Assembly (NCBI RefSeq): GCF_037969765.1
Contig: NZ_CP150207.1
Location: 186,001-250,000, forward strand
Reading direction: 5' to 3'
DNA length: 64,000 nt
From: Paenibacillus sp. FSL W8-0186
Lineage (GTDB): Bacteria > Bacillota > Bacilli > Paenibacillales > Paenibacillaceae
Shown: positions 1 through 64,000 of the stretch, in pieces
Layout of the letters: each line of letters opens with the position of its first letter
Position numbering within the stretch: position 1 is the first letter of the stretch
The notes under the pieces: model-generated
What the model was told of the DNA's origin: nothing
What the model saw: only the letters and a program-made list of their open reading frames with translations
Database searches by the model: none
Program-made: the position numbers and the translations under genes

Positions 1-1
1 G

Positions 2-277
2 CTAACGCTTGACGAGCTGCTGCGGGCGAATCCGAATTATCGCCAGATCGTCGATCCTGCCATAGCTCAGCAATTACAGCAGACGCAGGGCTATTTCGGC
101 AATTTCAAGACGATTGGCCCGAATCCGTCGTATTACGTCAAGGACGAGGGTGTCGTCATCTTTTTCCCGTTGTATGAGTATTTGCCTTATGTGAACGGAT
201 TTCCGGAGTTCTATTTTCCTTTCTCGCAGCTGCTGCCTTCAGGTACGAATCCGTTTGATTTCACGAGACACAAATAA
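2..277 (+). CDS. C-terminal fragment of a DUF3298 (RsiV-like) protein
   Basis: An open frame enters from the left edge and ends with TAA at 275-277, giving 91 residues. The segment VVIFFPLYEYLPYVNGFPEF resembles the end of the DUF3298 domain found in RsiV-type anti-sigma factors and in some secreted peptidoglycan deacetylases, where a buried 'IFF-YE-APY--G-P-F' pattern is typical. The N-terminal part is outside the window, so a signal peptide, membrane anchor or catalytic domain cannot be seen and the role stays open. It is followed by a strong hairpin at 321-376, so it probably ends its transcription unit. Confidence 0.6.
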   Translation, partial: LTLDELLRANPNYRQIVDPAIAQQLQQTQGYFGNFKTIGPNPSYYVKDEGVVIFFPLYEYLPYVNGFPEFYFPFSQLLPSGTNPFDFTRHK

Positions 278-320
278 TACTATTATGTTTTGCTATAGTG
301 GAACAATTCTATGGTTATGA

Positions 321-376
321 AAAAGCTCCCCTCATAAGGACGGGTATTTAACCTGCCTGTGATGAGGGGAGCTTTT
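321..376. terminator. Bidirectional terminator
   Basis: Two perfect 15-bp arms, AAAAGCTCCCCTCAT and its complement, are separated by 26 nt that can pair further. The stem ends in T-rich or A-rich tracts on both sides. It lies between the convergent DUF3298 gene and the DsbA-family gene and can serve both strands. Confidence 0.85.
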
Positions 377-395
377 GTCAGTTCTGGATGAGCTC

Positions 396-1130
396 CTAAA
401 CGGAGCAAGAGCCGTCCGAGCAGGAGGGGTCGGAATTCGGGCCAGTGTCCGAATTTCCGCCAGCCTGGCCAGAAATCACTTGCAATGGCTGCTGCTGTTC
501 TTCCTGCCACACCTGCTCAAGTACTTCCAGGAATGTTCCGCTTGGCTGCGCGCCGGATACGGCGTATTTATCGTTGAAGACAAAAAAAGGAACACCGGTA
601 ATTCCAAGACGAGCGCCCTGCTGGAGTTCGTCGATTACTGCGGAATCGAAGGCGCTTTCCTCAAGAACGCGAAGAGCCTCCTGTTCGTTGAGGCCTACTT
701 CGGCCGATAGCCGGGCAAGCGTAGGATGGTCGCCGAGATCAAGACCTTCCGTGAAATAAGCTTGGAACAACCGTTCGGCCAGCTCGTTTCCTTTGCCGTG
801 CTGTTTGGCGAACTGCGTCAATTGATGGGCATCATGGGTGTTCGTGGGGATGACGTTATCCATGTGGTACTCCAGCCCGACTTCAGCGGCTTGCATAGTG
901 ACTTGCTCATTCATTTGTTTGGCTCGTTCGTAGGGCATGCCGTATTTCTCGGCCAGCACCGTGTTAATATCCTTGCCGGTCTTCTTCTCGGCATCGGGCG
1001 CGAGCTCGAAGCTGCGGAAGCCAACTTGGACTTGGTCGCCATGAGGGAATTGCTTCAGGGCTGCTTCGAATTTGCGTTTGCCGATATAGCAGAATGGGCA
1101 AGCAAAGTCTGACCATATGTCTACTTTCAT
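396..1130 (-). CDS. DsbA family thiol oxidoreductase (FrnE-like)
   Basis: This 244-aa protein begins MKVDIWSDFACPFCYIGKRK, with a CPFC redox motif directly after the first strand of a thioredoxin fold. It continues with the helical insertion and the cis-Pro segment GITGVPFFVF typical of FrnE/HCCA-isomerase-type DsbA proteins. No signal peptide is seen, so it should act in the cytosol. The C-terminal tail is low in complexity and ends with a second Cys pair (DPSCSDGSCSV), unusual for the family. An AAGGAGG site lies 8-10 nt before the ATG. It follows the adenine deaminase gene by 29 bp on the same strand and may be co-transcribed. The physiological substrate is unknown. Confidence 0.88.
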   Translation of the reverse strand: MKVDIWSDFACPFCYIGKRKFEAALKQFPHGDQVQVGFRSFELAPDAEKKTGKDINTVLAEKYGMPYERAKQMNEQVTMQAAEVGLEYHMDNVIPTNTHDAHQLTQFAKQHGKGNELAERLFQAYFTEGLDLGDHPTLARLSAEVGLNEQEALRVLEESAFDSAVIDELQQGARLGITGVPFFVFNDKYAVSGAQPSGTFLEVLEQVWQEEQQQPLQVISGQAGGNSDTGPNSDPSCSDGSCSV

Positions 1131-1159
1131 GGGATTGCCTCCTTAAATTTACTCTTCTA

Positions 1160-2956
1160 TCATTCAATAATTTCTACAGGAATAAGCTTGAACTCGGTGA
1201 CGTCAACCAGACCGCGATTTGAAATGCGGATCTCCGGAATGACCGGCAGGGCGATCAGCGAGAAGGTCATGAACGGTGCATTCAATGGACAGCCCAACTG
1301 CTGCCAGGCCGCAGCAAGCTGCTTCACTTCCCTGGTTACAGTCTCCAGCGGCTGATCGGACATCAAGCCGGCGATGACCATAGGCACCGAGGCGAGGACT
1401 TGGCCGTTCTCCACCGCAATCATGCCACCGCCAAGTCGGGCTAGCTCATTGGCTGCGAGAGCCATATCCTCTGCATTCGTTCCCATGACGAGCAGGTTGT
1501 GGCTGTCATGGGCCACTGTAGAAGCAACCGCTCCGCTTCTCAATTGGAAGCCCTGGGCGAAGGCCAGAGAGATTTGTCCGGTGCCATGATGACGCTCAAT
1601 GCACGCCAGCTGTACGATATCCTGCTTAGGGTCAAGCTGGATAATGCCGCCGGAGACCTGCAGCGTCGCTGTTGCCTTCGCCGTGCGGGCGCTGTTCTCG
1701 ATTGCTTGGATGAGATGCACCTTGGTGCTTGTTCCCTGGCTTCGGCTGCTCAGCAGGAAGTCCGCTGCAGTAAGCGGGCGGGCTAAATGAACCGATTGCC
1801 GTATTTTCTCCGGATAGACATAGCTGGGAAACTGAGCTATCAGTCTGCCGCGATCATAGACCAGTTCGCCGTTCGTAATAACGCTGGAAGGCTCCATTTG
1901 CCGCAAATCATCGATAAGCAGCAGATCGGCGCATTTGCCCGGGGCGATTCCGCCGATATCGCCATCGAGCTTGAAGTAGCGAGCTGTGTTGATCGTCCCC
2001 ATCTGAATAGCGGTAACCGGGTCAACACCTTCCTCTATAGCACGGCGGACAACATGGTTGAGATGTCCCTTCTCAACCAGCGTCTCCGGGTAGACGTCAT
2101 CGGTAACAAGCATAATGTTGTCGGTTCTTACACGATCTTCAGTGACGACCTTGATAACCTCCTTGACGTCATGCCAGGCGGAGCCCTCGCGGATCATCAG
2201 ATGCATGCCGAGCCTTAGCTTAGCCAAGCCTTGCTCTCTTGTAACCGTCTCGTGACAGGAGGTCACACCCGCGGCAATGTAGGCCTGAAGCTGCTGCTCG
2301 TCGTCGCTAGGGAAGTGGCCGGTGACCGCTTTGCCGGCCTCCATGGTGGCTTTGATTTCCCCGGTCATTTTCGGTTCGCCATGCACGACGCCGGGGAAGT
2401 TCATCACCTCGCCCAAGCCCGCAACACCGTCCCAGGTCATGCCCTCTGCGATGTCGTCGACATGCAGCTCGGCGCCGGCATCCTCGAGATCCGTCGTAGA
2501 CGGAACACAGGAAGGGAAGGTGGTGTATACCTTCAGCGGCAAACCGCGGCCTTCTTCATGCATGAGGCGGACCCCTTCCGTTCCGAATACGTTGGCGATT
2601 TCATGCGGATCCATAAAAATAGCAGTGGTTCCTTTGGCTAGCGCCGCTTTGGAGAATTCGGTGACAGACAGCATCGTACTTTCAACGTGCATATGTCCAT
2701 CCAGCAGACCTGGTGAAATATACCGGCCAGCGGCGTCGATCACCTGCGTACTAGCTCCTATTGTATGTAAGGCATGGCCTACATAAGCAATGCGGCCATG
2801 CTTGATGGCTACATCCGTGTTCTCGATCAGTTCGCCGGTGTATACGTTCACCAGCGTACCGTTAGTGACGACCAGATCGGCGGGCTCTGCCCCCATGGCA
2901 ACCTGGCCCAGGCTGTGGCTGACGTCATATTGTTTGTTCGTTCGGTTATGGCTCAT
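1160..2956 (-). CDS. ade: Adenine deaminase
   Basis: This 598-aa amidohydrolase converts adenine to hypoxanthine in purine salvage. The metal-binding motif DGHMHVEST, the DPHEIAN segment, and the long C-terminal domain with GGMIAVENG and LGCPLNAPFMTFS are characteristic of AdeC/Ade rather than other amidohydrolases. The open frame extends nine codons further upstream. I chose the ATG at 2956 because AAAGGAG stands seven bases before it, while the upstream codons overlap that site. I see no purine riboswitch in the 88 bp between this gene and clpP. The dsbA-like gene follows closely and may share the transcript. Confidence 0.95.
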   Translation of the reverse strand: MSHNRTNKQYDVSHSLGQVAMGAEPADLVVTNGTLVNVYTGELIENTDVAIKHGRIAYVGHALHTIGASTQVIDAAGRYISPGLLDGHMHVESTMLSVTEFSKAALAKGTTAIFMDPHEIANVFGTEGVRLMHEEGRGLPLKVYTTFPSCVPSTTDLEDAGAELHVDDIAEGMTWDGVAGLGEVMNFPGVVHGEPKMTGEIKATMEAGKAVTGHFPSDDEQQLQAYIAAGVTSCHETVTREQGLAKLRLGMHLMIREGSAWHDVKEVIKVVTEDRVRTDNIMLVTDDVYPETLVEKGHLNHVVRRAIEEGVDPVTAIQMGTINTARYFKLDGDIGGIAPGKCADLLLIDDLRQMEPSSVITNGELVYDRGRLIAQFPSYVYPEKIRQSVHLARPLTAADFLLSSRSQGTSTKVHLIQAIENSARTAKATATLQVSGGIIQLDPKQDIVQLACIERHHGTGQISLAFAQGFQLRSGAVASTVAHDSHNLLVMGTNAEDMALAANELARLGGGMIAVENGQVLASVPMVIAGLMSDQPLETVTREVKQLAAAWQQLGCPLNAPFMTFSLIALPVIPEIRISNRGLVDVTEFKLIPVEIIE

Positions 2957-2992
2957 TTCTCTGGTCTCCTTTACACCTAGCACCCTAATTGC

Positions 2993-3032
2993 AAGAAAGA
3001 CTGTCCTCCAAGCTATGCTTGGAAGACAGCCT
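2993..3032 (-). terminator. clpP terminator
   Basis: The arms at 3001-3013 and 3017-3029 form a 13-bp stem with one G-U pair and a 3-nt loop. On the minus strand a TCTTTCTT tract follows. It lies directly after the clpP stop codon. Confidence 0.8.
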
Positions 3033-3044
3033 TATTTACAATCG

Positions 3045-3641
3045 TTACACTCCAGCAGGAGTGACTTTCTCAATCACTTTGTCCACAATGCCATATTCCA
3101 TTGCTTCGGCAGCGCTCATAAAGTAATCGCGGTCCGTATCCTTCTCAATCCGCTCCAGCGGCTGTCCAGTACGCTCCGCAAGAATATGATTCAGTTTATC
3201 ACGCATTTTCAGGATGCGGCGAGCCCGGATTTCGATGTCCGTCGCTTGTCCTTCCGCACCGCCTAGCGGCTGATGGATCATGATCTCGCTGTTAGGCAGC
3301 GCATAACGCTTGCCTTTCGCGCCTGCGTTCAGCAGGAAAGCGCCCATAGAAGCAGCCAGTCCGACACAAATCGTCGATACGTCTGATTTAATAAATTGCA
3401 TCGTATCATAAATCGCCATCCCTGCGGTAATTGAGCCGCCAGGGCTATTAATGTACAAATGAATATCTTTGCCTGGGTCTTCTGCATCCAGGAATAGCAT
3501 TTGCGCGATGATGGAGTTGGCAACGACGTCATTCACTCCGCTACCAAGGAAGATAATACGGTCTTTCAGCAGTCTGGAATAAATGTCGTATGCGCGTTCT
3601 CCGCGGTTGCTTTGTTCAACGACCATTGGAATATAACTCAC
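3045..3641 (-). CDS. clpP: ATP-dependent Clp protease proteolytic subunit
   Basis: ClpP forms the tetradecameric serine-protease chamber that works with ClpX and ClpC in cytosolic protein quality control and regulated proteolysis. At 198 aa it has the normal length. The catalytic triad falls at the canonical positions: Ser98 (LAASMGAF), His123 (MIHQP) and Asp172 (DRDYF). The start is taken as GTG at 3641 with AAGGAGG eight bases upstream. This gives the family N-terminus (f)[10 protein letters not shown]; the longer open frame upstream has no such support. The promoter about 160 bp upstream is overlapped by a perfect CtsR heptad repeat, so heat-shock control is expected. It is a single gene closed by its own terminator. 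Confidence 0.97.
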
Positions 3642-3799
3642 CGATAAAACCTCCTTAGATTGGTTCGAGCTCCTACTAGCGTCTCTTCGATAAAGGCCGG
3701 GCCAATCGCGAAGTGAGCAGTATAGCCTCCATTGTAATATAGATTCATGTATCGATTCAATCAATCTCATAATTGACGAAATCGAGAATTATTAACCTC

Positions 3800-3839
3800 A
3801 TCATAAACAATTTTAAGTAGAAAGTCAAAGATGGTCAAA
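3800..3839 (-). promoter_or_regulatory. clpP promoter with CtsR operator
   Basis: On the minus strand TTGACT (3828-3823), a 17-nt spacer and TATGAT (3805-3800) form a SigA promoter. Overlapping the -35, on the plus strand, 3823-3839 reads AGTCAAAGATGGTCAAA. This matches the CtsR direct heptad repeat RGTCAAA-NAN-RGTCAAA in full. Binding there would block polymerase, as known for clp genes in Bacillales. Confidence 0.85.
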
Positions 3840-3843
3840 CTAT

Positions 3844-3875
3844 AAAAAAAGAAAAAGCACCACTTAATTTGGTGC
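3844..3875 (-). terminator. Second terminator downstream of tRNA-Arg
   Basis: A GCACCA/TGGTGC hairpin is followed on the minus strand by a long T-rich tract. It sits about 60 nt after the first terminator of the tRNA gene, immediately before the clpP promoter, and probably insulates clpP from read-through. Confidence 0.65.
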
Positions 3876-3933
3876 ATTCATGATCCGTTCCGGTTCTGAC
3901 AGTAATAAGAACGCTGCTTGCGTGCTGTAGAAA

Positions 3934-3960
3934 AATAAAAAAAGCCTTATTTAAGGCTTT
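3934..3960 (-). terminator. tRNA-Arg terminator
   Basis: Eight-bp arms AAAGCCTT/AAGGCTTT with a 4-nt loop are followed on the minus strand by a run of T. The element lies 25 nt after the tRNA 3' end. Confidence 0.8.
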
Positions 3961-3985
3961 GTGCGTTTGAAGGTTGAAATTTAGA

Positions 3986-4060
3986 TGGCGCGCCCGCGAG
4001 GAATCGAACCTCGATCTCAGGCTCCGGAGGCCTACGTCATATCCATTGGACCACGGGCGC
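3986..4060 (-). tRNA. tRNA-Arg (anticodon CCG)
   Basis: Read on the minus strand, the 75-nt sequence has acceptor arms GCGCCCG/CGGGCGC, discriminator G and an encoded CCA. The T-arm is GAGGTTCGATTCCTC, and the anticodon loop CTCCGGA gives anticodon CCG (codon CGG). It stands alone, with its own promoter upstream and two terminators downstream. Confidence 0.95.
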
Positions 4061-4081
4061 AAATTTAGCGTAACAAAAATG

Positions 4082-4110
4082 ATTATATGGCATCGGGGGA
4101 CAAATTTCAA
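4082..4110 (-). promoter_or_regulatory. tRNA-Arg promoter
   Basis: On the minus strand TTGAAA (4110-4105), a 17-nt spacer and TATAAT (4087-4082) lie about 20 nt before the tRNA 5' end. Confidence 0.75.
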
Positions 4111-4128
4111 GTGGCAAATTTTATTCTG

Positions 4129-4229
4129 CGCCAACACGTGTGTAGACGGCATGTCCGTCTGCCCCCAAGAGCCATACTGCGGGTTGAGAGACTGCCTAGC
4201 GGGACAAACTCGGCCGAAACGTGTTGGCG
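4129..4229. other. Long-range inverted repeat enclosing hairpins
   Basis: Perfect 11-bp arms (CGCCAACACGT at 4129-4139 and its complement at 4219-4229) enclose 79 nt. The enclosed part holds a second hairpin, AGACGG-CATGT-CCGTCT. The element lies after the solute-binding-protein stop on the minus strand and before the tRNA promoter. It lacks a T run on the gene-proximal side, so it is not a classical terminator. Its function is unknown. Confidence 0.45.
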
Positions 4230-4249
4230 GCCTGTATTTACTTTGCGCT

Positions 4250-5569
4250 TTACTGCTTCAGCTCAAGCTCGGCGAGTGTTGTATCGACCGCCTCTTGGCC
4301 ACGCAGCTCCGCCTCCGCGAGCGCTTCCTCCAGCGTCAGCTCATTTTGCAGGAGCCGATCCAGCACGGATTGAGCGGCAGATTGAAAAGCATCCAGCACA
4401 TTGGCGTCGACCTGGGTATACGGGTCGATGTAATCGGGGTTAGCCTGAAGCGAATAAAGGGGAGAGAGATCATGCCCGGTTACCGGGTGGACATATTCGG
4501 TTACGGCCGGCAAGCCGTAATTGGGCTGTTTCTGAGCCAGCAGACGGCTGTTGAGAGCATCACCAGCAATGAATTTGACGAGTTCAAGCGCTTCTTCCGG
4601 ATGCTCTGAAATTGAAGAGACGCCAAAAAAGTCAAAGATCTCATAAAAGTTGGAGGTGTCAGGATTCAGCGGGTCAATAGGCGCGCTAACCACTCCCCAG
4701 TCAAGCATTGTACCGCCTTCAAAATGGGAGAAGGGCTCGAAGTTATAAGCGAGAACATTGGAGCTCACAGTCATTGCCGCATCCTCTGTCAAGAATGCGG
4801 GATGCTTCATTGAATCAAGCTCTTCTCCTAGGTCATAAACGACACCTGCACGGAAAGCCTGAACCGCGTTGGACCAGATCGATTTCCAGTGTTCGGTATT
4901 CATTGTTACTTTCATGGTATGGGGATCGAAATAAGACAAGTTCTCCGTCTCCCCGGCTTTAAGGATATAGTTCATCGTCACGTTCTTGTAATAATTCATT
5001 TGGATGCCGTACAAGCGGTTGCCTTCTTTATCTTCAGTAGGAAATCGCTGCGCCAGAGCAAATACATCGCTCCAGCTCATTCCGTCGTACGGATAAGCAA
5101 TGTTATATTCATCAAACAGCTTCTTGTTGAAATATAGCGCTTCGCTATGAAAAGTAGGAGCTAACGCATAGTAGCGGCCGTCCTCGGAAGCTGAGCTAAG
5201 TAGTGCGGTAACGATTGGCGAGAGATCTCCTTCGTTCGTTGATGGATTTAATAGGGGCGGAGGGATCTGTCTAAGCTTACCTTGTTCTATTGCTGCTTTG
5301 TATTGGTCCATTCCGTTTATATAGATTACATCAGCCTCTGCATCGAAGCTGCCACCGTCCGTTCCGGGTTCATCCTGGATGACCTGGATTTCAATATAGG
5401 GATGCGACTTCTGGAAAGCAAAGCCGAACATTTTATAGAACTGCTGTGCAGACGGATAGCTGACTTTGATCGTAATCGGTTGAACCTGCTGGGGCCTTTG
5501 GCAGCCTGTAAGTGACGAAAAAACGATGATAAGAAGTAAAGGTATGAACAGTCCGCGTTTTATGGGCAT
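4250..5569 (-). CDS. Extracellular solute-binding lipoprotein
   Basis: This 439-aa ABC-type solute-binding protein of the sugar-binding family (family 1-like) should be anchored outside the membrane. The N-terminus MPIKRGLFIPLLL...LTGC is a lipoprotein signal with an LTGC lipobox. The body shows the usual GRYYALAPTFHSEALYFNKKLF and MSWSDVFALAQRF segments around the ligand cleft. AAGGAGG precedes the ATG. No permease or ATPase gene is nearby, so the partner transporter must be encoded elsewhere or be missing, and the ligand is unknown. It is clearly paralogous to the protein at 6194-7417, and the two flank a small secreted protein on the same strand. Confidence 0.88.
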   Translation of the reverse strand: MPIKRGLFIPLLLIIVFSSLTGCQRPQQVQPITIKVSYPSAQQFYKMFGFAFQKSHPYIEIQVIQDEPGTDGGSFDAEADVIYINGMDQYKAAIEQGKLRQIPPPLLNPSTNEGDLSPIVTALLSSASEDGRYYALAPTFHSEALYFNKKLFDEYNIAYPYDGMSWSDVFALAQRFPTEDKEGNRLYGIQMNYYKNVTMNYILKAGETENLSYFDPHTMKVTMNTEHWKSIWSNAVQAFRAGVVYDLGEELDSMKHPAFLTEDAAMTVSSNVLAYNFEPFSHFEGGTMLDWGVVSAPIDPLNPDTSNFYEIFDFFGVSSISEHPEEALELVKFIAGDALNSRLLAQKQPNYGLPAVTEYVHPVTGHDLSPLYSLQANPDYIDPYTQVDANVLDAFQSAAQSVLDRLLQNELTLEEALAEAELRGQEAVDTTLAELELKQ

Positions 5570-5595
5570 ATGTATGTTCCTCCTTGTAAGTGAAG

Positions 5596-5622
5596 AATAG
5601 GGCGGGATAGACCCGCCCTATT
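5596..5622 (-). terminator. Intercistronic hairpin after the 131-aa gene
   Basis: Perfect 11-bp GC-rich arms AATAGGGCGGG/CCCGCCCTATT with a 5-nt loop lie 3 nt past the stop of the small secreted protein. The following bases on the minus strand (CTTCACTT) are only moderately T-rich, so it could be an attenuator or an mRNA-stability element as much as a full terminator. Confidence 0.6.
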
Positions 5623-5624
5623 TA

Positions 5625-6020
5625 TTACCAGCTATCTGATGCATAATCCTGGGCGTATTTGCCTCCAGAGAAATAAGTTCTTGATGCCGTATTTAAAGTG
5701 TAGGATCCATTGCTGGAGTATACGCCGTCTTTTGTAAACCAGGCCGCTTCGGTATTTCTGCTGGTCGTAGTAGCGGTGCCGGTTTCTTTCTGGGTTGAAG
5801 ATTGATAGAAGGTTCCTTGAACATTTAGACTGGTCATTTTAGTATTCGAAGTAAGTGCATAAGACTTACCTCTAACTGTGTTCGGGGAGGATTGGCTTGA
5901 ACTGATAAAAGCAACCGTTGTTACATTTGGATCTGGCGTATCGATGTCCGCAGCAAACGTTGGGATAGCGATAGCCAAAAAAAGCGAAGTGGCTGCAGCA
6001 GCTAATGTTACCTTTTTCAT
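5625..6020 (-). CDS. Small secreted protein of unknown function
   Basis: This 131-aa protein has a clear signal peptide (MKKVTLAAAATSLFLAIAIP then TFAAD, cleavage likely after AFA/ADI). The mature part of about 107 residues is rich in Ser, Thr and Asn and contains no Cys. Its short strand-like segments (TSLNVQGTFYQSS, GTATTTSRNTEAAWF) suggest an all-beta exported protein. I do not recognise the family. A good ribosome-binding site (AGGGAGCG) lies before the ATG. It stands between two related solute-binding lipoproteins on the same strand, so a shared transcript is possible. No further function is claimed. Confidence 0.7.
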   Translation of the reverse strand: MKKVTLAAAATSLFLAIAIPTFAADIDTPDPNVTTVAFISSSQSSPNTVRGKSYALTSNTKMTSLNVQGTFYQSSTQKETGTATTTSRNTEAAWFTKDGVYSSNGSYTLNTASRTYFSGGKYAQDYASDSW

Positions 6021-6193
6021 TTTAACACGCTCCCTGCTTCATTTTATTATTATTGCATCACGAGTCCTGTAAAAAGGTAAGAACCAAACCCTCCTCTCTC
6101 GGCATAATGCTGAAGTTGCGAGTCTGGATGCTTATATGTAAACGGAACAGGATTTGCCCCGATTACATCAACCAAATTGCAGAGTCAGTATAG

Positions 6194-7417
6194 TTATTGA
6201 ATTTCTTTCTTAGCGATTTGAGCTAAAGCCTGTTCTGCTGTTGCATTACCGGTGATGGCCTGTTCTATCGCTTCATTTAGAAGCTCATAAATGGTGCTTG
6301 GAACCGGGCTTGTACGATATGCGGGTCTAAGCTTGTAGAAGGCTTCTATATCTGAGGTGCTCTGCCCCATGGAAGTGTAAGCCGTGAGTGAAGAAAAGCC
6401 ATAAACGGAACGATACGACCATTTGGCAGTTTGATCTGACATAAAGAAACGGATTAATTCCCAGGCTGCATCGCTTTCGGTCGAGCTGGCAGGGATCGCC
6501 CACATGCCGTCTAACACATAGTGGTGGCTTGAATCCGGCTCCGATGGATGGGTTGGCATGGTCACCAGCTTCCATTCCAGTTCCGAGCCTTGCTGCTCCA
6601 GCTGAATCAATTCTTCGTATGTGATAATGCCCATGGCATACTCGCCTGTTAAAAATAAATTGTCATTTAAATCATGAAGGGCAATGTTTCCTGTTCTTAG
6701 CGGCTCAAGAGTAAGCTCCAGCAAATTTGCCCATGAGGAGCTGTCCAAAGTGATTTGCTTCGTATCCTCATTGTAGGCTTGGAGGTTCTCGGTTTGCCCA
6801 ACGTTAATTAAAAAGTGGGCGTTCGACGGGTAAGAATGCGTCAGCCCTTTGGGGAATTGACGGGCTAAATCAATGATTTCCTCCCAGGTCATCTGATCCT
6901 TGGGATATGGAACGTCATATTGGTCAAATAAATGAGAGTTGTATACAAGTGCCCGGCTATAGAAGGTTGGGGCCAGCCCGTATAGCTTGCCATCCCCATA
7001 TTGCTTCATGAGTTCTACGACGCTCGGTACGAAAGTATCCAGAGAGAAGGAGGTTTTTTGTATGTATGGATCAAGCTCCTGGAGAAATCCGTTATTTGCC
7101 AAAGATTGCAAATAAGCCGGCGGAAGGTAGATTAGGTCTACAGCGTTCTCAGCAGTCCATTCTTGTACGGATATCCTCTCCGTTATTAAGTCGCTTGTCG
7201 GTATTACATTGTAATTTAATTTCGGATATTCAATCGACAGCAAGGATGAATATCTATTCTCGAACTGCTTCTCTGAGAAGTAGCCGATGTTTAAGGTGAG
7301 TTCGCTGTCGTTCAATTCGGAAGGGGAGGGCTGACCCGTACATCCGGTTATAAAAAACAGGCAAATGATAAGAATATATGTTGTCCGAACACGCAATGAA
7401 TACACCACATTTCCCAA
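6194..7417 (-). CDS. Extracellular solute-binding lipoprotein (paralogue)
   Basis: This protein of up to 407 aa has a lipoprotein signal ending FFITGC and the same ALAPTF-S-AL-YN--LFD-Y-VPYP pattern as the protein at 4250-5569. The two are related solute-binding proteins. The start is uncertain: the frame opens with TTG at 7417, two in-frame GTG codons follow within 15 bases, and none has a convincing ribosome-binding site. Any of them leaves the signal peptide intact. No transporter permease or ATPase is adjacent. It is transcribed away from the cggR operon, about 180 bp from that promoter. The ligand is unknown. Confidence 0.83.
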   Translation of the reverse strand: MGNVVYSLRVRTTYILIICLFFITGCTGQPSPSELNDSELTLNIGYFSEKQFENRYSSLLSIEYPKLNYNVIPTSDLITERISVQEWTAENAVDLIYLPPAYLQSLANNGFLQELDPYIQKTSFSLDTFVPSVVELMKQYGDGKLYGLAPTFYSRALVYNSHLFDQYDVPYPKDQMTWEEIIDLARQFPKGLTHSYPSNAHFLINVGQTENLQAYNEDTKQITLDSSSWANLLELTLEPLRTGNIALHDLNDNLFLTGEYAMGIITYEELIQLEQQGSELEWKLVTMPTHPSEPDSSHHYVLDGMWAIPASSTESDAAWELIRFFMSDQTAKWSYRSVYGFSSLTAYTSMGQSTSDIEAFYKLRPAYRTSPVPSTIYELLNEAIEQAITGNATAEQALAQIAKKEIQ

Positions 7418-7597
7418 AATTGTAATTAGATGCCAATTTAAGTATACCCTCGTCTCTACTCTTTGTAAATCAACAAACTAGATTGCTAGCATGCTGCTGC
7501 CGGCTTGCCGCAAAAAAGTCATAAAAACGCCGTTTTTCATGTCTTGGCGAATTTCATCGAAGATCATTGAATAAGCCTCCAGAAGATAGAGAAATAT

Positions 7598-7680
7598 AGG
7601 GACATCACACTTGCAACAGGGACTAAAATTGGTTAAAATATCAGTGGGACTTAAAACGTTAACCCGGGACATTTTAAGGC
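7598..7680 (+). promoter_or_regulatory. cggR operon promoter with two CggR-type operators
   Basis: TTGCAA (7611-7616), a 17-nt spacer and TAAAAT (7634-7639) form the promoter. The known CggR operator of Bacillus has the form CGGGAC-N6-TGTC-N4-CGGGAC. Two such arrays are present. Operator 1 (7598-7633) has AGGGAC at 7598 and again at 7618 and covers the -35 and spacer. Operator 2 (7645-7680) has TGGGAC at 7645 and CGGGAC at 7665 and lies just past the -10. In each, the two GGGAC cores are exactly 20 bp apart. Repression relieved by fructose-1,6-bisphosphate is expected from the family. Confidence 0.85.
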
Positions 7681-7724
7681 CAAGGGAGATGGAGAGGAAG
7701 ACGAAGCTTGCAGGAGTGGAAAGC

Positions 7725-8786
7725 ATGCGAAATATTTTAGAAATGCAGAAGCAGCTTCTTCCAGATCTCATGGAAATTCTCAAGAAAAGGCATACCATAC
7801 TTCACCAGATCATGTTATCGGATGTGATTGGTCGCAGAACCTTGGCGCTTTCGCTAAACATGACGGAACGTGTACTGCGTGCCGAAACAGATCTCCTGAA
7901 GGCTCAAGGCCTGATTGAAATCGAGAATATAGGCATGAGGATTAGCGATTCGGGCAGGAAACTGCTAGAAGATATGGAGCCGATCGTAAAAGAAATATTC
8001 GGCCTCGCTAATTTGGAGGAGAAGATTCGCAAAGCCTTTGGATTGCGCAAGGTTGTGGTCATTCCTGGAGACTGGGAGACCTCTCCGCTGACGAAGCGGG
8101 AGCTCGGTCTGGCAGGTGCCAAAGCGCTGCTGGGGGCCATGCGCGGCGGAGACGTCGTAGCGGTCACAGGCGGTACAACGATGGCCGAGGTAGCGGAGCA
8201 GCTGAATCCGCCGGCGAATGCAGCGTTCAAGCAGAACTGGTTCGTTCCGGCGCGAGGCGGGCTCGGCGAGAGCCTGGAAATCCAGGCGAATACGATTGCT
8301 TCCGGCATGGCTAAGCGGGTTGGAGCAGGTTACCGGCTGCTGCATGTGCCCGATTTGCTCGGCAAGGAGGCGTATCAGTCACTGGTGCACGACCCGAATA
8401 TTCAGGATATCGTAAGCACGATTCGCCAGGCGCGGATTGTTGTGCACGGCATCGGGGATGCTACGGAGATGGCCCGCCGCCGCAAGCTCGACCGAGCAAT
8501 GATCGAGGACTTGCAGAAGGATGGCGCGGTTGCAGAATCATTTGGATACTATTTCGATAAAGAAGGCGTAGTTGTTCACAAAATGCTGACCCTGGGACTC
8601 CGTCTGGAAGACATCAGGAAGACGGACACGGTGATTGGAATCGCGGGCGGCAAAAGCAAGGCTAAAGCTATACACGCGGTGCTGCAGTTCGGACATGAAG
8701 ACATTCTTGTCACGGACGAAGCCGCGGCAATGGACATCGTGAGCGAACTGGAGCAAAAAGAAAAACAGCAGAACAGCGTTATTTGA
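7725..8786 (+). CDS. cggR: Central glycolytic genes regulator
   Basis: This SorC/DeoR-type repressor controls the lower glycolytic operon. The 353-aa protein has an N-terminal winged helix (residues about 1-90; [19 protein letters not shown] is the recognition region). A C-terminal SorC-like effector domain follows, with [21 protein letters not shown] and [12 protein letters not shown], which in the family binds fructose-1,6-bisphosphate. The start is the ATG at 7725 with AGGAGTGG upstream. The resulting [19 protein letters not shown] aligns with the Bacillus CggR N-terminus, unlike the 38-codon in-frame extension. It is the first gene of the operon and its promoter carries two matching operators, implying autoregulation. 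Confidence 0.95.
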
Positions 8787-8868
8787 TCGTTTAACCTTAT
8801 TTACTCATGACTGCCTTATCAGGCCAGTCTTGAATAATAAAAAACAAACACACTGGGAGGAACTATCA

Positions 8869-9879
8869 ATGAGTGTAAAAGTAGGTATTAACGGTTTTGG
8901 ACGTATTGGACGTCTTGCTTTCCGTCGTATTCAAAACGTAGAAGGCATCGAAGTAGTAGCGATTAATGACTTGACCGACGCTAAAATGTTGGCTCATCTG
9001 TTGAAATATGATACAACTCAAGGCAGATTCGAAGGCGATGTAGAAGTTCACGACGGCTTCTTTAAAGTGAATGGCAAAGAAGTTAAAGTTCTGGCTAACC
9101 GCAACCCTGAAGAGCTTCCTTGGGGCGAGCTTGGCGTGGACATTGTTCTGGAGTGCACAGGCTTCTTCACAACGAAAGAAAAAGCTGAGCTTCACTTGAA
9201 AGGCGGCGCGAAGAAAGTTGTTATCTCCGCTCCAGCTACAGGCGACATGAAAACGATCGTTTACAACGTTAACCATGAAATCCTTGACGGCTCCGAGACG
9301 GTTATTTCCGGCGCTTCCTGTACGACGAACTGCTTGGCTCCAATGGCTAAGGTTCTGAATGACAAATTCGGTATCGTTGAAGGCTTGATGACGACAATCC
9401 ACGCTTACACAGGCGACCAAAACACGCTTGACGCTCCTCATGCGAAAGGCGACTTCCGCCGTGCTCGCGCAGCTGCTGAGAACATCATTCCTAACACGAC
9501 TGGTGCAGCTAAAGCTATCGGTCTGGTTATCCCTGAACTGCAAGGCAAACTTGACGGCGCAGCACAACGCGTGCCTGTAGCTACAGGTTCCCTGACTGAG
9601 CTTGTAACTGTTCTTGAGAAGAGCGTAACGGCTGCTGAGATCAACGAAGCAATGAAAGCTGCTGCTGATCCAGAAACTTACGGCTACACAGAAGACGAGA
9701 TCGTATCTTCCGACATCAAAGGAATCACTTTCGGTTCTCTCTTCGACGCTACTCAAACTAAAGTTCTTACTGTTGGCGACAAACAACTGGTTAAAACTGT
9801 AGCTTGGTATGACAACGAAATGTCCTACACAGCACAACTCGTTCGTACGCTGGAGTACTTCGCTAAAAAAGCTAAGTAA
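8869..9879 (+). CDS. gapA: Glyceraldehyde-3-phosphate dehydrogenase
   Basis: This 336-aa NAD-dependent enzyme oxidises glyceraldehyde 3-phosphate to 1,3-bisphosphoglycerate. The Rossmann motif INGFGRIGR starts at residue 7, the catalytic cysteine lies in SGASCTTNC, and AWYDNEMSY closes the C-terminal domain. The ATG at 8869 follows GGGAGG; the 13 upstream codons open in the same frame are leader. Codon use is strongly biased, as in highly expressed genes. It follows cggR by 82 bp, and a 12-bp hairpin separates it from pgk. Position after cggR and the CggR operators mark it as the glycolytic GapA rather than gluconeogenic GapB. Confidence 0.97.
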
Positions 9880-9902
9880 TTCCGTTATATAGCACCTTAT
9901 AT

Positions 9903-9942
9903 ACCAAAGAGGAGCGACCTGGCTGCAGGACTCCTCTTTGGT
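9903..9942 (+). other. gapA-pgk intercistronic stem-loop
   Basis: Perfect 12-bp arms ACCAAAGAGGAG/CTCCTCTTTGGT with a 16-nt loop lie 23 nt after gapA. No T run follows, so full termination is unlikely. It may set the relative amount or stability of the gapA message, as processing does in the Bacillus operon. Confidence 0.65.
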
Positions 9943-10081
9943 TCATGAAGTTATAGAATCGACATTCACACACACAAATTATAGAGATACAAGCACCGCT
10001 TAGGAGAGAAATCATTCAAGAGAACCCGTGGCGTATAGTGGCCTAGAAGCCATAGCCGCATACCTTAGGAGGAACGTGGAG

Positions 10082-11263
10082 ATGAACAAGAAAAGTGTAC
10101 GTGATGTGGAAGTAACCGGCAAACGCGTGTTTGTCCGCGTCGATTTTAACGTCCCAGTTCAGGATGGTAAAATTTCCGATGATACTCGTATTCGTGAGAC
10201 GCTGCCTACCATTAACTATTTGGTGGAGAAAGGCGCGAAAGTAATCCTTGCCAGCCATATGGGACGCCCGAAAGGCGAAGTGGTTGAATCGCTGCGCCTG
10301 AACCTGGCTGCAGAGCGCCTGTCCGAATTGCTCGGCAAAAAAGTAGCAAAAGCTGATGAAGCTGTCGGCGAAGCAGTTAAAGCACAAGTAGCTGCCCTGA
10401 ACAATGGCGATGTACTTGTACTGGAGAATGTGCGCTTCTATCCAGGCGAAGAGAAAAACGATCCTGAGCTTGCGAAGCAATTCGCCGAGCTGGCTGATCT
10501 ATTCGTCAATGACGCGTTTGGCGCGGCTCACCGTGCCCATGCTTCTACGGAAGGCATCGCTCACCATCTGCCAGCCGTATCCGGCCTGCTGATGGAGAAA
10601 GAGCTTGCTGTTCTTGGCAAGGCATTGTCCAATCCAGATCGTCCTTTCACAGCGATTATCGGCGGTTCTAAGGTTAAGGACAAAATCGATGTGATCGACA
10701 ACCTGCTTAACATTGCCGACAACGTATTGATCGGCGGAGGACTGACTTATACCTTCTTCAAAGCACAAGGCTATGAAATCGGTAAATCCCTGCTGGATGA
10801 GAGCAAGCTGGATGTTTCCCTCGAATTCATCGAGAAAGCCAAAAAGCTGGGCAAAAACTTCGAGCTTCCGGTAGACATCGTTGTTGCGGATGACTTCAGC
10901 GCGGATGCCAACCATAAAGTCGTCGATATCGACAGCATTCCTGCAGATTGGGAAGGCGTGGACATCGGGCCGAAGACGCGCGCAAAATATGCGGAAATTA
11001 TCAAAAACTCCAAGCTGGTTGTATGGAACGGACCGATGGGCGTATTTGAAATTGATATTTTCGCAAACGGTACTCGTGAGGTAGCAGAAGCTTGCGCTTC
11101 GACGGAAGGCTACACGATTATCGGCGGCGGCGACTCGGCAGCGGCAACCGAGAAATTCAACCTGGCGGATAAAATGGACCACATCTCCACGGGCGGCGGC
11201 GCTTCCCTGGAATTCATGGAAGGCAAGGCGCTTCCAGGCGTTGTGGCTTTGAACGACAAGTAA
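10082..11263 (+). CDS. pgk: Phosphoglycerate kinase
   Basis: This 393-aa cytosolic enzyme transfers phosphate from 1,3-bisphosphoglycerate to ADP. Diagnostic segments are [10 protein letters not shown] near the N-terminus, SHMGRPKG, the hinge region around [19 protein letters not shown], and the C-terminal nucleotide loop WNGPMGVFE and GGGDSAAA. The ATG at 10082 follows AGGAGG; an open stretch of 18 codons upstream is 5' leader and contains a small GC-rich hairpin. It is the third gene of the glycolytic operon, 31 bp before tpiA. Confidence 0.97.
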
Positions 11264-11282
11264 CACTATCAGTGAAAGATAA

Positions 11283-14911
<3,629 letters not shown>

Positions 14912-14944
14912 TCTGGAGCAGATCTTCAGCATCTATTGACAGTT

Positions 14945-14977
14945 ACTCCCGCATTCAGAGAATGCGGGAGTTTTTTG
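14945..14977 (+). terminator. Glycolytic operon terminator
   Basis: A 12-bp perfect stem, ACTCCCGCATTC/GAATGCGGGAGT, with a 3-nt loop is followed by TTTTTT. Confidence 0.93.
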
Positions 14978-15595
14978 TTGAGGTAACGGGTAAAAATGCA
15001 ATTGATCTGAGAAAAATTGTATTAACCCTAAAATAAACGACGGATCTGTCCCAGAAGTCATTAAAGATGAATGAGGGGCGCCTCTTTTTGGCTCATCTTA
15101 TACAGGCTATCGAACTCTAAAATCTCACTCTGTGGCCTATGTTAAGTAAGCTGCCGAACACAAGCGTGAACACTAAATGGAATTCATGTATCTAATTATG
15201 CTCAAAACGAATGTTTTAGGGGAGTAGATGGATTTCATGTACCTAAAATCAAGAATCCCGCCCATGATGGGCAATTCCCTTCTTCTAACGACATAAAATC
15301 CATTTAAATCTACCTTCTTTTCTTTGCCGCAGAAATTAACTACTATAATTCCATTTAGAACTAGAAACCGCGATTCATGATCGGCGTAAAAGCGAGTGGA
15401 GAGCGTGTAATATGGCAGTTCTTGATGAGCCTATAAATGATTTAGGTTAGTCCCAGAAGATTCAGAAAACAAGAGCATACTTTTTGTTGGCTAATTTCTG
15501 AGCTTTAGAAGGAGGATGAAGCGGCACCTGCAGCCGTTGGATTTAGAGCGTTGAATGTAAGGATGGAAAACGTAGGCGTACATTGCTTATCTAGG
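14978..15595. other. Gene-free interval before secG
   Basis: About 620 bp lack a credible gene. Only very short frames begin after ribosome-binding-like sequences, for example a 12-codon frame from about 15412. The stretch carries the 23-nt repeat cluster at 15173-15358 and a small hairpin, GCCCATGATGGGC, near 15260. Confidence 0.6.
15173..15358. repeat. Cluster A of the 23-nt dispersed repeat (4 copies)
   Basis: Four copies, each exactly 23 nt, lie at 15173-15195 (+), 15224-15246 (+), 15285-15307 (-) and 15336-15358 (-). The common pattern starts CTAAATGGA, has TTCATG or a close variant at its centre and ends in TAG or TAA after 23 nt. The first two point toward the last two. The same element occurs four times at 63036-63224. 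Spacing is irregular and no CRISPR-like features are present. Confidence 0.75.
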
Positions 15596-15624
15596 TTGTC
15601 ATTCCATGGATGCTATGGTACAAT
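15596..15624 (+). promoter_or_regulatory. secG promoter
   Basis: TTGTCA (15596-15601), a 17-nt spacer and TACAAT (15619-15624) lie 88 bp before the secG start. Confidence 0.65.
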
Positions 15625-15711
15625 AATAATGCTGTTTTTCTATTTATGAGATGATATCATTATCATAATTGTTGAAGTAATTTGGATGTTCTCACTTAGG
15701 AGGTGGATTCA

Positions 15712-15945
15712 ATGGAATTGTTTTTGAAAATATTGCTTATTATTTTTTCCATCGGTGTAATCACGGCAGTCCTTCTGCAGGAAGGTAAAAGCGCGGGTCT
15801 GACCGGCGCCATCTCCGGAGGAGCGGAACATCTGTTTGGCAAAGCGAAAGCGCGAGGCATGGAGCTTGTTCTGGAGCGGGCTACTGTTGTACTTGCTGCT
15901 GGATTCTTCATTCTGGCCATTGCCGTTGCTGTTGTTATTAAATAG
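15712..15945 (+). CDS. secG: Preprotein translocase subunit SecG
   Basis: This 77-aa membrane protein is the small non-essential partner of SecYE in the Sec channel. It has two transmembrane helices (residues about 3-21 and 56-75), joined by the conserved cytosolic loop [33 protein letters not shown] precedes the ATG at 15712, so the three-codon extension in the open frame is not used. The order secG-rnr-smpB-ssrA is conserved in Bacillales. Confidence 0.96.
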
Positions 15946-15964
15946 GATACCGTATATAAGAGAG

Positions 15965-15993
15965 CCCTCGTTCTTTGCGAACGGGGGTTTTTT
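15965..15993 (+). terminator. secG terminator
   Basis: CCCTCGTTC pairs with GAACGGGGG (one G-U pair) around a 5-nt loop and is followed by TTTTTT. Confidence 0.85.
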
Positions 15994-16183
15994 GCATTGG
16001 TTTTCAGGAGAAATCAAATTTGGGGGAAAAATGAAGCTCGGCGATTTAAGGAGAAACGGATGCGGACGGTTAATTTCGTGTATACTAGGGTATATACATG
16101 AAGGGTAATTCGTGGAAATTGGTTCCCAACATATAAAATACATAACCGGTTAAGGACAAGCCGAGCCGGGCCGAGGTGAGTTT

Positions 16184-18772
16184 ATGGTAACAGAATCAGA
16201 GCTGCTTGATTTTATGCGGGAGACCGCTTATAAACCGATGACCTATCAGGAGCTTGAAGAGCATTTCCATATTGCGGACGCGAAGGAATTCAGGGAGTTC
16301 CTGAAGCTGCTGAACCGTTTGGAGCAGGAAGGGAAAATCATACTGACGCGAACTCACCGTTACGGCATGCCGGAGCGGATGGATTTAGTGCGGGGACGGC
16401 TGCAGGCGCATGCCAAAGGCTTCGCTTTTCTCATTCCAGAGGATCGCGAGCACCCTGACGTATATATTCATGCCAATGATCTCAAAAGCGCGATGAACGG
16501 CGATACCGTCCTCGTGCGCGTCAATTCGAAAAGCATAGCCGGCGGCAAGCTGGAGGGCGAGGTCGTACGGGTCGTTACCCGGGCCGTGACCCAGGTTGTC
16601 GGCGTATTTCAGAACGAAGAGGCTTATGGCTTCGTCATCCCGGATGACAAGCGGATTAATCGCGATATTTTCATTCCGAAAGAGGGCTTTAACGGTGCGG
16701 CCAACGGCCAAAAGGTCGTCGTGCGGATCGTGCAGTACCCGGAAGGGAGAGCCGCTGCCGAAGGCGAGATTATCGAAATTCTCGGGCATAAGGATGACCC
16801 GGGTGTCGATATTCTGTCGATCATTCGCAAGCATCAATTGCCGGAGGCTTTTCCGGACGATGTGATGGAAGAGGCGATGAGCGTCCCCGATGAGATCGAC
16901 CCGGCGGAAATTGCCAAGCAAGGGCGGCGCGATCTGCGGGATAAGGTCATTGTAACGATCGATGGTGAGGATGCGAAGGATTTGGACGATGCGGTGAACG
17001 TGGAGCGTCTGCCGAACGGCCATATCAAGCTAGGCGTGCATATTGCCGATGTCGGTTATTATGTGCGCGAGAAGTCGAAGCTCGATCAGGAGGCGTATAA
17101 CCGCGGGTGCAGCGTGTATCTTGTGGACCGTGTAATTCCGATGCTGCCGCATCGGCTGTCGAACGGCATATGCTCCCTGAATCCAAAGGTAGACCGGTTC
17201 ACGCTGTCGTGCGAGATGGAATTCAACGAGCAGATGAAGGTCGTGAAGCATGATATTTTTACGAGTGTGATTCGCACGAAAGAACGGATGACCTACACGA
17301 ATGTTCGCAAGATCGTCGAGGACGAGGATCCGGAGGTCACGGCGCGCTACAGCGAATTGGCCGATATGTTCCGCCTGATGAAGGAGCTGGCGCTCAAGCT
17401 GCGGAGCAAGCGGATGCGCCGCGGGGCGGTGGACTTCGACTTTGAGGAATCGAAGGTGATCGTGGATGAGAACGGCAAGCCGACGGATATTGTCAAAAGA
17501 GAGCGCTCAATCGCGGAGCAAATCATCGAGGAGTTCATGCTGGCGGCCAACGAGACGGTGGCGGAGCATTTCCATTGGCTGAAGGTGCCGTTCATTTACC
17601 GGATTCACGAAGACCCGGATCAGGAGAAGCTGCTCAATTTCATGATGTTCGTCGCCAATTTCGGATACTCGGTCAAGGGCGGCAAAGGCGACCGTGTTCA
17701 TCCTCGCGCGCTGCAGTCGCTGCTGGAGGATATCCAGGGGACGAAGGAGCAGACGGTCATCAGCACGATGATGCTGCGTTCGATGAAGCAGGCGAAGTAC
17801 GATGCGGAGAGCACGGGGCATTTTGGGCTGGCTGCCGAGTTCTACACGCATTTCACCTCGCCGATCCGGCGTTATCCGGATTTGGTCATTCACCGGGTCA
17901 TTCGCGAGGTTATTGAGAACGGTGGGGCTCTGCCGGCGGCGCGGGAAGAATATTTGGCCAGCCGGATGCAGGAGATTGCCCAGCAATCGTCTGAGCGCGA
18001 GCGGGTCGCCGTGGAGGCCGAGCGGGATACGGAGCAGCTGAAGAAGGCCGAGTTCATGCTCGATAAGGTCGGGGAGGAGTTCCCGGGCATTATCAGCAGC
18101 GTGACGAGCTTCGGAATGTTCATCGAGCTGGAGAATACGGTGGAAGGCTTGATCCGTCTTAGTGCGATGACGGACGATTATTACCACTTCCACGAGCAGC
18201 ATATGGCGCTGATCGGCGAGCGCACGTCGAAAATCTACCGCATCGGCGATGAGGTCGAAATTCGCGTGGCCCGGGTCAACATGGACGACCATACGATTGA
18301 TTTCGAGATGGTCGATATGAAGCCGCGGCGCCGGGGAGAAGGCTTTGAAGACGGCTTCGGCGGGCGCCCGGGCGACAAAGGCAGCAGCAAGCCGTGGCAG
18401 GCGGCTGGCGGCAAAGGCGGCAAGAACGGCGGCAAAGCCGGGAAGAAGGCCGGAGCGGGCAAGGCGTTCGGCAAAGCTGGCAAAGGCGCCGGCGGCAAGG
18501 GCAAGGCTGCGGCCGGGGGCAAGCGCGGCGGTAAGCGCGGTGCTGGAGCTGGAGCGGCCGGGGATGTCGGGCCAGCGGTAAGCTTTGGCTTCGGCTCCGG
18601 CAAAGGCGGCTATGCCCCAGGGCCGGCGCCTACGAGCCGCAAAGCGGGCGGCAGCAGCGGCGCGGGCAAGGGCTCGCGGCGGAAGAAGACGTCTGCGAGC
18701 GGGATTTTCATCGGCGGCGGCAGCAGTGGTGCGCCGGGCGCCGATGGGAAGCCGCCGCGCAAGAAGCGGTAG
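16184..18772 (+). CDS. rnr: Ribonuclease R
   Basis: This processive 3'-5' exoribonuclease degrades structured RNA and acts with tmRNA/SmpB on non-stop messages. The 862-aa protein has an N-terminal winged helix (1-70), cold-shock domains (about 80-235) and the RNB catalytic domain (about 255-590), with the metal-binding [12 protein letters not shown]. An S1 domain follows (about 635-710, [24 protein letters not shown]). The last 150 or so residues (18322 onward) are an unusually long basic low-complexity tail rich in Gly, Lys, Ala and Arg, longer than in Bacillus RNase R (about 780 aa in total). The ATG follows GAGGTGAG. Confidence 0.97.
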
Positions 18773-19045
18773 CTCTTGCGCGAGTGGCTCGCCTGCCCCT
18801 GGGCTGTGCCCGGGCGGGCGGCTTGGGCCGCGTGCCGGAACGGCGCGGCCTGTGGTGGCGGCCCCCACGGTGGTGGGGGCCGCTTGTTTGTGAGCGCCCA
18901 CGAGCTGTGCTCGGGCGCTTGCGGTGGGGCCGCCCGCGCAGGGGCGGCCCTAGGGTTCAGCCCGGTGGCAGGCCCCGGGCTGGTGTGGCCGCGCCCACGT
19001 GTGGTGGGCGCCAGGGCTTTGCGCCGCGCAGCGGTGCGGGGGCGC
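18756..19045 (+). other. Array of eight GC-rich hairpins after rnr
   Basis: Eight consecutive inverted repeats run from the rnr stop codon almost to smpB. They lie at 18756-18782 (9-bp perfect arms, spanning the stop), 18791-18819, 18858-18883 (11-bp perfect, GCGGCCCCCAC arm), 18893-18919, 18927-18950 (9-bp perfect), 18958-18982 (8-bp perfect), 18991-19011 (8-bp perfect) and 19021-19045. The stretch is extremely G+C-rich and has no T run until the end, so it is not a simple terminator. It would form a highly structured 3' UTR or intercistronic spacer. Confidence 0.8.
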
Positions 19046-19133
19046 CTTGATTTTGCGTCAGGTAGTTGATACAATTAATTTCTGGTGTACTAGAGTCAGT
19101 GACCTGGCAAAAATGGCGGTGAGGAGGATGAAC

Positions 19134-19613
19134 ATGGGCAAGAAGAATGATGGTAAGGTATTGGCGCAGAACAAGAAGGCTTCCCATGATTACTTCATCG
19201 AGGATACCTTTGAGGCAGGGATGGTGCTGACCGGTACCGAAATCAAGTCGATCCGGAACGGCAGAGCGAACATCAGCGATGCATTTGCCACGATTCGCAA
19301 TGGCGAGATTCACATTCATAATATGCATGTGAGCCCGTTCGAACAAGGGAATCGGCATAATCCGACGGATCCGACGCGAGCACGCAAGCTGCTGCTGCAT
19401 AAGGCACAGATCAACAAGCTGCTCGGCCTGTCGAAGCAGGAAGGGTATTCGATCGTGCCGCTGAAGATATATATCCGTAACGGCTATGCCAAGCTGCTAA
19501 TCGGCCTGGGTAAAGGGAAGAAGCAGTACGACAAGCGGGAAGCCGCAGCCAAGCGCGATGCACAGCGCGATATTCAGCGCATCCTTCGCGAGAAGCAGAA
19601 GGTGGCGCGGTAA
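19134..19613 (+). CDS. smpB: SsrA-binding protein SmpB
   Basis: SmpB binds tmRNA and delivers it to stalled ribosomes in trans-translation. The 159-aa protein has the OB-fold core with [23 protein letters not shown], the [15 protein letters not shown] segment and the basic C-terminal tail [19 protein letters not shown] that inserts into the ribosome. The ATG at 19134 follows GAGGAGG with proper spacing; the ATG six bases earlier is too close to that site. Its RNA partner ssrA is encoded 1.46 kb downstream. Confidence 0.96.
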
Positions 19614-19631
19614 TTTACTATAATAAAAGCC

Positions 19632-19682
19632 AAAACCTCGGATCGCAGCGGCATCATGCTTGCTGCAATCCGAGGTTTTTTG
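19632..19682. terminator. Bidirectional terminator between smpB and the DUF2167 gene
   Basis: AAAACCTCGGAT pairs with ATCCGAGGTTTT, and the inner GCAGC/GCTGC extends the stem. A T run follows on the plus strand and the reverse side is T-rich too. Confidence 0.85.
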
Positions 19683-19689
19683 ATGCCTC

Positions 19690-20724
19690 CTAGAGGGAGG
19701 TTGGCGGCTTTTTATTTTCCTCTTCCAATTCGAATTTGGATTTGAATCTCGAGTCTTCGTCAGCCTCCTGCTGCGGATCGCTTGGATGGGAGCTGTGATC
19801 TGCTCCGTCCGCTTGGTTAGCCTCTTCAACTGGATCTTCCTGCTGCTTATTCTTGCCTTTCCCGCGAAGCCTGTTGAACAGCCATACGAACGGCAGGATT
19901 AACACAAACCAGAATTTTTTGATCAGGACGGCAAGCAAGCCGAACAGTCCTGCTTTTTTGGCGACCGCCAGTCCCGCTCCGCCCAGAATGAGTCCGGTCA
20001 AACCCATCGAGGATTTTTTATCGACAGCAGGATCAAAATCCTCATAGGTTTTCCCTGGGTTAACCACGAGGTTCGGCAGGATGTCACGCTCCAGAGTCGC
20101 GCGGTCTGCGGCCAGGTGCTCAGGGTCGGAGGCCAGAATGACGGATAGATAACCCGTACGCGTCAATACGCGGACGTGATAGTTAATGATCTTCTCCCCT
20201 TTGTAATTATGAAGGAGCAAAGACCAGGTGAGGCTCCGCAAGGATTCGTTATATGTAGGTTCAATATCCCATCCATCTACATAAAGACGGCTATGCTCTG
20301 CAACTTCTTTGTTGGCTTCTTCTGAGCCTGTTTTGAAGCTGTCCAGAAGCTTGTCGGCATTAATTTTTGTCTTCTCGTCATCCGAAATATGACCCGAGTC
20401 TACGTATTCAAAGTAAGCTATCCAGTAAGCATCTTCGTCTATAGGAAAAACAGCTCCGATCTCAAGATCAGAAGGGATCTGCCCATATTCTCGGATATAG
20501 GTTTTGATATCAGCGCCATTCAGAAATACGTAATCCTCATTAATCGTGACTTGCGCGATGTCGCCCACGGGAAGCGGTTGATTCGAGCCTTGAATCCAGT
20601 TCAGGCTGGTTTCATCGACAGCTTCAGCGCTGGCAGATAAGGGTGCGGCCAAGATACTGATGACTAGAATCCAGGCCATCATAAAATGTGTTGCATGACT
20701 TTTGAAAAAACAGCTAATTTTCAT
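19690..20724 (-). CDS. DUF2167 membrane-anchored protein
   Basis: This 344-aa predicted exported protein carries a signal peptide (cleavage near SASAEA). An extracytoplasmic DUF2167 domain (about 35-265) follows, with the family's W-x-G...LP pattern near its start, EIGAVFPIDEDAYWIAYFEY and DGWDIEPTYNESLRSLTW. Transmembrane segments GLTGLILGGAGLAVAKKAG and FWFVLILPFVWLF come next, and then an acidic, charged cytosolic tail. The ATG at 20724 follows TTGGAGG; nine further upstream codons are open but unsupported. It is transcribed convergently with smpB. The family's function is unknown. Confidence 0.82.
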   Translation of the reverse strand: MKISCFFKSHATHFMMAWILVISILAAPLSASAEAVDETSLNWIQGSNQPLPVGDIAQVTINEDYVFLNGADIKTYIREYGQIPSDLEIGAVFPIDEDAYWIAYFEYVDSGHISDDEKTKINADKLLDSFKTGSEEANKEVAEHSRLYVDGWDIEPTYNESLRSLTWSLLLHNYKGEKIINYHVRVLTRTGYLSVILASDPEHLAADRATLERDILPNLVVNPGKTYEDFDPAVDKKSSMGLTGLILGGAGLAVAKKAGLFGLLAVLIKKFWFVLILPFVWLFNRLRGKGKNKQQEDPVEEANQADGADHSSHPSDPQQEADEDSRFKSKFELEEENKKPPTSL

Positions 20725-20821
20725 AACATCCTCCAATATTAGTTTGTCCAACCATCTATATCGGAGAATGATGTTATATTTTGTAGATTAATGTTTAATA
20801 TTACCTTGAGGGTGATCAATA

Positions 20822-20995
20822 GTGGCTAAGAAACTTGCATTTCGTTGTTCGGGTTGCTACAATTATGGTCTACCTGCCATTAAATCACCAGACATGAAAC
20901 GTGGTGAAAGTGGTATAATGGTTATAGTCAAGTTGAGGCGAGATTCGCTGAAAGCTGGCTATATTAAGTGCAAACAGCACTTATGCTCGGATTGA
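20822..20995 (+). CDS. Possible 57-aa Cys-rich small protein
   Basis: A GTG-started frame follows GAGGGTGA and runs 57 codons to TGA at 20993-20995. The protein starts (f)MAKKLAFRCSGCYNYG. It has a C-x2-C pair near the N-terminus and two further Cys near the C-terminus (IKCKQHLCSD), a possible zinc or iron ligand set, and is basic. It lies between the divergent DUF2167 gene and ssrA, in the 346-bp interval that must also hold the ssrA promoter. I do not recognise the family. The frame may be real or chance. Confidence 0.4.
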   Translation: MAKKLAFRCSGCYNYGLPAIKSPDMKRGESGIMVIVKLRRDSLKAGYIKCKQHLCSD

Positions 20996-21070
20996 ACCGG
21001 CAATCGCAGCCGACCCATTCGAGTCGCCGTTTAAGGCGGGCGGATCGTGGCAGACCGCTTATCTTATTTC

Positions 21071-21431
21071 GGGGGCGTTTTTGGATTCGACGGGGGTAGA
21101 TCGAGCATAGGTAGCGGGTAGTGGGGACGCGTCCGCTTTATCAACGCTAAAGCCAATTAAACGGCAAACAACAAACAAACTACGCTCTCGCAGCTTAATA
21201 ACCTGCAGACGTGCTCTCGCTCTGTATCGCCCATGTACCGGGATGAGGGCTCAACTTTAGTGGGATACGCTGTCTAGTCTCCGCCTGCGGCTAGCTGAAG
21301 AAGACAAACAGGCTGACCCGAAGGGAATCCGGTGACGGGGAGTCTCTAGGGTGACATCAAAACTGTCACTACACCCGTAGAAGCTTATGTGGCGTTGCCT
21401 TCGGACAGGGGTTCGACTCCCCTCGCCTCCA
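21071..21431 (+). ncRNA. ssrA: Transfer-messenger RNA (tmRNA)
   Basis: The 5' end GGGGGCG-TTTTTGGATTCGAC and 3' end GGTTCGACTCCCCTCGCCTCCA fold into the tRNA-like domain, with acceptor arms GGGGGCG/CGCCTCC and a T-arm. The tag frame at 21163-21195 reads GKQQTNYALAA followed by tandem stops, so with the alanine carried by the RNA the tag is AGKQQTNYALAA, ending in the classical ALAA degron. This copy does not encode CCA; the next bases are TATG. Its 3' 43 nt are repeated at 23064-23106, where CCA is encoded. It acts with SmpB and RNase R, both encoded just upstream. Confidence 0.96.
21389..21431 (+). repeat. Direct repeat, proximal copy (att-like, in ssrA 3' end)
   Basis: These 43 nt from GTGGCGTTGCC to the discriminator A of ssrA recur at 23064-23106 with one mismatch. 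Tyrosine recombinases of many islands use the T-loop and 3' end of ssrA as their attachment site. Confidence 0.75.
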
Positions 21432-21444
21432 TATGTACCATCAG

Positions 21445-21474
21445 AAAGACCACCGTTGAAGGTGGTCTTTTTTA
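21445..21474 (+). terminator. Terminator after ssrA
   Basis: Perfect 10-bp arms AAAGACCACC/GGTGGTCTTT with a 6-nt loop are followed by T. Confidence 0.9.
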
Positions 21475-21592
21475 TTACACCTTTACCGAGCGTCTCCCCA
21501 ATCAGCCCCGTAATGTCTTATCTTGGACTTTGCTTAGCACTAAAATCTAACTTATAATAATAGGCTAATCCATACTGCGTTAGGAGGAGACA

Positions 21593-22846
21593 ATGGAATT
21601 TATCAAAAATCAACTAGACGGATATGGCATGAGCGAACAAACCATTGGATATCTTTCGAATATGATCATGGTCGTGTTTATAGCTGTGGTCTGTATACTG
21701 GCTAATTTCATAGCCAAAAAAATTGTGTTGAAGACGATTATTCATATCGTCCATAACAATAGGTATACGTGGGACAATATTATTTTGGAGAAAAAAGTGT
21801 TTCATAAGCTGTCGCATCTCGTGCCAGCTATCATCATTTATTATTCTGCGTCCACCTTTCTGCCCTATCAAGCTTTGATTGAAAAGGCCGCATTAACGTA
21901 CATGATTATCGTAGCCATTGCGGTGTTTAATGCGCTGCTCAATGCTTTTGATGCGATTTATCGTTCGTTTGAAATCTCTAAGATCAGGCCGATTAAGGGG
22001 TATATACAGGTGGCGAAGATCGTTCTATTCATCGTTGGCGGCATTGTGGTGATCTCGAACCTCATCGGCCAGAATCCCTTGATCATTCTCAGTGGCCTTG
22101 GTGCTCTATCGGCTGTTCTGATGCTCATCTTCAAGGATTCCATATTAGGCCTGGTGGCAGGCGTTCAATTATCATCGAATGATATGGTGCGTGTCGGTGA
22201 CTGGATTGAAATGCCTAAATATAATGCGGACGGCGATGTGATCGACATTACGTTAAACACGGTAAAGGTTAGGAATTTCGATAAGACGATCACGATGATT
22301 CCGAGCTATGCGCTCATCTCGGACTCGTTCAAGAATTGGAGAGGCATGCAAGTATCCGGTGGCCGCAGGATTAAGCGTTGCATCTATATCGATACGAGCA
22401 GCATAAGCTTTTGTACCGAGGAAATGATTGAGGAATTCAAGAAGATTCACTTCCTTACCGAATATGTCACGACAAGATTAGATGAGATTAACGCATACAA
22501 TCTGGAGCACCGGATTAATACGGAAAGCAAAGTGAACGGCAGACAGCTTACGAATGTGGGCGTATTCAGAGAATACATCCATCAATATCTGCGGAACCAT
22601 CCGAAAATTCACCAGGAAATGACGCTGATTGTCAGACAGTTAGCACCGGGAGATAATGGACTGCCATTGGAAATTTACGCTTTCAGCAATGATACCAACT
22701 GGGGAGTGTATGAATCGGTTCAGGCGGATATCTTTGACCACATTTTTGCGGTTGCGCCGACATTTGGGCTACGTGCCTTCCAAAATCCAACGGGCCACGA
22801 TATCGCCCAACTCAAAGAAAGCACGCAATTTTCGCGCGGGTATTGA
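21593..22846 (+). CDS. MscS-family mechanosensitive channel (YbdG type)
   Basis: This 417-aa membrane protein relates to the miniconductance channel YbdG, which relieves hypo-osmotic shock. It has five or so hydrophobic helices (about 21-45, 72-92, 97-118, 138-160, 163-190). The pore-lining helix is followed by the MscS beta-domain signature LGLVAGVQLSSNDMVRVGDW and the YbdG-type insert VIDITLNTVKVRNFDKTITMIP. A cytosolic vestibule makes up the rest. AGGAGGAGA precedes the ATG. It is the only gene between the two copies of the ssrA 3' end, so it may be cargo of a decayed integrated element. No integrase is present. Confidence 0.9.
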   Translation: MEFIKNQLDGYGMSEQTIGYLSNMIMVVFIAVVCILANFIAKKIVLKTIIHIVHNNRYTWDNIILEKKVFHKLSHLVPAIIIYYSASTFLPYQALIEKAALTYMIIVAIAVFNALLNAFDAIYRSFEISKIRPIKGYIQVAKIVLFIVGGIVVISNLIGQNPLIILSGLGALSAVLMLIFKDSILGLVAGVQLSSNDMVRVGDWIEMPKYNADGDVIDITLNTVKVRNFDKTITMIPSYALISDSFKNWRGMQVSGGRRIKRCIYIDTSSISFCTEEMIEEFKKIHFLTEYVTTRLDEINAYNLEHRINTESKVNGRQLTNVGVFREYIHQYLRNHPKIHQEMTLIVRQLAPGDNGLPLEIYAFSNDTNWGVYESVQADIFDHIFAVAPTFGLRAFQNPTGHDIAQLKESTQFSRGY

Positions 22847-22914
22847 GATCGAATCGGAGGTAAGTTGAAGTGAATTGCAAGGTGAAGGCATAACTAAAAT
22901 AAGTCTGGTATCAG

Positions 22915-22946
22915 CGATTAGACGATTAGACGATTAGGCGATTAGT
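22915..22946 (+). repeat. Short tandem repeat CGATTAGA x4
   Basis: Four 8-bp units (CGATTAGA twice, CGATTAGG, CGATTAGT) follow each other in the spacer between the channel gene and the distal ssrA fragment. The surrounding 22847-23047 contains no gene I can support. Confidence 0.75.
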
Positions 22947-23047
22947 GGGGCATGAGTTCGGTACTTTACCGGATTCATGTCTTTTAGTTAGCCTTAACAA
23001 GTAAAATGGAAGAAACAATTACGGCCGCCACGGATTTTCTCATCATT

Positions 23048-23109
23048 CCCCATAGACACCTACGTGGCGTTGCCTTCGGACAGGGGTTCGACTCCTCTCG
23101 CCTCCACCA
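23048..23109 (+). pseudogene. Displaced 3' end of an ssrA gene (att-like distal copy)
   Basis: Positions 23064-23106 match the tmRNA 3' end at 42 of 43 bases. Weaker similarity to the tmRNA continues leftward to about 23048 (CCC-TAGA--C--TA pattern), and CCA is encoded at 23107-23109. A terminator hairpin follows directly, as expected for the original end of a tmRNA gene. I interpret it as the ancestral chromosomal 3' end, separated from the rest of ssrA by an inserted 1.67-kb segment. Confidence 0.7.
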
Positions 23110-23115
23110 TCATGA

Positions 23116-23144
23116 ACATCATCCGCATGAGGATGGTGTTTTTG
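23116..23144 (+). terminator. Terminator behind the displaced ssrA end
   Basis: ACATCATCC pairs with GGATGGTGT (one mismatch) around a 6-nt loop and is followed by TTTTTG. It is probably the original ssrA terminator. Confidence 0.75.
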
Positions 23145-23187
23145 TTTATAATAAGTCAAAGCATTTCGTATAGATGGAGTGAAATAG

Positions 23188-23619
23188 ATGAATCATAATC
23201 ATAGCGATGGAGGTACAATGATATCGGTACTCAATATGGATGGTCAAGAACTAACGCCATGTTTGCCTCATCGAGCTTGGCGGGAAGTCGAGCGTTCGCG
23301 TGCCGTCTGGATTGATGAGGGGACGATCCAATTACTGTATAACCCGTTCTTATTTCGTGACTATCGAAAAGTCGCGCTAAAACGGGATCATCACACTTGT
23401 TTGTGGTGCGGACGTCCCGCCACGACAGTGGACCATATTATCCCCTCAAGCAAAGGCGGCTCGGATCTTCCACACAATCTGCTTGCTTCATGTAGCGATT
23501 GTAATACGAAGCGAGGAAACCGTACTGCGTTCTCTTATCTTGCCGAAAATGCACATTCGGCTCCTAATCTTATCAAGCTTTGTTGGCGCATTTTTAGAGC
23601 TAAATACAGACATCGTTAA
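23188..23619 (+). CDS. HNH endonuclease family protein
   Basis: This protein of up to 143 aa has a C-terminal HNH domain: CLWCG, the DHIIPSSKGGSDLPHNLLASC core with the catalytic His and Asn, and CSDCNTKRGNRT giving the second Cys pair of a structural zinc. This form is common in free-standing bacterial HNH proteins. Two starts are plausible: ATG 23188 after GGAG, and ATG 23218, which has the better-spaced GGAGGT. It stands just beyond the ssrA att-like site. No toxin, restriction or phage genes accompany it, so its role is open. Confidence 0.85.
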   Translation: MNHNHSDGGTMISVLNMDGQELTPCLPHRAWREVERSRAVWIDEGTIQLLYNPFLFRDYRKVALKRDHHTCLWCGRPATTVDHIIPSSKGGSDLPHNLLASCSDCNTKRGNRTAFSYLAENAHSAPNLIKLCWRIFRAKYRHR

Positions 23620-23623
23620 TTGT

Positions 23624-23826
23624 AAAAATGCACAGGAGTATTCCTTTCGGTTAGCTGATGCGACAATGAAGATTCCGGGAGATTTTTTTCTTTGGCGGCT
23701 AGGCGAGGCGACAATTCCATTCCGATATTATGAGGGAGACCTGTATGTAGCCGTATCGCATGACGTTATTTTCAAAAAATGCTAGAAGTTGTTGAGCATT
23801 TAAATGCGCAATATATAGAAGGTTAA
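23624..23826 (+). pseudogene. Frameshifted remnant of a small gene
   Basis: A coding-like stretch reads KIPGDFFLWRLGEATIPFRY and YEGDLYVAVSHDVIFKK, then meets TAG at a run of six A (23774-23779). Adding one A restores the frame, which continues KKMLEVVEHLNAQYIEG to TAA at 23824-23826. No good start or ribosome-binding site is visible, and the frame overlaps the end of the HNH gene. It is either a decayed gene, a sequencing error in the A run, or a slippery-site frameshift. The family is not recognised. Confidence 0.45.
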
Positions 23827-23946
23827 GGTAGAGGGCACCTGATAGGGTACTCTTTTTAATGTAACATAACAAACAAGCCTGTGATCATATAAATGGTGAA
23901 TGTATATATATGTTCTCTTTTTTAGTGTAGGAAATGGGGTAACGAT

Positions 23947-24795
23947 ATGACCGATTCCTCCAAATCGCCAGCCGTCCGCTTCGAGAACGTTTCATTCAGA
24001 TATTCAGAGCAAAGTGAATGGGTCATAAAGGATATTAATTTTAGCATTACGCTGGGTGAATGGGTATCCATCGTGGGAGGAAATGGTTCGGGGAAATCGA
24101 CTTTAATTAAATTAATGAACGGCTTGTTGAAGCCAAGCTTGGGAAGAGTGCATGTCCTCAGTGAAAATATCGAAATGACGAATCTCCTTAAGATTCGCAA
24201 GTCTGTTGTGGTTGTTTTTCAAAACCTTGATGAGCAGATTGTGGGAACAACTGTTGAAGAAGATATTGCATTCGGTTTGCAAAATCTGATGCTCCAGAGG
24301 GATGAGATCATTTCGAGAGTAGACCGTATGATGAAACTACTGCAACTGGAGGAGTATAGGAACCGCCCCGTTCGAACCTTATCCGGAGGACAGAAGCAGT
24401 TGGTAGCGATTGCGGGCGTACTTGCCATGGACCCCAAAATCATCGTTTTCGATGAGTCCACATCCATGTTGGATCCACAAAGTACCATCCATCTGCACAG
24501 CCTAATGTCTGATCTTCATCAACAGGGATTCACCGTGATCCATGTGACTCATCATCCAGAAGACATATTAAAGGCAGATCGGATACTGGTATTGAATCAA
24601 GGTAGACTTGTTTTTGAGGGAGATGTCCCCACCTTAATGAAGCAGCCCGAGATTCTCCAAGATGCTCATACGCTACCGCCTTTTGTTGTACGCTTCAAGG
24701 AATCGCTTTATAGGAGAGGAATAGAGCTGTCAGGCGGCTGCAAATCGGAAAAGGAATTGGCTAAATCCATATGGGAATACATTTCTGCGATGTAA
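23947..24795 (+). CDS. ecfA1: ECF transporter ATPase (EcfA1-type)
   Basis: This 282-aa cytosolic ATP-binding subunit belongs to an energy-coupling-factor vitamin/metal importer. It shows Walker A GGNGSGKST, signature LSGGQKQ, and Walker B IIVFDESTSMLDP, with Ser after Glu where most ABC proteins have Pro; the variant 'DE-TSMLD' is usual for EcfA1. It pairs with the second ATPase, whose gene overlaps its end by 25 bp. The operon A1-A2-T-S follows a weak hairpin at about 23828-23853. A second full ECF ATPase pair outside the ribosomal-protein cluster points to a dedicated (group I) transporter. Confidence 0.93.
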   Translation: MTDSSKSPAVRFENVSFRYSEQSEWVIKDINFSITLGEWVSIVGGNGSGKSTLIKLMNGLLKPSLGRVHVLSENIEMTNLLKIRKSVVVVFQNLDEQIVGTTVEEDIAFGLQNLMLQRDEIISRVDRMMKLLQLEEYRNRPVRTLSGGQKQLVAIAGVLAMDPKIIVFDESTSMLDPQSTIHLHSLMSDLHQQGFTVIHVTHHPEDILKADRILVLNQGRLVFEGDVPTLMKQPEILQDAHTLPPFVVRFKESLYRRGIELSGGCKSEKELAKSIWEYISAM

Positions 24796-25640
24796 GCTAT
24801 ACATATGCCAAAGGAACGCCTATGGAGCATAGAGCGGTGAAGTGTATAACTTTGTCCATTCCCGACGGACAATTTATTGCGATCATGGGTTCATCCGGGT
24901 CTGGAAAATCCACGTTAGGTCAGCTTAGTGCGGGTTTGTTGAAGCCAGATAAGGGTACAGTGTACGTGGATAATATCCCGATCAACAACCGCAAAAGCCG
25001 TTCTCAATTATGGAACAAAATCGCTTATGTATCCCAATTCCCGGAGCACCAGTTGTTTGAAGAAACGGTATTTCTGGATATCGGCTTTGGCCTTCGCAGG
25101 ATGAAGTATAGCGATCATGAAATCATGGCCAAAGTGAAAGAAGCCATGGAATTAATAGGGCTGGACTTTGAACGGTACAAGGATCGATCCCCTTTTCAGC
25201 TTAGCGGTGGAGAACAAAGACTTGCTGCATTGGCAGGGGCGCTGATCAAAGAGCCAAATATTCTTATACTAGATGAACCGACAGCCGGACTCGATCCGTC
25301 AGCTCGTATGAAGCTCCATGCTCTACTGACCCTTCTTAAGCGAACACGCCGAATATCCATAGTCTACATTACTCATGATCTTCAGGATGCATTGGAGCAT
25401 GCAGATCGTTTGATCCTTTTACATCACGGAGAATTGGTCCATGACTTGAAAGCAAGCGTAATCCAAAGCGTACTTGATCATCCTCGCATTCCTTTATTTC
25501 CAACCCCACTACTGCGTCTATGCAAGGAACTTGAAGTCATTTTCCCTGAAATAGCCGATTTAGAGATCGTGCAGGAAAACAAGCTCCTCAACTATGTATC
25601 TGAACGAATCTTACGTATCTCGGAGATGGACAATGAATAA
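24771..25640 (+). CDS. ecfA2: ECF transporter ATPase (EcfA2-type)
   Basis: This 289-aa partner ATPase has Walker A GSSGSGKST, the Q-loop YVSQFPEHQLFEETV, signature LSGGEQRL and Walker B ILILDEPTAGLDP. The PEHQLFEETV segment is typical of EcfA2. The gene overlaps ecfA1 and ecfT, indicating one coupled transcript. Confidence 0.93.
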   Translation: MGIHFCDVSYTYAKGTPMEHRAVKCITLSIPDGQFIAIMGSSGSGKSTLGQLSAGLLKPDKGTVYVDNIPINNRKSRSQLWNKIAYVSQFPEHQLFEETVFLDIGFGLRRMKYSDHEIMAKVKEAMELIGLDFERYKDRSPFQLSGGEQRLAALAGALIKEPNILILDEPTAGLDPSARMKLHALLTLLKRTRRISIVYITHDLQDALEHADRLILLHHGELVHDLKASVIQSVLDHPRIPLFPTPLLRLCKELEVIFPEIADLEIVQENKLLNYVSERILRISEMDNE

Positions 25641-26382
25641 CCTTGGCGCATTATCCTCCTTGCAGTATGTAGCAGGCGATTCCTTACTTCACCGGCTGGA
25701 CCCCCGTTCAAAGTATGGTTTTGCTATCAGTTATTTGGTAACCCTTGTTTCATCCAACTCCTTAATAACGAGTTGGGTAGGTATGGTTATCGTCATATCC
25801 TCCTATCTGCTTTCCGGGTTTCATCTTCTTATGGTATGGAACAATCTTCGAGGTATTATTGTCGTCCTATTCATATTGGGTAGTATCCAAGCCAGTCTAA
25901 ATGGGATAGAAGCCGCAGCTCTAATGACGTTAAAAGTGCTTTCTTTTTTCCTGATGATCACATTGATGTTATCCACAACGCCGCCTGAAAAACAAATAGA
26001 GGGACTTCGTAAATTATTATCCCCTGTACGCCGCTTAGGGATAAATACGGAAACGTTTGTGTTTATGTTCACTGTAGCCGTTATTTATATGCCGCTGCTT
26101 TTGGAGGATACAATGCGAATCATGCAGGCACAGAGAGTCCGTGGATTGCATAACGGCAGATGGAATATAGCAAGGAGGAGCAGAGATATGCTTTTACTTT
26201 TGATACCTGTACTCCTCATGATTTTAAGGCGGGCAGAACGATTGTCAGAGGCCATGGAGTCCCGATGTTATCAGCCGGGATGCGAGCGAACGGGTTATGT
26301 TCAACTGAAAATAGCTAAACACGACATCGTCGTTTTGATTCTGGCGATCTTGCTTCCTTTTATTCTTCTGTACCCAATATAA
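25633..26382 (+). CDS. ecfT: ECF transporter transmembrane subunit EcfT
   Basis: This 249-aa integral membrane protein links the ATPase pair to the substrate-binding S component. The N-terminus QYVAGDSLLHRLDPRSKYGF is the EcfT/CbiQ signature. Several hydrophobic helices follow, and the coupling motifs AQRVRG (near residue 170) and ESRCYQPG (near 220) match the two conserved Ala-Arg-Gly-type helices that contact the ATPases. The start is the ATG at 25633 after GGAGATGG, overlapping the end of ecfA2 by 8 bp; the open frame extends 13 codons further upstream. Confidence 0.9.
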   Translation: MNNLGALSSLQYVAGDSLLHRLDPRSKYGFAISYLVTLVSSNSLITSWVGMVIVISSYLLSGFHLLMVWNNLRGIIVVLFILGSIQASLNGIEAAALMTLKVLSFFLMITLMLSTTPPEKQIEGLRKLLSPVRRLGINTETFVFMFTVAVIYMPLLLEDTMRIMQAQRVRGLHNGRWNIARRSRDMLLLLIPVLLMILRRAERLSEAMESRCYQPGCERTGYVQLKIAKHDIVVLILAILLPFILLYPI

Positions 26383-26406
26383 AGGCAGGAGGGAGGCTTC
26401 ATAACA

Positions 26407-26985
26407 ATGCGTAAACTTCTCCTAAATTATTGGACAAAACCGTTGCCGCAAATGTCCGAAACAATATTACCCCAAGTTGGTGCAAATCAAACTAAAACTC
26501 TGATCATCATTGCGTTCTTTAGCGCCCTTACCGCATTACTCCAATCGGCGGGGGGCTTTTTGCCAGGACCGGGATACTTGATCAGCCCGTTTTCTACTGC
26601 CCCAATTGTATTATCGACGCTCATTACGTTACGCTCGGGCCTTACTGCGTATGCACTTAGCTGCTTGTTATTGCTTCTTATTCAACCCAGCGAATTAATC
26701 GTCTTTCCATTTACTACAGGATTGCTTGGGTTAGCATTGGGCTTCGGCATGACACATTTCAAAAATCGGATTCAGGTCATATTATTTTCCTCAGTCGCGT
26801 TATGGATGGGTATTGCGCTAGTGGTATATGCCTTTCGCTTTCCCATACTCGGACCGACGGTTTCAGTAAACTTTCAGGTTGACATCAGCGTGTATGTCTT
26901 ACTTTTTAGCTTGCTTTATAGCGGGATCTGGACGGAAATTAGTCTCCGGCTATTAGCGAGATTAAAAAAAGCCGTGCAAAAATAA
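26407..26985 (+). CDS. Putative ECF substrate-binding S component
   Basis: This 192-aa protein has about five to six hydrophobic helices and little else. Size, topology (helical bundle starting FFSALTALLQSAGGFLPGPG), and position as fourth gene directly after ecfA1-ecfA2-ecfT make it the likely S component that binds the substrate. I cannot assign it to BioY, ThiT, RibU, PanT or another named S family from motifs, so the substrate is unknown. GGAGGGAGG precedes the ATG. Confidence 0.65.
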   Translation: MRKLLLNYWTKPLPQMSETILPQVGANQTKTLIIIAFFSALTALLQSAGGFLPGPGYLISPFSTAPIVLSTLITLRSGLTAYALSCLLLLLIQPSELIVFPFTTGLLGLALGFGMTHFKNRIQVILFSSVALWMGIALVVYAFRFPILGPTVSVNFQVDISVYVLLFSLLYSGIWTEISLRLLARLKKAVQK

Positions 26986-27013
26986 TAATTAAGGGGAAGG
27001 AGTGTGATGTTAG

Positions 27014-28444
27014 TTGATGAAAGTTAAGGTGAGTTTACGGCCTATTGTAAGTAAGATCAATTTACCCACTGTTATGAAAACAGCTATACTTCCGGGCGAT
27101 TCAGTTGAACGATTGTTTATTGCAACCCAGGTTGGAGAAATCTTTTACATAGGCAATGGAGTTATAAGAACTTTTTTGGATATTCGCCCGCGAGTCATCA
27201 AGCTAGGTACTTCTGAACCGGGTGTTTCTCGTGGTGGATATGATGAACGGGGATTGCTAGGGCTGGCGTTTCATCCCAAGTTTTATTATAACGGTCTGTT
27301 TTATCTTCATTATTCAGTAGCTGGAACACAAGGTCCAGGTGCTCTTTCTGAACCTTTTAAGCCTAATCCGTGCGATCCCGGAACTTTAAACTTAAGGTGG
27401 GTAAATAGAGAAACTCAGTATGATCATATTGATACCGTCGAAGAATGGATTTTACAAACGAATGGTCAACCTCGTAAACGGCGGACACTACTTCAATTAA
27501 GAAGGCCATTTTTTAATCATAACGGTGTCAATAGCTTAAACTTTTCACCTGAAACAGGAAAGCTTATTCTAACAACCGGAGATGGAGGATCAGGGTATGA
27601 TCCATTTAATTTAAGTCAGGACGATATGGAGATAGCCGGTAAAATCATAGAAATTGATATAGTTAAGCATACATTTATCCATGATCCACCTGTAGTCACA
27701 CGTTTTAATGAATTTCCCGCACCTATTCAGGAAACCCTTACGGTCATTGCCAAAGGGGTTCGCAATATACCAGGCATTTCATTTCAAAGGTATTATAATT
27801 CATATATCAAATATGTGGGAAATGTTGGTCAGGATTTGGTAGAATCGATTTTTTCATTCGTTCATTATAAACCCATACCGGTTACTCAGCTTATTCAAGC
27901 TTCTTTCATGAATTCTGAACTTGATCAAGAAGGATTTATTAACTTTGGCTGGCGAGGATGGGAAGGAGCTTTTCCTGCTTCGTTTATAAGGGGCTGCTCT
28001 GCAAATCCGACTTTGGATGAGAAAACAACTGCTTATTACGATGAAGCCATACAAACTTCTGTGAGGCGAATTCAGCCTTTAACAAGTTATTATCATAAAG
28101 ATCCCAGACCTGATAAATTTGGAGGAACTGCACTTACAGGTGTCCAGTCATATATAGGGAATCAAATTCCTAGTTTAACGGGTAGCGTTGTGTTTACCGA
28201 TCTTGCCCGGAATGAAGGGGATGGCTCTCAGGTTAAAGGGGTTTTAGCTTATACTAGGGTAAGAGCGGATTGTAAACTAAATGATTTTAGTGTGATTGAA
28301 ACCGATTATAATTTTGGATCTCAATCCGCTTATTATGTGAGTTTGGGGTCGAATTTAGATCAAACCAGACTATATTTAGGGGTTTACAGCTCTATGAAAG
28401 TAACTGATTTCAACCAAGGTACTGTGTTTGAAATCATTCCATAA
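27014..28444 (+). CDS. PQQ-type sugar dehydrogenase-fold (GSDH) protein
   Basis: This 476-aa protein of the soluble glucose/sorbosone dehydrogenase beta-propeller family shows ERLFIATQVGEIFYI, DERGLLGLAFHPKFYYNGLFYLHYS, NHNGVNSLNFSPETGKLILTTGDGGSGYDP and GVQSYIGNQIPSLTGSVVFTDLARNEGDG. No signal peptide is visible, which is odd because bacterial relatives are exported. The frame opens TTG-ATG at 27014/27017 with a stop just before, and GGAAGG lies 13-16 nt upstream. It starts 28 bp after the putative S component and may be part of that operon. Whether it binds PQQ is unknown. Confidence 0.75.
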   Translation: MMKVKVSLRPIVSKINLPTVMKTAILPGDSVERLFIATQVGEIFYIGNGVIRTFLDIRPRVIKLGTSEPGVSRGGYDERGLLGLAFHPKFYYNGLFYLHYSVAGTQGPGALSEPFKPNPCDPGTLNLRWVNRETQYDHIDTVEEWILQTNGQPRKRRTLLQLRRPFFNHNGVNSLNFSPETGKLILTTGDGGSGYDPFNLSQDDMEIAGKIIEIDIVKHTFIHDPPVVTRFNEFPAPIQETLTVIAKGVRNIPGISFQRYYNSYIKYVGNVGQDLVESIFSFVHYKPIPVTQLIQASFMNSELDQEGFINFGWRGWEGAFPASFIRGCSANPTLDEKTTAYYDEAIQTSVRRIQPLTSYYHKDPRPDKFGGTALTGVQSYIGNQIPSLTGSVVFTDLARNEGDGSQVKGVLAYTRVRADCKLNDFSVIETDYNFGSQSAYYVSLGSNLDQTRLYLGVYSSMKVTDFNQGTVFEIIP

Positions 28445-28461
28445 TTCATAACCATTCCCGC

Positions 28462-28487
28462 TATAGCTTTTAGCTATAACTAGTTAT
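28462..28487. promoter_or_regulatory. Paired small palindromes before the MetE-like gene
   Basis: TATAGCT-TTT-AGCTATA (28462-28478) overlaps the perfect palindrome ATAACTAGTTAT (28476-28487), about 85 bp before the next gene. It may be an operator or a weak terminator (no T run follows). No S-box riboswitch is present in this short leader. Confidence 0.35.
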
Positions 28488-28569
28488 GACTTTTCGGTGT
28501 TACGTTATAATACCTCTTCCATGCTACAATCAGAGCATTACGAGGTGAGACAACGAGGAGGTTTTTTGA

Positions 28570-29730
28570 ATGAGCAGTAAATTCCAAACAGTAGGCAGTT
28601 TGTTGCGGCCGTCTGAACTTTTGAAATATAAAACACAAATAGAACATCGGGATGACATCAGCTATCCGTTCTATCAAGATTTTGAGGGTTATGAGCAGTG
28701 TGAAACAGAGGCAATTAAGGCTGTTGTTGAAAAACAAATTGAGCATGATTTGTCCATTATTACGGATGGTGAATATTCCAAATCCATGTGGCATCTAGAT
28801 TTTGTGTGGGGATTTCAAGGAGTTGATCGCTATATTGCGGATCATGGATATTTTTTCCGCGATATTGATGGAAGCTCGAAATATGAGACGCGAAAAGATA
28901 TTGGTTTGCGGATTACAGGTGAATTGAGCGGAAAGAATCATCATTTCATTGGCATATTCAAACAACTTCAAGCTCTTGCTGGCGACCGTGAAACGAAGCT
29001 ATGCGTACCTTCGCCATCCCATATTTTTGGTGAATTGTCATGGTCGGATAACATTGGCGGCAAAGACGCGGTTTACAAGGATAGACATGAGCTTAAAAAT
29101 GGCCTCGTCCAGGCATATAAAGAATTTGTTGAGGAATTCGCTGCTGCTGGCGGGAAAATTCTGCAATTTGACGATTGCTTATGGGAACTGTTTGCGGATG
29201 ACAACCCGAATTCTCCGTATACCGGTGAACATATCAATCAAGAGGAAGTCCAAGCTCTTGCTGCTGAATTTATTGACATTAACAATACATTAATTGATTT
29301 TGGCCATAGCTTAGGTCTGAAAATGTGGACGCACAACTGCCGCGGCAACTATGATTCCCGGAATATGGGTGGCGGCTCCTATGTGAAAATTGCTAATCTG
29401 TTCCTGAAGCAGCTTAAATATGACCGTTTCTTCCTAGAATGGGATGATGAACGCGCAGGTTCGCTTGAGGCGCTTGCCGTCTTCAAGGAAAAGCCGGAGA
29501 CCGAAATTGTACTTGGTTTGTTGTCATCCAAAACGAATACGCTGGATGATGAAGAGCGAGTCTTCAGAATGCTTGATGAAGCATCTCGTATTATTGACAA
29601 GGATCGATTGCTGCTGTCCCATCAATGCGGATTTGCTTCTTGTGATGGAGGTAATGAATTAACTGAGGCTGAGCAGTGGGCTAAAATTAATCAAGGACAA
29701 AGAATTGCCCAGCAGTATTGGAGTAAATAG
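28570..29730 (+). CDS. MetE C-terminal domain-like methyltransferase (YxjG/YxjH family)
   Basis: This 386-aa single-domain relative of the catalytic half of cobalamin-independent methionine synthase (UROD/MetE barrel) carries the VGSLLRP N-terminus, ITDGEYSKSMWHLDF, QFDDCLWELF, MWTHNCRGNY and SHQCGFASCDGGNELT. The last of these holds the zinc-binding cysteine region. In Bacillus the homologues YxjG and YxjH belong to the methionine/S-box regulon. Here no S-box is visible, only palindromes upstream. CGAGGAGG precedes the ATG. It is a single gene with a strong terminator. The methyl donor and acceptor are inferred only from the family. Confidence 0.88.
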   Translation: MSSKFQTVGSLLRPSELLKYKTQIEHRDDISYPFYQDFEGYEQCETEAIKAVVEKQIEHDLSIITDGEYSKSMWHLDFVWGFQGVDRYIADHGYFFRDIDGSSKYETRKDIGLRITGELSGKNHHFIGIFKQLQALAGDRETKLCVPSPSHIFGELSWSDNIGGKDAVYKDRHELKNGLVQAYKEFVEEFAAAGGKILQFDDCLWELFADDNPNSPYTGEHINQEEVQALAAEFIDINNTLIDFGHSLGLKMWTHNCRGNYDSRNMGGGSYVKIANLFLKQLKYDRFFLEWDDERAGSLEALAVFKEKPETEIVLGLLSSKTNTLDDEERVFRMLDEASRIIDKDRLLLSHQCGFASCDGGNELTEAEQWAKINQGQRIAQQYWSK

Positions 29731-29742
29731 GAATGTGTTACT

Positions 29743-29770
29743 AAAACCCGCTCTTTGAGCGGGTTTTCTC
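29743..29770 (+). terminator. Terminator of the MetE-like gene
   Basis: AAAACCCGCTC/GAGCGGGTTTT forms an 11-bp stem with a 3-nt loop and ends in TTTTC. Confidence 0.9.
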
Positions 29771-29943
29771 ATTTTAAGAGTAAAATTGTAGACAACGCAC
29801 AGGCTTCTCGCGGGTTACATAAAATACAAATAAACTAATATATTTACAATTTTAATTCTTGTTGTATAATATTTTCAAATTGCATATTCATAAAATGTTC
29901 ACATTTTGTTAAAGGTGGTGGCCCTTAATAATTTGACAGGATG

Positions 29944-29971
29944 TTGGAAGCGCTTCGAATTATTTTATACT
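29944..29971 (+). promoter_or_regulatory. Symporter operon promoter with cre-like site
   Basis: TTGGAA (29944-29949), 16 nt and TATACT (29966-29971) form a promoter. The overlapping TTGGAAGCGCTTCGAA (29944-29959) resembles the CcpA cre consensus WTGNAANCGNWNNCW with one deviation in the core. Repression by glucose through CcpA would fit an acetate-type symporter. Confidence 0.6.
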
Positions 29972-30008
29972 TTGCAGGTAAATTAAATTGAATGAGAGGG
30001 GATTACCG

Positions 30009-30350
30009 ATGGTAAGTAAACCGTTAACCGCTGATCGGAAAAGGCAGAAGCTAACTCCCGCACAATACTCATCCATCGCGAAATCGGATCCATTTAGAAA
30101 GCTGATTCGAATTAAGAAAACATTCATTATTCCTTTCACAATCTTCTTCCTCTGCTTCTATTTCGCTCTGCCGATTCTGACTTCCTACACGAGCATCCTG
30201 AACCACTCCTTTTACGGCAGTATCACATGGGCCTGGGTCTTTGCTTTTCTGCAATTTATCATGACCTGGGCGCTTTGTATGATCTACTACAAAAAAGCGG
30301 CCAAGTTCGATGAAATCTCCGATCAAATTATAGCTGAGAAGGAGAGGTAG
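30009..30350 (+). CDS. DUF485 membrane protein
   Basis: This 113-aa protein has two transmembrane helices (about 38-60 and 71-95) and the family segments SDPFRKLIRIKKTFIIPFTIFF and ALCMIYYKKAAKFDEISDQI. DUF485 proteins are almost always encoded just before an ActP-type sodium/solute symporter, as here with a 3-bp gap (YwcB-YwcA in Bacillus). They are presumed accessory subunits of it. GAGGGG precedes the ATG at 30009; the seven upstream codons open in frame start with TTG and are unlikely to be used. Confidence 0.88.
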   Translation: MVSKPLTADRKRQKLTPAQYSSIAKSDPFRKLIRIKKTFIIPFTIFFLCFYFALPILTSYTSILNHSFYGSITWAWVFAFLQFIMTWALCMIYYKKAAKFDEISDQIIAEKER

Positions 30351-30353
30351 ACG

Positions 30354-31904
30354 ATGAATACAGCTGCATTTATTATGTTTCTTGCTATCGTTGCCCTAAC
30401 CCTCGTTATTACATATTGGGCTTCGAAAAAAAATAATTCACCCAGCGAATTTTATACGGCTGGCGGCGGATTGACCGGCTGGCAGAACGGAATGGCGATT
30501 GCCGGAGACTATATGTCAGCGGCTTCGTTCTTAGGGATTGCGGGCTCGATTGCGTTAGCTGGATTTGATGGATTCTTCTACAGTATCGGATTCCTCGTCG
30601 CTTACTTAGTCGTTCTATTCTTGGTTGCGGAGCCTTTAAGAAATTTAGGGAAATATACTTTCGCGGATATGATCGCCGTTCGCTTTAAAACGGCAAAAAT
30701 CCGCGGTTTTGCTGCATTTAATACGATGGTCATATCTATCTTCTACATGATTGCCCAGCTTGTAGGTGCAGGAGCATTGATCAAGCTGCTTCTCGGCATT
30801 GACTTTGCAACCTCTGTGATCATTGTAGGGATTCTCATGACCATCTATGTCACCTTTGGCGGGATGCACGCGACGAGCTGGGTACAGATTACTAAGGCGG
30901 TTCTACTGATGGCCGGAACGCTTCTCATCTCAATTTTGGTGCTGCATAAATTTAACTGGAGCATTACAGGCATGTTCGATCAAGTCAAAGAAGCAACGCC
31001 GCTCAAGGAGAAATTTCTTAATCCTGGCGTGAAGTATAAAGATGGGCTGGATACCTTGTCCTTGACGATGGGATTAGTCCTTGGAACCGCAGGCCTGCCC
31101 CATATTCTTGTCCGCTTCTTTACGGTTAAGAATGCAAAAATTGCCCGCAGCTCCGTGGTATACGCAACTTGGATTATCGGACTTTTCTATGTGATGACGA
31201 TTTTCTTGGGTTTTGGTGCGGCTGCCTTCGTTGGAAATGGAGATATTACCGCTGCGGATAAAGCGGGGAACATGGCTGCTCCGCTGCTCGCACAAGCGCT
31301 GGGCGGCAATATGCTGTTTGCCTTTGTCTCGGCCGTAGCCTTCGCGACCATTCTCGCCGTTGTAGCAGGACTTGTGCTTACCGCTGCGGCAGCCTTCTCC
31401 CATGACTTCTACAATCAAATTTTGAGAAAAGGGAAAGCGACCGAGAAGCAGCAGGTTAATATGGCACGGTACGCTTCCATCGGGATTTCTGTCATTTCCA
31501 TTATTCTGGCCTTATTTGCCCAAAATCTTAACGTTGCTTTCCTGGTATCGCTGGCGTTTGCCGTTGCTGCCAGTGCGAATCTGCCTGTTATTCTATATAC
31601 GATTTTCTGGAGGCGGTTCAATACAAGCGGGGCGATTTGGGCTATGGTGGTGGGTCTGATCGCTTCCGTGGGACTCGTTATCGTCAGTCCAAACGTATTT
31701 CATCCAGAAGCGGGAAAGGCGATGTTCGTTGGGAACCCATGGTTTCCGCTTACGACTCCGGGTATTGTCTCTATTCCGCTTGGCTTCATCGCTGGCTTTG
31801 TTGGCACCATGCTGTCGCGTAAGACAGGCAAAGCAGACAACCAAGTCGAATACGATGAGATTCTCGTCCGTTCCAATACGGGAATGGGTAACACGGTGAT
31901 GTAA
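30354..31904 (+). CDS. actP: Cation/acetate symporter family protein (SSS family)
   Basis: This 516-aa integral membrane transporter of the sodium:solute symporter family has about 13 helices. The sequence matches the ActP/YwcA branch: SEFYTAGGGLTGWQNGMAIAGDYMSAASFLGIAG at the N-terminus and TYVTFGGMHATSWVQITKAVLL-type motifs, with GTAGLPHILVRFFTV later. Acetate, or another short monocarboxylate such as pyruvate, is the probable substrate, but the sequence does not settle this. GAGAGG lies before the ATG. The pair with DUF485 and the cre-like promoter suggest use when glucose is exhausted. Confidence 0.87.
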   Translation: MNTAAFIMFLAIVALTLVITYWASKKNNSPSEFYTAGGGLTGWQNGMAIAGDYMSAASFLGIAGSIALAGFDGFFYSIGFLVAYLVVLFLVAEPLRNLGKYTFADMIAVRFKTAKIRGFAAFNTMVISIFYMIAQLVGAGALIKLLLGIDFATSVIIVGILMTIYVTFGGMHATSWVQITKAVLLMAGTLLISILVLHKFNWSITGMFDQVKEATPLKEKFLNPGVKYKDGLDTLSLTMGLVLGTAGLPHILVRFFTVKNAKIARSSVVYATWIIGLFYVMTIFLGFGAAAFVGNGDITAADKAGNMAAPLLAQALGGNMLFAFVSAVAFATILAVVAGLVLTAAAAFSHDFYNQILRKGKATEKQQVNMARYASIGISVISIILALFAQNLNVAFLVSLAFAVAASANLPVILYTIFWRRFNTSGAIWAMVVGLIASVGLVIVSPNVFHPEAGKAMFVGNPWFPLTTPGIVSIPLGFIAGFVGTMLSRKTGKADNQVEYDEILVRSNTGMGNTVM

Positions 31905-31936
31905 GCTGGCAGTCTATCCTATCTCAAGGAATCCAT

Positions 31937-31973
31937 TAAAAAAGCCACTAAACCTACGGTTTGGTGGTTTTTC
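31937..31973 (+). terminator. Symporter operon terminator
   Basis: AAAAAGCCACTAAACC pairs with GGTTTGGTGGTTTTT around a 3-nt loop and ends in a T run. Confidence 0.85.
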
Positions 31974-32083
31974 TTCGGGCAGAGATCTGGCCGCAGCCCT
32001 ACTTATGTTTATAAATATTTTATGGTAGGAAGATTTACCTATATATAGTAAAATAGTTTGAAAAACATACGGTGGGTGGATTC

Positions 32084-33526
32084 ATGCATACAAGAGTCGT
32101 CATTGCTATATTAGTGTTTACTTTAACCATTTTAACTGGATGTACAACGGATAGGGATAACTCGTTGTCTTCTGGCAAACAAAGGGAAGATAAGTTCATC
32201 GTGCATGGGATCATGCTTGGTGATAGTACGGATAAGCTGATTGAAAAGTTGGGTTATCCCTTGACCAAGGGACAAGTTGTCGAAACTCAGTCCAATGAAA
32301 TGGCGACTTCATATAAGTATGGGGAGCTCTCTTTTGGAATTCTTGATGATAAAGTAGTCTCCATTGAGACTACAGATAAAGAGTATAAAACTTCGGATGG
32401 AGTTAATGTGGGTACCTCATATGTCCAATTAATAAGAGCATATAGTGAACTGAATCCAAGGGAAGATGAGGAGAAAGAAGCAGTATATGTTGACGAGAAT
32501 GACAAACTTATTTTCTTTTTCCTAGACAGATCTTTTAGAGTTGAACAAATTACATATACATATAAATCGGTATTCGAGAAAATGAGTAATATCACATTTG
32601 ATGAAATCATCGAAAAGACACATGCCTCCGATACAACACCTTCAGCGCTACTTACTGTAGCTGTATTGAGTGATAGTGTCGATGATGTGAGAAGTTTATT
32701 AGATCTAGGCGCAGATCCCAATACAACGAAAGAAGGAGTATCTGTATTATTGCTGGCAGATTATAAAAACGGTACTGGGGCAGCTAAGGAAATTGTGGAA
32801 ATATTAAGGCAAGCAGGAGCTAAGGTGTACAATGAATCGCTGCACTCAGAATTGAGTGAGGCTGTGGTAAATAATAATTCGTATGAAACTAGGGAGTTAC
32901 TGCGGGCAGGGGCGAATCCTGATGCAATGGTCTCGACGAATGATGGAGAAATTGAACCGTCGGATGGCATTTCCGTGCTATGGTACGCTGTATATAAAGG
33001 CTACTCTGAAATCGCCAATCTGCTTCTCGAGAGTGGGGCATCGCCCGTAGACGATAAACAGATTGAAATGCAAGCGTCAGCAGATAATGCAATGCAAAAC
33101 ATGGACATCGATCAAATGGAGAGGCTTTTAAATGGGGGCCTAGATGCAAATGGCAGTACTGGTTTTGGACAATGGTCGGAGAGCTTTGTATATTTCAGTG
33201 CAGCCCGTAATAATCATGAAATGCTGCAGTTATTGTTAGAGCATGGAGCGAATCCCGTAGGAGTTATACAAGCCATTGCAGGACGAAGCGATTTAGCGGA
33301 TACAAAAATATATACGATGCTGATCGATGCAGGAGATGATGTAAATATGACGGATTCTCAAGGCTTAACAGCATTAATGCATGCGGCTATGTATGGTAAT
33401 AATGAGCTTGTGACGGTTTTACTTGAAGCGGGAGCCGACGTGAATATGAAAGACACTAATGGGTTGACAGCATTAGATTATGCCAATCAATATAATAACT
33501 ACGAGACCATAAGTCTTCTCCAATGA
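32084..33526 (+). CDS. Ankyrin-repeat lipoprotein
   Basis: This 480-aa protein has a lipoprotein signal (LTILTGC, Cys about residue 20). An N-terminal domain (about 35-165, IVHGIMLGDSTDKLIEKLGYP onward) resembles small periplasm-type SmpA/YjgB-like domains. A C-terminal array of about six ankyrin repeats (about 195-480) follows, seen as LLDLGADPN, LLRAGANPD, LLESGASP, LLEHGANP and TALMHAAMYGNNELVTVLLEAGADVNMKD. Surface-anchored ankyrin proteins are uncommon in this group and usually bind other proteins. No partner gene is obvious. The ATG at 32084 follows GGTGGGTGG. Confidence 0.82.
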   Translation: MHTRVVIAILVFTLTILTGCTTDRDNSLSSGKQREDKFIVHGIMLGDSTDKLIEKLGYPLTKGQVVETQSNEMATSYKYGELSFGILDDKVVSIETTDKEYKTSDGVNVGTSYVQLIRAYSELNPREDEEKEAVYVDENDKLIFFFLDRSFRVEQITYTYKSVFEKMSNITFDEIIEKTHASDTTPSALLTVAVLSDSVDDVRSLLDLGADPNTTKEGVSVLLLADYKNGTGAAKEIVEILRQAGAKVYNESLHSELSEAVVNNNSYETRELLRAGANPDAMVSTNDGEIEPSDGISVLWYAVYKGYSEIANLLLESGASPVDDKQIEMQASADNAMQNMDIDQMERLLNGGLDANGSTGFGQWSESFVYFSAARNNHEMLQLLLEHGANPVGVIQAIAGRSDLADTKIYTMLIDAGDDVNMTDSQGLTALMHAAMYGNNELVTVLLEAGADVNMKDTNGLTALDYANQYNNYETISLLQ

Positions 33527-33560
33527 TTTTCGGTGAAACGGCTATTGGAGTTGAATGATA

Positions 33561-33658
33561 CCGAACCGGAGGGCCTGGCGATTAACGGTGCTTAAGCAAT
33601 GACCGTGTCAGCCAGGCCTTCGGGGTTAGTCGGCGGTAAAGCTGACTATTTTTTTCGC
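33561..33658. terminator. Convergent terminator region
   Basis: A long hairpin with GGCCTGGC/GCCAGGCC arms (about 33573-33620, nested inner stem) is followed by AGTCGGC-GGTAAA-GCTGACT and TTTTTTT (33628-33658). The region separates the convergent ankyrin and lipoprotein genes. Confidence 0.7.
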
Positions 33659-33666
33659 CTTTTCAC

Positions 33667-34857
33667 TCACTGACTCGTAACGACAAGCGCCTCTTTTTCC
33701 TCATCCACATATACCGTGGTATTGCTTACCATTTCAAAGTCGGTTTGGGAGAGCCCTCCGCATTCATGAGCATGATATTGCAACAGGTTCTTTTTTTCCC
33801 CGTTCTTCTTGAGGGTCCAGCCCCCATATTTATTGACGAGGTAAGTATCTGAGCCTAATTTCCACTTGTAATTACCGTGGTCCAGTTTAGACACCGTGAT
33901 TCCGAGTAGAGCCAGTAGGTCCTCAAAATCATCAATATGATATTGTTTGGTTGTCGTACAATATTTGACCTGGTTTGCGAAAACGTAGATATTTTCCTCT
34001 TCGTAATTTTTTCTAACCTTATATTCCTTGCCGTTGACGATCACGCTTCCGAGTTCTTTCAAGTGGCCGTCTATGTATCTTAGCGACTCGTGGTATTCCT
34101 CGATGGTGATCCAGGTGAACGAGTCCTTTTCCTTATCATAAGTCCCGTAATATCCATGCCCATAATCCTCTACTTCAACTTCGACAGGAAGCAGATCGTA
34201 GTTGTCTACATATTCTGCATAATCTCTCAACGTTTGCTCGATTTTAGCTAGTAACTCCTTTATTTGCTCCTCATCGTTGATTAAAGTGAAGAATTTAAAC
34301 TTATAGGAAGTTCCCCAGTCATTAACGAGCTGTTTCGGGTGAATGGATTTCAACCGGAGTCCTTTTTTGGGATCAACAAAGCTGGCATAATAGTCATTAC
34401 CCATGGACGGGTATTCGCTGAACACGGCTACCGAGGTTTGGGTTGCATTCGTTTCGTATTCGTGCAATCCAATTTCCTCCGGTTTAAAATATTTGGACAG
34501 CACATCTGCGTTAATTTGTTCTTCGCCTAGTCCCAGGGCATAATCCATGACCGCGTAGCCAAAGTTCGGCTTATCCCCTCCTTGGGTGTATCCATAATTG
34601 CGAAATTCAAATTCCCTTTGGATTCCGCGATCATCGGAAAATGCGACAACCCACCGGTAACTCGATCCTTTCACGGGCAAGGGATTCGCTCGCCAATGGA
34701 TTTGTTCCTCCTCCAGCACTTCATAGGGGCCTAAAGAATAGTTGAGATAGGCACGAAATTTCTTGATGTAATTCGTTTTATAATGCTTCGTACATCCTGA
34801 GAGCAATAGGAAAAGCATAAGGCATCCCAACAGCAAAGTTACGAATCGTCTACCCAT
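33667..34857 (-). CDS. Hypothetical lipoprotein
   Basis: This 396-aa protein starts MGRRFVTLLLGCLMLFLLLS and then GC, a lipoprotein signal. The mature part is rich in aromatic and charged residues (GHGYYGTYDKEKDSFTWITI, NYGYTQGGDKPNFGYAVMDY) and has no motif I recognise. Related-looking lipoproteins of unknown function are common in Paenibacillus and Bacillus. The ATG at 34857 has AGAGGTG upstream; the open frame extends 41 codons further but without a signal-peptide-compatible start. The 350 bp upstream of it (34858-35206) show no further gene that I can support. Confidence 0.72.
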   Translation of the reverse strand: MGRRFVTLLLGCLMLFLLLSGCTKHYKTNYIKKFRAYLNYSLGPYEVLEEEQIHWRANPLPVKGSSYRWVVAFSDDRGIQREFEFRNYGYTQGGDKPNFGYAVMDYALGLGEEQINADVLSKYFKPEEIGLHEYETNATQTSVAVFSEYPSMGNDYYASFVDPKKGLRLKSIHPKQLVNDWGTSYKFKFFTLINDEEQIKELLAKIEQTLRDYAEYVDNYDLLPVEVEVEDYGHGYYGTYDKEKDSFTWITIEEYHESLRYIDGHLKELGSVIVNGKEYKVRKNYEEENIYVFANQVKYCTTTKQYHIDDFEDLLALLGITVSKLDHGNYKWKLGSDTYLVNKYGGWTLKKNGEKKNLLQYHAHECGGLSQTDFEMVSNTTVYVDEEKEALVVTSQ

Positions 34858-35206
34858 GACAATGACAACACCTCTCCCAATCATGAAATACAATTTCTTC
34901 TTTGATATCTTTTCCACAAAATATTTCGCCAAATAGTTGTACCAGAATAGACTATTTCTATATTGTAGTGTAAGTAGCATGAGAAAAAAAGGAAATTATA
35001 GCATCCAGTGTCGAAGCAGGCCGGATTATACGTTCGGCTGTAGAAGCGAGTCGTTTCTGTATGTATGCATGAATTTCATATTGTGATAAAATAACGAAAA
35101 CAAAATGAGGCTGGTTAATTTTACAATCCCTATAAGGGTTTACCAACCTCTCCGTATGTAACAATATAGAGGTGTCAAAAATCCTCCACAAAGGGGCTGT
35201 TGAATC

Positions 35207-36145
35207 ATGTCAATCCGGTTAACAGATCAAAGGATCGTTCCGCATTTATGGTACGACAAGGAGGCAAAAGAAGCAGCAGAGTTTTACGTCTCCTTATTCC
35301 CGGACTCAAAAATGACGAGTGTCACCACATTACATAACACACCGTCTGGTGATAGCGATCTAGTCTCTTTTGAAATTTGGGGTCAGAAGTTTATGGCGAT
35401 CAGCGCAGGACCCCATTTTAAAATCAATCCGTCAGTGTCTATCATGGTTAATTTTGACCCATCTCGAGACAAAGATGCGGAAGAGAAATTGAATGCGGTT
35501 TGGAGCAAATTATCGGATGGCGGCACAGCATTAATGCCGCTTGATAAGTATCCGTTCAGCGAGAGATATGGATGGATTCAGGATAAGTACGGTATGACGT
35601 GGCAATTAATTCTTACCAACCCGGAAGGCGAAGAGCGCCCTGCGATCCTGCCGTCGATGTTGTTTGTCGGTGAGGTATGCGGGAAAACGGAAGAGGCGAT
35701 TCATTTTTACCTGTCCGTATTTAAGAATTCAAAGCAGGGACTTACTGCCCGCTACCCCAAAGGCATGGAGCCGGACAAAGAAGGGACGATCATGTTTGCT
35801 GAATTCATGCTGGAAAATCAGTGGTTTACCGCCATGGACAGCGCGCATGAGCATAAGTTCAGTTTCAATGAGGCAGTTTCATTTGTCGTGTATTGCGACA
35901 CACAAGATGAAATTGACTACTACTGGGACAAGCTCTCTGCAGTTCCTGAAGCCGAGCAATGCGGCTGGCTGAAAGATAAGTATGGCCTGTCCTGGCAGAT
36001 CGTGCCGAGAGAGATGGACGAGATGATGAGCAAGGGTACGCCGGAACAGATGGCTGCCGTCACAGAAGCATTTCTTAAAATGAAGAAATTTGATCTTGCC
36101 GAATTACAGGAAGCGTACAACAGATCACGTGACTCTGTACAATAA
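35207..36145 (+). CDS. Two-domain VOC (PhnB-like) protein
   Basis: This 312-aa protein is made of two tandem vicinal-oxygen-chelate domains of the PhnB type. The first runs from PHLWYDKEAKEAAEFYVSLF to GWIQDKYGMTWQLI and the second from GKTEEAIHFYLSVFKNS to GWLKDKYGLSWQIVP. Each half repeats the 'EA--FY-S-F--S' and 'G-I/L-DKYG--WQ' patterns. Old annotations call these 3-demethylubiquinone methyltransferases, but they lack any methyltransferase motif, so the activity is unknown. AAAGGGG lies before the ATG. It is monocistronic. Confidence 0.88.
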   Translation: MSIRLTDQRIVPHLWYDKEAKEAAEFYVSLFPDSKMTSVTTLHNTPSGDSDLVSFEIWGQKFMAISAGPHFKINPSVSIMVNFDPSRDKDAEEKLNAVWSKLSDGGTALMPLDKYPFSERYGWIQDKYGMTWQLILTNPEGEERPAILPSMLFVGEVCGKTEEAIHFYLSVFKNSKQGLTARYPKGMEPDKEGTIMFAEFMLENQWFTAMDSAHEHKFSFNEAVSFVVYCDTQDEIDYYWDKLSAVPEAEQCGWLKDKYGLSWQIVPREMDEMMSKGTPEQMAAVTEAFLKMKKFDLAELQEAYNRSRDSVQ

Positions 36146-36194
36146 TTTAGCGGCGGCGAATTGTGTCTACACATACGACGGTTAGCCTCATATG

Positions 36195-36222
36195 GAGACC
36201 CGCTCACTGAGCGGGTCTTTCC
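36195..36222 (+). terminator. VOC gene terminator
   Basis: AGACCCGCTC/GAGCGGGTCT with a 3-nt loop is followed by TTCCT. Confidence 0.8.
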
Positions 36223-36306
36223 TATTTGGCAGCGAATAATCTAGGGACGGCAACGGAATATTAAATCCGAGAGGCTTAATTAGTAAAAAATTCAGGGGGT
36301 AAAGAG

Positions 36307-37065
36307 ATGAGCCTAAAAGATTTTGCAGGCCGTGTCGTATTAATTACTGGAGCTGCAACCGGGATTGGCCGTGCCACAGCGATTGCTTTTGCACGTCGTG
36401 GTGCGAAGGTAGCCATTGGCGACGTGAATGAGCAAGCCAATGAAACAGTTGAAATGATTCAAAAAGAAGGCGGAGAAGCCGCATTCTTTAAAACAGATGT
36501 AACAAACTCGAAAGACGTAAAATCGCTTGTTGAACAAACAGTAAAGCATTTTGGCGGATTGCATCACGCCTTCAATAATGCAGGAATTTTAAATAAACCC
36601 GCAAAATTCGCAGAAATTGAAGAGGATGTATTTGATAAAGTCATGGCCGTTGACGTCAAAGGCGTATTTCTTGCGGTAAAATATGAACTTGAATATATGG
36701 TTGCTAACGGTGGTGGCACCATTGTAAACACGGCTTCGGTAGCGGGTTTAATCGCCGATCCTAATATGGCACCCTACGTTGCTGCAAAACATGCAGTTAC
36801 CGGTTTAACCAAAGCAGCTGCATTTGACTACGCCCAAGATGGCATTCGTGTAAACAGTGTTGCACCAGGTTTAACTGAAACACCTATGACTCAAATGTGG
36901 AAGGACGACGAAGAAAAATGGGCTGAAGTTACTTCGAACGTTCCCATGCGCCGTGCCGCTAAACCGGAAGAAATCGCTGAAATGGTCATATTCCTATCTT
37001 CCGATGCGGCAAGCTTCTGTAACGGATATGTTTATGCCGTCGATGGCGGACAAGTTGCTCACTAA
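36307..37065 (+). CDS. SDR family oxidoreductase
   Basis: This 252-aa classical short-chain dehydrogenase has cofactor loop TGAATGIG, NNAG motif AFNNAGIL, catalytic Ser in NTASVAG and the YVAAK tetrad residues, then PG in VNSVAPGLTETPM. The 'IGDVNEQ' turn with Asp after the second strand favours NAD(H). The substrate cannot be read from the sequence. GGGGGTAAAGAG precedes the ATG. It is monocistronic with its own terminator. Confidence 0.92.
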   Translation: MSLKDFAGRVVLITGAATGIGRATAIAFARRGAKVAIGDVNEQANETVEMIQKEGGEAAFFKTDVTNSKDVKSLVEQTVKHFGGLHHAFNNAGILNKPAKFAEIEEDVFDKVMAVDVKGVFLAVKYELEYMVANGGGTIVNTASVAGLIADPNMAPYVAAKHAVTGLTKAAAFDYAQDGIRVNSVAPGLTETPMTQMWKDDEEKWAEVTSNVPMRRAAKPEEIAEMVIFLSSDAASFCNGYVYAVDGGQVAH

Positions 37066-37104
37066 TCTGTAGGAATTGTTCTAAATAGAATGTTCATACT
37101 TCTA

Positions 37105-37136
37105 AAGAAGCCACTCAAATTAGAGTGGCTTTTGTT
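37105..37136 (+). terminator. SDR gene terminator
   Basis: GAAGCCACTC/GAGTGGCTTT forms a stem with a T-rich tail. Confidence 0.8.
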
Positions 37137-37197
37137 ATATATACAGTACTGCTGCAGCATTCTCATAAATCTGCCTAAGGAGCGTAGATTCTTAATC

Positions 37198-37944
37198 TCA
37201 GCAAGGTTTTCCTAACTTTTGAGGCTCGGATCGTCTTTTCAATAACAAAAAGGGCTTCATGCTTGGTTTAAAGTTCGCCTCAATAATCCAGACCTGAGCA
37301 TCTCTATCTAATCCTATATCCAAGCCGATCATGTTCTGAGAAGGATAAAACGAACAAAGATACCTTGCAGCTACCAGACATACCAGCTCGATCTTCCGTA
37401 TCAATTTTTGAATGGAATCAGGCTTCAGATTTGAAGATTCTATCGCCTGCTTAACCGGAATAACCTGACTGGCGACGTTTGTAATGACATAACCTTCTTC
37501 CGCTACTTTAGCAAACATCCCTTTTATTTTCCGTGCGGTATCTTTATTTGCTCTACTTACTACGACTCTTATATCAAAGGGTCTTTTTTCGATCTGGGCT
37601 AGCGGGATCCGTTGCTGCACCAAGTAACTTTGGTCAAGAATCATTTTGTCAATTTGTTCATATACAGCTTGCTTGCCATCCAATATTATTTTTCTGTCTT
37701 CTTTTTGTAGGGCATACCGGTATTTCTCCAAGCGGGAGACTTGGATGATCCCGTAACCGGAATGCCCGAGAGTCGGTTTGAGCATGACGGTTCCGTATTT
37801 CGCAATAAATTGCCATAAATTCCGCCTCGTAAATCTTTGCGTTGCTGGTAAATACGGAGCAAGATCTGGGAGGCTCTTTAAAATTTGATATTTTGCCCAT
37901 TTGCTCTCAGAGCGAGTGCGCTGTTTATTGTCGACTTTGTTCAT
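37198..37944 (-). CDS. YheC/YheD family ATP-grasp protein
   Basis: This 248-aa protein resembles the spore-coat-associated YheC/YheD family. The ATP-grasp features are VMLKPTLGHSGYGIIQV (nucleotide-binding lysine and glycine loop), SYLVQQRIPL, PFDIRVVV and the metal-binding end VWIIEANFKPSM. The ATG at 37944 overlaps the last codons of the upstream GMC oxidoreductase gene by 20 bp; no strong ribosome-binding site is seen, so coupled translation is likely. In Bacillus, yheC and yheD are sporulation genes of unknown chemistry. The ligated substrates here are unknown. Confidence 0.8.
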   Translation of the reverse strand: MNKVDNKQRTRSESKWAKYQILKSLPDLAPYLPATQRFTRRNLWQFIAKYGTVMLKPTLGHSGYGIIQVSRLEKYRYALQKEDRKIILDGKQAVYEQIDKMILDQSYLVQQRIPLAQIEKRPFDIRVVVSRANKDTARKIKGMFAKVAEEGYVITNVASQVIPVKQAIESSNLKPDSIQKLIRKIELVCLVAARYLCSFYPSQNMIGLDIGLDRDAQVWIIEANFKPSMKPFLLLKRRSEPQKLGKPC

Positions 37945-39628
37945 TACGAATAAAACGAACCGCATTCAATCCGATCATCTGAACAGGGACTGAAGGGTTG
38001 CCATCCGGTAGAACAGGCGCGACGGAAAGATCGGCGATTTTTAATTTTTTTGTGCCAAAAACATTCAGGAATCCATCGACAACCCCTTCCTCAATCGTCC
38101 GCCCCATTTTACATTGTCCTCCAAAATGGTCGAAATTCGTATAAGAAGCTGTGGCATAAGCTGCGAGAAGGGTTCGTTTTTCTTTTTCATCCGGTATATG
38201 GAATATATCTTCGGGAGGGTACACGACGTTGTAAATGCCGCCCGGATCCATTTTGCGGGCTTTCTTCACAATGTTGAACGTCTCAATATACTGATCGACC
38301 ATATAATTTAAATCATCAGGATCTTCTAATGGATTTAAGTTAATCGAGGGATAAGCTTCGGGATCGCTATGAGTAATACGAATTGTCCCTCTGCTAGCAG
38401 GGTTAAGGTCGGAAATCGCAAAGCTCATTATATTTGTCGCTTTTTCCGGATCAAATTGCCATCCATTAATGATCACATCTTGAATCGGAATTGCAAATGG
38501 CACTGGAAGCCCCACTAATTGAAGGCGCCGGCCCGGGCCTCTTTCTTTTTTAAAGGCACCGGATGTATATGGCTGGTCGGGGTCCGCAGCAAGCACCTGC
38601 AGCAGTCGGCTTGTTTCCACTTCAACTCCCATGGCCGAAAAATATTGAGTTTGAAAATGCTGCCCCACATTAGGACTGTCGATTAGGGTTTCGATCCCGG
38701 CTTCAGCCAAATCCTCCGATCTGCCGATCCCTGAACGCTGTAAAATAGCGGATGAGAAAATTCCCGCAGAAAGAATGATTCCTTTTCGGGCAAATGCTGT
38801 TTGGGATACTCCGTTTCGGACATAATCGACACCGACGGCCACGTAGGTCCCTTCTTTGCGTCTGAACCGTATTTTATTCACGGTTGTTTTTGCAAGAATC
38901 TCTAACTTCCTGCGCCCGATGCCTATTTCATCCGGTTCGAACTGATCTCCTTGCGTGACGATATTTCGATTCAGATAACCCGTTGCCGTAGAGGAGCGCG
39001 TAAACATGCCGTCCACTTCTTGTTGAGTAGCTTGAACTTTGAAAGACGCACAATCCCTAATACCGGTATTATAATCCTCCACAATTGGAACACCCAATAC
39101 CTCTGAGATTGCTTTGCCTATAACGCTGATCAGTCCACCTTCCGGAATGAGCTGTTGCCTGATAAAAATGGGACCTCTTGTTCCCCGTTCATTAGGGCTT
39201 TGGGTGCTTCCCGTATAGGATTCATTCTCTTTGAATAAGGAACGAATCGCTTCATAACTCCATTGAGGACCGACGAGGTCGGACCATTCATCGTACAGAT
39301 TTCTGCTTCCGCGCACGGCAGCCATGAAATTATGCTGCGAGCTTCCCCCGATGGCTCTCCCGCCTCTTAGTCTAAGCTGATGCCCGATCTTTTGCTCCGT
39401 GCTTGAAAGAATGTTGAATGAGAGCTTATTATTATTTGCTTCAAGCTCTGCTGTCTCCAGGGAAGCACTGCTGTTCTGAATATTGGTTCCTGCTTCGAGG
39501 ACGAGTACTGAAGTTTTTTTATCGTCCGTCAGCTTTTTGGCAATAACGCCTCCCGCGGTTCCGGCACCGATCACGATATAATCAAACCTTCTCGAATCGG
39601 CAGGTTTCCGAATTCCCAATAGGCCCAC
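37925..39628 (-). CDS. GMC family oxidoreductase
   Basis: This 567-aa FAD-dependent alcohol/sugar oxidoreductase of the glucose-methanol-choline family has dinucleotide motif FDYIVIGAGTAGGVIAKKL, the GMC signature LRGGRAIGGSSQHNFMAAVRG and the C-terminal catalytic region TNFDHFGGQCKMGRTIEEGVVDG. It ends with DLSVAPVLPDGNPSVPVQMIG. The first codon is GTG or a nearby TTG; the ribosome-binding site AAAGGG is close. No secretion signal is seen. The gene runs into a YheC/D ATP-grasp gene, an unusual pairing that suggests a joint role, possibly in sporulation or cell-surface chemistry. Confidence 0.9.
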   Translation of the reverse strand: MGLLGIRKPADSRRFDYIVIGAGTAGGVIAKKLTDDKKTSVLVLEAGTNIQNSSASLETAELEANNNKLSFNILSSTEQKIGHQLRLRGGRAIGGSSQHNFMAAVRGSRNLYDEWSDLVGPQWSYEAIRSLFKENESYTGSTQSPNERGTRGPIFIRQQLIPEGGLISVIGKAISEVLGVPIVEDYNTGIRDCASFKVQATQQEVDGMFTRSSTATGYLNRNIVTQGDQFEPDEIGIGRRKLEILAKTTVNKIRFRRKEGTYVAVGVDYVRNGVSQTAFARKGIILSAGIFSSAILQRSGIGRSEDLAEAGIETLIDSPNVGQHFQTQYFSAMGVEVETSRLLQVLAADPDQPYTSGAFKKERGPGRRLQLVGLPVPFAIPIQDVIINGWQFDPEKATNIMSFAISDLNPASRGTIRITHSDPEAYPSINLNPLEDPDDLNYMVDQYIETFNIVKKARKMDPGGIYNVVYPPEDIFHIPDEKEKRTLLAAYATASYTNFDHFGGQCKMGRTIEEGVVDGFLNVFGTKKLKIADLSVAPVLPDGNPSVPVQMIGLNAVRFIRNEQSRQ

Positions 39629-39736
39629 ATCCCTTTAATTAGTTAAAGTGTATGGTTCATTGTATTCCCGCTGGGCAAGTGTGTTATAGGCGTATGTGGA
39701 CTTTTTGACGTGGTCAGGTGTCATTCATATGTCAGG

Positions 39737-40480
39737 CTACTTCAGATCAAAGCCTTTGCTCCTCACATATTCCGTATATCCGCCCAATGGCAAATCCTTA
39801 TCCAGCATAGCGATAAATTTCCCGGACCAGCTGGCCTTCTGCTTGTTGTTCGTTCGCGCGCCGTAATATTCCTCAATTTCCCGGTCATACCGCTGGACTT
39901 GTGCTTTAAGATCGTGATTGTACTGGTTTTCAAAAAACACGGCGGATCTGGGCAAGCGCGGCTTTTGCTCAGGGAATTCATCGGGGACGCCTACCGCAAG
40001 ACCCACCAAAGGAATGACGAAGTCCGGCAGTTCCAGCCATTGGTCCAGTTCCGGCAGAGCCCCGGTAATCCCGCCGATGATCACGGCGCCTAGCCCCATC
40101 GATTCGGCCGCCAAATTGGCGTTTTGCAGGGCAAGCGCGGAGCTTAGCACAGCAGTCTGGTAAAAATACGAGAAGTTCAGGTTGGCGCCCATTTTTTCCT
40201 GTTGGTCGGGGGCGGCGGCCAGCATCATGCGATGAAGATCCGCGCAAAAGATAAAAAAGTAGCCGCATTTCTCAATCCATGGATTTTCCGAACGGGCTGC
40301 GATCTTCTTTAGCAGCTCCTGATCCGTGACGCCAATGATCGAGAACGGCTGCATATGCGCCGAGGTTGGCGCCATTTGTGCTGCGTCGATGATGGCTTCG
40401 ATTTGCTCGCCGGTCAACGGAATATTTTTAAACTTGCGGATGGAGCGATGCTGGCGGATGACTTGGATAACCTCATTCAT
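39737..40480 (-). CDS. NfsA/NfrA-type nitroreductase
   Basis: This 247-aa FMN-dependent NAD(P)H oxidoreductase shows IRQHRSIRKFKNIPLTGEQ (FMN-binding Arg-Ser), DAAQMAPTSAHMQPFSI, GLGAVIIGGI and GLAVGVPDEFPEQKPRLP, which is typical of the NfsA/NfrA group. Members reduce nitroaromatics, flavins or quinones; the native substrate is unknown. The ATG at 40480 follows TTGGAGGG; the 35 codons open upstream are leader. It is divergent from a MarR-type regulator, and two matching palindromes lie between them, so repression by that regulator and induction by reactive electrophiles is a reasonable inference. Confidence 0.92.
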   Translation of the reverse strand: MNEVIQVIRQHRSIRKFKNIPLTGEQIEAIIDAAQMAPTSAHMQPFSIIGVTDQELLKKIAARSENPWIEKCGYFFIFCADLHRMMLAAAPDQQEKMGANLNFSYFYQTAVLSSALALQNANLAAESMGLGAVIIGGITGALPELDQWLELPDFVIPLVGLAVGVPDEFPEQKPRLPRSAVFFENQYNHDLKAQVQRYDREIEEYYGARTNNKQKASWSGKFIAMLDKDLPLGGYTEYVRSKGFDLK

Positions 40481-40541
40481 AAAATTTCCCTCCAAATATG
40501 GTTTCTGTAGAAGCTGCATGAAGACCGCATTTCGCAATATG

Positions 40542-40613
40542 GTTTCCATGGAAACAATATTAACAAGGATGTAACGAGCTGTCAAATGGTTTCCGCGGAA
40601 ACCATGGTATAAT
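40542..40613. promoter_or_regulatory. Twin palindromic operators between nitroreductase and MarR genes
   Basis: GTTTCCATGGAAAC (40542-40555) and the perfect 20-bp palindrome ATGGTTTCCGCGGAAACCAT (40586-40605) share the TGGTTTCC-N0/2-GGAAAC form. The second ends two bases before TATAAT (40608-40613), the -10 of the MarR gene, while the first lies where the nitroreductase promoter should be. Both genes are likely repressed by the MarR protein. Confidence 0.8.
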
Positions 40614-40640
40614 GGAGAGAAAAAAAGGTAGGCTTGCCTT

Positions 40641-41129
40641 ATGCCAGATATAAATGATGATTTGCTTCAGCTCAAAAACCGCATTGAAAAATCAATATAC
40701 CGGATCCTCATCAGCGAAAGCGACGAGGATCAAGACCGGCTTTGGCTAACGGAGCGCGTTGCTGACCATCGGCTGAAAAAGCTGGTGCCCCGCCTATCCA
40801 TCTCCAGCCTGCATGTTCTGGACGTCATCTATATGCATGACGGCATTATAGGAATCGATATCGCCCGCGAAATGGGCTTAACGAAAGGCGCCGTCTCCAA
40901 AATTACCCGTAAATTGCTGGAGCAGGGTTTGATTCGGAAAACCCAGCTGCCAGACAACCTGAAGGAAATTTATTTCTCCGTGACTCCGCTTGGCGCCGAA
41001 TTGGCCGAACTGCATCGGCTGTTTCACCAGGAGAAGGATCAGAAGGCAATGGAACTGTTGGCGAGCTTCGACGGGCCATCTTTGGAAATTGTGGCAGACT
41101 TTCTGGAGAAGCTGTCCAATCTGAAGTAG
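40641..41129 (+). CDS. MarR family transcriptional regulator
   Basis: This 162-aa winged-helix protein has a central DNA-binding domain, DGIIGIDIAREMGLTKGAVSKITRKLLEQGLI, followed by the wing with Lys/Glu (KEIYFSVTPLGAEL). Helical N- and C-terminal parts serve dimerisation. There is no conserved redox Cys, so it is not clearly of the OhrR peroxide-sensing class. AAAAGGTAGG precedes the ATG. Its own promoter is covered by a palindrome that also occurs in front of the divergent nitroreductase gene. Confidence 0.9.
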   Translation: MPDINDDLLQLKNRIEKSIYRILISESDEDQDRLWLTERVADHRLKKLVPRLSISSLHVLDVIYMHDGIIGIDIAREMGLTKGAVSKITRKLLEQGLIRKTQLPDNLKEIYFSVTPLGAELAELHRLFHQEKDQKAMELLASFDGPSLEIVADFLEKLSNLK

Positions 41130-41168
41130 CTTGCGGGATTCCAAGCTGGCACAGGCTGGAAGGACCCC

Positions 41169-41513
41169 CTACGAATTTGATGGTTTCAGCAGTTCTTTTA
41201 TTTCATGCAGCTGTTCTTTAGTCATTTGTTGAGTTTGATGCATTGTATTTAGCTTTTCCTCTACTTTTTCTAACCGAAGCTGGGTTTCTTTTTGGATTTT
41301 CTCGGTGTTCTTTTGCGTTTTGGAGTTATCCATGATGACTAGGATGGTGAGGCCTGCACCAAAGATGGTTAGTCCTCTAGCGATTTGATTTAAATCCAGT
41401 TGATTCAGGGCGATGAGGGAATCGGCAAGTCCTGCCCCGATTAATATGCCGCCGATCGTTACAATCCCATTTCGTTTCCACTTATCCAGGATAATACTTA
41501 ATGGTTGGTTCAT
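41169..41513 (-). CDS. Small membrane protein with coiled-coil tail
   Basis: This 114-aa protein has two hydrophobic helices (about 16-36 and 43-61) and a hydrophilic C-terminal half (about 64-110, TEKIQKETQLRLEKVEEKLN and onwards) with a heptad pattern likely to form a coiled coil. GGAGATCTC lies before the ATG. No family is recognised; no neighbour suggests a role. Confidence 0.65.
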   Translation of the reverse strand: MNQPLSIILDKWKRNGIVTIGGILIGAGLADSLIALNQLDLNQIARGLTIFGAGLTILVIMDNSKTQKNTEKIQKETQLRLEKVEEKLNTMHQTQQMTKEQLHEIKELLKPSNS

Positions 41514-41675
41514 TATGAGATCTCCTTCAGCCAGATAACAAGGTTTATATTCATACTAGTATTCTACTATATAAACGATCTCTACATAGAGATGCAACAT
41601 CAAGGCCGAACGAGAAAAGAACCCTATGATATAATTTAGTTATATTTACTTATTCGCGGGAGGATAGAACTTGGA

Positions 41676-42350
41676 ATGGCTATATTGAAGAACGACTGGG
41701 CGTCAGAATTAGAGCAGGAGTTTTCGAAGCCATACTACTTAAAGCTGCGGCAATTTCTCATTGATGAATATCGAACGAAGACCATTTTTCCGGATAAATA
41801 TGACATTTTTAACGCTCTGCACTATACATCGCTGGCTGAGACGAGGGTGGTCATTTTGGGTCAGGATCCTTATCATGGACCGGGACAGGCTCACGGCTTA
41901 AGCTTCTCTGTTCAAGAGGGCATAAGCACACCTCCATCCTTGCAGAATATGTTTAAAGAGCTGCAGGATGATTTGGGCTGCTTCATTCCGAATAATGGTC
42001 ATCTGCTTACATGGACGCAGCAAGGGGTATTGCTTCTAAATACTGTGCTCACGGTCAGAGCTCATGAAGCGAATTCTCATAGAAACAGGGGATGGGAGAG
42101 TTTCACGGATAAAGTCATTGAGACGGTGAACCGGAAAAGTGAGCCTGTCGTATTCCTGTTATGGGGAAGCCACGCCCAGAAGAAGGCAGAGCTTATTACG
42201 AACCCGCGGCATATGATCATTCGATCGCCGCATCCGAGTCCGTTGTCTGCGCATAGAGGTTTTTTTGGCAGCAGGCCGTTTTCTCGTACTAACGCATTTC
42301 TGCGAAAGATGGGGCTTCAAGAAATAGATTGGCAAATCCCAAACCTGTAA
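41676..42350 (+). CDS. ung: Uracil-DNA glycosylase
   Basis: This 224-aa family-1 UDG removes uracil from DNA in base excision repair. The catalytic water-activating Asp is in [20 protein letters not shown], the uracil-binding Asn in LLLNTVLTV, and the DNA-intercalating loop is [28 protein letters not shown] precedes the ATG. It is monocistronic and terminated at 42407. Confidence 0.97.
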
Positions 42351-42406
42351 GAAGGTTGATCCGCTCTTTTTCTCTTCGTACATCCACGCCGGTATAAACA
42401 CTACAG

Positions 42407-42434
42407 AAAACCCGCTCAATTGAGCGGGTTTTGC
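42407..42434 (+). terminator. ung terminator
   Basis: AAAACCCGCTCAA/TTGAGCGGGTTTT is a perfect inverted repeat that ends in T. Confidence 0.85.
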
Positions 42435-42505
42435 TGTTGAGGTTTACCCCAACTACGATACAACCTGATTTTATTTGTAATTGCAGGTAACACTATGAAA
42501 TCCCC

Positions 42506-43633
42506 CTAAAAAGGTGACGAATACAGGGATAAAGCATTCAATTCCCTGGCTATATCAATTAAGTCTTCGTCTTGCTCTAGAAACCTATTAGCTAGTTGTG
42601 AACAGGCACTTTTTTGCTCTAAGGTTAATTCTCCTGCGAAGTACAATGCCTCTATGTAGCTGCTAATCAAATCAAATTGCTCTCGGTCCAGCTGCTCTAT
42701 CGTAGTAGTATAGTTATGTAGTCGCTTTAAGCACTCTTCCGCTAGAGAATTCCCTAAATGCCCGAGCTGTTCAAATATATCATAGCCGCACCGATTTACG
42801 GAGAAAGGAAAGCTCGAGTTATAATTATCAAGGAATATATCTTGCAAGTGATCCAAGACATCGCCCGCCGATAATCGACGATTTTGACTGACCCATGCTT
42901 CAAATCGTGCATCCATATCTCTTAAATCGGGGAACACGGTATAAAATACGTCCGGTTCAATCGTTTTACGCATCATAATGCTGTAATTTAGATAGTCATT
43001 GTCTGTTGAGGCGAATGCTATAAAGTTTGGCGTCGTATTTAAGGAGTCAAAAGCATTCTCAGCTTTCAACCTTACCACGGCTTCTAAGATAAGCGCGTAA
43101 TATCCAGAGTCTATAATTCCCGCTTCAAGTGCGATAACGGGTTGATCTCCTGGTTGGAGCGGTTCTTCGTCTCTCTCATAGGATGGGGAGTCTTCAAATT
43201 TCTCGAAATCATCGAGGAGTTGACCGAATTCGCTCATATGTTTGCTCCAAAATTGAAAGCTAAAGTCCCCTAAGTTATATTTCAATGAGTTTATATAGCT
43301 AGGATCCTCATAATGAGAATACTGATCATGCAGCTTTTTTTGAAATTCTAGAATGTTGTTTATGTATATATAAATCGACTTATATTCATTGACATACAGG
43401 CTGAACGCATAAACCTCTTGGTTATCCTGGCTTTTGGAAAAGGATTGTATGACCTCCTTGCATCCATTTACTATGGTTTGTACAAACTGCTCCGTATCAA
43501 TAACCTTTACATTTAGCGGCCCCTCCAGATTGTACCTTACATGGCGGTCTTCACAAAGTATGTAGTAGCCTTCTTTATGAATCGGAGTCTTCCCATGCAG
43601 CAGTCTGCCGAGCATGGAGTAATAAGTGTTCAT
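42506..43633 (-). CDS. DUF4303-like hypothetical protein
   Basis: This 375-aa soluble acidic protein has segments YAFSLYVNEYKSIYIYINN and FWSKHMSEFGQLLDDFEKFE in its first half, which resemble DUF4303 proteins found among SUKH-like immunity or unknown cytosolic proteins. The second half (GIIDSGYYALILEAVVRLK, DVFYTVFPDLRDMDARFEAW) is of unknown type. The start is the ATG at 43633 after AAGGGGAG. It is isolated between ung and an SDR gene. No polymorphic-toxin gene is adjacent, so an immunity role is not supported by context. Confidence 0.6.
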   Translation of the reverse strand: MNTYYSMLGRLLHGKTPIHKEGYYILCEDRHVRYNLEGPLNVKVIDTEQFVQTIVNGCKEVIQSFSKSQDNQEVYAFSLYVNEYKSIYIYINNILEFQKKLHDQYSHYEDPSYINSLKYNLGDFSFQFWSKHMSEFGQLLDDFEKFEDSPSYERDEEPLQPGDQPVIALEAGIIDSGYYALILEAVVRLKAENAFDSLNTTPNFIAFASTDNDYLNYSIMMRKTIEPDVFYTVFPDLRDMDARFEAWVSQNRRLSAGDVLDHLQDIFLDNYNSSFPFSVNRCGYDIFEQLGHLGNSLAEECLKRLHNYTTTIEQLDREQFDLISSYIEALYFAGELTLEQKSACSQLANRFLEQDEDLIDIARELNALSLYSSPF

Positions 43634-43855
43634 CAACTTCTCCCCTTATTATAATTTTATATGGAAAATATTAGCCTCAAGAGGGTTCATTCTCTTTTTA
43701 AAGGTCATTCTCCTCTTTATTGGTCGGATGGAGCATTTGTAGAGACCAAACTTCCAAGGAATACTCAAAGATCGTAAAGCCGGGTAATCGAAGAGTACAG
43801 CCAAGGGTATTATAAACGAGAAGGGATCCTACCATAAAAGGGAGGAATGAACCAA

Positions 43856-44653
43856 ATGGAGCAACAGAACGGCGAGCTATCTGGAAAGACAGTTTTGGTA
43901 ACGGGGGGAGGATCAGGCATTGGCCGGGCCGCGGCAGAGCTTCTGGCGGAGTATGGTGCGCAGGTATGCGTAGCCGATATTCATCTCGATGGAGCCGCAG
44001 AAACAGCTGATCGCATTGTGGCTGCGGGCGGTGAGGCCTTGGCGGTTCCTTGCGATTTGACGAAATCTGGCGATGTCGAAGAGGCGGTACAGTCGGTCGT
44101 CAAGAAGTGGGGGAAGCTCGATGGCGTCTTTGCAAACGGCGGCATCGTAGGCGACCTAACGTCCATAGAGGAGATGGAGCCCGCTAATTGGGATCAGGTC
44201 ATGGACACGAACCTAAAAGGCGTCTTTCTGACGGTCAAATATTCTATACCGCATCTGAAGCGGCAGGGAGGAAGCGTGGTCGTTACAAGCTCGGTGAGCG
44301 GCAACCGGGTAATCTCCCAGGTCGGGATGTCGGCGTACAGCACATCAAAGGGAGCGCTGAGCATTTTTGCCAAAATGGCTGCGCTCGAGCTGGCGGGATA
44401 CGGCATTCGCGTGAATACCATCTGTCCCGGCGGGGTGAAAACGAATATTCAGGCGAGCATAGATGAGAAACCTGAGCTCGAAGCCGTGGAGCTGCCGGTT
44501 CAATTACCGCATGGCGGCATGCCGCTTGAGCACCGGCCGGCCAGTCCACAGCAGGTAGCAGAGCTGGTGTCGTTCCTCCTCGGGAATCGTTCGTCTCACA
44601 TTACGGGTACAGACGTCTATATCGATGGCGGGGAATCTCTGCTGCGGGGTTAG
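43856..44653 (+). CDS. SDR family oxidoreductase
   Basis: This 265-aa short-chain dehydrogenase has TGGGSGIGRAAAELL, FANGGIVG in place of the usual NNAG, catalytic Ser in TSSVSGNRV and YSTSK, then NTICPGGVKTNI. The loss of the NNAG motif is a visible variation. The ATG at 43856 is ten bases from GGAGG and is preferred over the ATG at 43847, which abuts that site. It converges on an HxlR-type regulator gene that faces an aldo/keto reductase, so all three may belong to one redox-stress group. Confidence 0.9.
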   Translation: MEQQNGELSGKTVLVTGGGSGIGRAAAELLAEYGAQVCVADIHLDGAAETADRIVAAGGEALAVPCDLTKSGDVEEAVQSVVKKWGKLDGVFANGGIVGDLTSIEEMEPANWDQVMDTNLKGVFLTVKYSIPHLKRQGGSVVVTSSVSGNRVISQVGMSAYSTSKGALSIFAKMAALELAGYGIRVNTICPGGVKTNIQASIDEKPELEAVELPVQLPHGGMPLEHRPASPQQVAELVSFLLGNRSSHITGTDVYIDGGESLLRG

Positions 44654-44689
44654 TACGCTAAGGCAGACCCGAGCTGGCGAATGAAGCGC

Positions 44690-45034
44690 CTAGGTCCAGC
44701 GGGCCGCCCACAGCTTCATCTCGTGGCATATGACGTGTAAATCCTGCCCCTTCGGAGTCAGCGAATATTCGACCGTCACGGGCACCGTCGGGAATACATT
44801 CCGCTCTAGAACCCCTTTCTCTTCCAGATGACGGAGCGTACTGGTCAAGGCACGAGGACTTACGCTGGGGATTTTTCGCTGCAGCTCCCCGAACCGGAGC
44901 GTGCCGTTGAACAGCTCCCGAATGACAAGAAATGCCCATTTACCGCCTAGAACATCCAAGGTTTTTTCGATGTTGCATTCGATATGTTCAGGCGTTTTTG
45001 GAATGTAGCTGCTGGCTTTTTTGGCCGTTGTCAT
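44690..45034 (-). CDS. HxlR family transcriptional regulator
   Basis: This 114-aa winged-helix regulator has the HxlR features: a Cys before the first helix (HIECNIEKTLDVLGGKWAFLVI), LRFGELQRKIPSVSPRALTSTLRHLEE as DNA-binding region and VEYSLTPKGQDL as wing. The N-terminal Cys is the redox or aldehyde sensor in several studied members. It is divergent from the aldo/keto reductase gene, with a palindrome between them. Confidence 0.9.
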   Translation of the reverse strand: MTTAKKASSYIPKTPEHIECNIEKTLDVLGGKWAFLVIRELFNGTLRFGELQRKIPSVSPRALTSTLRHLEEKGVLERNVFPTVPVTVEYSLTPKGQDLHVICHEMKLWAARWT

Positions 45035-45056
45035 AAGAGCATCCCTCCAGTATTCA

Positions 45057-45075
45057 TACTATATTATGTATAGTA
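45057..45075. promoter_or_regulatory. Putative HxlR operator
   Basis: TACTATA-TTATG-TATAGTA is a 7-bp inverted repeat, with a further TATAG-TAC-CTATA overlapping its right arm, in the divergent promoter region. The two-fold symmetry and spacing suit HxlR dimers. Confidence 0.65.
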
Positions 45076-45194
45076 CCTATACCTCATATAATTAAGTGAA
45101 CAACATTTCACTTCTTCAAATTGTATATGAAATTATATAGAATGGAAAGGGAGATTGAAAAGGGTTACAACATTTAATTAAGGAGGCCTGCACC

Positions 45195-46133
45195 ATGAAA
45201 TATAGAAGATTAGGCGGAAGCGGACTTAAAGTCAGCGAAATCAGCTTGGGCAGCTGGCTTACATATGGCGGTTACGTGGAACGCGAGAACGCGGTAAATT
45301 CCATTAAAACTGCCTACGATCTGGGGATCAACTTTTTCGATACAGCCAATGTTTATGAGAAGGGAGCCGCGGAGGAGCTGGTTGGGAAAGCTCTGAAGGC
45401 TTATCCGCGCGAATCCTACGTGCTGGCAACGAAAGCATTTTGGCCAATGGGCGAAGGACCGAACGACCGCGGACTGTCGCGCAAGCATATCGTAGAACAG
45501 GCCAACGCCAGCCTTAAGCGCCTTGGCCACGATTATGTGGATATTTTCTACTGCCATCGCCATGATCCGGAAACGCCGCTGCATGAAACATTGCGCGCTA
45601 TCGATGATCTGATTCGCCAAGGCAAAGTGTTATATGCTGGCGTCAGCGAGTGGCAAGCTTCCCAGATCGCGGAAGCGCTTGGCGTGGCCGACCGTTATCT
45701 GCTGGATCGTATCGTCGTCAACCAGCCTGTGTACAATATGTTCGACCGTTATATCGAAAAGGAAGTCATTCCGCTCTGTGAACGTTCCGGCATCGGGCAA
45801 GTCGTCTTCTCTCCGCTTGCACAAGGCTTGCTGACCGGCAAATACACGTCCGCTACTGACATCCCGCAGGACAGCCGCGCGGCGAAGCTCGAGTGGGTGC
45901 GCAAAGGCATCACGGAGGAGAAGATTGCCAAGGTTCGGCAGCTTGAGGCGATTGCCGCAGAGCTGGGAATTACCGTGGGCAACCTTGCGCTGGCTTGGAT
46001 TCTGAGCCATGAGAACGTAGCGAGCGCGCTCGTGGGCGCCAGCCGTCCAGAGCAGGTCACGGAGAACGCCAAAGCGTCGGGCATCGAGCTCAGCGAAGAC
46101 GTTCTGAGCCGGATTGAAGAAATTTTGAAATAG
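45195..46133 (+). CDS. Aldo/keto reductase
   Basis: This 312-aa NADPH-dependent TIM-barrel reductase of the voltage-gated potassium channel beta-like group starts MKYRRLGGSGLKVSEISLG. The catalytic residues are visible in NFFDTANVYEKGAAEE (Asp, Tyr), VLATKAFWPM (Lys) and YCHRHDPETPLHE (His). ASRPEQVTENAKASG is the nucleotide end. AAGGAGG precedes the ATG. The divergent HxlR regulator gene and intervening palindrome suggest induction by aldehyde or thiol stress. Confidence 0.92.
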   Translation: MKYRRLGGSGLKVSEISLGSWLTYGGYVERENAVNSIKTAYDLGINFFDTANVYEKGAAEELVGKALKAYPRESYVLATKAFWPMGEGPNDRGLSRKHIVEQANASLKRLGHDYVDIFYCHRHDPETPLHETLRAIDDLIRQGKVLYAGVSEWQASQIAEALGVADRYLLDRIVVNQPVYNMFDRYIEKEVIPLCERSGIGQVVFSPLAQGLLTGKYTSATDIPQDSRAAKLEWVRKGITEEKIAKVRQLEAIAAELGITVGNLALAWILSHENVASALVGASRPEQVTENAKASGIELSEDVLSRIEEILK

Positions 46134-46157
46134 GAAGCCCCCCGCTTCATACAGGAT

Positions 46158-46204
46158 AAAGGCCGTACTCAAAAGCGATCCGCTTTGGGACGGCCTTTTT
46201 TGTC
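46158..46204 (+). terminator. Aldo/keto reductase terminator
   Basis: AAAGGCCGT/ACGGCCTTT arms with an inner AAAGCG-ATC-CGCTTT hairpin are followed by TTTTTT. Confidence 0.85.
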
Positions 46205-46275
46205 GAGGCAGGGATATATTTCCGTATGTCGAATAAATACATAACATTTTAGATTTGGATAAAGGAGCGGGGGAT

Positions 46276-46503
46276 ATGGCAAAGAAACAGATTCGGGTCC
46301 AAATTTTTCCCGATGGACAAATTAAAGCAGAGGTTATCGGAATCAAGGGGAAATCCTGCACGGATTATATAGAAATTCTCGAACAACTGCTCGACGCGGA
46401 AACGATAGATTCTGAATATACGGATGAATATTATGAAACGGAGCAAGTAGGAGTTCAGCAGCAGGATGTAAATCAGATCAAGACCAGAGAAGGAGGAGTA
46501 TAA
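46276..46503 (+). CDS. DUF2997 protein
   Basis: This 75-aa protein starts MAKKQIRVQIFPDGQIKAEV. The GIKGKSCTDYIEILEQLL core and following acidic/aromatic stretch (DEYYETEQ) match DUF2997, a small domain of unknown function. The ATG at 46276 follows AAGGAG; seven codons open upstream are not used. It is the first gene of a five-gene unit and ends one base before the next start codon region (46504), implying coupling. The neighbours are a DUF1257-like protein, a GYF/HhH protein and a radical SAM protein. Confidence 0.8.
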   Translation: MAKKQIRVQIFPDGQIKAEVIGIKGKSCTDYIEILEQLLDAETIDSEYTDEYYETEQVGVQQQDVNQIKTREGGV

Positions 46504-47259
46504 ATGTCGGTTTCTATCGCATTGGTTCCTATCGCGCTTACGCTGCGCCTGGTGATGGGTAAGGACAAATTTGACAGATGGGCAGAATCGATGCAAGTGA
46601 AGGAGCCCTCCACCTTTGAAAATGAGCATGAACTCGTGCGCACGGTGCGCAAGGCCGGGTACGATGCGGAAAAATGGGGAGGAAGCTATAAAACCCATAT
46701 CGACGGGGAAGATCTGTATTTCTTCTGGGAGCTCGATGACGGCAAATGGACAGCTGTCTTTGGAAGATCCGATTCTAGGCAGAAAATCAGGGAATTCATG
46801 GCAGAGATCAATCAGGCGGCCGGGCGGCAGATTTTCGAGCAGCTTCAGGTACAGGGCGACACGATGACCATGACTTCAGCCACAGAGACTGCCGAGTCCG
46901 TAGCGACCTTTCCTACCAATTTTCGGGACGGGGAGCTTTTGTTCAGAACACTGAAGGAATTCGGCGTTAACCCGGTCCGTGAGGGCTCCGGCATGAAATG
47001 CAGAGTAGAGGATGCCCTGCTGATATTCAGGCAGTCCCCATCCCATGACAGCCCATTTTACGTCGAGGTTCACAATGCGCCGGATTTGCGCAAAGTATAT
47101 CAATACCTATCCGATGTAGATGAGGATTATAAACGCTGCCTGCAGTCCATGGTCTATGAGAAGCTAAAGGAACGTGTGGAAGCAAAGAACATGACTGTCG
47201 AAAGTGAAGAAGTGCTGGAGGATAACTCCATAGTACTTACGATCAACATCAGGGGTTGA
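46504..47259 (+). CDS. DUF1257-like two-domain protein
   Basis: This 251-aa soluble protein appears to be a duplication. An N-terminal half (about 38-115) holds ENEHELVRTVRKAGYDAEKW and ELDDGKWTAVFGRSD. A C-terminal half (about 140-250) holds DGELLFRTLKEFGVNP, YQYLSDVDEDYKRCLQSMVY and then an alpha-beta tail, VYEKLKERVEAKNMTVESEE, ending VLTINI. The C-terminal half fits DUF1257 (Ycf35-like). The family's function is unknown. The TAA of the DUF2997 gene is adjacent, and GGAGGAG lies at the end of that gene as ribosome-binding site. Confidence 0.65.
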   Translation: MSVSIALVPIALTLRLVMGKDKFDRWAESMQVKEPSTFENEHELVRTVRKAGYDAEKWGGSYKTHIDGEDLYFFWELDDGKWTAVFGRSDSRQKIREFMAEINQAAGRQIFEQLQVQGDTMTMTSATETAESVATFPTNFRDGELLFRTLKEFGVNPVREGSGMKCRVEDALLIFRQSPSHDSPFYVEVHNAPDLRKVYQYLSDVDEDYKRCLQSMVYEKLKERVEAKNMTVESEEVLEDNSIVLTINIRG

Positions 47260-47264
47260 ACAGG

Positions 47265-48308
47265 ATGAGAACCATAGATTTTAATAAAATTGAGCGCATT
47301 TGCGCGGGTTACTGGGGGTCTGGCTATTTCGTCGCAGAGGCGATTCCGATCAACAAATTGTCTAAGTTTTGCAGTGCGATATCGGTCCAGGTTCAGGGGC
47401 ATGCCATTGCTTTTATCGACGCTACCGTATTTGGCAGCGGTAAAAATGGGCTGCTGATTACCGAGGCCGGAGTATATTGGCGCAATGACTGGGCGACGGA
47501 TACCAGGAAGAATTATCTGAGCTGGGAGGAGCTCATACAGGTCTCGGTCATGCGGAGCGGAGATTATGACATAGAGCTTGGTCCAGGCAACTTTTTCAGT
47601 ATGTCTGCCGGTCAATTTGATAAGGATGCCTTGGTTCAGCTGCTTCAGGATATTCAGAGCTATCTCATTACGGCATTGGGGGATCAAGCCGAATCTGAGG
47701 ACAAATACAACACGCAGGAAAAGGTGAACGCCCCACCCATCGCCCCACCTATGCCTGCACCAACAGAGAAATGGATGGTAGCCATAGCCGGTCAATCCTA
47801 TGGTCCATACGATATTGATCTGATTAAAAGTTTACTGGGCAGCGGACAAATTCGGCCGGAAGAGACCCATGTATGGAAGCCGGGCATGCCAGATTGGATC
47901 CCGTTCATGAGTCAGCCTGAGATGGCTGAACTGGTCTTCCCCGTTCCTTCGCCAGCTCCGCTGGAGCCGCGGTTTGCACCGACACCACAGTCTGTGAAGG
48001 ATTCGATCGAATTCTCCTTAGAACCGAAGCAAGCTTCGTATGAAATGGGCCCTGTCGATGTAAATACTGCATCCATGGAGGAATTGATTGAAGTTCTGGG
48101 CGTCGGAATCGTCGGGGCCGAGCGAATTGTGCAGCAGCGTGAAGCGGTTGGCGGGTTCCGGTCTCTGGAAGAGGTAGGGGAGTTATTAGGGTTAAAGCCT
48201 CACCAAGTAGAGAGATTGCGTAAGCAGGTTATTTTTACACCAATAGATGCATCTGTATCCCCAACGCCAACACCGCTGAAGCCAAACGCACGGGTGGTGG
48301 ATTACTGA
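47265..48308 (+). CDS. GYF_2 and helix-hairpin-helix domain protein
   Basis: This 347-aa protein has three visible parts. Residues 1-150 form a beta-rich domain (AISVQVQGHAIAFIDATVFG, GLLITEAGVYWRNDW, LSWEELIQVSVM) reminiscent of bacterial PH-like domains. Residues 165-225 form a GYF_2/DUF4339 domain (WMVAIAGQSYGPYDIDLIK and VWKPGMPDWIPF). Residues about 265-330 form a ComEA-like helix-hairpin-helix pair (VDVNTASMEELIEVLGVGIV and FRSLEEVGELLGLKP). Pro-rich linkers join them. The last codon overlaps the next start (TGATG). GYF-type domains bind proline-rich peptides and HhH binds nucleic acid or protein; the combined role is unknown. Confidence 0.75.
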   Translation: MRTIDFNKIERICAGYWGSGYFVAEAIPINKLSKFCSAISVQVQGHAIAFIDATVFGSGKNGLLITEAGVYWRNDWATDTRKNYLSWEELIQVSVMRSGDYDIELGPGNFFSMSAGQFDKDALVQLLQDIQSYLITALGDQAESEDKYNTQEKVNAPPIAPPMPAPTEKWMVAIAGQSYGPYDIDLIKSLLGSGQIRPEETHVWKPGMPDWIPFMSQPEMAELVFPVPSPAPLEPRFAPTPQSVKDSIEFSLEPKQASYEMGPVDVNTASMEELIEVLGVGIVGAERIVQQREAVGGFRSLEEVGELLGLKPHQVERLRKQVIFTPIDASVSPTPTPLKPNARVVDY

Positions 48309-48904
48309 TGCTGCTGCGCGTACATCAATTTATACCTGTGACTAGAGTGGAAGGGCCCGGCATACGTGCCTGTATTCAGGTACAGGGGTGCCCCATTCAT
48401 TGCCCTGGCTGTGCGGTTCCGTTTACTTGGGCGGCAGACGGGGGGATTGCAATGGAGGTAGAGCAACTGGCGGAGCAGATTCTTCAGGGGCCTGAAGTTG
48501 AAGGGGTGACCTTTCTGGGCGGGGAGCCCTTTGCCCAAGCCCGGGCGTTGGCTCAGTTAGGCGGCATCCTAAAGAATGAGGGGCTGTCAGTAATGACCTT
48601 CACGGGTTACCTGATTGAGAACTTGCGGAGCTCGGGAAACCAGGATTACCTCGACTTATTGGCGGTGACCGATTTGCTGATCGACGGGCCTTTTCAGAAA
48701 GACAGGCTGGATACAAGCCGGCCCTGGGTAGGTTCCTCCAATCAGCGCTACCATTTCCTGACGGATCGGTACTTTCATCTCCAGGATCAGCTGGCAGAGA
48801 TTCCGAACAGGCTTGAGGTGCGTCTTGCGCCTGACGGCAGGGTGAAGGTTAACGGGCTAGCCGAAGTTAAGGATTTAGAGGATCTGTTTGGACGGCTGCT
48901 ATAA
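48308..48904 (+). CDS. NrdG-like radical SAM protein
   Basis: This 198-aa protein has the radical-SAM cluster motif C-x3-C-x2-C in QGCPIHCPGCAVPFTW, the GGE motif in VTFLGGEPFAQA, and the short fold of anaerobic ribonucleotide reductase activase (NrdG). The same short fold occurs in several stand-alone modifying enzymes. The last 40 residues add a small beta domain (PNRLEVRLAPDGRVKVNGLA). No anaerobic reductase gene (nrdD) is nearby, and the operon links it instead to DUF2997 and DUF1257-like proteins. It is therefore probably not NrdG proper but activates or modifies another partner. The start overlaps the upstream stop codon. Confidence 0.83.
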   Translation: MLLRVHQFIPVTRVEGPGIRACIQVQGCPIHCPGCAVPFTWAADGGIAMEVEQLAEQILQGPEVEGVTFLGGEPFAQARALAQLGGILKNEGLSVMTFTGYLIENLRSSGNQDYLDLLAVTDLLIDGPFQKDRLDTSRPWVGSSNQRYHFLTDRYFHLQDQLAEIPNRLEVRLAPDGRVKVNGLAEVKDLEDLFGRLL

Positions 48905-48942
48905 TAGTTTGTGTATTGAATAATGAGATAGGAAGATGCAAT

Positions 48943-49107
48943 ATGAGATGTGGCGAGAAATGTTTTCTGGTCACCTATGAAATCGGCGGTGAACAGCGAG
49001 TAGCTCCGGTCACGGCCAGAACACCGGTGGAAGCGAGAAAAAAGCTCCGCCGCACCATCGGAGCAGAACCGAGTATTATTGCGGTTAGGCGGGACTCAGC
49101 CCAATAG
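48943..49107 (+). CDS. 54-aa protein at the end of the radical SAM operon
   Basis: This short protein, MRCGEKCFLVTYEIGGEQRV and onwards, has two Cys at the N-terminus, a strand pair and a basic helix (PVEARKKLRRTIG). GGAAG lies before the ATG at 48943. It ends the unit; a terminator follows at 49118. It might be a target or small cofactor-carrying partner of the radical SAM enzyme, but no family is recognised and this is inference from position only. Confidence 0.6.
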   Translation: MRCGEKCFLVTYEIGGEQRVAPVTARTPVEARKKLRRTIGAEPSIIAVRRDSAQ

Positions 49108-49117
49108 ACTTGGCGGA

Positions 49118-49154
49118 AAGACACTGATCTATTAAGGTTAGTGTCTTATTTTTA
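49118..49154 (+). terminator. Terminator of the DUF2997 operon
   Basis: AAGACACTGATC pairs with GGTTAGTGTCTT around a short loop and is followed by ATTTTT. Confidence 0.8.
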
Positions 49155-49185
49155 CTTTGGGCTCTTGGCATAACCAAGCAAAGCA

Positions 49186-49243
49186 TTGCAGTCCGTCTGC
49201 TGCTGTGCTATATTTGATTTAAATTGGTCAACCAACCAAATTT
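49186..49243 (+). promoter_or_regulatory. tetR promoter and operator 1
   Basis: TTGCAG (49186-49191), a 17-nt spacer and TATATT (49209-49214) are followed at 49221-49243 by AAATTGGTCAACCAACCAAA. Its reverse complement shares TTTGGTTGGT-Y-GACCAA with the site at 49857. The operator covers the likely transcription start. Confidence 0.75.
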
Positions 49244-49260
49244 AGAAATGCGGTGATTGC

Positions 49261-49830
49261 ATGGTACAACAGAAGCGGGATAAAGTCGTTGATGCGGCAT
49301 ATAAAGTGATGTCAGAAAAGGGATATGAGAAGGCATCCATTAAAGATATAGCCAGCGAGGCGGGGATTACGCCCGGATTGATTCATTATTATTTCCGCAA
49401 TAAAGAAGAAATTCTGACCGATCTGCTAATTGCTTCCTCCAGGCAGTACACGCAGGATATGCAGAGGCTTCAATCGAGCGTACCTGCGGAGCATCTCGCG
49501 AAGGCGGCTCTTAACGAACCTAAGGATCGTGTCGAAAGGCAGCCCGATTGGTATAAACTCCGATACGAATTATTTGCCCTGGGGCTTCGCAATCCGCAAA
49601 TTTCGGATAGTGTAAATGCCTTGCTGGGAAATGCACGAACCGGGATTGAGGCAATTCTGCACAAGATTGTTGGCGATGCCGGAGAAGAAGCAGCTTCGGT
49701 GGCGGCCATTATGCTGGCCTGCTTTGACGGGTTGGCTTTGCAGAAGCTGTTGAATCCGGAGTTTGATATAGACGGCGCCTACTTAGAGTTAGAGAAAATG
49801 CTGAGAGCTAGATATAACATTACGGATTAA
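49261..49830 (+). CDS. TetR family transcriptional regulator
   Basis: This 189-aa repressor has the N-terminal TetR domain AAYKVMSEKGYEKASIKDIA and AGITPGLIHYYFRNKEEILT (residues about 10-55). A helical ligand-binding domain without recognisable specificity follows. Matching palindromes stand before it and directly after it, in front of a small membrane-protein gene, so autoregulation and control of that gene are likely. Confidence 0.92.
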   Translation: MVQQKRDKVVDAAYKVMSEKGYEKASIKDIASEAGITPGLIHYYFRNKEEILTDLLIASSRQYTQDMQRLQSSVPAEHLAKAALNEPKDRVERQPDWYKLRYELFALGLRNPQISDSVNALLGNARTGIEAILHKIVGDAGEEAASVAAIMLACFDGLALQKLLNPEFDIDGAYLELEKMLRARYNITD

Positions 49831-49856
49831 GAAGCCGCTTTTCTTTTTTTAAATAA

Positions 49857-49877
49857 ATTTGGTTGGTCGACCAACTT
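49857..49877 (+). promoter_or_regulatory. TetR operator 2
   Basis: ATTTGGTTGGTCGACCAACTT contains the perfect 14-bp palindrome GTTGGTCGACCAAC. It shares its core with the site before tetR and lies about 30 bp before the start of the membrane-protein gene. Confidence 0.78.
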
Positions 49878-49907
49878 AGGACTATAGCTAAAAGGGAGAT
49901 GTTTACG

Positions 49908-50366
49908 ATGTTCATGTTCATCTTGCAAGCCATTGAAAATTTTGCACTGGCCATCATCGTTGGCGGGGGGATCGTCATGGCCGCAGCGGTTCGTCCGCTG
50001 TTATCCGCCAAGCTGGCCATAAGTACGGGTTCGGATGTGGCTCCGATGTTTGAGGAGATATCCATTAACGCCTGGAACAGGTATAACCGGTTGGCGCTGC
50101 TCTCGGCCGCGGCATTACTGATCGTTGACGTGATCCAGGTTCTCACTCGGCTGTCATCGGCCTATTGGCACTTGGTCTTAGCCTTTCTGATGCTGGCAGC
50201 TCTGATTGGCAAGCTTGCCGTCGATAAACAGCTGAAGCAGCGTCTGAACACTTATGCCGCCGATGCAGTCGGCAGCAAGGAACAAAATGCGGGCCACCGT
50301 CTGGTTGAACGGCTAACGAAGCTGATTCTTGTAATTGCTCTTCTATTGGTTGTATTACCGGAATAG
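49908..50366 (+). CDS. Small four-helix membrane protein (DUF4149-like)
   Basis: This 152-aa protein has four hydrophobic helices (about 5-25, 58-80, 85-105, 130-150). It resembles DUF4149-type membrane proteins in the first helix (ENFALAIIVGGGIVMAAAVRPL) and the N-R-Y pair after it. GGGAG lies nine bases before the ATG at 49908; an ATG at 49899 abuts that site. It is separated from the TetR gene only by a copy of the same operator, so it is the probable regulated target. The function is unknown. Confidence 0.7.
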   Translation: MFMFILQAIENFALAIIVGGGIVMAAAVRPLLSAKLAISTGSDVAPMFEEISINAWNRYNRLALLSAAALLIVDVIQVLTRLSSAYWHLVLAFLMLAALIGKLAVDKQLKQRLNTYAADAVGSKEQNAGHRLVERLTKLILVIALLLVVLPE

Positions 50367-50389
50367 ATACATTAAATTTGGTTGATTTT

Positions 50390-50428
50390 ACATGGACGCT
50401 GCTGAGGCGTCCGTGTTATTATTTTTGT
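50390..50428 (+). terminator. Terminator of the TetR/membrane-protein unit
   Basis: ACATGGACGC/GCGTCCGTGT arms (one G-U pair) with a 7-nt loop precede TTATTATTTTT. Confidence 0.8.
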
Positions 50429-50549
50429 GCCAAAAGTCCCAATTGGCTTGATCCATGTTGAAAGGATGTGGTGTTCCGTACGAGGATGGGGAGCGAAACA
50501 CAGCCATACAGTAATGACTTCAGACCCATAATAAAGGAGTAGGAGAACC

Positions 50550-52529
50550 ATGAAATTTTTCAACAAAACACGAATTTTTATGATGATGCTTTGCGGTATA
50601 CTTGCCATTTCTATCATTCCTATGGGCCATACATATGCGGCGAAACAGCGATTCACGGATGTGCCTTCCAATCACTGGGCAAGTCCAGCCATTGAGTATT
50701 TGGCTGATGCGAAATTGATGGACGGCTACAGCGATGGTACGTTCAAGCCAAATGCGTATGTCACGCAGGAGGAGTTTATCGTAACAGCCGTGAGCATTGT
50801 GTTCGGCAGGCCTGCGGGCACAGTATCCCAAGAGGATTCCACATCAGAGGAGTGGTCTGATTGGGCATATGACTTATTAGATCAGAAGGGAATTTACTCT
50901 TTCGATGACTATTGGGTGAGTGGTGATGATAAAAGAAGGGTTCATATCACCCGAGCAGATGCGGCTCGAATTATCTATTTGCTCCTGAATGGGAATGTCG
51001 AACATCCGTCTACGAAGAAGGCCGTGCAATATTTATACCAAAAAGGCATGACTTCAGGAACATATAACAACAGGGGAGATTTCTTTACAAATTACGGTCC
51101 AGCGGAACTGCTAAACCGTGCGTATGCTGCTGTTTTATTGAAAGGCGTGAAGGATTTTAAGGAAGGGAAGATTAAACGGTCAAACAGCTCTGTACCTTTA
51201 AAGGACACTCTCGGCAGCCGAATCAAGAATGTCGCCCAAAAGGCCAATGTCAAAGTAACGGCGACCTCCAATGGGGAAAGGTACCAGACAGAAGTTAAAG
51301 GCAGCGGCATTCATTTTGACTTCCAGTTGGATGATTTTGCTTACGGCGATCTCGGCGAGCATTGGCATATGACGATCATTTCACTGGATAAAAGCAAAAT
51401 CAATCTTATGGCCTCCATTCTCGTTGACCTTGGGCTGCCTATGAGCGAGAAGGATGCGCGTTCATTAGTTAAAGATTTGCTTGCGTATAGATACGAGCAA
51501 ACTGGAGAGATGCAAGGGAAAGGAAAGACATCAATCCACACCTCGTATTACTTTGGCCACCACATACGATGGGGTGAACAGAGAAATAACAGCCCTGAGG
51601 CCGTCTCAAATGCCGATCCCTATGCGCTATTCGTCAATGGAGTATTGAAGAGAGCACCTGGCTTTAATACATTCTTGGATCCGGTGTTCGCGAAGAATGG
51701 AACCGTCTATGTTCCGGTTAGCGATATTGTAAAAGACATGGGAGGTTCCTATACACGGGGCGACGACTGGACGACTTATGATCTGGATATGGGAGAGAAC
51801 CTGCAATGGAAATTCGAATGGGATGGAGCTGATAGTAAGAGAGGATCACTGACATATATCGGCACTCGAGTCGGAAATCAACCGGAGAACACAAAGGTCA
51901 CGGCTATAATGAAGGATATCACCCTCTTCGTCCCACTAGAGTTCATTGCTGAGTATTATCCCGTCCATAAACAGATGGAAAATAAAACGCAAATGATTTT
52001 TGTAGGGACTGTCCCTAAGCATCCTACGGCTAATTATTTTGGAACTAAGGGGCAATATCCGTCAACCTTCGACTTCAATCCCTTGGACCCGAATGTCGAA
52101 TATCCAGGCGGGTGGAAAGCGCCGCAGCTCAAGGCGAAGTGGTCATCTGATCCGAAAAAGAACTTCCAGGCTTTCGCTGATGAGCTCGGATTTACGAATG
52201 AAGGACGTACATTTGGCATCACCGGCGCTACGAAAGCCATTAATTTGATTAGCGGAGATGATAAAGGTACGGAGGTTACGCTTCAGTTTCCAGCATGGGG
52301 CACGCCTCCCGGCCAGCCTAATGAGACGTTATCGGAATCGTTTAAGATTCCGGTCGTTTCCGCGCAATTATTCCACTTCTACTTCGAGGAGAAATGGAAT
52401 ACGGTTTGGAATTACTTTAATCGCAACGACATTCCGGAGCAGTTTAAGTTAAACGGGAGAATGGTAAAGGTGTCGTATGACAATCTCAGAGGCATTCTAA
52501 CGATGAAAATTGGCAAGAAATCTTCTTGA
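50550..52529 (+). CDS. Secreted SLH and stalk-domain protein
   Basis: This 659-aa exported protein has a signal peptide (cleavage after HTYAA). One clear S-layer homology domain (about 35-90, FTDVPSNHWASPAIEYLADA and MDGYSDGTFKPNAYVTQEEF) and parts of a second and third follow. The middle region (about 205-340) is of unknown type. A copper-amine-oxidase N-terminal/stalk-like domain (about 355-490, NGVLKRAPGFNTFLDPVFAK and TVYVPVSDIVKDMGGSY) and an unknown C-terminal region close the protein. It should be attached to the secondary cell-wall polymer. TAAAGGAGTAGGAG precedes the ATG. The role is not deducible. Confidence 0.82.
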   Translation: MKFFNKTRIFMMMLCGILAISIIPMGHTYAAKQRFTDVPSNHWASPAIEYLADAKLMDGYSDGTFKPNAYVTQEEFIVTAVSIVFGRPAGTVSQEDSTSEEWSDWAYDLLDQKGIYSFDDYWVSGDDKRRVHITRADAARIIYLLLNGNVEHPSTKKAVQYLYQKGMTSGTYNNRGDFFTNYGPAELLNRAYAAVLLKGVKDFKEGKIKRSNSSVPLKDTLGSRIKNVAQKANVKVTATSNGERYQTEVKGSGIHFDFQLDDFAYGDLGEHWHMTIISLDKSKINLMASILVDLGLPMSEKDARSLVKDLLAYRYEQTGEMQGKGKTSIHTSYYFGHHIRWGEQRNNSPEAVSNADPYALFVNGVLKRAPGFNTFLDPVFAKNGTVYVPVSDIVKDMGGSYTRGDDWTTYDLDMGENLQWKFEWDGADSKRGSLTYIGTRVGNQPENTKVTAIMKDITLFVPLEFIAEYYPVHKQMENKTQMIFVGTVPKHPTANYFGTKGQYPSTFDFNPLDPNVEYPGGWKAPQLKAKWSSDPKKNFQAFADELGFTNEGRTFGITGATKAINLISGDDKGTEVTLQFPAWGTPPGQPNETLSESFKIPVVSAQLFHFYFEEKWNTVWNYFNRNDIPEQFKLNGRMVKVSYDNLRGILTMKIGKKSS

Positions 52530-52544
52530 GCTCCTTCATAAGGT

Positions 52545-52580
52545 AAGACACTAACCATGAACCGGTTAGTGTCTTTTTTT
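52545..52580 (+). terminator. SLH gene terminator
   Basis: AAGACACTAACC/GGTTAGTGTCTT forms a perfect 12-bp stem followed by TTTTT. Confidence 0.92.
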
Positions 52581-52664
52581 ATTATGCTGAAATGAGTGAT
52601 TCGCCTAATTCACTTTTCTTCCCTGGTCATAAGATGGTTAGAAAATGATCAAAGGAGGATTTGC

Positions 52665-53084
52665 ATGGCGGGGCAAGTAAAGGTAAGTCCGCAATTCAAA
52701 AGGCTGTGTGATCAATTTGGAAGAATTCTGGGGGGAGAATCTGAAATTGAGGAGGGGCCGGTTTGTTTTGTCACCCGGATGACGAATTTAAGCGAGACAA
52801 TTCTGGGAAGAAGAACGCGATCCCCGTTGGTTCAGATGCAAATGTTCTCGTTTGAATCGCTGGATAAGTCAGGGCGCGCGCTTTGTCTGGGGGAGACAGC
52901 CGTACATCAAAACCAGGTTAACCGTTTGCTCTCGAATCTCCGTAAACGGGGAATAAAAGTGACCGCCCTTCATAATCACTGGCTTAAGGAAAATCCGCGC
53001 CTGATGTATATGCACTGGGAAGCCATCGCGAACCCGATTGCATTTGCCAGAAAAACAAAAGAATCCATTGCTTTCTTAGGTTAA
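52665..53084 (+). CDS. DUF1259 protein, copy 1
   Basis: This 139-aa protein of the LppY/LpqO (DUF1259) family shows FKRLCDQFGRILGGESEIEE, GPVCFVTRMTNL, ALCLGETAVHQNQVN and ALHNHWLKENPRLMYMHWEA, with conserved His and Trp residues suggesting a metal or ligand site. No signal peptide is present, unlike mycobacterial LppY/LpqO. The ATG at 52665 follows AAAGGAGG. The next gene encodes a close paralogue 49 bp downstream. The family has no established biochemical function. Confidence 0.85.
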   Translation: MAGQVKVSPQFKRLCDQFGRILGGESEIEEGPVCFVTRMTNLSETILGRRTRSPLVQMQMFSFESLDKSGRALCLGETAVHQNQVNRLLSNLRKRGIKVTALHNHWLKENPRLMYMHWEAIANPIAFARKTKESIAFLG

Positions 53085-53133
53085 CGCAGCTGGGCTGATG
53101 TTTTTACTATAAATTGAAAGGATGAACTTCTCT

Positions 53134-53556
53134 ATGGCGGAGCAGGTAAAGGCAAGTCCTCGCTTTAAAAGGCTATGCAACCAATTTTCACGCATTTTAG
53201 GCGGAACGGAGCATGAAATTACTAAAGGGCCGGTTTGTTTTGTAAGTAGAAATAGGAAAGTGAACGCTTCTATTTTGGGCAGGAGGACAACGTCTCCATT
53301 GGTGCGTTATCAGCTGTTCTCGTTTGAATCGCTGGACAGTTCAGGCCGCGCGCTTTGTTTAGGGGAAACGGCTCTCTTCCAGAACCAAGTCAACCAATTG
53401 ATAAGCAATCTTCGCAAGAACGGAATTAAAGTAACGGCAGTCCACAATCACTGGCTGTTTGATAATCCGCGTCTGATGTATATCCACTGGGAATCGATCG
53501 ATAATCCCATTGCCTTTGCAAGAAAGGTTAAACGTTCTATTTCTTTCTTAGGCTAA
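53134..53556 (+). CDS. DUF1259 protein, copy 2
   Basis: This 140-aa paralogue of the preceding protein matches at most positions (FKRLCNQFSRILGGTEHEIT, GPVCFVSR, FESLDSSGRALCLGETALFQ, VHNHWLFDNPRLMYIHWESI), a tandem duplication. The ATG at 53134 is chosen because the ATG at 53122 abuts the AAAGG site. A terminator follows at 53599. Partial divergence with all motif residues kept suggests both copies are functional. Confidence 0.85.
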   Translation: MAEQVKASPRFKRLCNQFSRILGGTEHEITKGPVCFVSRNRKVNASILGRRTTSPLVRYQLFSFESLDSSGRALCLGETALFQNQVNQLISNLRKNGIKVTAVHNHWLFDNPRLMYIHWESIDNPIAFARKVKRSISFLG

Positions 53557-53598
53557 GATGATGAGATGAATAATTGCATTTAAAGGGGGATTGTTTAG

Positions 53599-53625
53599 CC
53601 CGGCCTCATGGAGGCCGGGATTTTG
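53599..53625 (+). terminator. DUF1259 pair terminator
   Basis: CCCGGCCTC/GAGGCCGGG with a 3-nt loop is followed by ATTTTG. Confidence 0.85.
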
Positions 53626-53644
53626 TTCGATGTGGAAATTTGCG

Positions 53645-53696
53645 TTGACATTCTATCATGACATGTTAAGATATAACCGACAGACAGTCGGTCGGT
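53645..53696 (+). promoter_or_regulatory. Promoter and operator of the TetR-FtsX module
   Basis: TTGACA (53645-53650), 16 nt and TAAGAT (53667-53672) are followed at 53676-53696 by ACCGACAGACAGTCGGTCGG. This imperfect palindrome, with CCGAC/GTCGG half-sites, is of the type used by TetR-family repressors. Confidence 0.72.
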
Positions 53697-53726
53697 ATGA
53701 TAGTGTATAGCGAGGTGGGCATATCA

Positions 53727-54371
53727 TTGAGAATTGTAAAAGATGCAGAGGAGCGCAGAAACGAAATACTGGATACGGCGGATGAGCTCTTTGCGCTTAA
53801 GGGCTTTGATGGTACAAGCACAAACCATATTCTCGAGAAGGTCGGAATTGCGCGGGGAACTTTGTATCATCACTTCAAGTCCAAGGAAGATATTATGGAT
53901 GCGCTGATCGAGAGGTATAGCGCCCGTCTTCTAGGCGCAGCTCAGAGTATTGCCGCAGACAAAAACATCCCCGTTGTCGAGCGTATTATCCGTGTTGTCA
54001 TGGCACTGAACCTAAGCGGCGGAGGCAGCAAGGAGATTATGGAACATATCCACAAGCCGCAGAACGCGCTGATGCATCAGAAAATTCAAAAGGTCATTAT
54101 CCATGGCGTTCCGCCGATATTAACGGAAATCATCCGCGAGGGGATCGAGCAGGGAATGTTCAGCACACCGTATCCTTATGAATGCATGGAGATGGTTGTG
54201 ATTTATGCGAATACCGTCTTTGATGGTGACATGGTTGCATTGACGAATGAGGAGCGCCTGTCGCGAGTGCAGGCCTTTGTCTGCAATATAGAGAGGCTGC
54301 TTGGGGCAGAAAGCGGAAGCCTGAAGGACGTTTTGCGGATGTTTGGGATGAATCCTGAGGCACAGGGGTGA
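53727..54371 (+). CDS. TetR family transcriptional regulator
   Basis: This 214-aa regulator has the TetR helix-turn-helix region ADELFALKGFDGTSTNHILE and KVGIARGTLYHHFKSKEDIM. The best start is TTG at 53727, seven bases after GAGGTGGG. The longer open frame begins with an ATG at 53697 that touches the operator and has no ribosome-binding site. The FtsX permease gene starts 5 bp after the stop, so the regulator and the ABC transporter form one operon, probably autorepressed. Confidence 0.88.
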   Translation: MRIVKDAEERRNEILDTADELFALKGFDGTSTNHILEKVGIARGTLYHHFKSKEDIMDALIERYSARLLGAAQSIAADKNIPVVERIIRVVMALNLSGGGSKEIMEHIHKPQNALMHQKIQKVIIHGVPPILTEIIREGIEQGMFSTPYPYECMEMVVIYANTVFDGDMVALTNEERLSRVQAFVCNIERLLGAESGSLKDVLRMFGMNPEAQG

Positions 54372-54375
54372 CTTT

Positions 54376-56694
54376 ATGTATTTTAGACTAATCCGCAATG
54401 ATATATCGAACAGCAAGCTGATCACGCTGACGACCACGATATTTGTAGCAGCGGCAGCTATGCTGGTCTCGCTTGCGGCGATACTCGTTGTCCATCTGTC
54501 GGGAGCGATAGATACGCTGATGACGCGGGCGAAGACGCCTCATTTTATGCAGATGCATGCTGGTGAACTTGATCCTGCCCGGCTAACGGAATTTGCGAAT
54601 CGGCACAGCAATGTGGATGAATTTCAGGTGCTGGAGTTTCTCAATATGGACGGCGCCCGGATTGTACTAGGGGATCGCTCGCTTGCGGATCGTGTCCAGG
54701 ATAACGGGTTCAGCGTCCAGAGCGATAAGTTTGACTATCTGCTTGATCTGAATGGGAACATCATAGACGTATCCGACGGCGAGCTGTATGTACCCGTCAA
54801 CTATATGATGGATAACACGGCCAAGCTTGGCGACAGGGCAGTCATCAGCGGCAAGGAATTTACCGTAGCGGGATTTCTGCGCGACTCACAGATGAATTCC
54901 ATGCTCTCCTCCTCCAAGCGATTTCTGGTTAGTCCCCAGGACCACGCAGAATTACAAAGCCTGGGCAATACGGAATATCTGATCGAATTCAGATTGAAGG
55001 ATTTATCGGCACTAGGGGCTTTCGAGACGGATTATGCTGCTGCAGGACTGGAAGCGAACGGGCCAACGATTACATATCCGCTATTTAAAATGATCAATGC
55101 CATTTCCGATGGAATGATGATTGGGGTCATCCTGCTAGTGAGCGTGCTCGTCGTGGCCATCGCCTTGATGTGCATCCGCTTTACGCTCCTTGCGAAAATC
55201 GAAGACGATTACCGAGAAATCGGAGTGATGAAGACATTAGGGCTGCGTATTTCCGACATTAAGAAGATTTATCTTGCCAAATACGCGGCCATTGCAGTGG
55301 CGGGGAGCTTGGCGGGTTTTGGACTGGCCTTGGTCTTCAAAGATCTGCTTCTTGCAAATATCCGGCTGTATATGGGGGAGAGCCGCCACGCATCCCTGGC
55401 GCCGTTCTTTGGAATCATCGGCATTCTGCTTGTTTTTCTCGCCATTATGATTTATGTAAATGGAGTGCTGAGACGCTTTCGGCAGATTTCTGCGGCGGAA
55501 GCCATTCGTTTCGGCAACGCTCAGGAAAAAGCGACAGTTACCAAGCATATGCGCCTAAGCACGAACCGGCTGTTCAACACGAATATTTTTCTAGGGGTCA
55601 AGGACGTTCTAGCCCGAAAAAAACTGTACGCCACCATGCTGATCGTGCTGATCATGTCTGTATTTATCATGATTGTGCCGCAGAATCTGTACAACACGAT
55701 TTCCTCCAAGAGCTTCATTCAATATATGGGAGTCGGGAGCTATGATTTGCGCGTTGATCTCCAGCAGACCGACCGTATATCCGACAAAGCCGCTGAAATT
55801 TTAAAGGCAATGAATAACGACAAGGACATTTCTGAGTATGCCGTGTTTGCTACGAAAACGTTCAAAGTAAAAACAGAGACCGGCACGGAAAAAAATCTAA
55901 AGGTTGAACTTGGCGACCATTCGATATTCCCCATAGCCTATTCCCAGGGCAGAGCACCTGCCGCAGCAGACGAGATTGCGCTGTCGGCTTTGAATGCGGA
56001 GGAGCTGAGCAAGAAGACCGGCGATGTCATCACCCTGGTGATCGGGGGGAAGGAAAGGAAGCTGACGGTCAGCGGCCTCTATTCCGACATCACCAACGGA
56101 GGCAAAACGGCAAAGGCTGTTTTCAACGATCATACAGCAGACGTGATGTGGTACATCATTTCTGCAGAGCTTGCAGATCCATCCCTCATCCACAGCAAGG
56201 TCGCGGACTATGCGGGCAGGTTTGCTTACGCCAAGGTATCTGACATGGATGCCTATATTGCACAAACGTTTGGTTCCACCATAAGCTCCATCGGAAAGGC
56301 CTCTTATGCGGCCGTTGCAGTGGCCCTCATGATTATGGTACTGGTTACACTGCTGTTCATGAAACTGCTTGTCGCCAAAGACAGATACTCTATAGCTGTC
56401 ATGAAAGCCTTCGGCTTCACAGGCTCCGATATTCAGGCGCAGTATGTATCGCGTGCGGTGTTCGTGTTGATGATCGGCATTGTCCTTGGCACGCTTCTGG
56501 CCAACACGCTCGGAGAGATGCTTGCCGGGGCGGTGATCTCCTCCTTTGGAGCGGCAGCGTTTCGTTTTACGGTCGAGCCGCTTGCGGCCTATTTGCTAAA
56601 TCCGCTGATGATGACTGGCACAGTGCTGATCGCCACTATCCTCGGCACCTTGGGCGCGGGTCGAATCACCATTTCCGAACATATAAAGGAGTAG
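54376..56694 (+). CDS. FtsX-family ABC transporter permease
   Basis: This 772-aa membrane protein has an N-terminal helix, a large extracytoplasmic domain (about 45-235), and a first FtsX core of three helices (about 240-355, DDYREIGVMKTLGLRISDIK). A further helix and second extracytoplasmic domain (about 415-630) and a second FtsX core (about 640-770, DRYSIAVMKAFGFTGSDIQA) follow. This duplicated MacB/FtsX arrangement is usual for peptide-, lipid- or antibiotic-related transporters in Gram-positive bacteria. The substrate is unknown. The ATPase gene follows after 4 bp. Confidence 0.9.
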   Translation: MYFRLIRNDISNSKLITLTTTIFVAAAAMLVSLAAILVVHLSGAIDTLMTRAKTPHFMQMHAGELDPARLTEFANRHSNVDEFQVLEFLNMDGARIVLGDRSLADRVQDNGFSVQSDKFDYLLDLNGNIIDVSDGELYVPVNYMMDNTAKLGDRAVISGKEFTVAGFLRDSQMNSMLSSSKRFLVSPQDHAELQSLGNTEYLIEFRLKDLSALGAFETDYAAAGLEANGPTITYPLFKMINAISDGMMIGVILLVSVLVVAIALMCIRFTLLAKIEDDYREIGVMKTLGLRISDIKKIYLAKYAAIAVAGSLAGFGLALVFKDLLLANIRLYMGESRHASLAPFFGIIGILLVFLAIMIYVNGVLRRFRQISAAEAIRFGNAQEKATVTKHMRLSTNRLFNTNIFLGVKDVLARKKLYATMLIVLIMSVFIMIVPQNLYNTISSKSFIQYMGVGSYDLRVDLQQTDRISDKAAEILKAMNNDKDISEYAVFATKTFKVKTETGTEKNLKVELGDHSIFPIAYSQGRAPAAADEIALSALNAEELSKKTGDVITLVIGGKERKLTVSGLYSDITNGGKTAKAVFNDHTADVMWYIISAELADPSLIHSKVADYAGRFAYAKVSDMDAYIAQTFGSTISSIGKASYAAVAVALMIMVLVTLLFMKLLVAKDRYSIAVMKAFGFTGSDIQAQYVSRAVFVLMIGIVLGTLLANTLGEMLAGAVISSFGAAAFRFTVEPLAAYLLNPLMMTGTVLIATILGTLGAGRITISEHIKE

Positions 56695-56698
56695 GCCT

Positions 56699-57457
56699 AT
56701 GAAGAAAATCATTATTGGAGATCACCTCATAAAATCCTTCGGCGAGGGCGATGAAAGGCGCAACGTATTGGGCGGCGTGACCGTGGAGATAGAGAAAGGC
56801 GAGTTCGTGGCCGTTATGGGGCCTTCGGGCTCGGGGAAATCAACGCTGATGTTTGCACTGAGCGGTACGGACCACGTAAATGACGGGAAGGTCTTGTTTG
56901 ACGGCAAGGATCTATCCAAGCTTGGGGAGAATGAGCTTGCGGATATGCGCAGAACCCAGATGGGCTTTGTATTTCAACAGCCGACGATGCTGAAGCACCT
57001 GAACATCCTTGACAACATCATTCTTCCGTCCATGCGGGGGAGCAGAAGGAACGCCGCAGAAATTACGGCAAAGGCAAGAGCGCTTATGCAAAGAGTAGGC
57101 ATTGCCGAGCTTGAGAAGCGCGACATGACCCAGGTGTCCGGAGGCCAACTGCAGCGGGCGGGAATATGCCGTGCGCTGATGAACAGTCCGAAAATTATAT
57201 TCGGTGACGAGCCTACGGGCGCGCTCAATTCCAAATCGGCACAGGAGATTATGGACCTGTTTTCCGAAATCAATGCAGAGGGGACCGCGATTCTGCTTGT
57301 CACTCACGACGCCACGGTTGCGGCACGGACAGAACGTATTATGTTCATGCGCGATGGAACGATCGTCAGCGAATTGAAGCTTCCGAAGTATAACGGAACG
57401 GACACCGATGGAAGGGTCAGGAAGGTAACAGCAAAGATGAGAGAAATAGGAATATAG
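56699..57457 (+). CDS. ABC transporter ATP-binding protein (MacB/LolD type)
   Basis: This 252-aa ATPase has Walker A GPSGSGKST, Q-loop FVFQQPTMLKHLNI, signature VSGGQLQRAGICRAL, Walker B IIFGDEPTGALNSKSA and the switch His in LLVTHDA. The GALNSKS segment is typical of ATPases paired with FtsX-type permeases. It is the last gene of the TetR-permease-ATPase operon. Confidence 0.94.
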   Translation: MKKIIIGDHLIKSFGEGDERRNVLGGVTVEIEKGEFVAVMGPSGSGKSTLMFALSGTDHVNDGKVLFDGKDLSKLGENELADMRRTQMGFVFQQPTMLKHLNILDNIILPSMRGSRRNAAEITAKARALMQRVGIAELEKRDMTQVSGGQLQRAGICRALMNSPKIIFGDEPTGALNSKSAQEIMDLFSEINAEGTAILLVTHDATVAARTERIMFMRDGTIVSELKLPKYNGTDTDGRVRKVTAKMREIGI

Positions 57458-57497
57458 CTGCGCTGGTGCTGGCCTTGCAGGGAATGCTTCAAGTGAT

Positions 57498-58346
57498 TTA
57501 ACGAGATTGCAGGCTCTTCTGTCGCTTACCGGATAACATAGGTTGAATAAAGGCGAGTAATGTCTGATTGAACTTATCGGGCTGCTCGATAAAAGGAAGA
57601 TGGCCGCAGTCGTGGAACATCGCTCCCGATGCTTGCGGAATAAGCTTGCTAAGGTCGCCGGCAGTCTTCAGATTGAACGGATGATCCCCGTCCGCAGCCA
57701 CAATCAGGGTAGGGACCTGGATTTCATTCAGCCGCTGCATACTGCTGATGCGCGGCGGAAGGGCAAGGCGAGGGGGGAACCGGCAGAAATTATCGGGATT
57801 CCGGACATTCCGCAGCACTTTCTCCCGGGCTGCCCTTAGATGAGGAGAGGGGAAGAAATAGCTCCAGTAATCGTCTTGAATAAAGGCTTCTATGGCAGAC
57901 TGGCTGCCGCGGAACCGCAGTTGATAGAAGTTGCTGATCCCCTTCCAGAGCATTTTCCAGGGATAACGCTGATTCGTCACAGAGGGAGCCACGAGCACCA
58001 GTGCCCGCACGTACTCAGGATAGGCTAGGGCAAAATCGAGGGCAATGCCTCCGCCCATCGAGGAGCCGATGAGCACGGCTGCATTCAGGTGCAAATGCTC
58101 GATTAAGCACTTCAGGTCATGAACGTGAGAGAAGGAGGAGGCAGGGGTGCTTGATCTGCCGTAGCCTCTTAAGTCATAGCGGATAACTTGAACATCTTGA
58201 GCGTATCTGCCGAAGAAGTCAGCCTGCTCCTCCCAAATATGATGGTCGTTGAAATTGCCGTGAATGAAGATCAAGGGCTGCCCGGACCCATTTGTCCTGT
58301 AAAATAGGCGTGCATCGGGCAATTCCAAATGATGCTGATCCGCCAT
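57498..58346 (-). CDS. Alpha/beta hydrolase
   Basis: This 282-aa alpha/beta-hydrolase-fold protein has the oxyanion region FIHGNFNDHHIW, nucleophile elbow LIGSSMGGGIALDFA, acid near AADGDHPF and catalytic His in HDCGHLPFIEQPDKF. No secretion signal is present. The substrate cannot be told; the family includes esterases, haloperoxidases and C-C hydrolases. It lies 12 bp downstream of a small DNA-binding protein gene on the same strand and may share its transcript. Confidence 0.9.
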   Translation of the reverse strand: MADQHHLELPDARLFYRTNGSGQPLIFIHGNFNDHHIWEEQADFFGRYAQDVQVIRYDLRGYGRSSTPASSFSHVHDLKCLIEHLHLNAAVLIGSSMGGGIALDFALAYPEYVRALVLVAPSVTNQRYPWKMLWKGISNFYQLRFRGSQSAIEAFIQDDYWSYFFPSPHLRAAREKVLRNVRNPDNFCRFPPRLALPPRISSMQRLNEIQVPTLIVAADGDHPFNLKTAGDLSKLIPQASGAMFHDCGHLPFIEQPDKFNQTLLAFIQPMLSGKRQKSLQSR

Positions 58347-58358
58347 TCCAATCCCTCC

Positions 58359-58607
58359 TTACTTCGACGTATCGAGAAGGTCTGCTTCCTGCAGATAGTC
58401 TTCTACGATCGCTCTTAATATTTCCGAAATGGAATAATCAGAGTTGTAGCAGCGCCGGTCGATTTCCGCCCAATAGGCGGGCGGCAGCGTCAAGGATATT
58501 TTCCGGGTCAAGCCGATAGGCTTGCGGCCGGCTCCGGGTCGTTTGCCGCCTTTTGGGGCGTTGGAAACCTTATTCCCGGCGATATTGTTATTGTTTGGAA
58601 TATCCAT
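58359..58607 (-). CDS. Small ribbon-helix-helix-like protein
   Basis: This protein of about 82 aa has a basic RPGAGRKPIG stretch followed by TRKISLTLPPAYWAEIDRRC and SISEILRAIVEDYLQ. This is the strand plus two helices expected for a ribbon-helix-helix DNA-binding protein. Start choice is open: ATG 58607 or 58613 with GGGTG nearby, or ATG 58634 without a site. It precedes the hydrolase gene. The target is unknown; autoregulation is plausible. Confidence 0.65.
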   Translation of the reverse strand: MDIPNNNNIAGNKVSNAPKGGKRPGAGRKPIGLTRKISLTLPPAYWAEIDRRCYNSDYSISEILRAIVEDYLQEADLLDTSK

Positions 58608-58675
58608 ACTCATCACCCAACCCAAGTTTTTCATATTTGTACATAGCAGTCAATTATTGCCACCTTAATCAAAAT

Positions 58676-58712
58676 AAAGAGCTGACACCGGTATGAACCG
58701 GTGTCAGCTTGT
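58676..58712 (-). terminator. Xylanase terminator
   Basis: A perfect 12-bp stem AGCTGACACCGG/CCGGTGTCAGCT with a 6-nt loop has a T-rich tail on the minus strand (CTTTATTTT). It lies just after the xylanase gene and also blocks read-through toward the small DNA-binding gene. Confidence 0.85.
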
Positions 58713-58725
58713 TTGTTATCCGTGC

Positions 58726-61700
58726 CTACAGCTTCCAAATGCGGTACAGGATGGCCGCTGCCTCAGCGCGGTTGAGCGAATCATGCGGCGCCAGCTTGTC
58801 GTTCTTGCCGGCGACGATGCCGCTCTTCACCAGAGCTGCGATGCTGTCTTTGGCATAGTCGGCAACGCTGTCTGCATCCGTATAAGCGTCCAGGGCTGCG
58901 GTGCCTTCGGATAGCTTGCCAGCGGCTGCAAGTGCGCGTGCTGCCAGCGCCATCATATCCTGGCGGGAGATCTCGGTGTCAGGTCTGAAGGTATTGTCCG
59001 CAAACCCGGCGGCGATACCGAGCTCCCTGGCAATGGCCAATTCATGGCTGTAGTAAGCCGTGGATGGGACATCGCTGAAGGCGGCCTCACTGCGGCCCGT
59101 GCCTTTCAGCTCCAGGGTTCTGATCAGAAGCGCCAGAAAGTCCGCTCTGTTGATAGCTGCTTCAGGAGAGAAGCTGCTGTCATCTGTTCCTTGGATGATA
59201 TCGCGAGCCGCCAGCGCATCGATGGCTCGTTTGGCCCAAGGGACATTGTGCAGATCTCCAAAGCTCATCGATGAGAAGGCTACAGCATAGGAACCGAAAT
59301 GATCAGTTTGGAAAACAACCGTTCCCGCTGCTGCATCATATCTTCCGTTCGGAATGGCTGTCGCGTTGCCGTTGCCGTCAATATACAGAACAACGATCTG
59401 TTCCGGATGGTTCAGCTCTTCTGCGGACGGCGTGTAAGGAATGGCTACCGTGATTGGGGCATCAGGGTTATTCCAGGCGATGACATTATCACCTGCCGTG
59501 ATGCTCAGGTCGATCGCCGGGCGGCTGCCGACCCGCTCCCGGGTAGCCGCACTCCAGCCCTCAGTTGAGGCTGCGCCTACGCGGACAGATACTTGATCAG
59601 CGTCTACGGCCGCGTTGGACAGCAGTCCGCTCGGAATTTGCAATGTCGCTTGATCCGTCTTCAATAATAGCTGGAAGGCTTCCTGCCCCTTCAGGCTCTG
59701 CGCTGGCAGCTGCACCTCATAGGACGCTGCCTCTGTCTGTTCCGCCACGTCAATGACGATTTGTTTCTTGCCATTTGCGGCAGGAGTGGCTTGTTCGAGA
59801 GCTTTGCTCAGGGTGTCTTTAGAAATCGTAGCCGTTGCATGCCCGTTATCGACTTTGACTTCCGGTTTAATTGTGACTACACCGTCTTTGCTCTCCACAG
59901 TTCCTTCTTGAGGGGCAGATCCGCTGCCGCTATTGGTGCTACCGCTGCTGCTACCGCTTCCGCCCTTGCTGCTTCCGCCTGGGGCAGCTGGCTTGCCGAT
60001 GAGAGACAGCACGCCGTACACGGAAGTATCCTGGTATCCGTTGCCGGTTGTGTCGTTCCACGTGGCTACGCTTTGGCGGGCGCCGTCTTTGGCGTCATTG
60101 ATTTGGGCGTCGAAGCCTACTTTCATATTGTTGGCCGGTGTAATCGTTTTGAACGGAATCTTCATTTCCACCGTGTAGTTCGAACCGGAAACATGGACAG
60201 CCGATTCGAAGCCTTCAGCGAGGCTTGGCGGATTAAACGAAGTCTCGTTAGCAAAATTGATTCTATACTGCCCGTCGTCATCTTGATAGAACGAGGTTTT
60301 GGCATTATTCTCGTCCAGGAAGACTTCGACGGAATCATGCTCCCATACGTTAGCGCTGGATTTGTCGAGCTGGGAGTCGCTTACCTGGACCAAAACGTAC
60401 AGGTTCTTGTCATCCCACAGCGCCTTGGCAACTCCGTTTGCTCCCTGCCAAGCCATCTGATACTGGTTAATTGGCATGCCCGGGGTGTCATTCCATACGG
60501 CGTCAATCGTTCCGTCAATGACCGGAGTGGCAAATTTGGCCGTGGACTGGTTGGCATTGCCTGTCTCAGGCTGATGCTCCTCGATGAATTTATCCGGGTT
60601 AATGACACCGTAATAAGCCGGTTTGGCCTGGAGATTTTTATCAAATAGCAATGGATTGCTTGAAGCTCTCCAGCTTGTGGCATCATCGAGGCCCCAGAAC
60701 GTAACGCGGGCGATATGATCGGCGTGCTCCTTGTAGATTTTGAACAGCTCTGCGTATAAATAGCCTTGCGCATTGGCAAGTTGCTCGGAGAGCTGATAGT
60801 TGCTGCCGGCTTGAATGTCCAGCTCGGTGACGCTCACTTCCACGCCTAAGGAAATGAACTTCTCCAAGGACAGCTTGACGTTGGCCGGGTTCGTGTTCAC
60901 CGAATAATGCCCCTGCATGCCGACGCCGTCGATCAGCAGCTTGCCTGGGTGTGTCTTGGCGTAATTCTCATTGATTTCTTTGACCATGCTGTAGATGGCC
61001 TCGGCTTTGTTCTGGTTATCATCGTTGTAATCATTGTAGTACAGCTTGATATCCCAGCCCTTCTCGTCCAGCACTTCCCGGGCGGCGAGGAACGCCTGCT
61101 CGATATAGTCCGGACCGATGGCCTGATACCATGGAGCCTTGCGCAGCGCCTCTTTCCAGTCGGACGGATTAGGCGGATTATCGTTCATCGCTTCATTGAC
61201 GACGTCCCAGGAAATGACTCTGTCGCCGAAATGCTCAACGACCGTCCGGATGTGGGCTCTTAAGTTCGCAAGCGCCTCATCCCGGCTCAGGGGAACCGTA
61301 TTGCCTGCTGCATCCGTCGTCGTATTCATCCATGCCGGCGATTGCTGATGCCAGACCAGCACGTGTCCGTGCATCTGCATTCCCTCGGCTAGAATTTTAT
61401 CCACCATCGCATCGGCGGCATCAAAGGTAAAGTCCCCTTCGGTTGGCTGCAGCGCATCCGGCTTCATGGCGTTGCCCGCCGTGGCCACGTTGTGATGCAT
61501 CTTCAGCAGCTCAAGCCGAACGCCGTCGAGATCCTCTGCGGATATGGCGCTGCCGATCAGGAAGTCAGATTGATAAGCGTCTTTGATCGGAAGCAGGTCC
61601 TTCTGGATATCGATCGGTCCGGCGCTTGTTTTCTCGAAGCTGATATCGTCAATATAGAAGGAGGCCGCGGCGTTATTGGAGCTCTCCACGTAGATCGTTA

Positions 61701-62688
61701 AGTATTCATCGCCGACGCTGTTATAACGGTAGGTTCCCTCAAACTGGACCCAGCCGTCGCTGGCATTGATTGTTTTAGGGGCGAGTGCGACATAATTCGC
61801 GCTGCCGCCGTTGCCGATTTGCGTGGACAGCTGAAGCTGTGAGCTTGCAGGGTCGATCAGCTTGACCCAAGCGGAAATCTTGTATTCGCTGCCCTTGTCG
61901 ACGTATTCCTCGACGCGCAACGACGGGCCATGCCAAGTCGATGTTCTGCCTTCTACCTTCAAAGCGCGGGAGCCGCCTTCGGTATGATTGGCTTCTTCGG
62001 TGACGGTCAGCGTTTCTGTGCCTGCACGACCCTCAAATCCGCCGGTCGTTCCGTCCTCGAAGGTGATGGTGGTGAACTCCTTCGCTGGCGGTCTAGGCGG
62101 TTCAGGATTGCCGCCGCCGGAATCGGCCTTCTCGGTGATCAGGATGTCCCCGATGTAGAAGGGAACGGAGGCTCCTACATCATTGGATTGAATGCGCAGA
62201 GCCGTATCCATGCTGGTATCGACGGTAAACTCTCTGGTCAAAGAAACAGCTTTGCCAGCTTCATAGTTAACGCCGGTCCAGTTCCCATAGCTATTCACAG
62301 TTAGAAGAACAGCCTGGGCACCGCTTGGTATGCTCTCGTTCGCATCCACATAGACGGATGCTGTGACGGTGTAAGTTTTGCCGTTAACCAGGTGGATGTC
62401 GGCAAATTTGAAATCAACTGCGTCATAGTCATTCGTTCGGTTGCTGACATATAGGGCCGCACCATCATCGTTCCCGTCAAAGACCTTGCCGGTGACCGGT
62501 GCCAGTTGAGCGCCACCCGACTGTGTCGCCACGCCTTGGCCGCTGGCAAAAGTCTCGTGATAGACTTCTACCGCATCATTCGTGGCCGATGGCGCCGCTG
62601 CATTCGCTTCTGAAGGCAGCCAGCCTAAAGGAATAAGCAGGATTACTGCAAGCAAAATCGAGATGCCTTGCTTGATCATTTTTCCCAT
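58726..62688 (-). CDS. xynA: Cell-surface GH10 endo-1,4-beta-xylanase with CBM22, CBM9 and SLH domains
   Basis: This 1320-aa secreted enzyme hydrolyses xylan at the cell surface. In order it has a signal peptide (to about 31, cleavage after SEANA), two CBM22/CBM4_9-type modules (about 40-180 and 195-360) and a GH10 barrel (about 365-705; acid/base Glu in [10 protein letters not shown], nucleophile Glu in SVTELDIQ). A CBM9 module (about 720-905), a Gly/Ser linker, an alpha-beta module of unknown type (about 930-1130) and three SLH domains (about 1135-1320) follow. The layout resembles XynA1 of Paenibacillus sp. JDR-2, but with two rather than three CBM22 modules. Start ATG 62688 follows GGGGG; a cre-like site lies upstream. 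Confidence 0.95.
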
Positions 62689-62724
62689 TCGTTGCATTCC
62701 CCCTACAGTAGATTGGTTAAAACG

Positions 62725-62738
62725 GTAAAGCGCTTTCA
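62725..62738 (-). promoter_or_regulatory. cre-like site in the xylanase leader
   Basis: TGAAAGCGCTTTAC on the minus strand matches the CcpA consensus TGNAANCGNWNNCA at 12 of 14 positions with a perfect AAAGCGCTTT core. It lies 37 bp upstream of the start codon, so it should lie in the leader or overlap the promoter. Carbon catabolite repression of the xylanase is expected. Confidence 0.6.
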
Positions 62739-63035
62739 ATTGATTGAAGGAGTCCTCCTTTCCCACCCCAAATCATAGCATCCGTGCAAAAAACGCTTCT
62801 AGCTAGAAATTAAAGATTATTCCGTAGTTTTTAAAGATAAATTTCCATTTGTGCTCTTTAGGCTGGGGAACAGAGGGGCTGTGTTAATAGAGCATTGCGT
62901 TTAGCGGGATATCGAGTTAATGGGTTACACCCATAGTAAGACCACTTTGATTGTTGGGACTGTGGCGCTCGCTTGGTGGTTAGATTGTCGGCGGCGGTTC
63001 AGTTTCGGCCCCTGGTTTTCGTGGTAATTTAAAAA

Positions 63036-63224
63036 CGAAATGTATTTCATACATCTAGTTAAGCTCTTTTTATAAAAAAACCATGCGCTAAATGGAAAAC
63101 ATGCAGTTAGTTTGTCTGAATTGAGCTAATTCGTCGAAAAAGCTTTTAACTAAATGTAGGTTCTGCAGTTAGTTCTCTCTAACATGGCCAAAACCGATGA
63201 TCTACCTGCATGAAATACACTTAG
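63036..63224. repeat. Cluster B of the 23-nt dispersed repeat (4 copies)
   Basis: Copies, each 23 nt, lie at 63036-63058 (+), 63088-63110 (+), 63150-63172 (+) and 63202-63224 (-). They start CTAAATG (or a close variant) and end GCAGTTAG, CATCTAG or GCAGGTAG. The last copy is inverted, as in cluster A at 15173-15358. Spacing between copies is 29-39 nt. Confidence 0.75.
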
Positions 63225-63245
63225 CCATCTTAGCTTAGCTTACTA

Positions 63246-63295
63246 CCTCACCTCACCTCACCTCACCTCACCTCACCTCACCTCACCCTAACTAC
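63246..63295 (+). repeat. CCTCA pentanucleotide tandem repeat x10
   Basis: Ten perfect CCTCA units are followed by CCCTAACTA-type degenerate units. From 63243 to about 63349 the plus strand contains no G at all. Confidence 0.95.
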
Positions 63296-63525
63296 CCTAA
63301 CTACCTTACTACCCTATTTCCACCCTTATCCCTATCCATACCCTCTCATGACCCTCCAACCTTCCTATTATAGAAGCAAGAGGACTACCTTACGCCTCCA
63401 AGACATCCGGAAAAAGAGAACGGGCTTAAGGAAATATGAGCGGCGGTTGGCAGTCGGCTGTCCGCAGCCCAATAAAATCTTCCTTTTTAGGACATCATAA
63501 AATTATGAAGACTTCGTGAAGATGT

Positions 63526-63564
63526 TTGACAATGAGAATCAATAGCATATAATAATGATTATAA
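63526..63564 (+). promoter_or_regulatory. ahpC promoter with PerR-type box
   Basis: TTGACA (63526-63531), 16 nt and TATAAT (63548-63553) are consensus hexamers. TAATAATGATTATAA (63550-63564) overlaps the -10 and matches the PerR box TTATAATNATTATAA at 14 of 15 positions. TGAGAATCA in the spacer is Fur-like. Peroxide induction is expected. Confidence 0.85.
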
Positions 63565-63656
63565 ATAAGAATTAGTTTTAGTTGAGTGAGACGGTGTGAT
63601 AAACTAGTCTTAAGCTTCTATCACTAATTGCGAAAATTTAGGAGGTAAGATTAACC

Positions 63657-64000
63657 ATGGCATTGATTGGAACAGAGGTACTACCGTTTAAAGCAATGGC
63701 TTTCCACAACGGTGAATTCATCGAGGTATCTGACGAGAACTTCAAAGGCAAATGGAGCGTAGTTTGCTTCTACCCAGCAGACTTCACATTTGTGTGCCCA
63801 ACTGAGCTTGAAGACTTGCAGGATCAATATGCTACATTGAAAGACCTTGGCGTAGAAGTATACTCCGTATCCACGGATTCCCACTTCGTGCACAAAGCAT
63901 GGCATGACAGCTCCGAGGCCATCGGCAAGGTTACTTACATTATGATTGGTGACCCATCCCATACAATTTCCCGTAACTTCGACGTGCTGGATGAAGCAAG
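63657..64000 (+). CDS. ahpC: Peroxiredoxin AhpC (5' part)
   Basis: The first 114 or so codons of alkyl hydroperoxide reductase subunit C, a 2-Cys peroxiredoxin detoxifying peroxides in the cytosol. The peroxidatic Cys47 stands in [12 protein letters not shown]; the resolving Cys lies beyond the window. [11 protein letters not shown] is typical of the AhpC group. TTAGGAGG precedes the ATG. The gene runs off the right edge; in relatives ahpF follows. Its leader is about 100 nt from the PerR-overlapped promoter. Confidence 0.96.

Follow-up and report, generated by a model that had tools for sequence, protein, structure and literature searches.

Architecture of the locus and its gene products

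The window, a 64,000-nucleotide stretch of Paenibacillus sp. FSL W8-0186 DNA, carries five open reading frames at 46276-49107, all on the + strand, and ORF calling recovered every gene that the earlier note had listed. The features discussed below, together with two genes lying elsewhere in the same genome (G000, contig C1), are the following.

46276-46503, + strand: DUF2997 gene, 75 aa
46357-46359, + strand: codon of DUF2997 Cys28, near-invariant in the family
46504-47259, + strand: P2 gene, tandem DUF1257-like protein, 251 aa
47256-48308, + strand: P3 adaptor gene, 350 aa, with a TTG start or an ATG at 47265
48291-48305, + strand: codons of the P3 tail R346-V-V-D349-Y350, directly followed by the stop
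48308-48904, + strand: radical SAM (rSAM) gene, NrdG/PFL-AE-type, 198 aa
48350-48352, + strand: rSAM Glu15 codon, aligning with Asp16 of PFL-AE
48389-48412, + strand: rSAM CPIHCPGC, the CX3CX2C cluster motif, its three Cys present in 103/103 sequences
48719-48721, + strand: rSAM Arg138 codon, a residue occurring together with Glu15
48943-49107, + strand: 54-aa ORF
49118-49147, + strand: terminator-like hairpin at the downstream end
C1:5410272-5411966 including the stop (5410275-5411966 without it), - strand: AAA+ ATPase orthologue, unlinked to the window
C1:5411991-5412983, - strand: TM-HhH membrane protein, beside the AAA+ gene

The first four genes have abutting or overlapping ends, as had been described for all five, whereas a 38-base gap precedes the 54-aa ORF. 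Of the two terminators said to flank the set, the downstream one was found by a terminator scan; near 46158 a hairpin and T run are readable, and the scan misses them because the loop exceeds its permitted length.

The first gene product is a solid match to PF11211 (E=2.9e-18; 65.9 bits against a gathering score of 24.1), which establishes its proposed DUF2997 identity, and a single copy was detected in the genome. Its Cys28 is kept in 67/68 aligned proteins (those shorter than 90 aa out of 76 hits). P2 has no Pfam match, including none to DUF1257/Ycf35 (PF06868) at the gathering score, and its description as DUF1257-like draws on a suggestive profile-profile relation: hhalign relates single-domain P2 relatives to DUF1257-type proteins with a probability of 96.3 (E 1.8e-9) and the tandem members with 92.9, the comparison set comprising two members confirmed as PF06868 and others picked by start and size. 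The predicted P2 model consists of two similar alpha/beta repeats, for which a PDB fold search returned only weak TBP-like and KA1-like matches (best E 2.4e-3), and the fetched loci, with 1967 called genes in all, encode 80 P2-like proteins, one of them a decayed remnant. An hhalign match between the rSAM C-terminal stretch and DUF2997 (86.5) spans just 19 columns and led nowhere.

P3 had been portrayed as a three-part PH/GYF/HhH adaptor, of which Pfam detects GYF_2 (residues 173-222, 3e-12) and HHH_3 (residues 266-325, 1.8e-14); in a structure search, these parts match 7z3c (E 2.4e-3) and ComEA (E 3.6e-3), respectively. A PH-like N-terminus is only weakly suggested by the match of residues 24-134 to the N-terminus of the PADLOC BnzA model (1e-9) and by Foldseek PH matches with E 0.1 and worse. 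The AlphaFold model has three folded parts and a C-terminal segment (residues 333-350) with pLDDT <50, giving the order PH-like part, GYF_2, HHH_3, disordered linker and C-terminal tail. The linker is hypervariable, and the tail after it keeps R346 and D349 in all 12 aligned P3 proteins, that of the window among them.

The fourth protein matches Fer4_12 (4.4e-31) and Radical_SAM in Pfam, in line with its assignment as a radical SAM protein. The cluster cysteines, GGEP, G16, R20 and Asp122 show no variation across 103 aligned sequences, among them that of the window, and both the CX3CX2C motif and homology to PFL-AE are features of the glycyl radical enzyme (GRE) activase superfamily. PFL-AE entries were the only solved structures reached at E 0.001 by the rSAM profile, built from a 19-row alignment (one row being the genome's own NrdG) that also served for alignment with PFL-AE and for seeking rSAMs elsewhere in genomes. 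The best named NCBIfam match is NrdG, a point in favour of a second NrdG serving the genome's NrdD; however, its 99.9 bits fall below the cut-off of 126.1, whereas the gene that follows the single nrdD (C1:827107-828969, - strand) encodes a 172-aa NrdG scoring 163.1 bits. This NrdG has Gln in place of Asp122 and lacks the C-terminal extension of the rSAM. We therefore reject identity of the rSAM with NrdG and regard a second NrdG as very improbable. The rSAM indeed lacks a reductase locally, as previously noted, although the genome encodes one, and the unique pairing of nrdD with the operon rSAM that would have undermined the earlier note does not occur.

Conservation of the gene set and an unlinked AAA+ ATPase

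The AAA+ ATPase, DUF2997, the DUF1257-like protein, HhH adaptors and the activase-like rSAM are conserved together. In relatives, all five are encoded in one operon, found in sequence records whose titles place them in Bacilli, Clostridia, Actinobacteria, Gastranaerophilales and a Tannerellaceae bin. An rSAM lies near DUF2997 in all 34 fetched family loci (L046-L079; 31 rSAMs score >=150 bits, one is a fragment and two are divergent), as opposed to 0/6 of the loci with DUF2997 that were taken from the phylum sample outside the family, so that the neighbourhood comparison supports conserved linkage within the family. An AAA+ gene is near in 30/34; the remaining four are L050, L053 and L054, which have the window's neighbourhood, and the decayed L057.

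The earlier note had found no AAA+ gene and had proposed a distinct version of the system on that ground. The absence holds for the neighbourhood and fails for the genome, where an orthologue at 68% identity, bearing the same C-terminal tail as P3, is encoded about 480 kb from the window operon if the contig is circular. We thus abandon the idea of an AAA+-less version. Among 40 genomes of the genus, an AAA+ orthologue (>=65% identity) is present in exactly the 9 that have an intact operon, and G443, whose operon is decayed, has only a 37% relative. The gene is unlinked in only 4/9 of the intact-operon genomes, with the same synteny; its end is frame-shifted in the G470 draft, and the neighbouring TM-HhH gene is lost in G444.

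The notion of one biochemical system, built from a protein scaffold and an rSAM that resembles an activase, is upheld for the first four genes and fails for the fifth. The Cys-bearing 54-aa product had been put forward as a possible rSAM substrate. In favour of this, only 38 bases separate its gene from the rSAM gene in the window, the gene also follows the rSAM gene in L050, L053 and L054, and it is enriched in intact-operon genomes (4/9 against 3/31 others, p 0.03). However, of the 7/40 genus genomes that encode it, G442 and G438 have no DUF2997 and G443 has a decayed operon, whereas five of the nine intact-operon genomes lack it and it was not found in 30/34 family loci. Because the gene persists without the operon and is missing from most operons, we do not count it as a member, and there is scant chance that its product is the substrate. 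A C-terminal tail that the earlier note does not mention, described next, is a more likely substrate feature.

A C-terminal tail shared by the AAA+ ATPase and its partners

The AAA+ ATPase and otherwise unrelated partners have one C-terminal tail in common, G-R-x-[VIL]-[DE]-[FYWVIL]-COOH, which follows linkers that vary. Its bearers are the AAA+ proteins, HhH proteins with PH/GYF, TM or TPR parts, Mrr_cat nucleases and TM-only proteins. Across 115 loci (those without AAA+ being skipped), the tail occurs on 97/633 genes that share the strand of the AAA+ gene and lie no more than 4.5 kb from it, compared with 3/736 others (Fisher 1.4e-30), one of these three being an operon gene beyond the 4.5 kb limit. 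Likewise, the 38 genes with R..D[FYW] ends among 712 called genes of 40 loci are all AAA+ or operon partner genes. In the genome studied here, both unlinked loci are tail-marked, with RVVDY on P3 and with RTIDF and RIIDY at the AAA+/TM-HhH pair; these account for three of the four ORFs of at least 60 aa ending in R.[VILMF]D[FY], a pattern that leaves E and other last residues outside, and the fourth ORF is unrelated. Plasmid-borne copies end similarly: RRIDF (AAA+) and RTLDL (partner) in Paenarthrobacter, RTFEF and RRLEF in Rhodococcus, and RKLEM (AAA+) in Treponema.

The linkers diverge beyond recognition while R and D are retained, and the tail closes both the L055 adaptor, which has no GYF domain, and the L050 adaptor, which has a second HhH stretch. 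Since the HhH domain is common to most partners, the separate contexts of the tail number about four. Proteasomal ATPases carry HbYX tails, of the form C-terminal hydrophobic-Tyr-X; the AAA+ tails described here end in [VIL]-[DE]-[FYVIL] and do not fit that form.

An acidic AAA+ tail accompanies rSAMs with Glu15 and Arg138 in 82/85 scored loci and Asn15 forms in 2/14. The expectation that every AAA+ beside an rSAM carries the tail failed, as 12 Asn15-type AAA+ proteins have no acidic tail; 11 of them belong to the L065-L079 operons, and many end in R[KR][IL] followed by S, T or A. Row by row, tail and rSAM type agree in 152/157 cases (the genus set and L210, which shares its genome with L168, being left out, 6 rows being unknown and 4 rows having been set by hand and afterwards confirmed as Glu15 plus Arg138), but this association is clade-level, with two supported pairs of independent transitions (four with unsupported branches; sign test p 0.5), and has counter-examples. 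The L070, L071 and Treponema plasmid systems have Asn15 yet an acidic tail, whereas L168 has Asn15 and no tail; L158 combines Glu15 and Arg138 with a tail-less AAA+ and an adaptor ending in GRIVDV; and in a metagenome-assembled genome (L155) the tail is present but no rSAM was detected. Four loci with a tail-bearing AAA+ and no good local rSAM (L092, L106, L134, L149) have a Glu15 plus Arg138 rSAM elsewhere in the genome. The two residues are insufficient for a tail: in 4/4 proteobacterial plasmid operons of the PIN type (helicase, PIN, another AAA+ and rSAM) the rSAM has both and no examined product is tailed, so that they do not predict the tail outside the present AAA+ type. Near plasmid copies, no annotated CDS is named as a glycyl radical enzyme, as judged by annotation names.

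The cyanobacterial and plastid relatives of the AAA+ ATPase, which we take to be Ycf46, offer a comparison with related AAA+, DUF1257 and DUF2997 families. We know of no established function for Ycf46-type AAA+ ATPases. The cyanobacterial proteins lack the full tail, and 32/32 fetched stretches have no rSAM of >=60 bits and no Glu15-type rSAM near the AAA+ gene. Contrary to expectation, their ends are not motif-free: many have a short YQR[ML]EF or IRQEW. A family rSAM of >=172 bits is encoded elsewhere in 11/16 such genomes (G912, also searched, being excluded), with Asn or Leu at residue 15 where read, and the DUF2997 search gave a match in a Synechococcus control. Because these AAA+ proteins are without the full tail despite DUF2997 and ycf35, the tail tracks rSAM type and not DUF2997 or DUF1257. 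A DUF2997-ycf35-fed7 cluster has been reported (PMC4284462), and this linkage to a ferredoxin hints at an electron donor.

Possible roles of the tail and the radical SAM protein

The gene cluster belongs to a widespread protein machine that has apparently not been described before. We favour, with a probability of about 0.4, a reading in which the four genes at 46276-48904 and the unlinked TM-HhH/AAA+ pair form one machine whose tail is modified by the rSAM to license assembly; that the shared tail serves the rSAM as substrate or as docking tag is likewise plausible, if short of probable. The rSAM active site would bind the tail as PFL-AE binds its RVSGY loop, with Glu15 replacing Asp16, which anchors the substrate glycine in PFL-AE (PMC9326890). 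The 5'-deoxyadenosyl radical would then abstract a hydrogen from the Asp/Glu that stands where the glycine would be, or from a neighbour, leaving the C-terminus covalently changed, for instance by decarboxylation, epimerisation or a cross-link, and this change could be what allows the AAA+ ATPase to assemble with the adaptor and the membrane protein. In this reading, DUF2997 and the DUF1257-like protein would be core subunits, and the AAA+ ATPase would perform mechanical work. A wider form, in which a GRE-activase-class rSAM modifies a common C-terminal tag of several unrelated proteins (AAA+ ATPase, HhH/PH/GYF/TPR adaptors, membrane protein and Mrr-type nuclease) and thereby licenses one AAA+ machine, is in our view a real possibility, though at well below even odds.

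The likeness to the PFL-AE and NrdG activases lies in the rSAM family, the CX3CX2C motif, the small size and a V-[DE]-G-P-G-x-R segment with a substrate-anchoring acid, and extends to a five-residue R...aromatic motif near the C-terminus of the partners: the tail resembles the GRE fingerprint RVXG[FWY] (PMC11528403). In contrast, the present rSAM has an extra C-terminal stretch, the accompanying proteins comprise an AAA+ ATPase, HhH adaptors and an Mrr-type nuclease, and the motif forms the very C-terminus with Asp/Glu in the Gly place. Activases act on Gly, or on Ala, Ser or Thr in aminoacyl radical enzymes, GRE homologues with the GRE fold for which the accessible part of the source reports no Asp/Glu form (PMC11528403), and an (S)-Ala peptide fails to bind PFL-AE (PMC9326890). 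The acid in the activase Gly position thus counts against modification of the tail by the rSAM.

The tail may instead be a docking ligand only, recognized unchanged by one common receptor (the rSAM, P2, DUF2997 or the AAA+ ring itself, as with HbYX tails), while the rSAM acts on a different target, for example the DUF2997 cysteine. We hold this to be a serious possibility, though at well below even odds. The near-invariance of Cys28, the position of the tail as the very last residues after a disordered stretch, its presence on ATPase and partners alike, the non-acidic position 4 in most Asn15-type operons and the tail-less systems with Glu15 and Arg138 all agree with it, whereas the tracking of rSAM type, with the cyanobacterial comparison, and a five-residue spacing that matches the motif recognized by rSAMs of this class argue against it. 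It is improbable that the tail is functionless, having spread by duplication or exchange of neighbouring gene ends and been kept by descent: the homology of most partners through the HhH domain and the few independent transitions would suit such an origin, but R and D persist while linkers change beyond recognition, the differently built L055 and L050 adaptors both end in the tail, and nucleases and TM-only proteins carry it too.

Comparison with described systems gave partial likenesses. The BnzA match, by P3 and to the N-terminal part of the model only, is the sole link to Bunzi: neither BnzB nor any further Bunzi model was matched by the 13 proteins searched (five from the window and eight of the system). 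Identity with a PADLOC defence system was rejected, the AAA+ ATPase matching only distant IetA/TRIP13 ATPase models. FtsH-type ternary conflict systems also combine AAA+ proteins and an rSAM for which peptide modification has been proposed, but are built on vWA-MoxR-FtsH, and a text find in the main text of that source gave 0 occurrences of Ycf46, DUF1257 or 'C-terminal tail' (PMC7159879). Within the accessible open-licence literature, to which our search was confined, we found no description of the gene set and tail together.

With our analysis, an uncharacterised set of DUF genes becomes a system open to experiment, with a specific candidate site of modification. Should the tail prove to be modified, the PFL-AE/NrdG class would gain a new role beyond glycyl radical enzymes, and the tail sequence could serve as a tag for finding partners of AAA+ ATPases of the Ycf46 type; the wider form, if true, would constitute a tag-directed code of C-terminal radical modification in trans that differs from both GRE activation and RiPP maturation. 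Even as a mere docking peptide, the tail points to partners encoded at unlinked loci, as it does here.

Composition and conservation of the window operon

The five ORFs claimed by the earlier note are all present in the 5.66-Mb, single-contig genome, in which the window occupies C1:186001-250000. The abutting or overlapping ends that it described hold for the first four, and the 54-aa ORF starts after a 38-base gap. The features of the window, and of a decayed relative, are:

46276-46503, plus strand, DUF2997 protein
46504-47259, plus strand, P2, predicted tandem DUF1257-like protein
47256-48308, plus strand, P3, PH-like/GYF/HhH adaptor
48308-48904, plus strand, radical SAM protein (rSAM)
48943-49107, plus strand, 54-aa ORF
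G443:C9:814000-831000, about 8173-8735, minus strand, decayed operon L057, DUF2997 intact and followed by a 95-aa fusion ORF

A Pfam domain search assigned PF11211 to the first ORF, GYF_2 and HHH_3 to P3 and Fer4_12/Radical_SAM to the fourth, and returned no domain for P2 or the 54-aa ORF; profile comparison identifies P2 as a putative remote, tandem DUF1257-like protein. The P3 model folds as three parts followed by a disordered end (pLDDT <50 at residues 333-350). P3 residues 24-134 (47256-47690) match the N-terminus of the model of the Bunzi defence protein BnzA (1e-9). The DUF2997 cysteine at 46357-46359 (Gly-x-x-Cys) is kept in 67 of 68 aligned proteins and is another candidate for a modification or ligand site.

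DUF2997 is rare, occurring in 8 of 398 phylum-sampled and 34 of 394 family genomes (both counts include the window's genome). The conserved linkage that had been anticipated holds within the family, where an rSAM gene lies near DUF2997 in 34/34 fetched loci (L046-L079), 31 of them at ≥150 bits, the weak ones being a fragment in L057 and divergent forms in L073 and L075. It does not extend to L080-L085, the six loci fetched from the phylum sample beyond the family: none of them has an rSAM nearby, so DUF2997 also occurs in other settings. Their surroundings include, in part, DUF1257-like genes and neighbours that resemble those of phages or plasmids. An AAA+ ATPase of ~550 aa is encoded near 30 of the 34 family loci, mostly directly upstream of the DUF2997 or DUF1257 gene in the loci displayed; the other four are three loci sharing the window's neighbourhood and the decayed L057. 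The 54-aa ORF, formerly proposed as a possible substrate, is a neighbour of the operon. It was found in 4/34 family loci and 7/40 genus genomes, of which two lack DUF2997 and one is G443 with its decayed operon; five of the nine genus genomes with an intact operon do not have it.

The rSAM is distinct from NrdG: its 99.9 bits fall under the NrdG cut-off of 126.1, and the gene after nrdD (C1:827107-828969, minus strand) reaches 163.1 bits. An alignment of 103 rSAM sequences, with the window's among them, shows no variation at the cluster cysteines, GGEP, Asp122 or Gly183, and the relatives share a C-terminal stretch that the genome's NrdG lacks. The rSAM profile reached only PFL-AE, a glycyl radical enzyme activase, in the PDB at E 0.001, with Glu15 aligning with PFL-AE Asp16, which anchors the substrate glycine according to PMC9326890.

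An unlinked AAA+ ATPase

The window operon had been viewed as a distinct version lacking an AAA+ protein. The same genome encodes one at C1:5410275-5411966 (minus strand), 68% identical to an operon-linked relative and adjoining the gene of a 330-aa membrane HhH protein (TM-HhH). It matches only general AAA models, the phage family phrog_8638 and VCP-like structures; its type is presumably the one named Ycf46.

Of 40 genus genomes, the nine that have an intact operon are also precisely those with an AAA+ orthologue (≥65% identity), which lies within the operon in five and is unlinked in four. As the gene already belongs to the operon in those five, the four genomes with an unlinked gene, and G443, are the ones that are informative. 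In G443, the operon has collapsed: the P2 N-terminus and the rSAM C-terminus are joined in a 95-aa ORF, and the downstream 54-aa ORF is intact; no AAA+ orthologue was found in this genome, which has only a 37% relative. The system is larger than the window operon and is split between loci in the window's genome.

In L242 (G470:C10), from a same-species draft genome, the AAA+ gene is frame-shifted just before its C-terminal tail. The ends GRRVIV and RRRVLFK, which may represent another variant of the tail, occur on products of a further divergent AAA+ operon (L249/L277, G443:C9:3821032-3822498).

A common C-terminal tail

In the window's genome, P3 (...NARVVDY), the unlinked AAA+ (...RGGRTIDF) and TM-HhH (...SGRIIDY) end alike. 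In 40 loci with 712 called genes, 38 genes end in R..D[FYW], and each of these encodes the AAA+ or a partner within these operons. Related AAA+ loci were taken from one search of genome contigs (best 80 of 536). Across 115 loci, skipping those without AAA+, the end pattern R.[VILM][DE][FYWVILM] was carried by 97 of 633 same-strand genes ≤4.5 kb from the AAA+ gene versus 3 of the 736 others. One of these three belongs to an operon and lies just past the 4.5-kb limit. Gly precedes Arg in all 81 tail-bearing AAA+ proteins (Gly-Gly in 77), and the corresponding residue in the 97 partners is Gly in 58 and Glu in 25. The tail also occurs on TPR proteins and Mrr_cat nucleases, and a single operon (L117, from an uncultured Clostridium bin) encodes six products with it. 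Since 91 of 102 partner entries have an HhH-like domain (the five entries added to the 97 by their coordinates include at least two duplicates), the separate tail contexts number about four: AAA+, HhH proteins, nuclease and TM-only.

Several products with the tail are likewise encoded in Clostridia-like operons (L117:7576-16925, L116 and L128); one is an Mrr_cat nuclease of 241-248 aa, with the end GRRIDI, GRKLDI or GRRLDV. Within nine annotated plasmid regions, Paenarthrobacter and Rhodococcus operons carry the tail on AAA+ and partner, the Treponema AAA+ ends RKLEM, the Paenibacillus region has tail variants and the remaining five have none; a tenth plasmid region is unannotated.

At the DNA level, R.[VILMF]D[FY]-stop matched the window's genome 36 times versus 42 in the reversed control; 32 matches were inspected as loci, the AAA+ and TM-HhH ends account for two more, and the motif is not encoded at the remaining two (a Trp codon replaces the stop; Ser replaces Arg). 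Among the genome's ORFs ≥60 aa, four have this end: P3, the AAA+, TM-HhH and a 189-aa ORF unrelated to them.

Tail, enzyme type and a putative mechanism

An acidic AAA+ tail is present in 82 of 85 scored loci with a Glu15+Arg138 rSAM versus 2 of 14 with Asn15 forms. The three Glu15+Arg138 exceptions are L127, near a contig end; L151, whose ORF continues past a tail-like stretch; and L158, with a tail on the adaptor and none on the AAA+. Asn15-type operons (L065-L069, L072, L074, L076-L079, L314), some on Paenibacillus polymyxa plasmids including one on pPPM1a, encode AAA+, DUF1257, DUF2997, rSAM and often membrane proteins, and their AAA+ and neighbours share changed ends (RKISF, RRISH; RVIHF, RVIRL), a sign that the tail may change along with the enzyme type. 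Counting against this reading are the PIN-type plasmid operons of Moellerella, Leisingera, Polaromonas and Acinetobacter (L310, L311, L312 and L313), in which the rSAM has Glu15 and Arg138 and no tail was found on the products examined; because these four have both residues and no tail, adding annotated plasmids lowers the Glu15+Arg138 rate to 84/91, with 3/16 for Asn15. Besides the rSAM, the conserved PIN-type operon encodes an AAA-domain protein, a PIN protein, an unknown protein and an AAA+ of another kind (612-622 aa).

In a tree test, tail and rSAM type agree in 152 of 157 rows; only two independent pairs are supported (four with unsupported branches), the two agreeing in nearly all pairings, and so few pairs cannot reach significance. 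The tail common to non-homologous proteins of one operon therefore carries more weight as evidence. Of the tail-bearing loci that have no good rSAM nearby, four have one elsewhere in the genome, and for L155 none was found. L153 and L167 come from genomes whose rSAM matches are only weaker ones (74 and 132 bits); their tail is absent or changed (GGRKVVF). Neither a tail nor an rSAM ≥60 bits in the stretch was found for 13 AAA+ from the top 30 of a cyanobacterial-phylum search, or for 20 further AAA+ (19 cyanobacterial-phylum, one from G443).

Cyanobacterial AAA+ relatives (L227-L239, L258-L276) often end in a shorter C-terminal motif, YQR[ML]EF or IRQEW; an rSAM of the family occurs elsewhere in 11 of 16 searched cyanobacterial genomes, and no AAA+ was seen in its 1.5-kb flanks. 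Relatives of the Asn15-type AAA+ are also present on plasmids (683 records, 581 of them predicted conjugative) and in phages (57 records).

The tails, R-x-[VIL]-[DE]-[FYW...], have the same length as, and similar ends to, the RVXG[FWY] motif that glycyl radical enzymes carry, as stated in section 5 of PMC11528403. We propose that the rSAM would bind the tail and modify it at or near the acid. A cyanobacterial ferredoxin gene beside DUF2997 and ycf35, mentioned in PMC4284462, hints at a possible electron donor. Open-licence literature searched for the gene set or the tail yielded no description of the system. The operon belongs to a real, conserved system, with a new sequence feature in its common tail, and the earlier interpretation was partly right.
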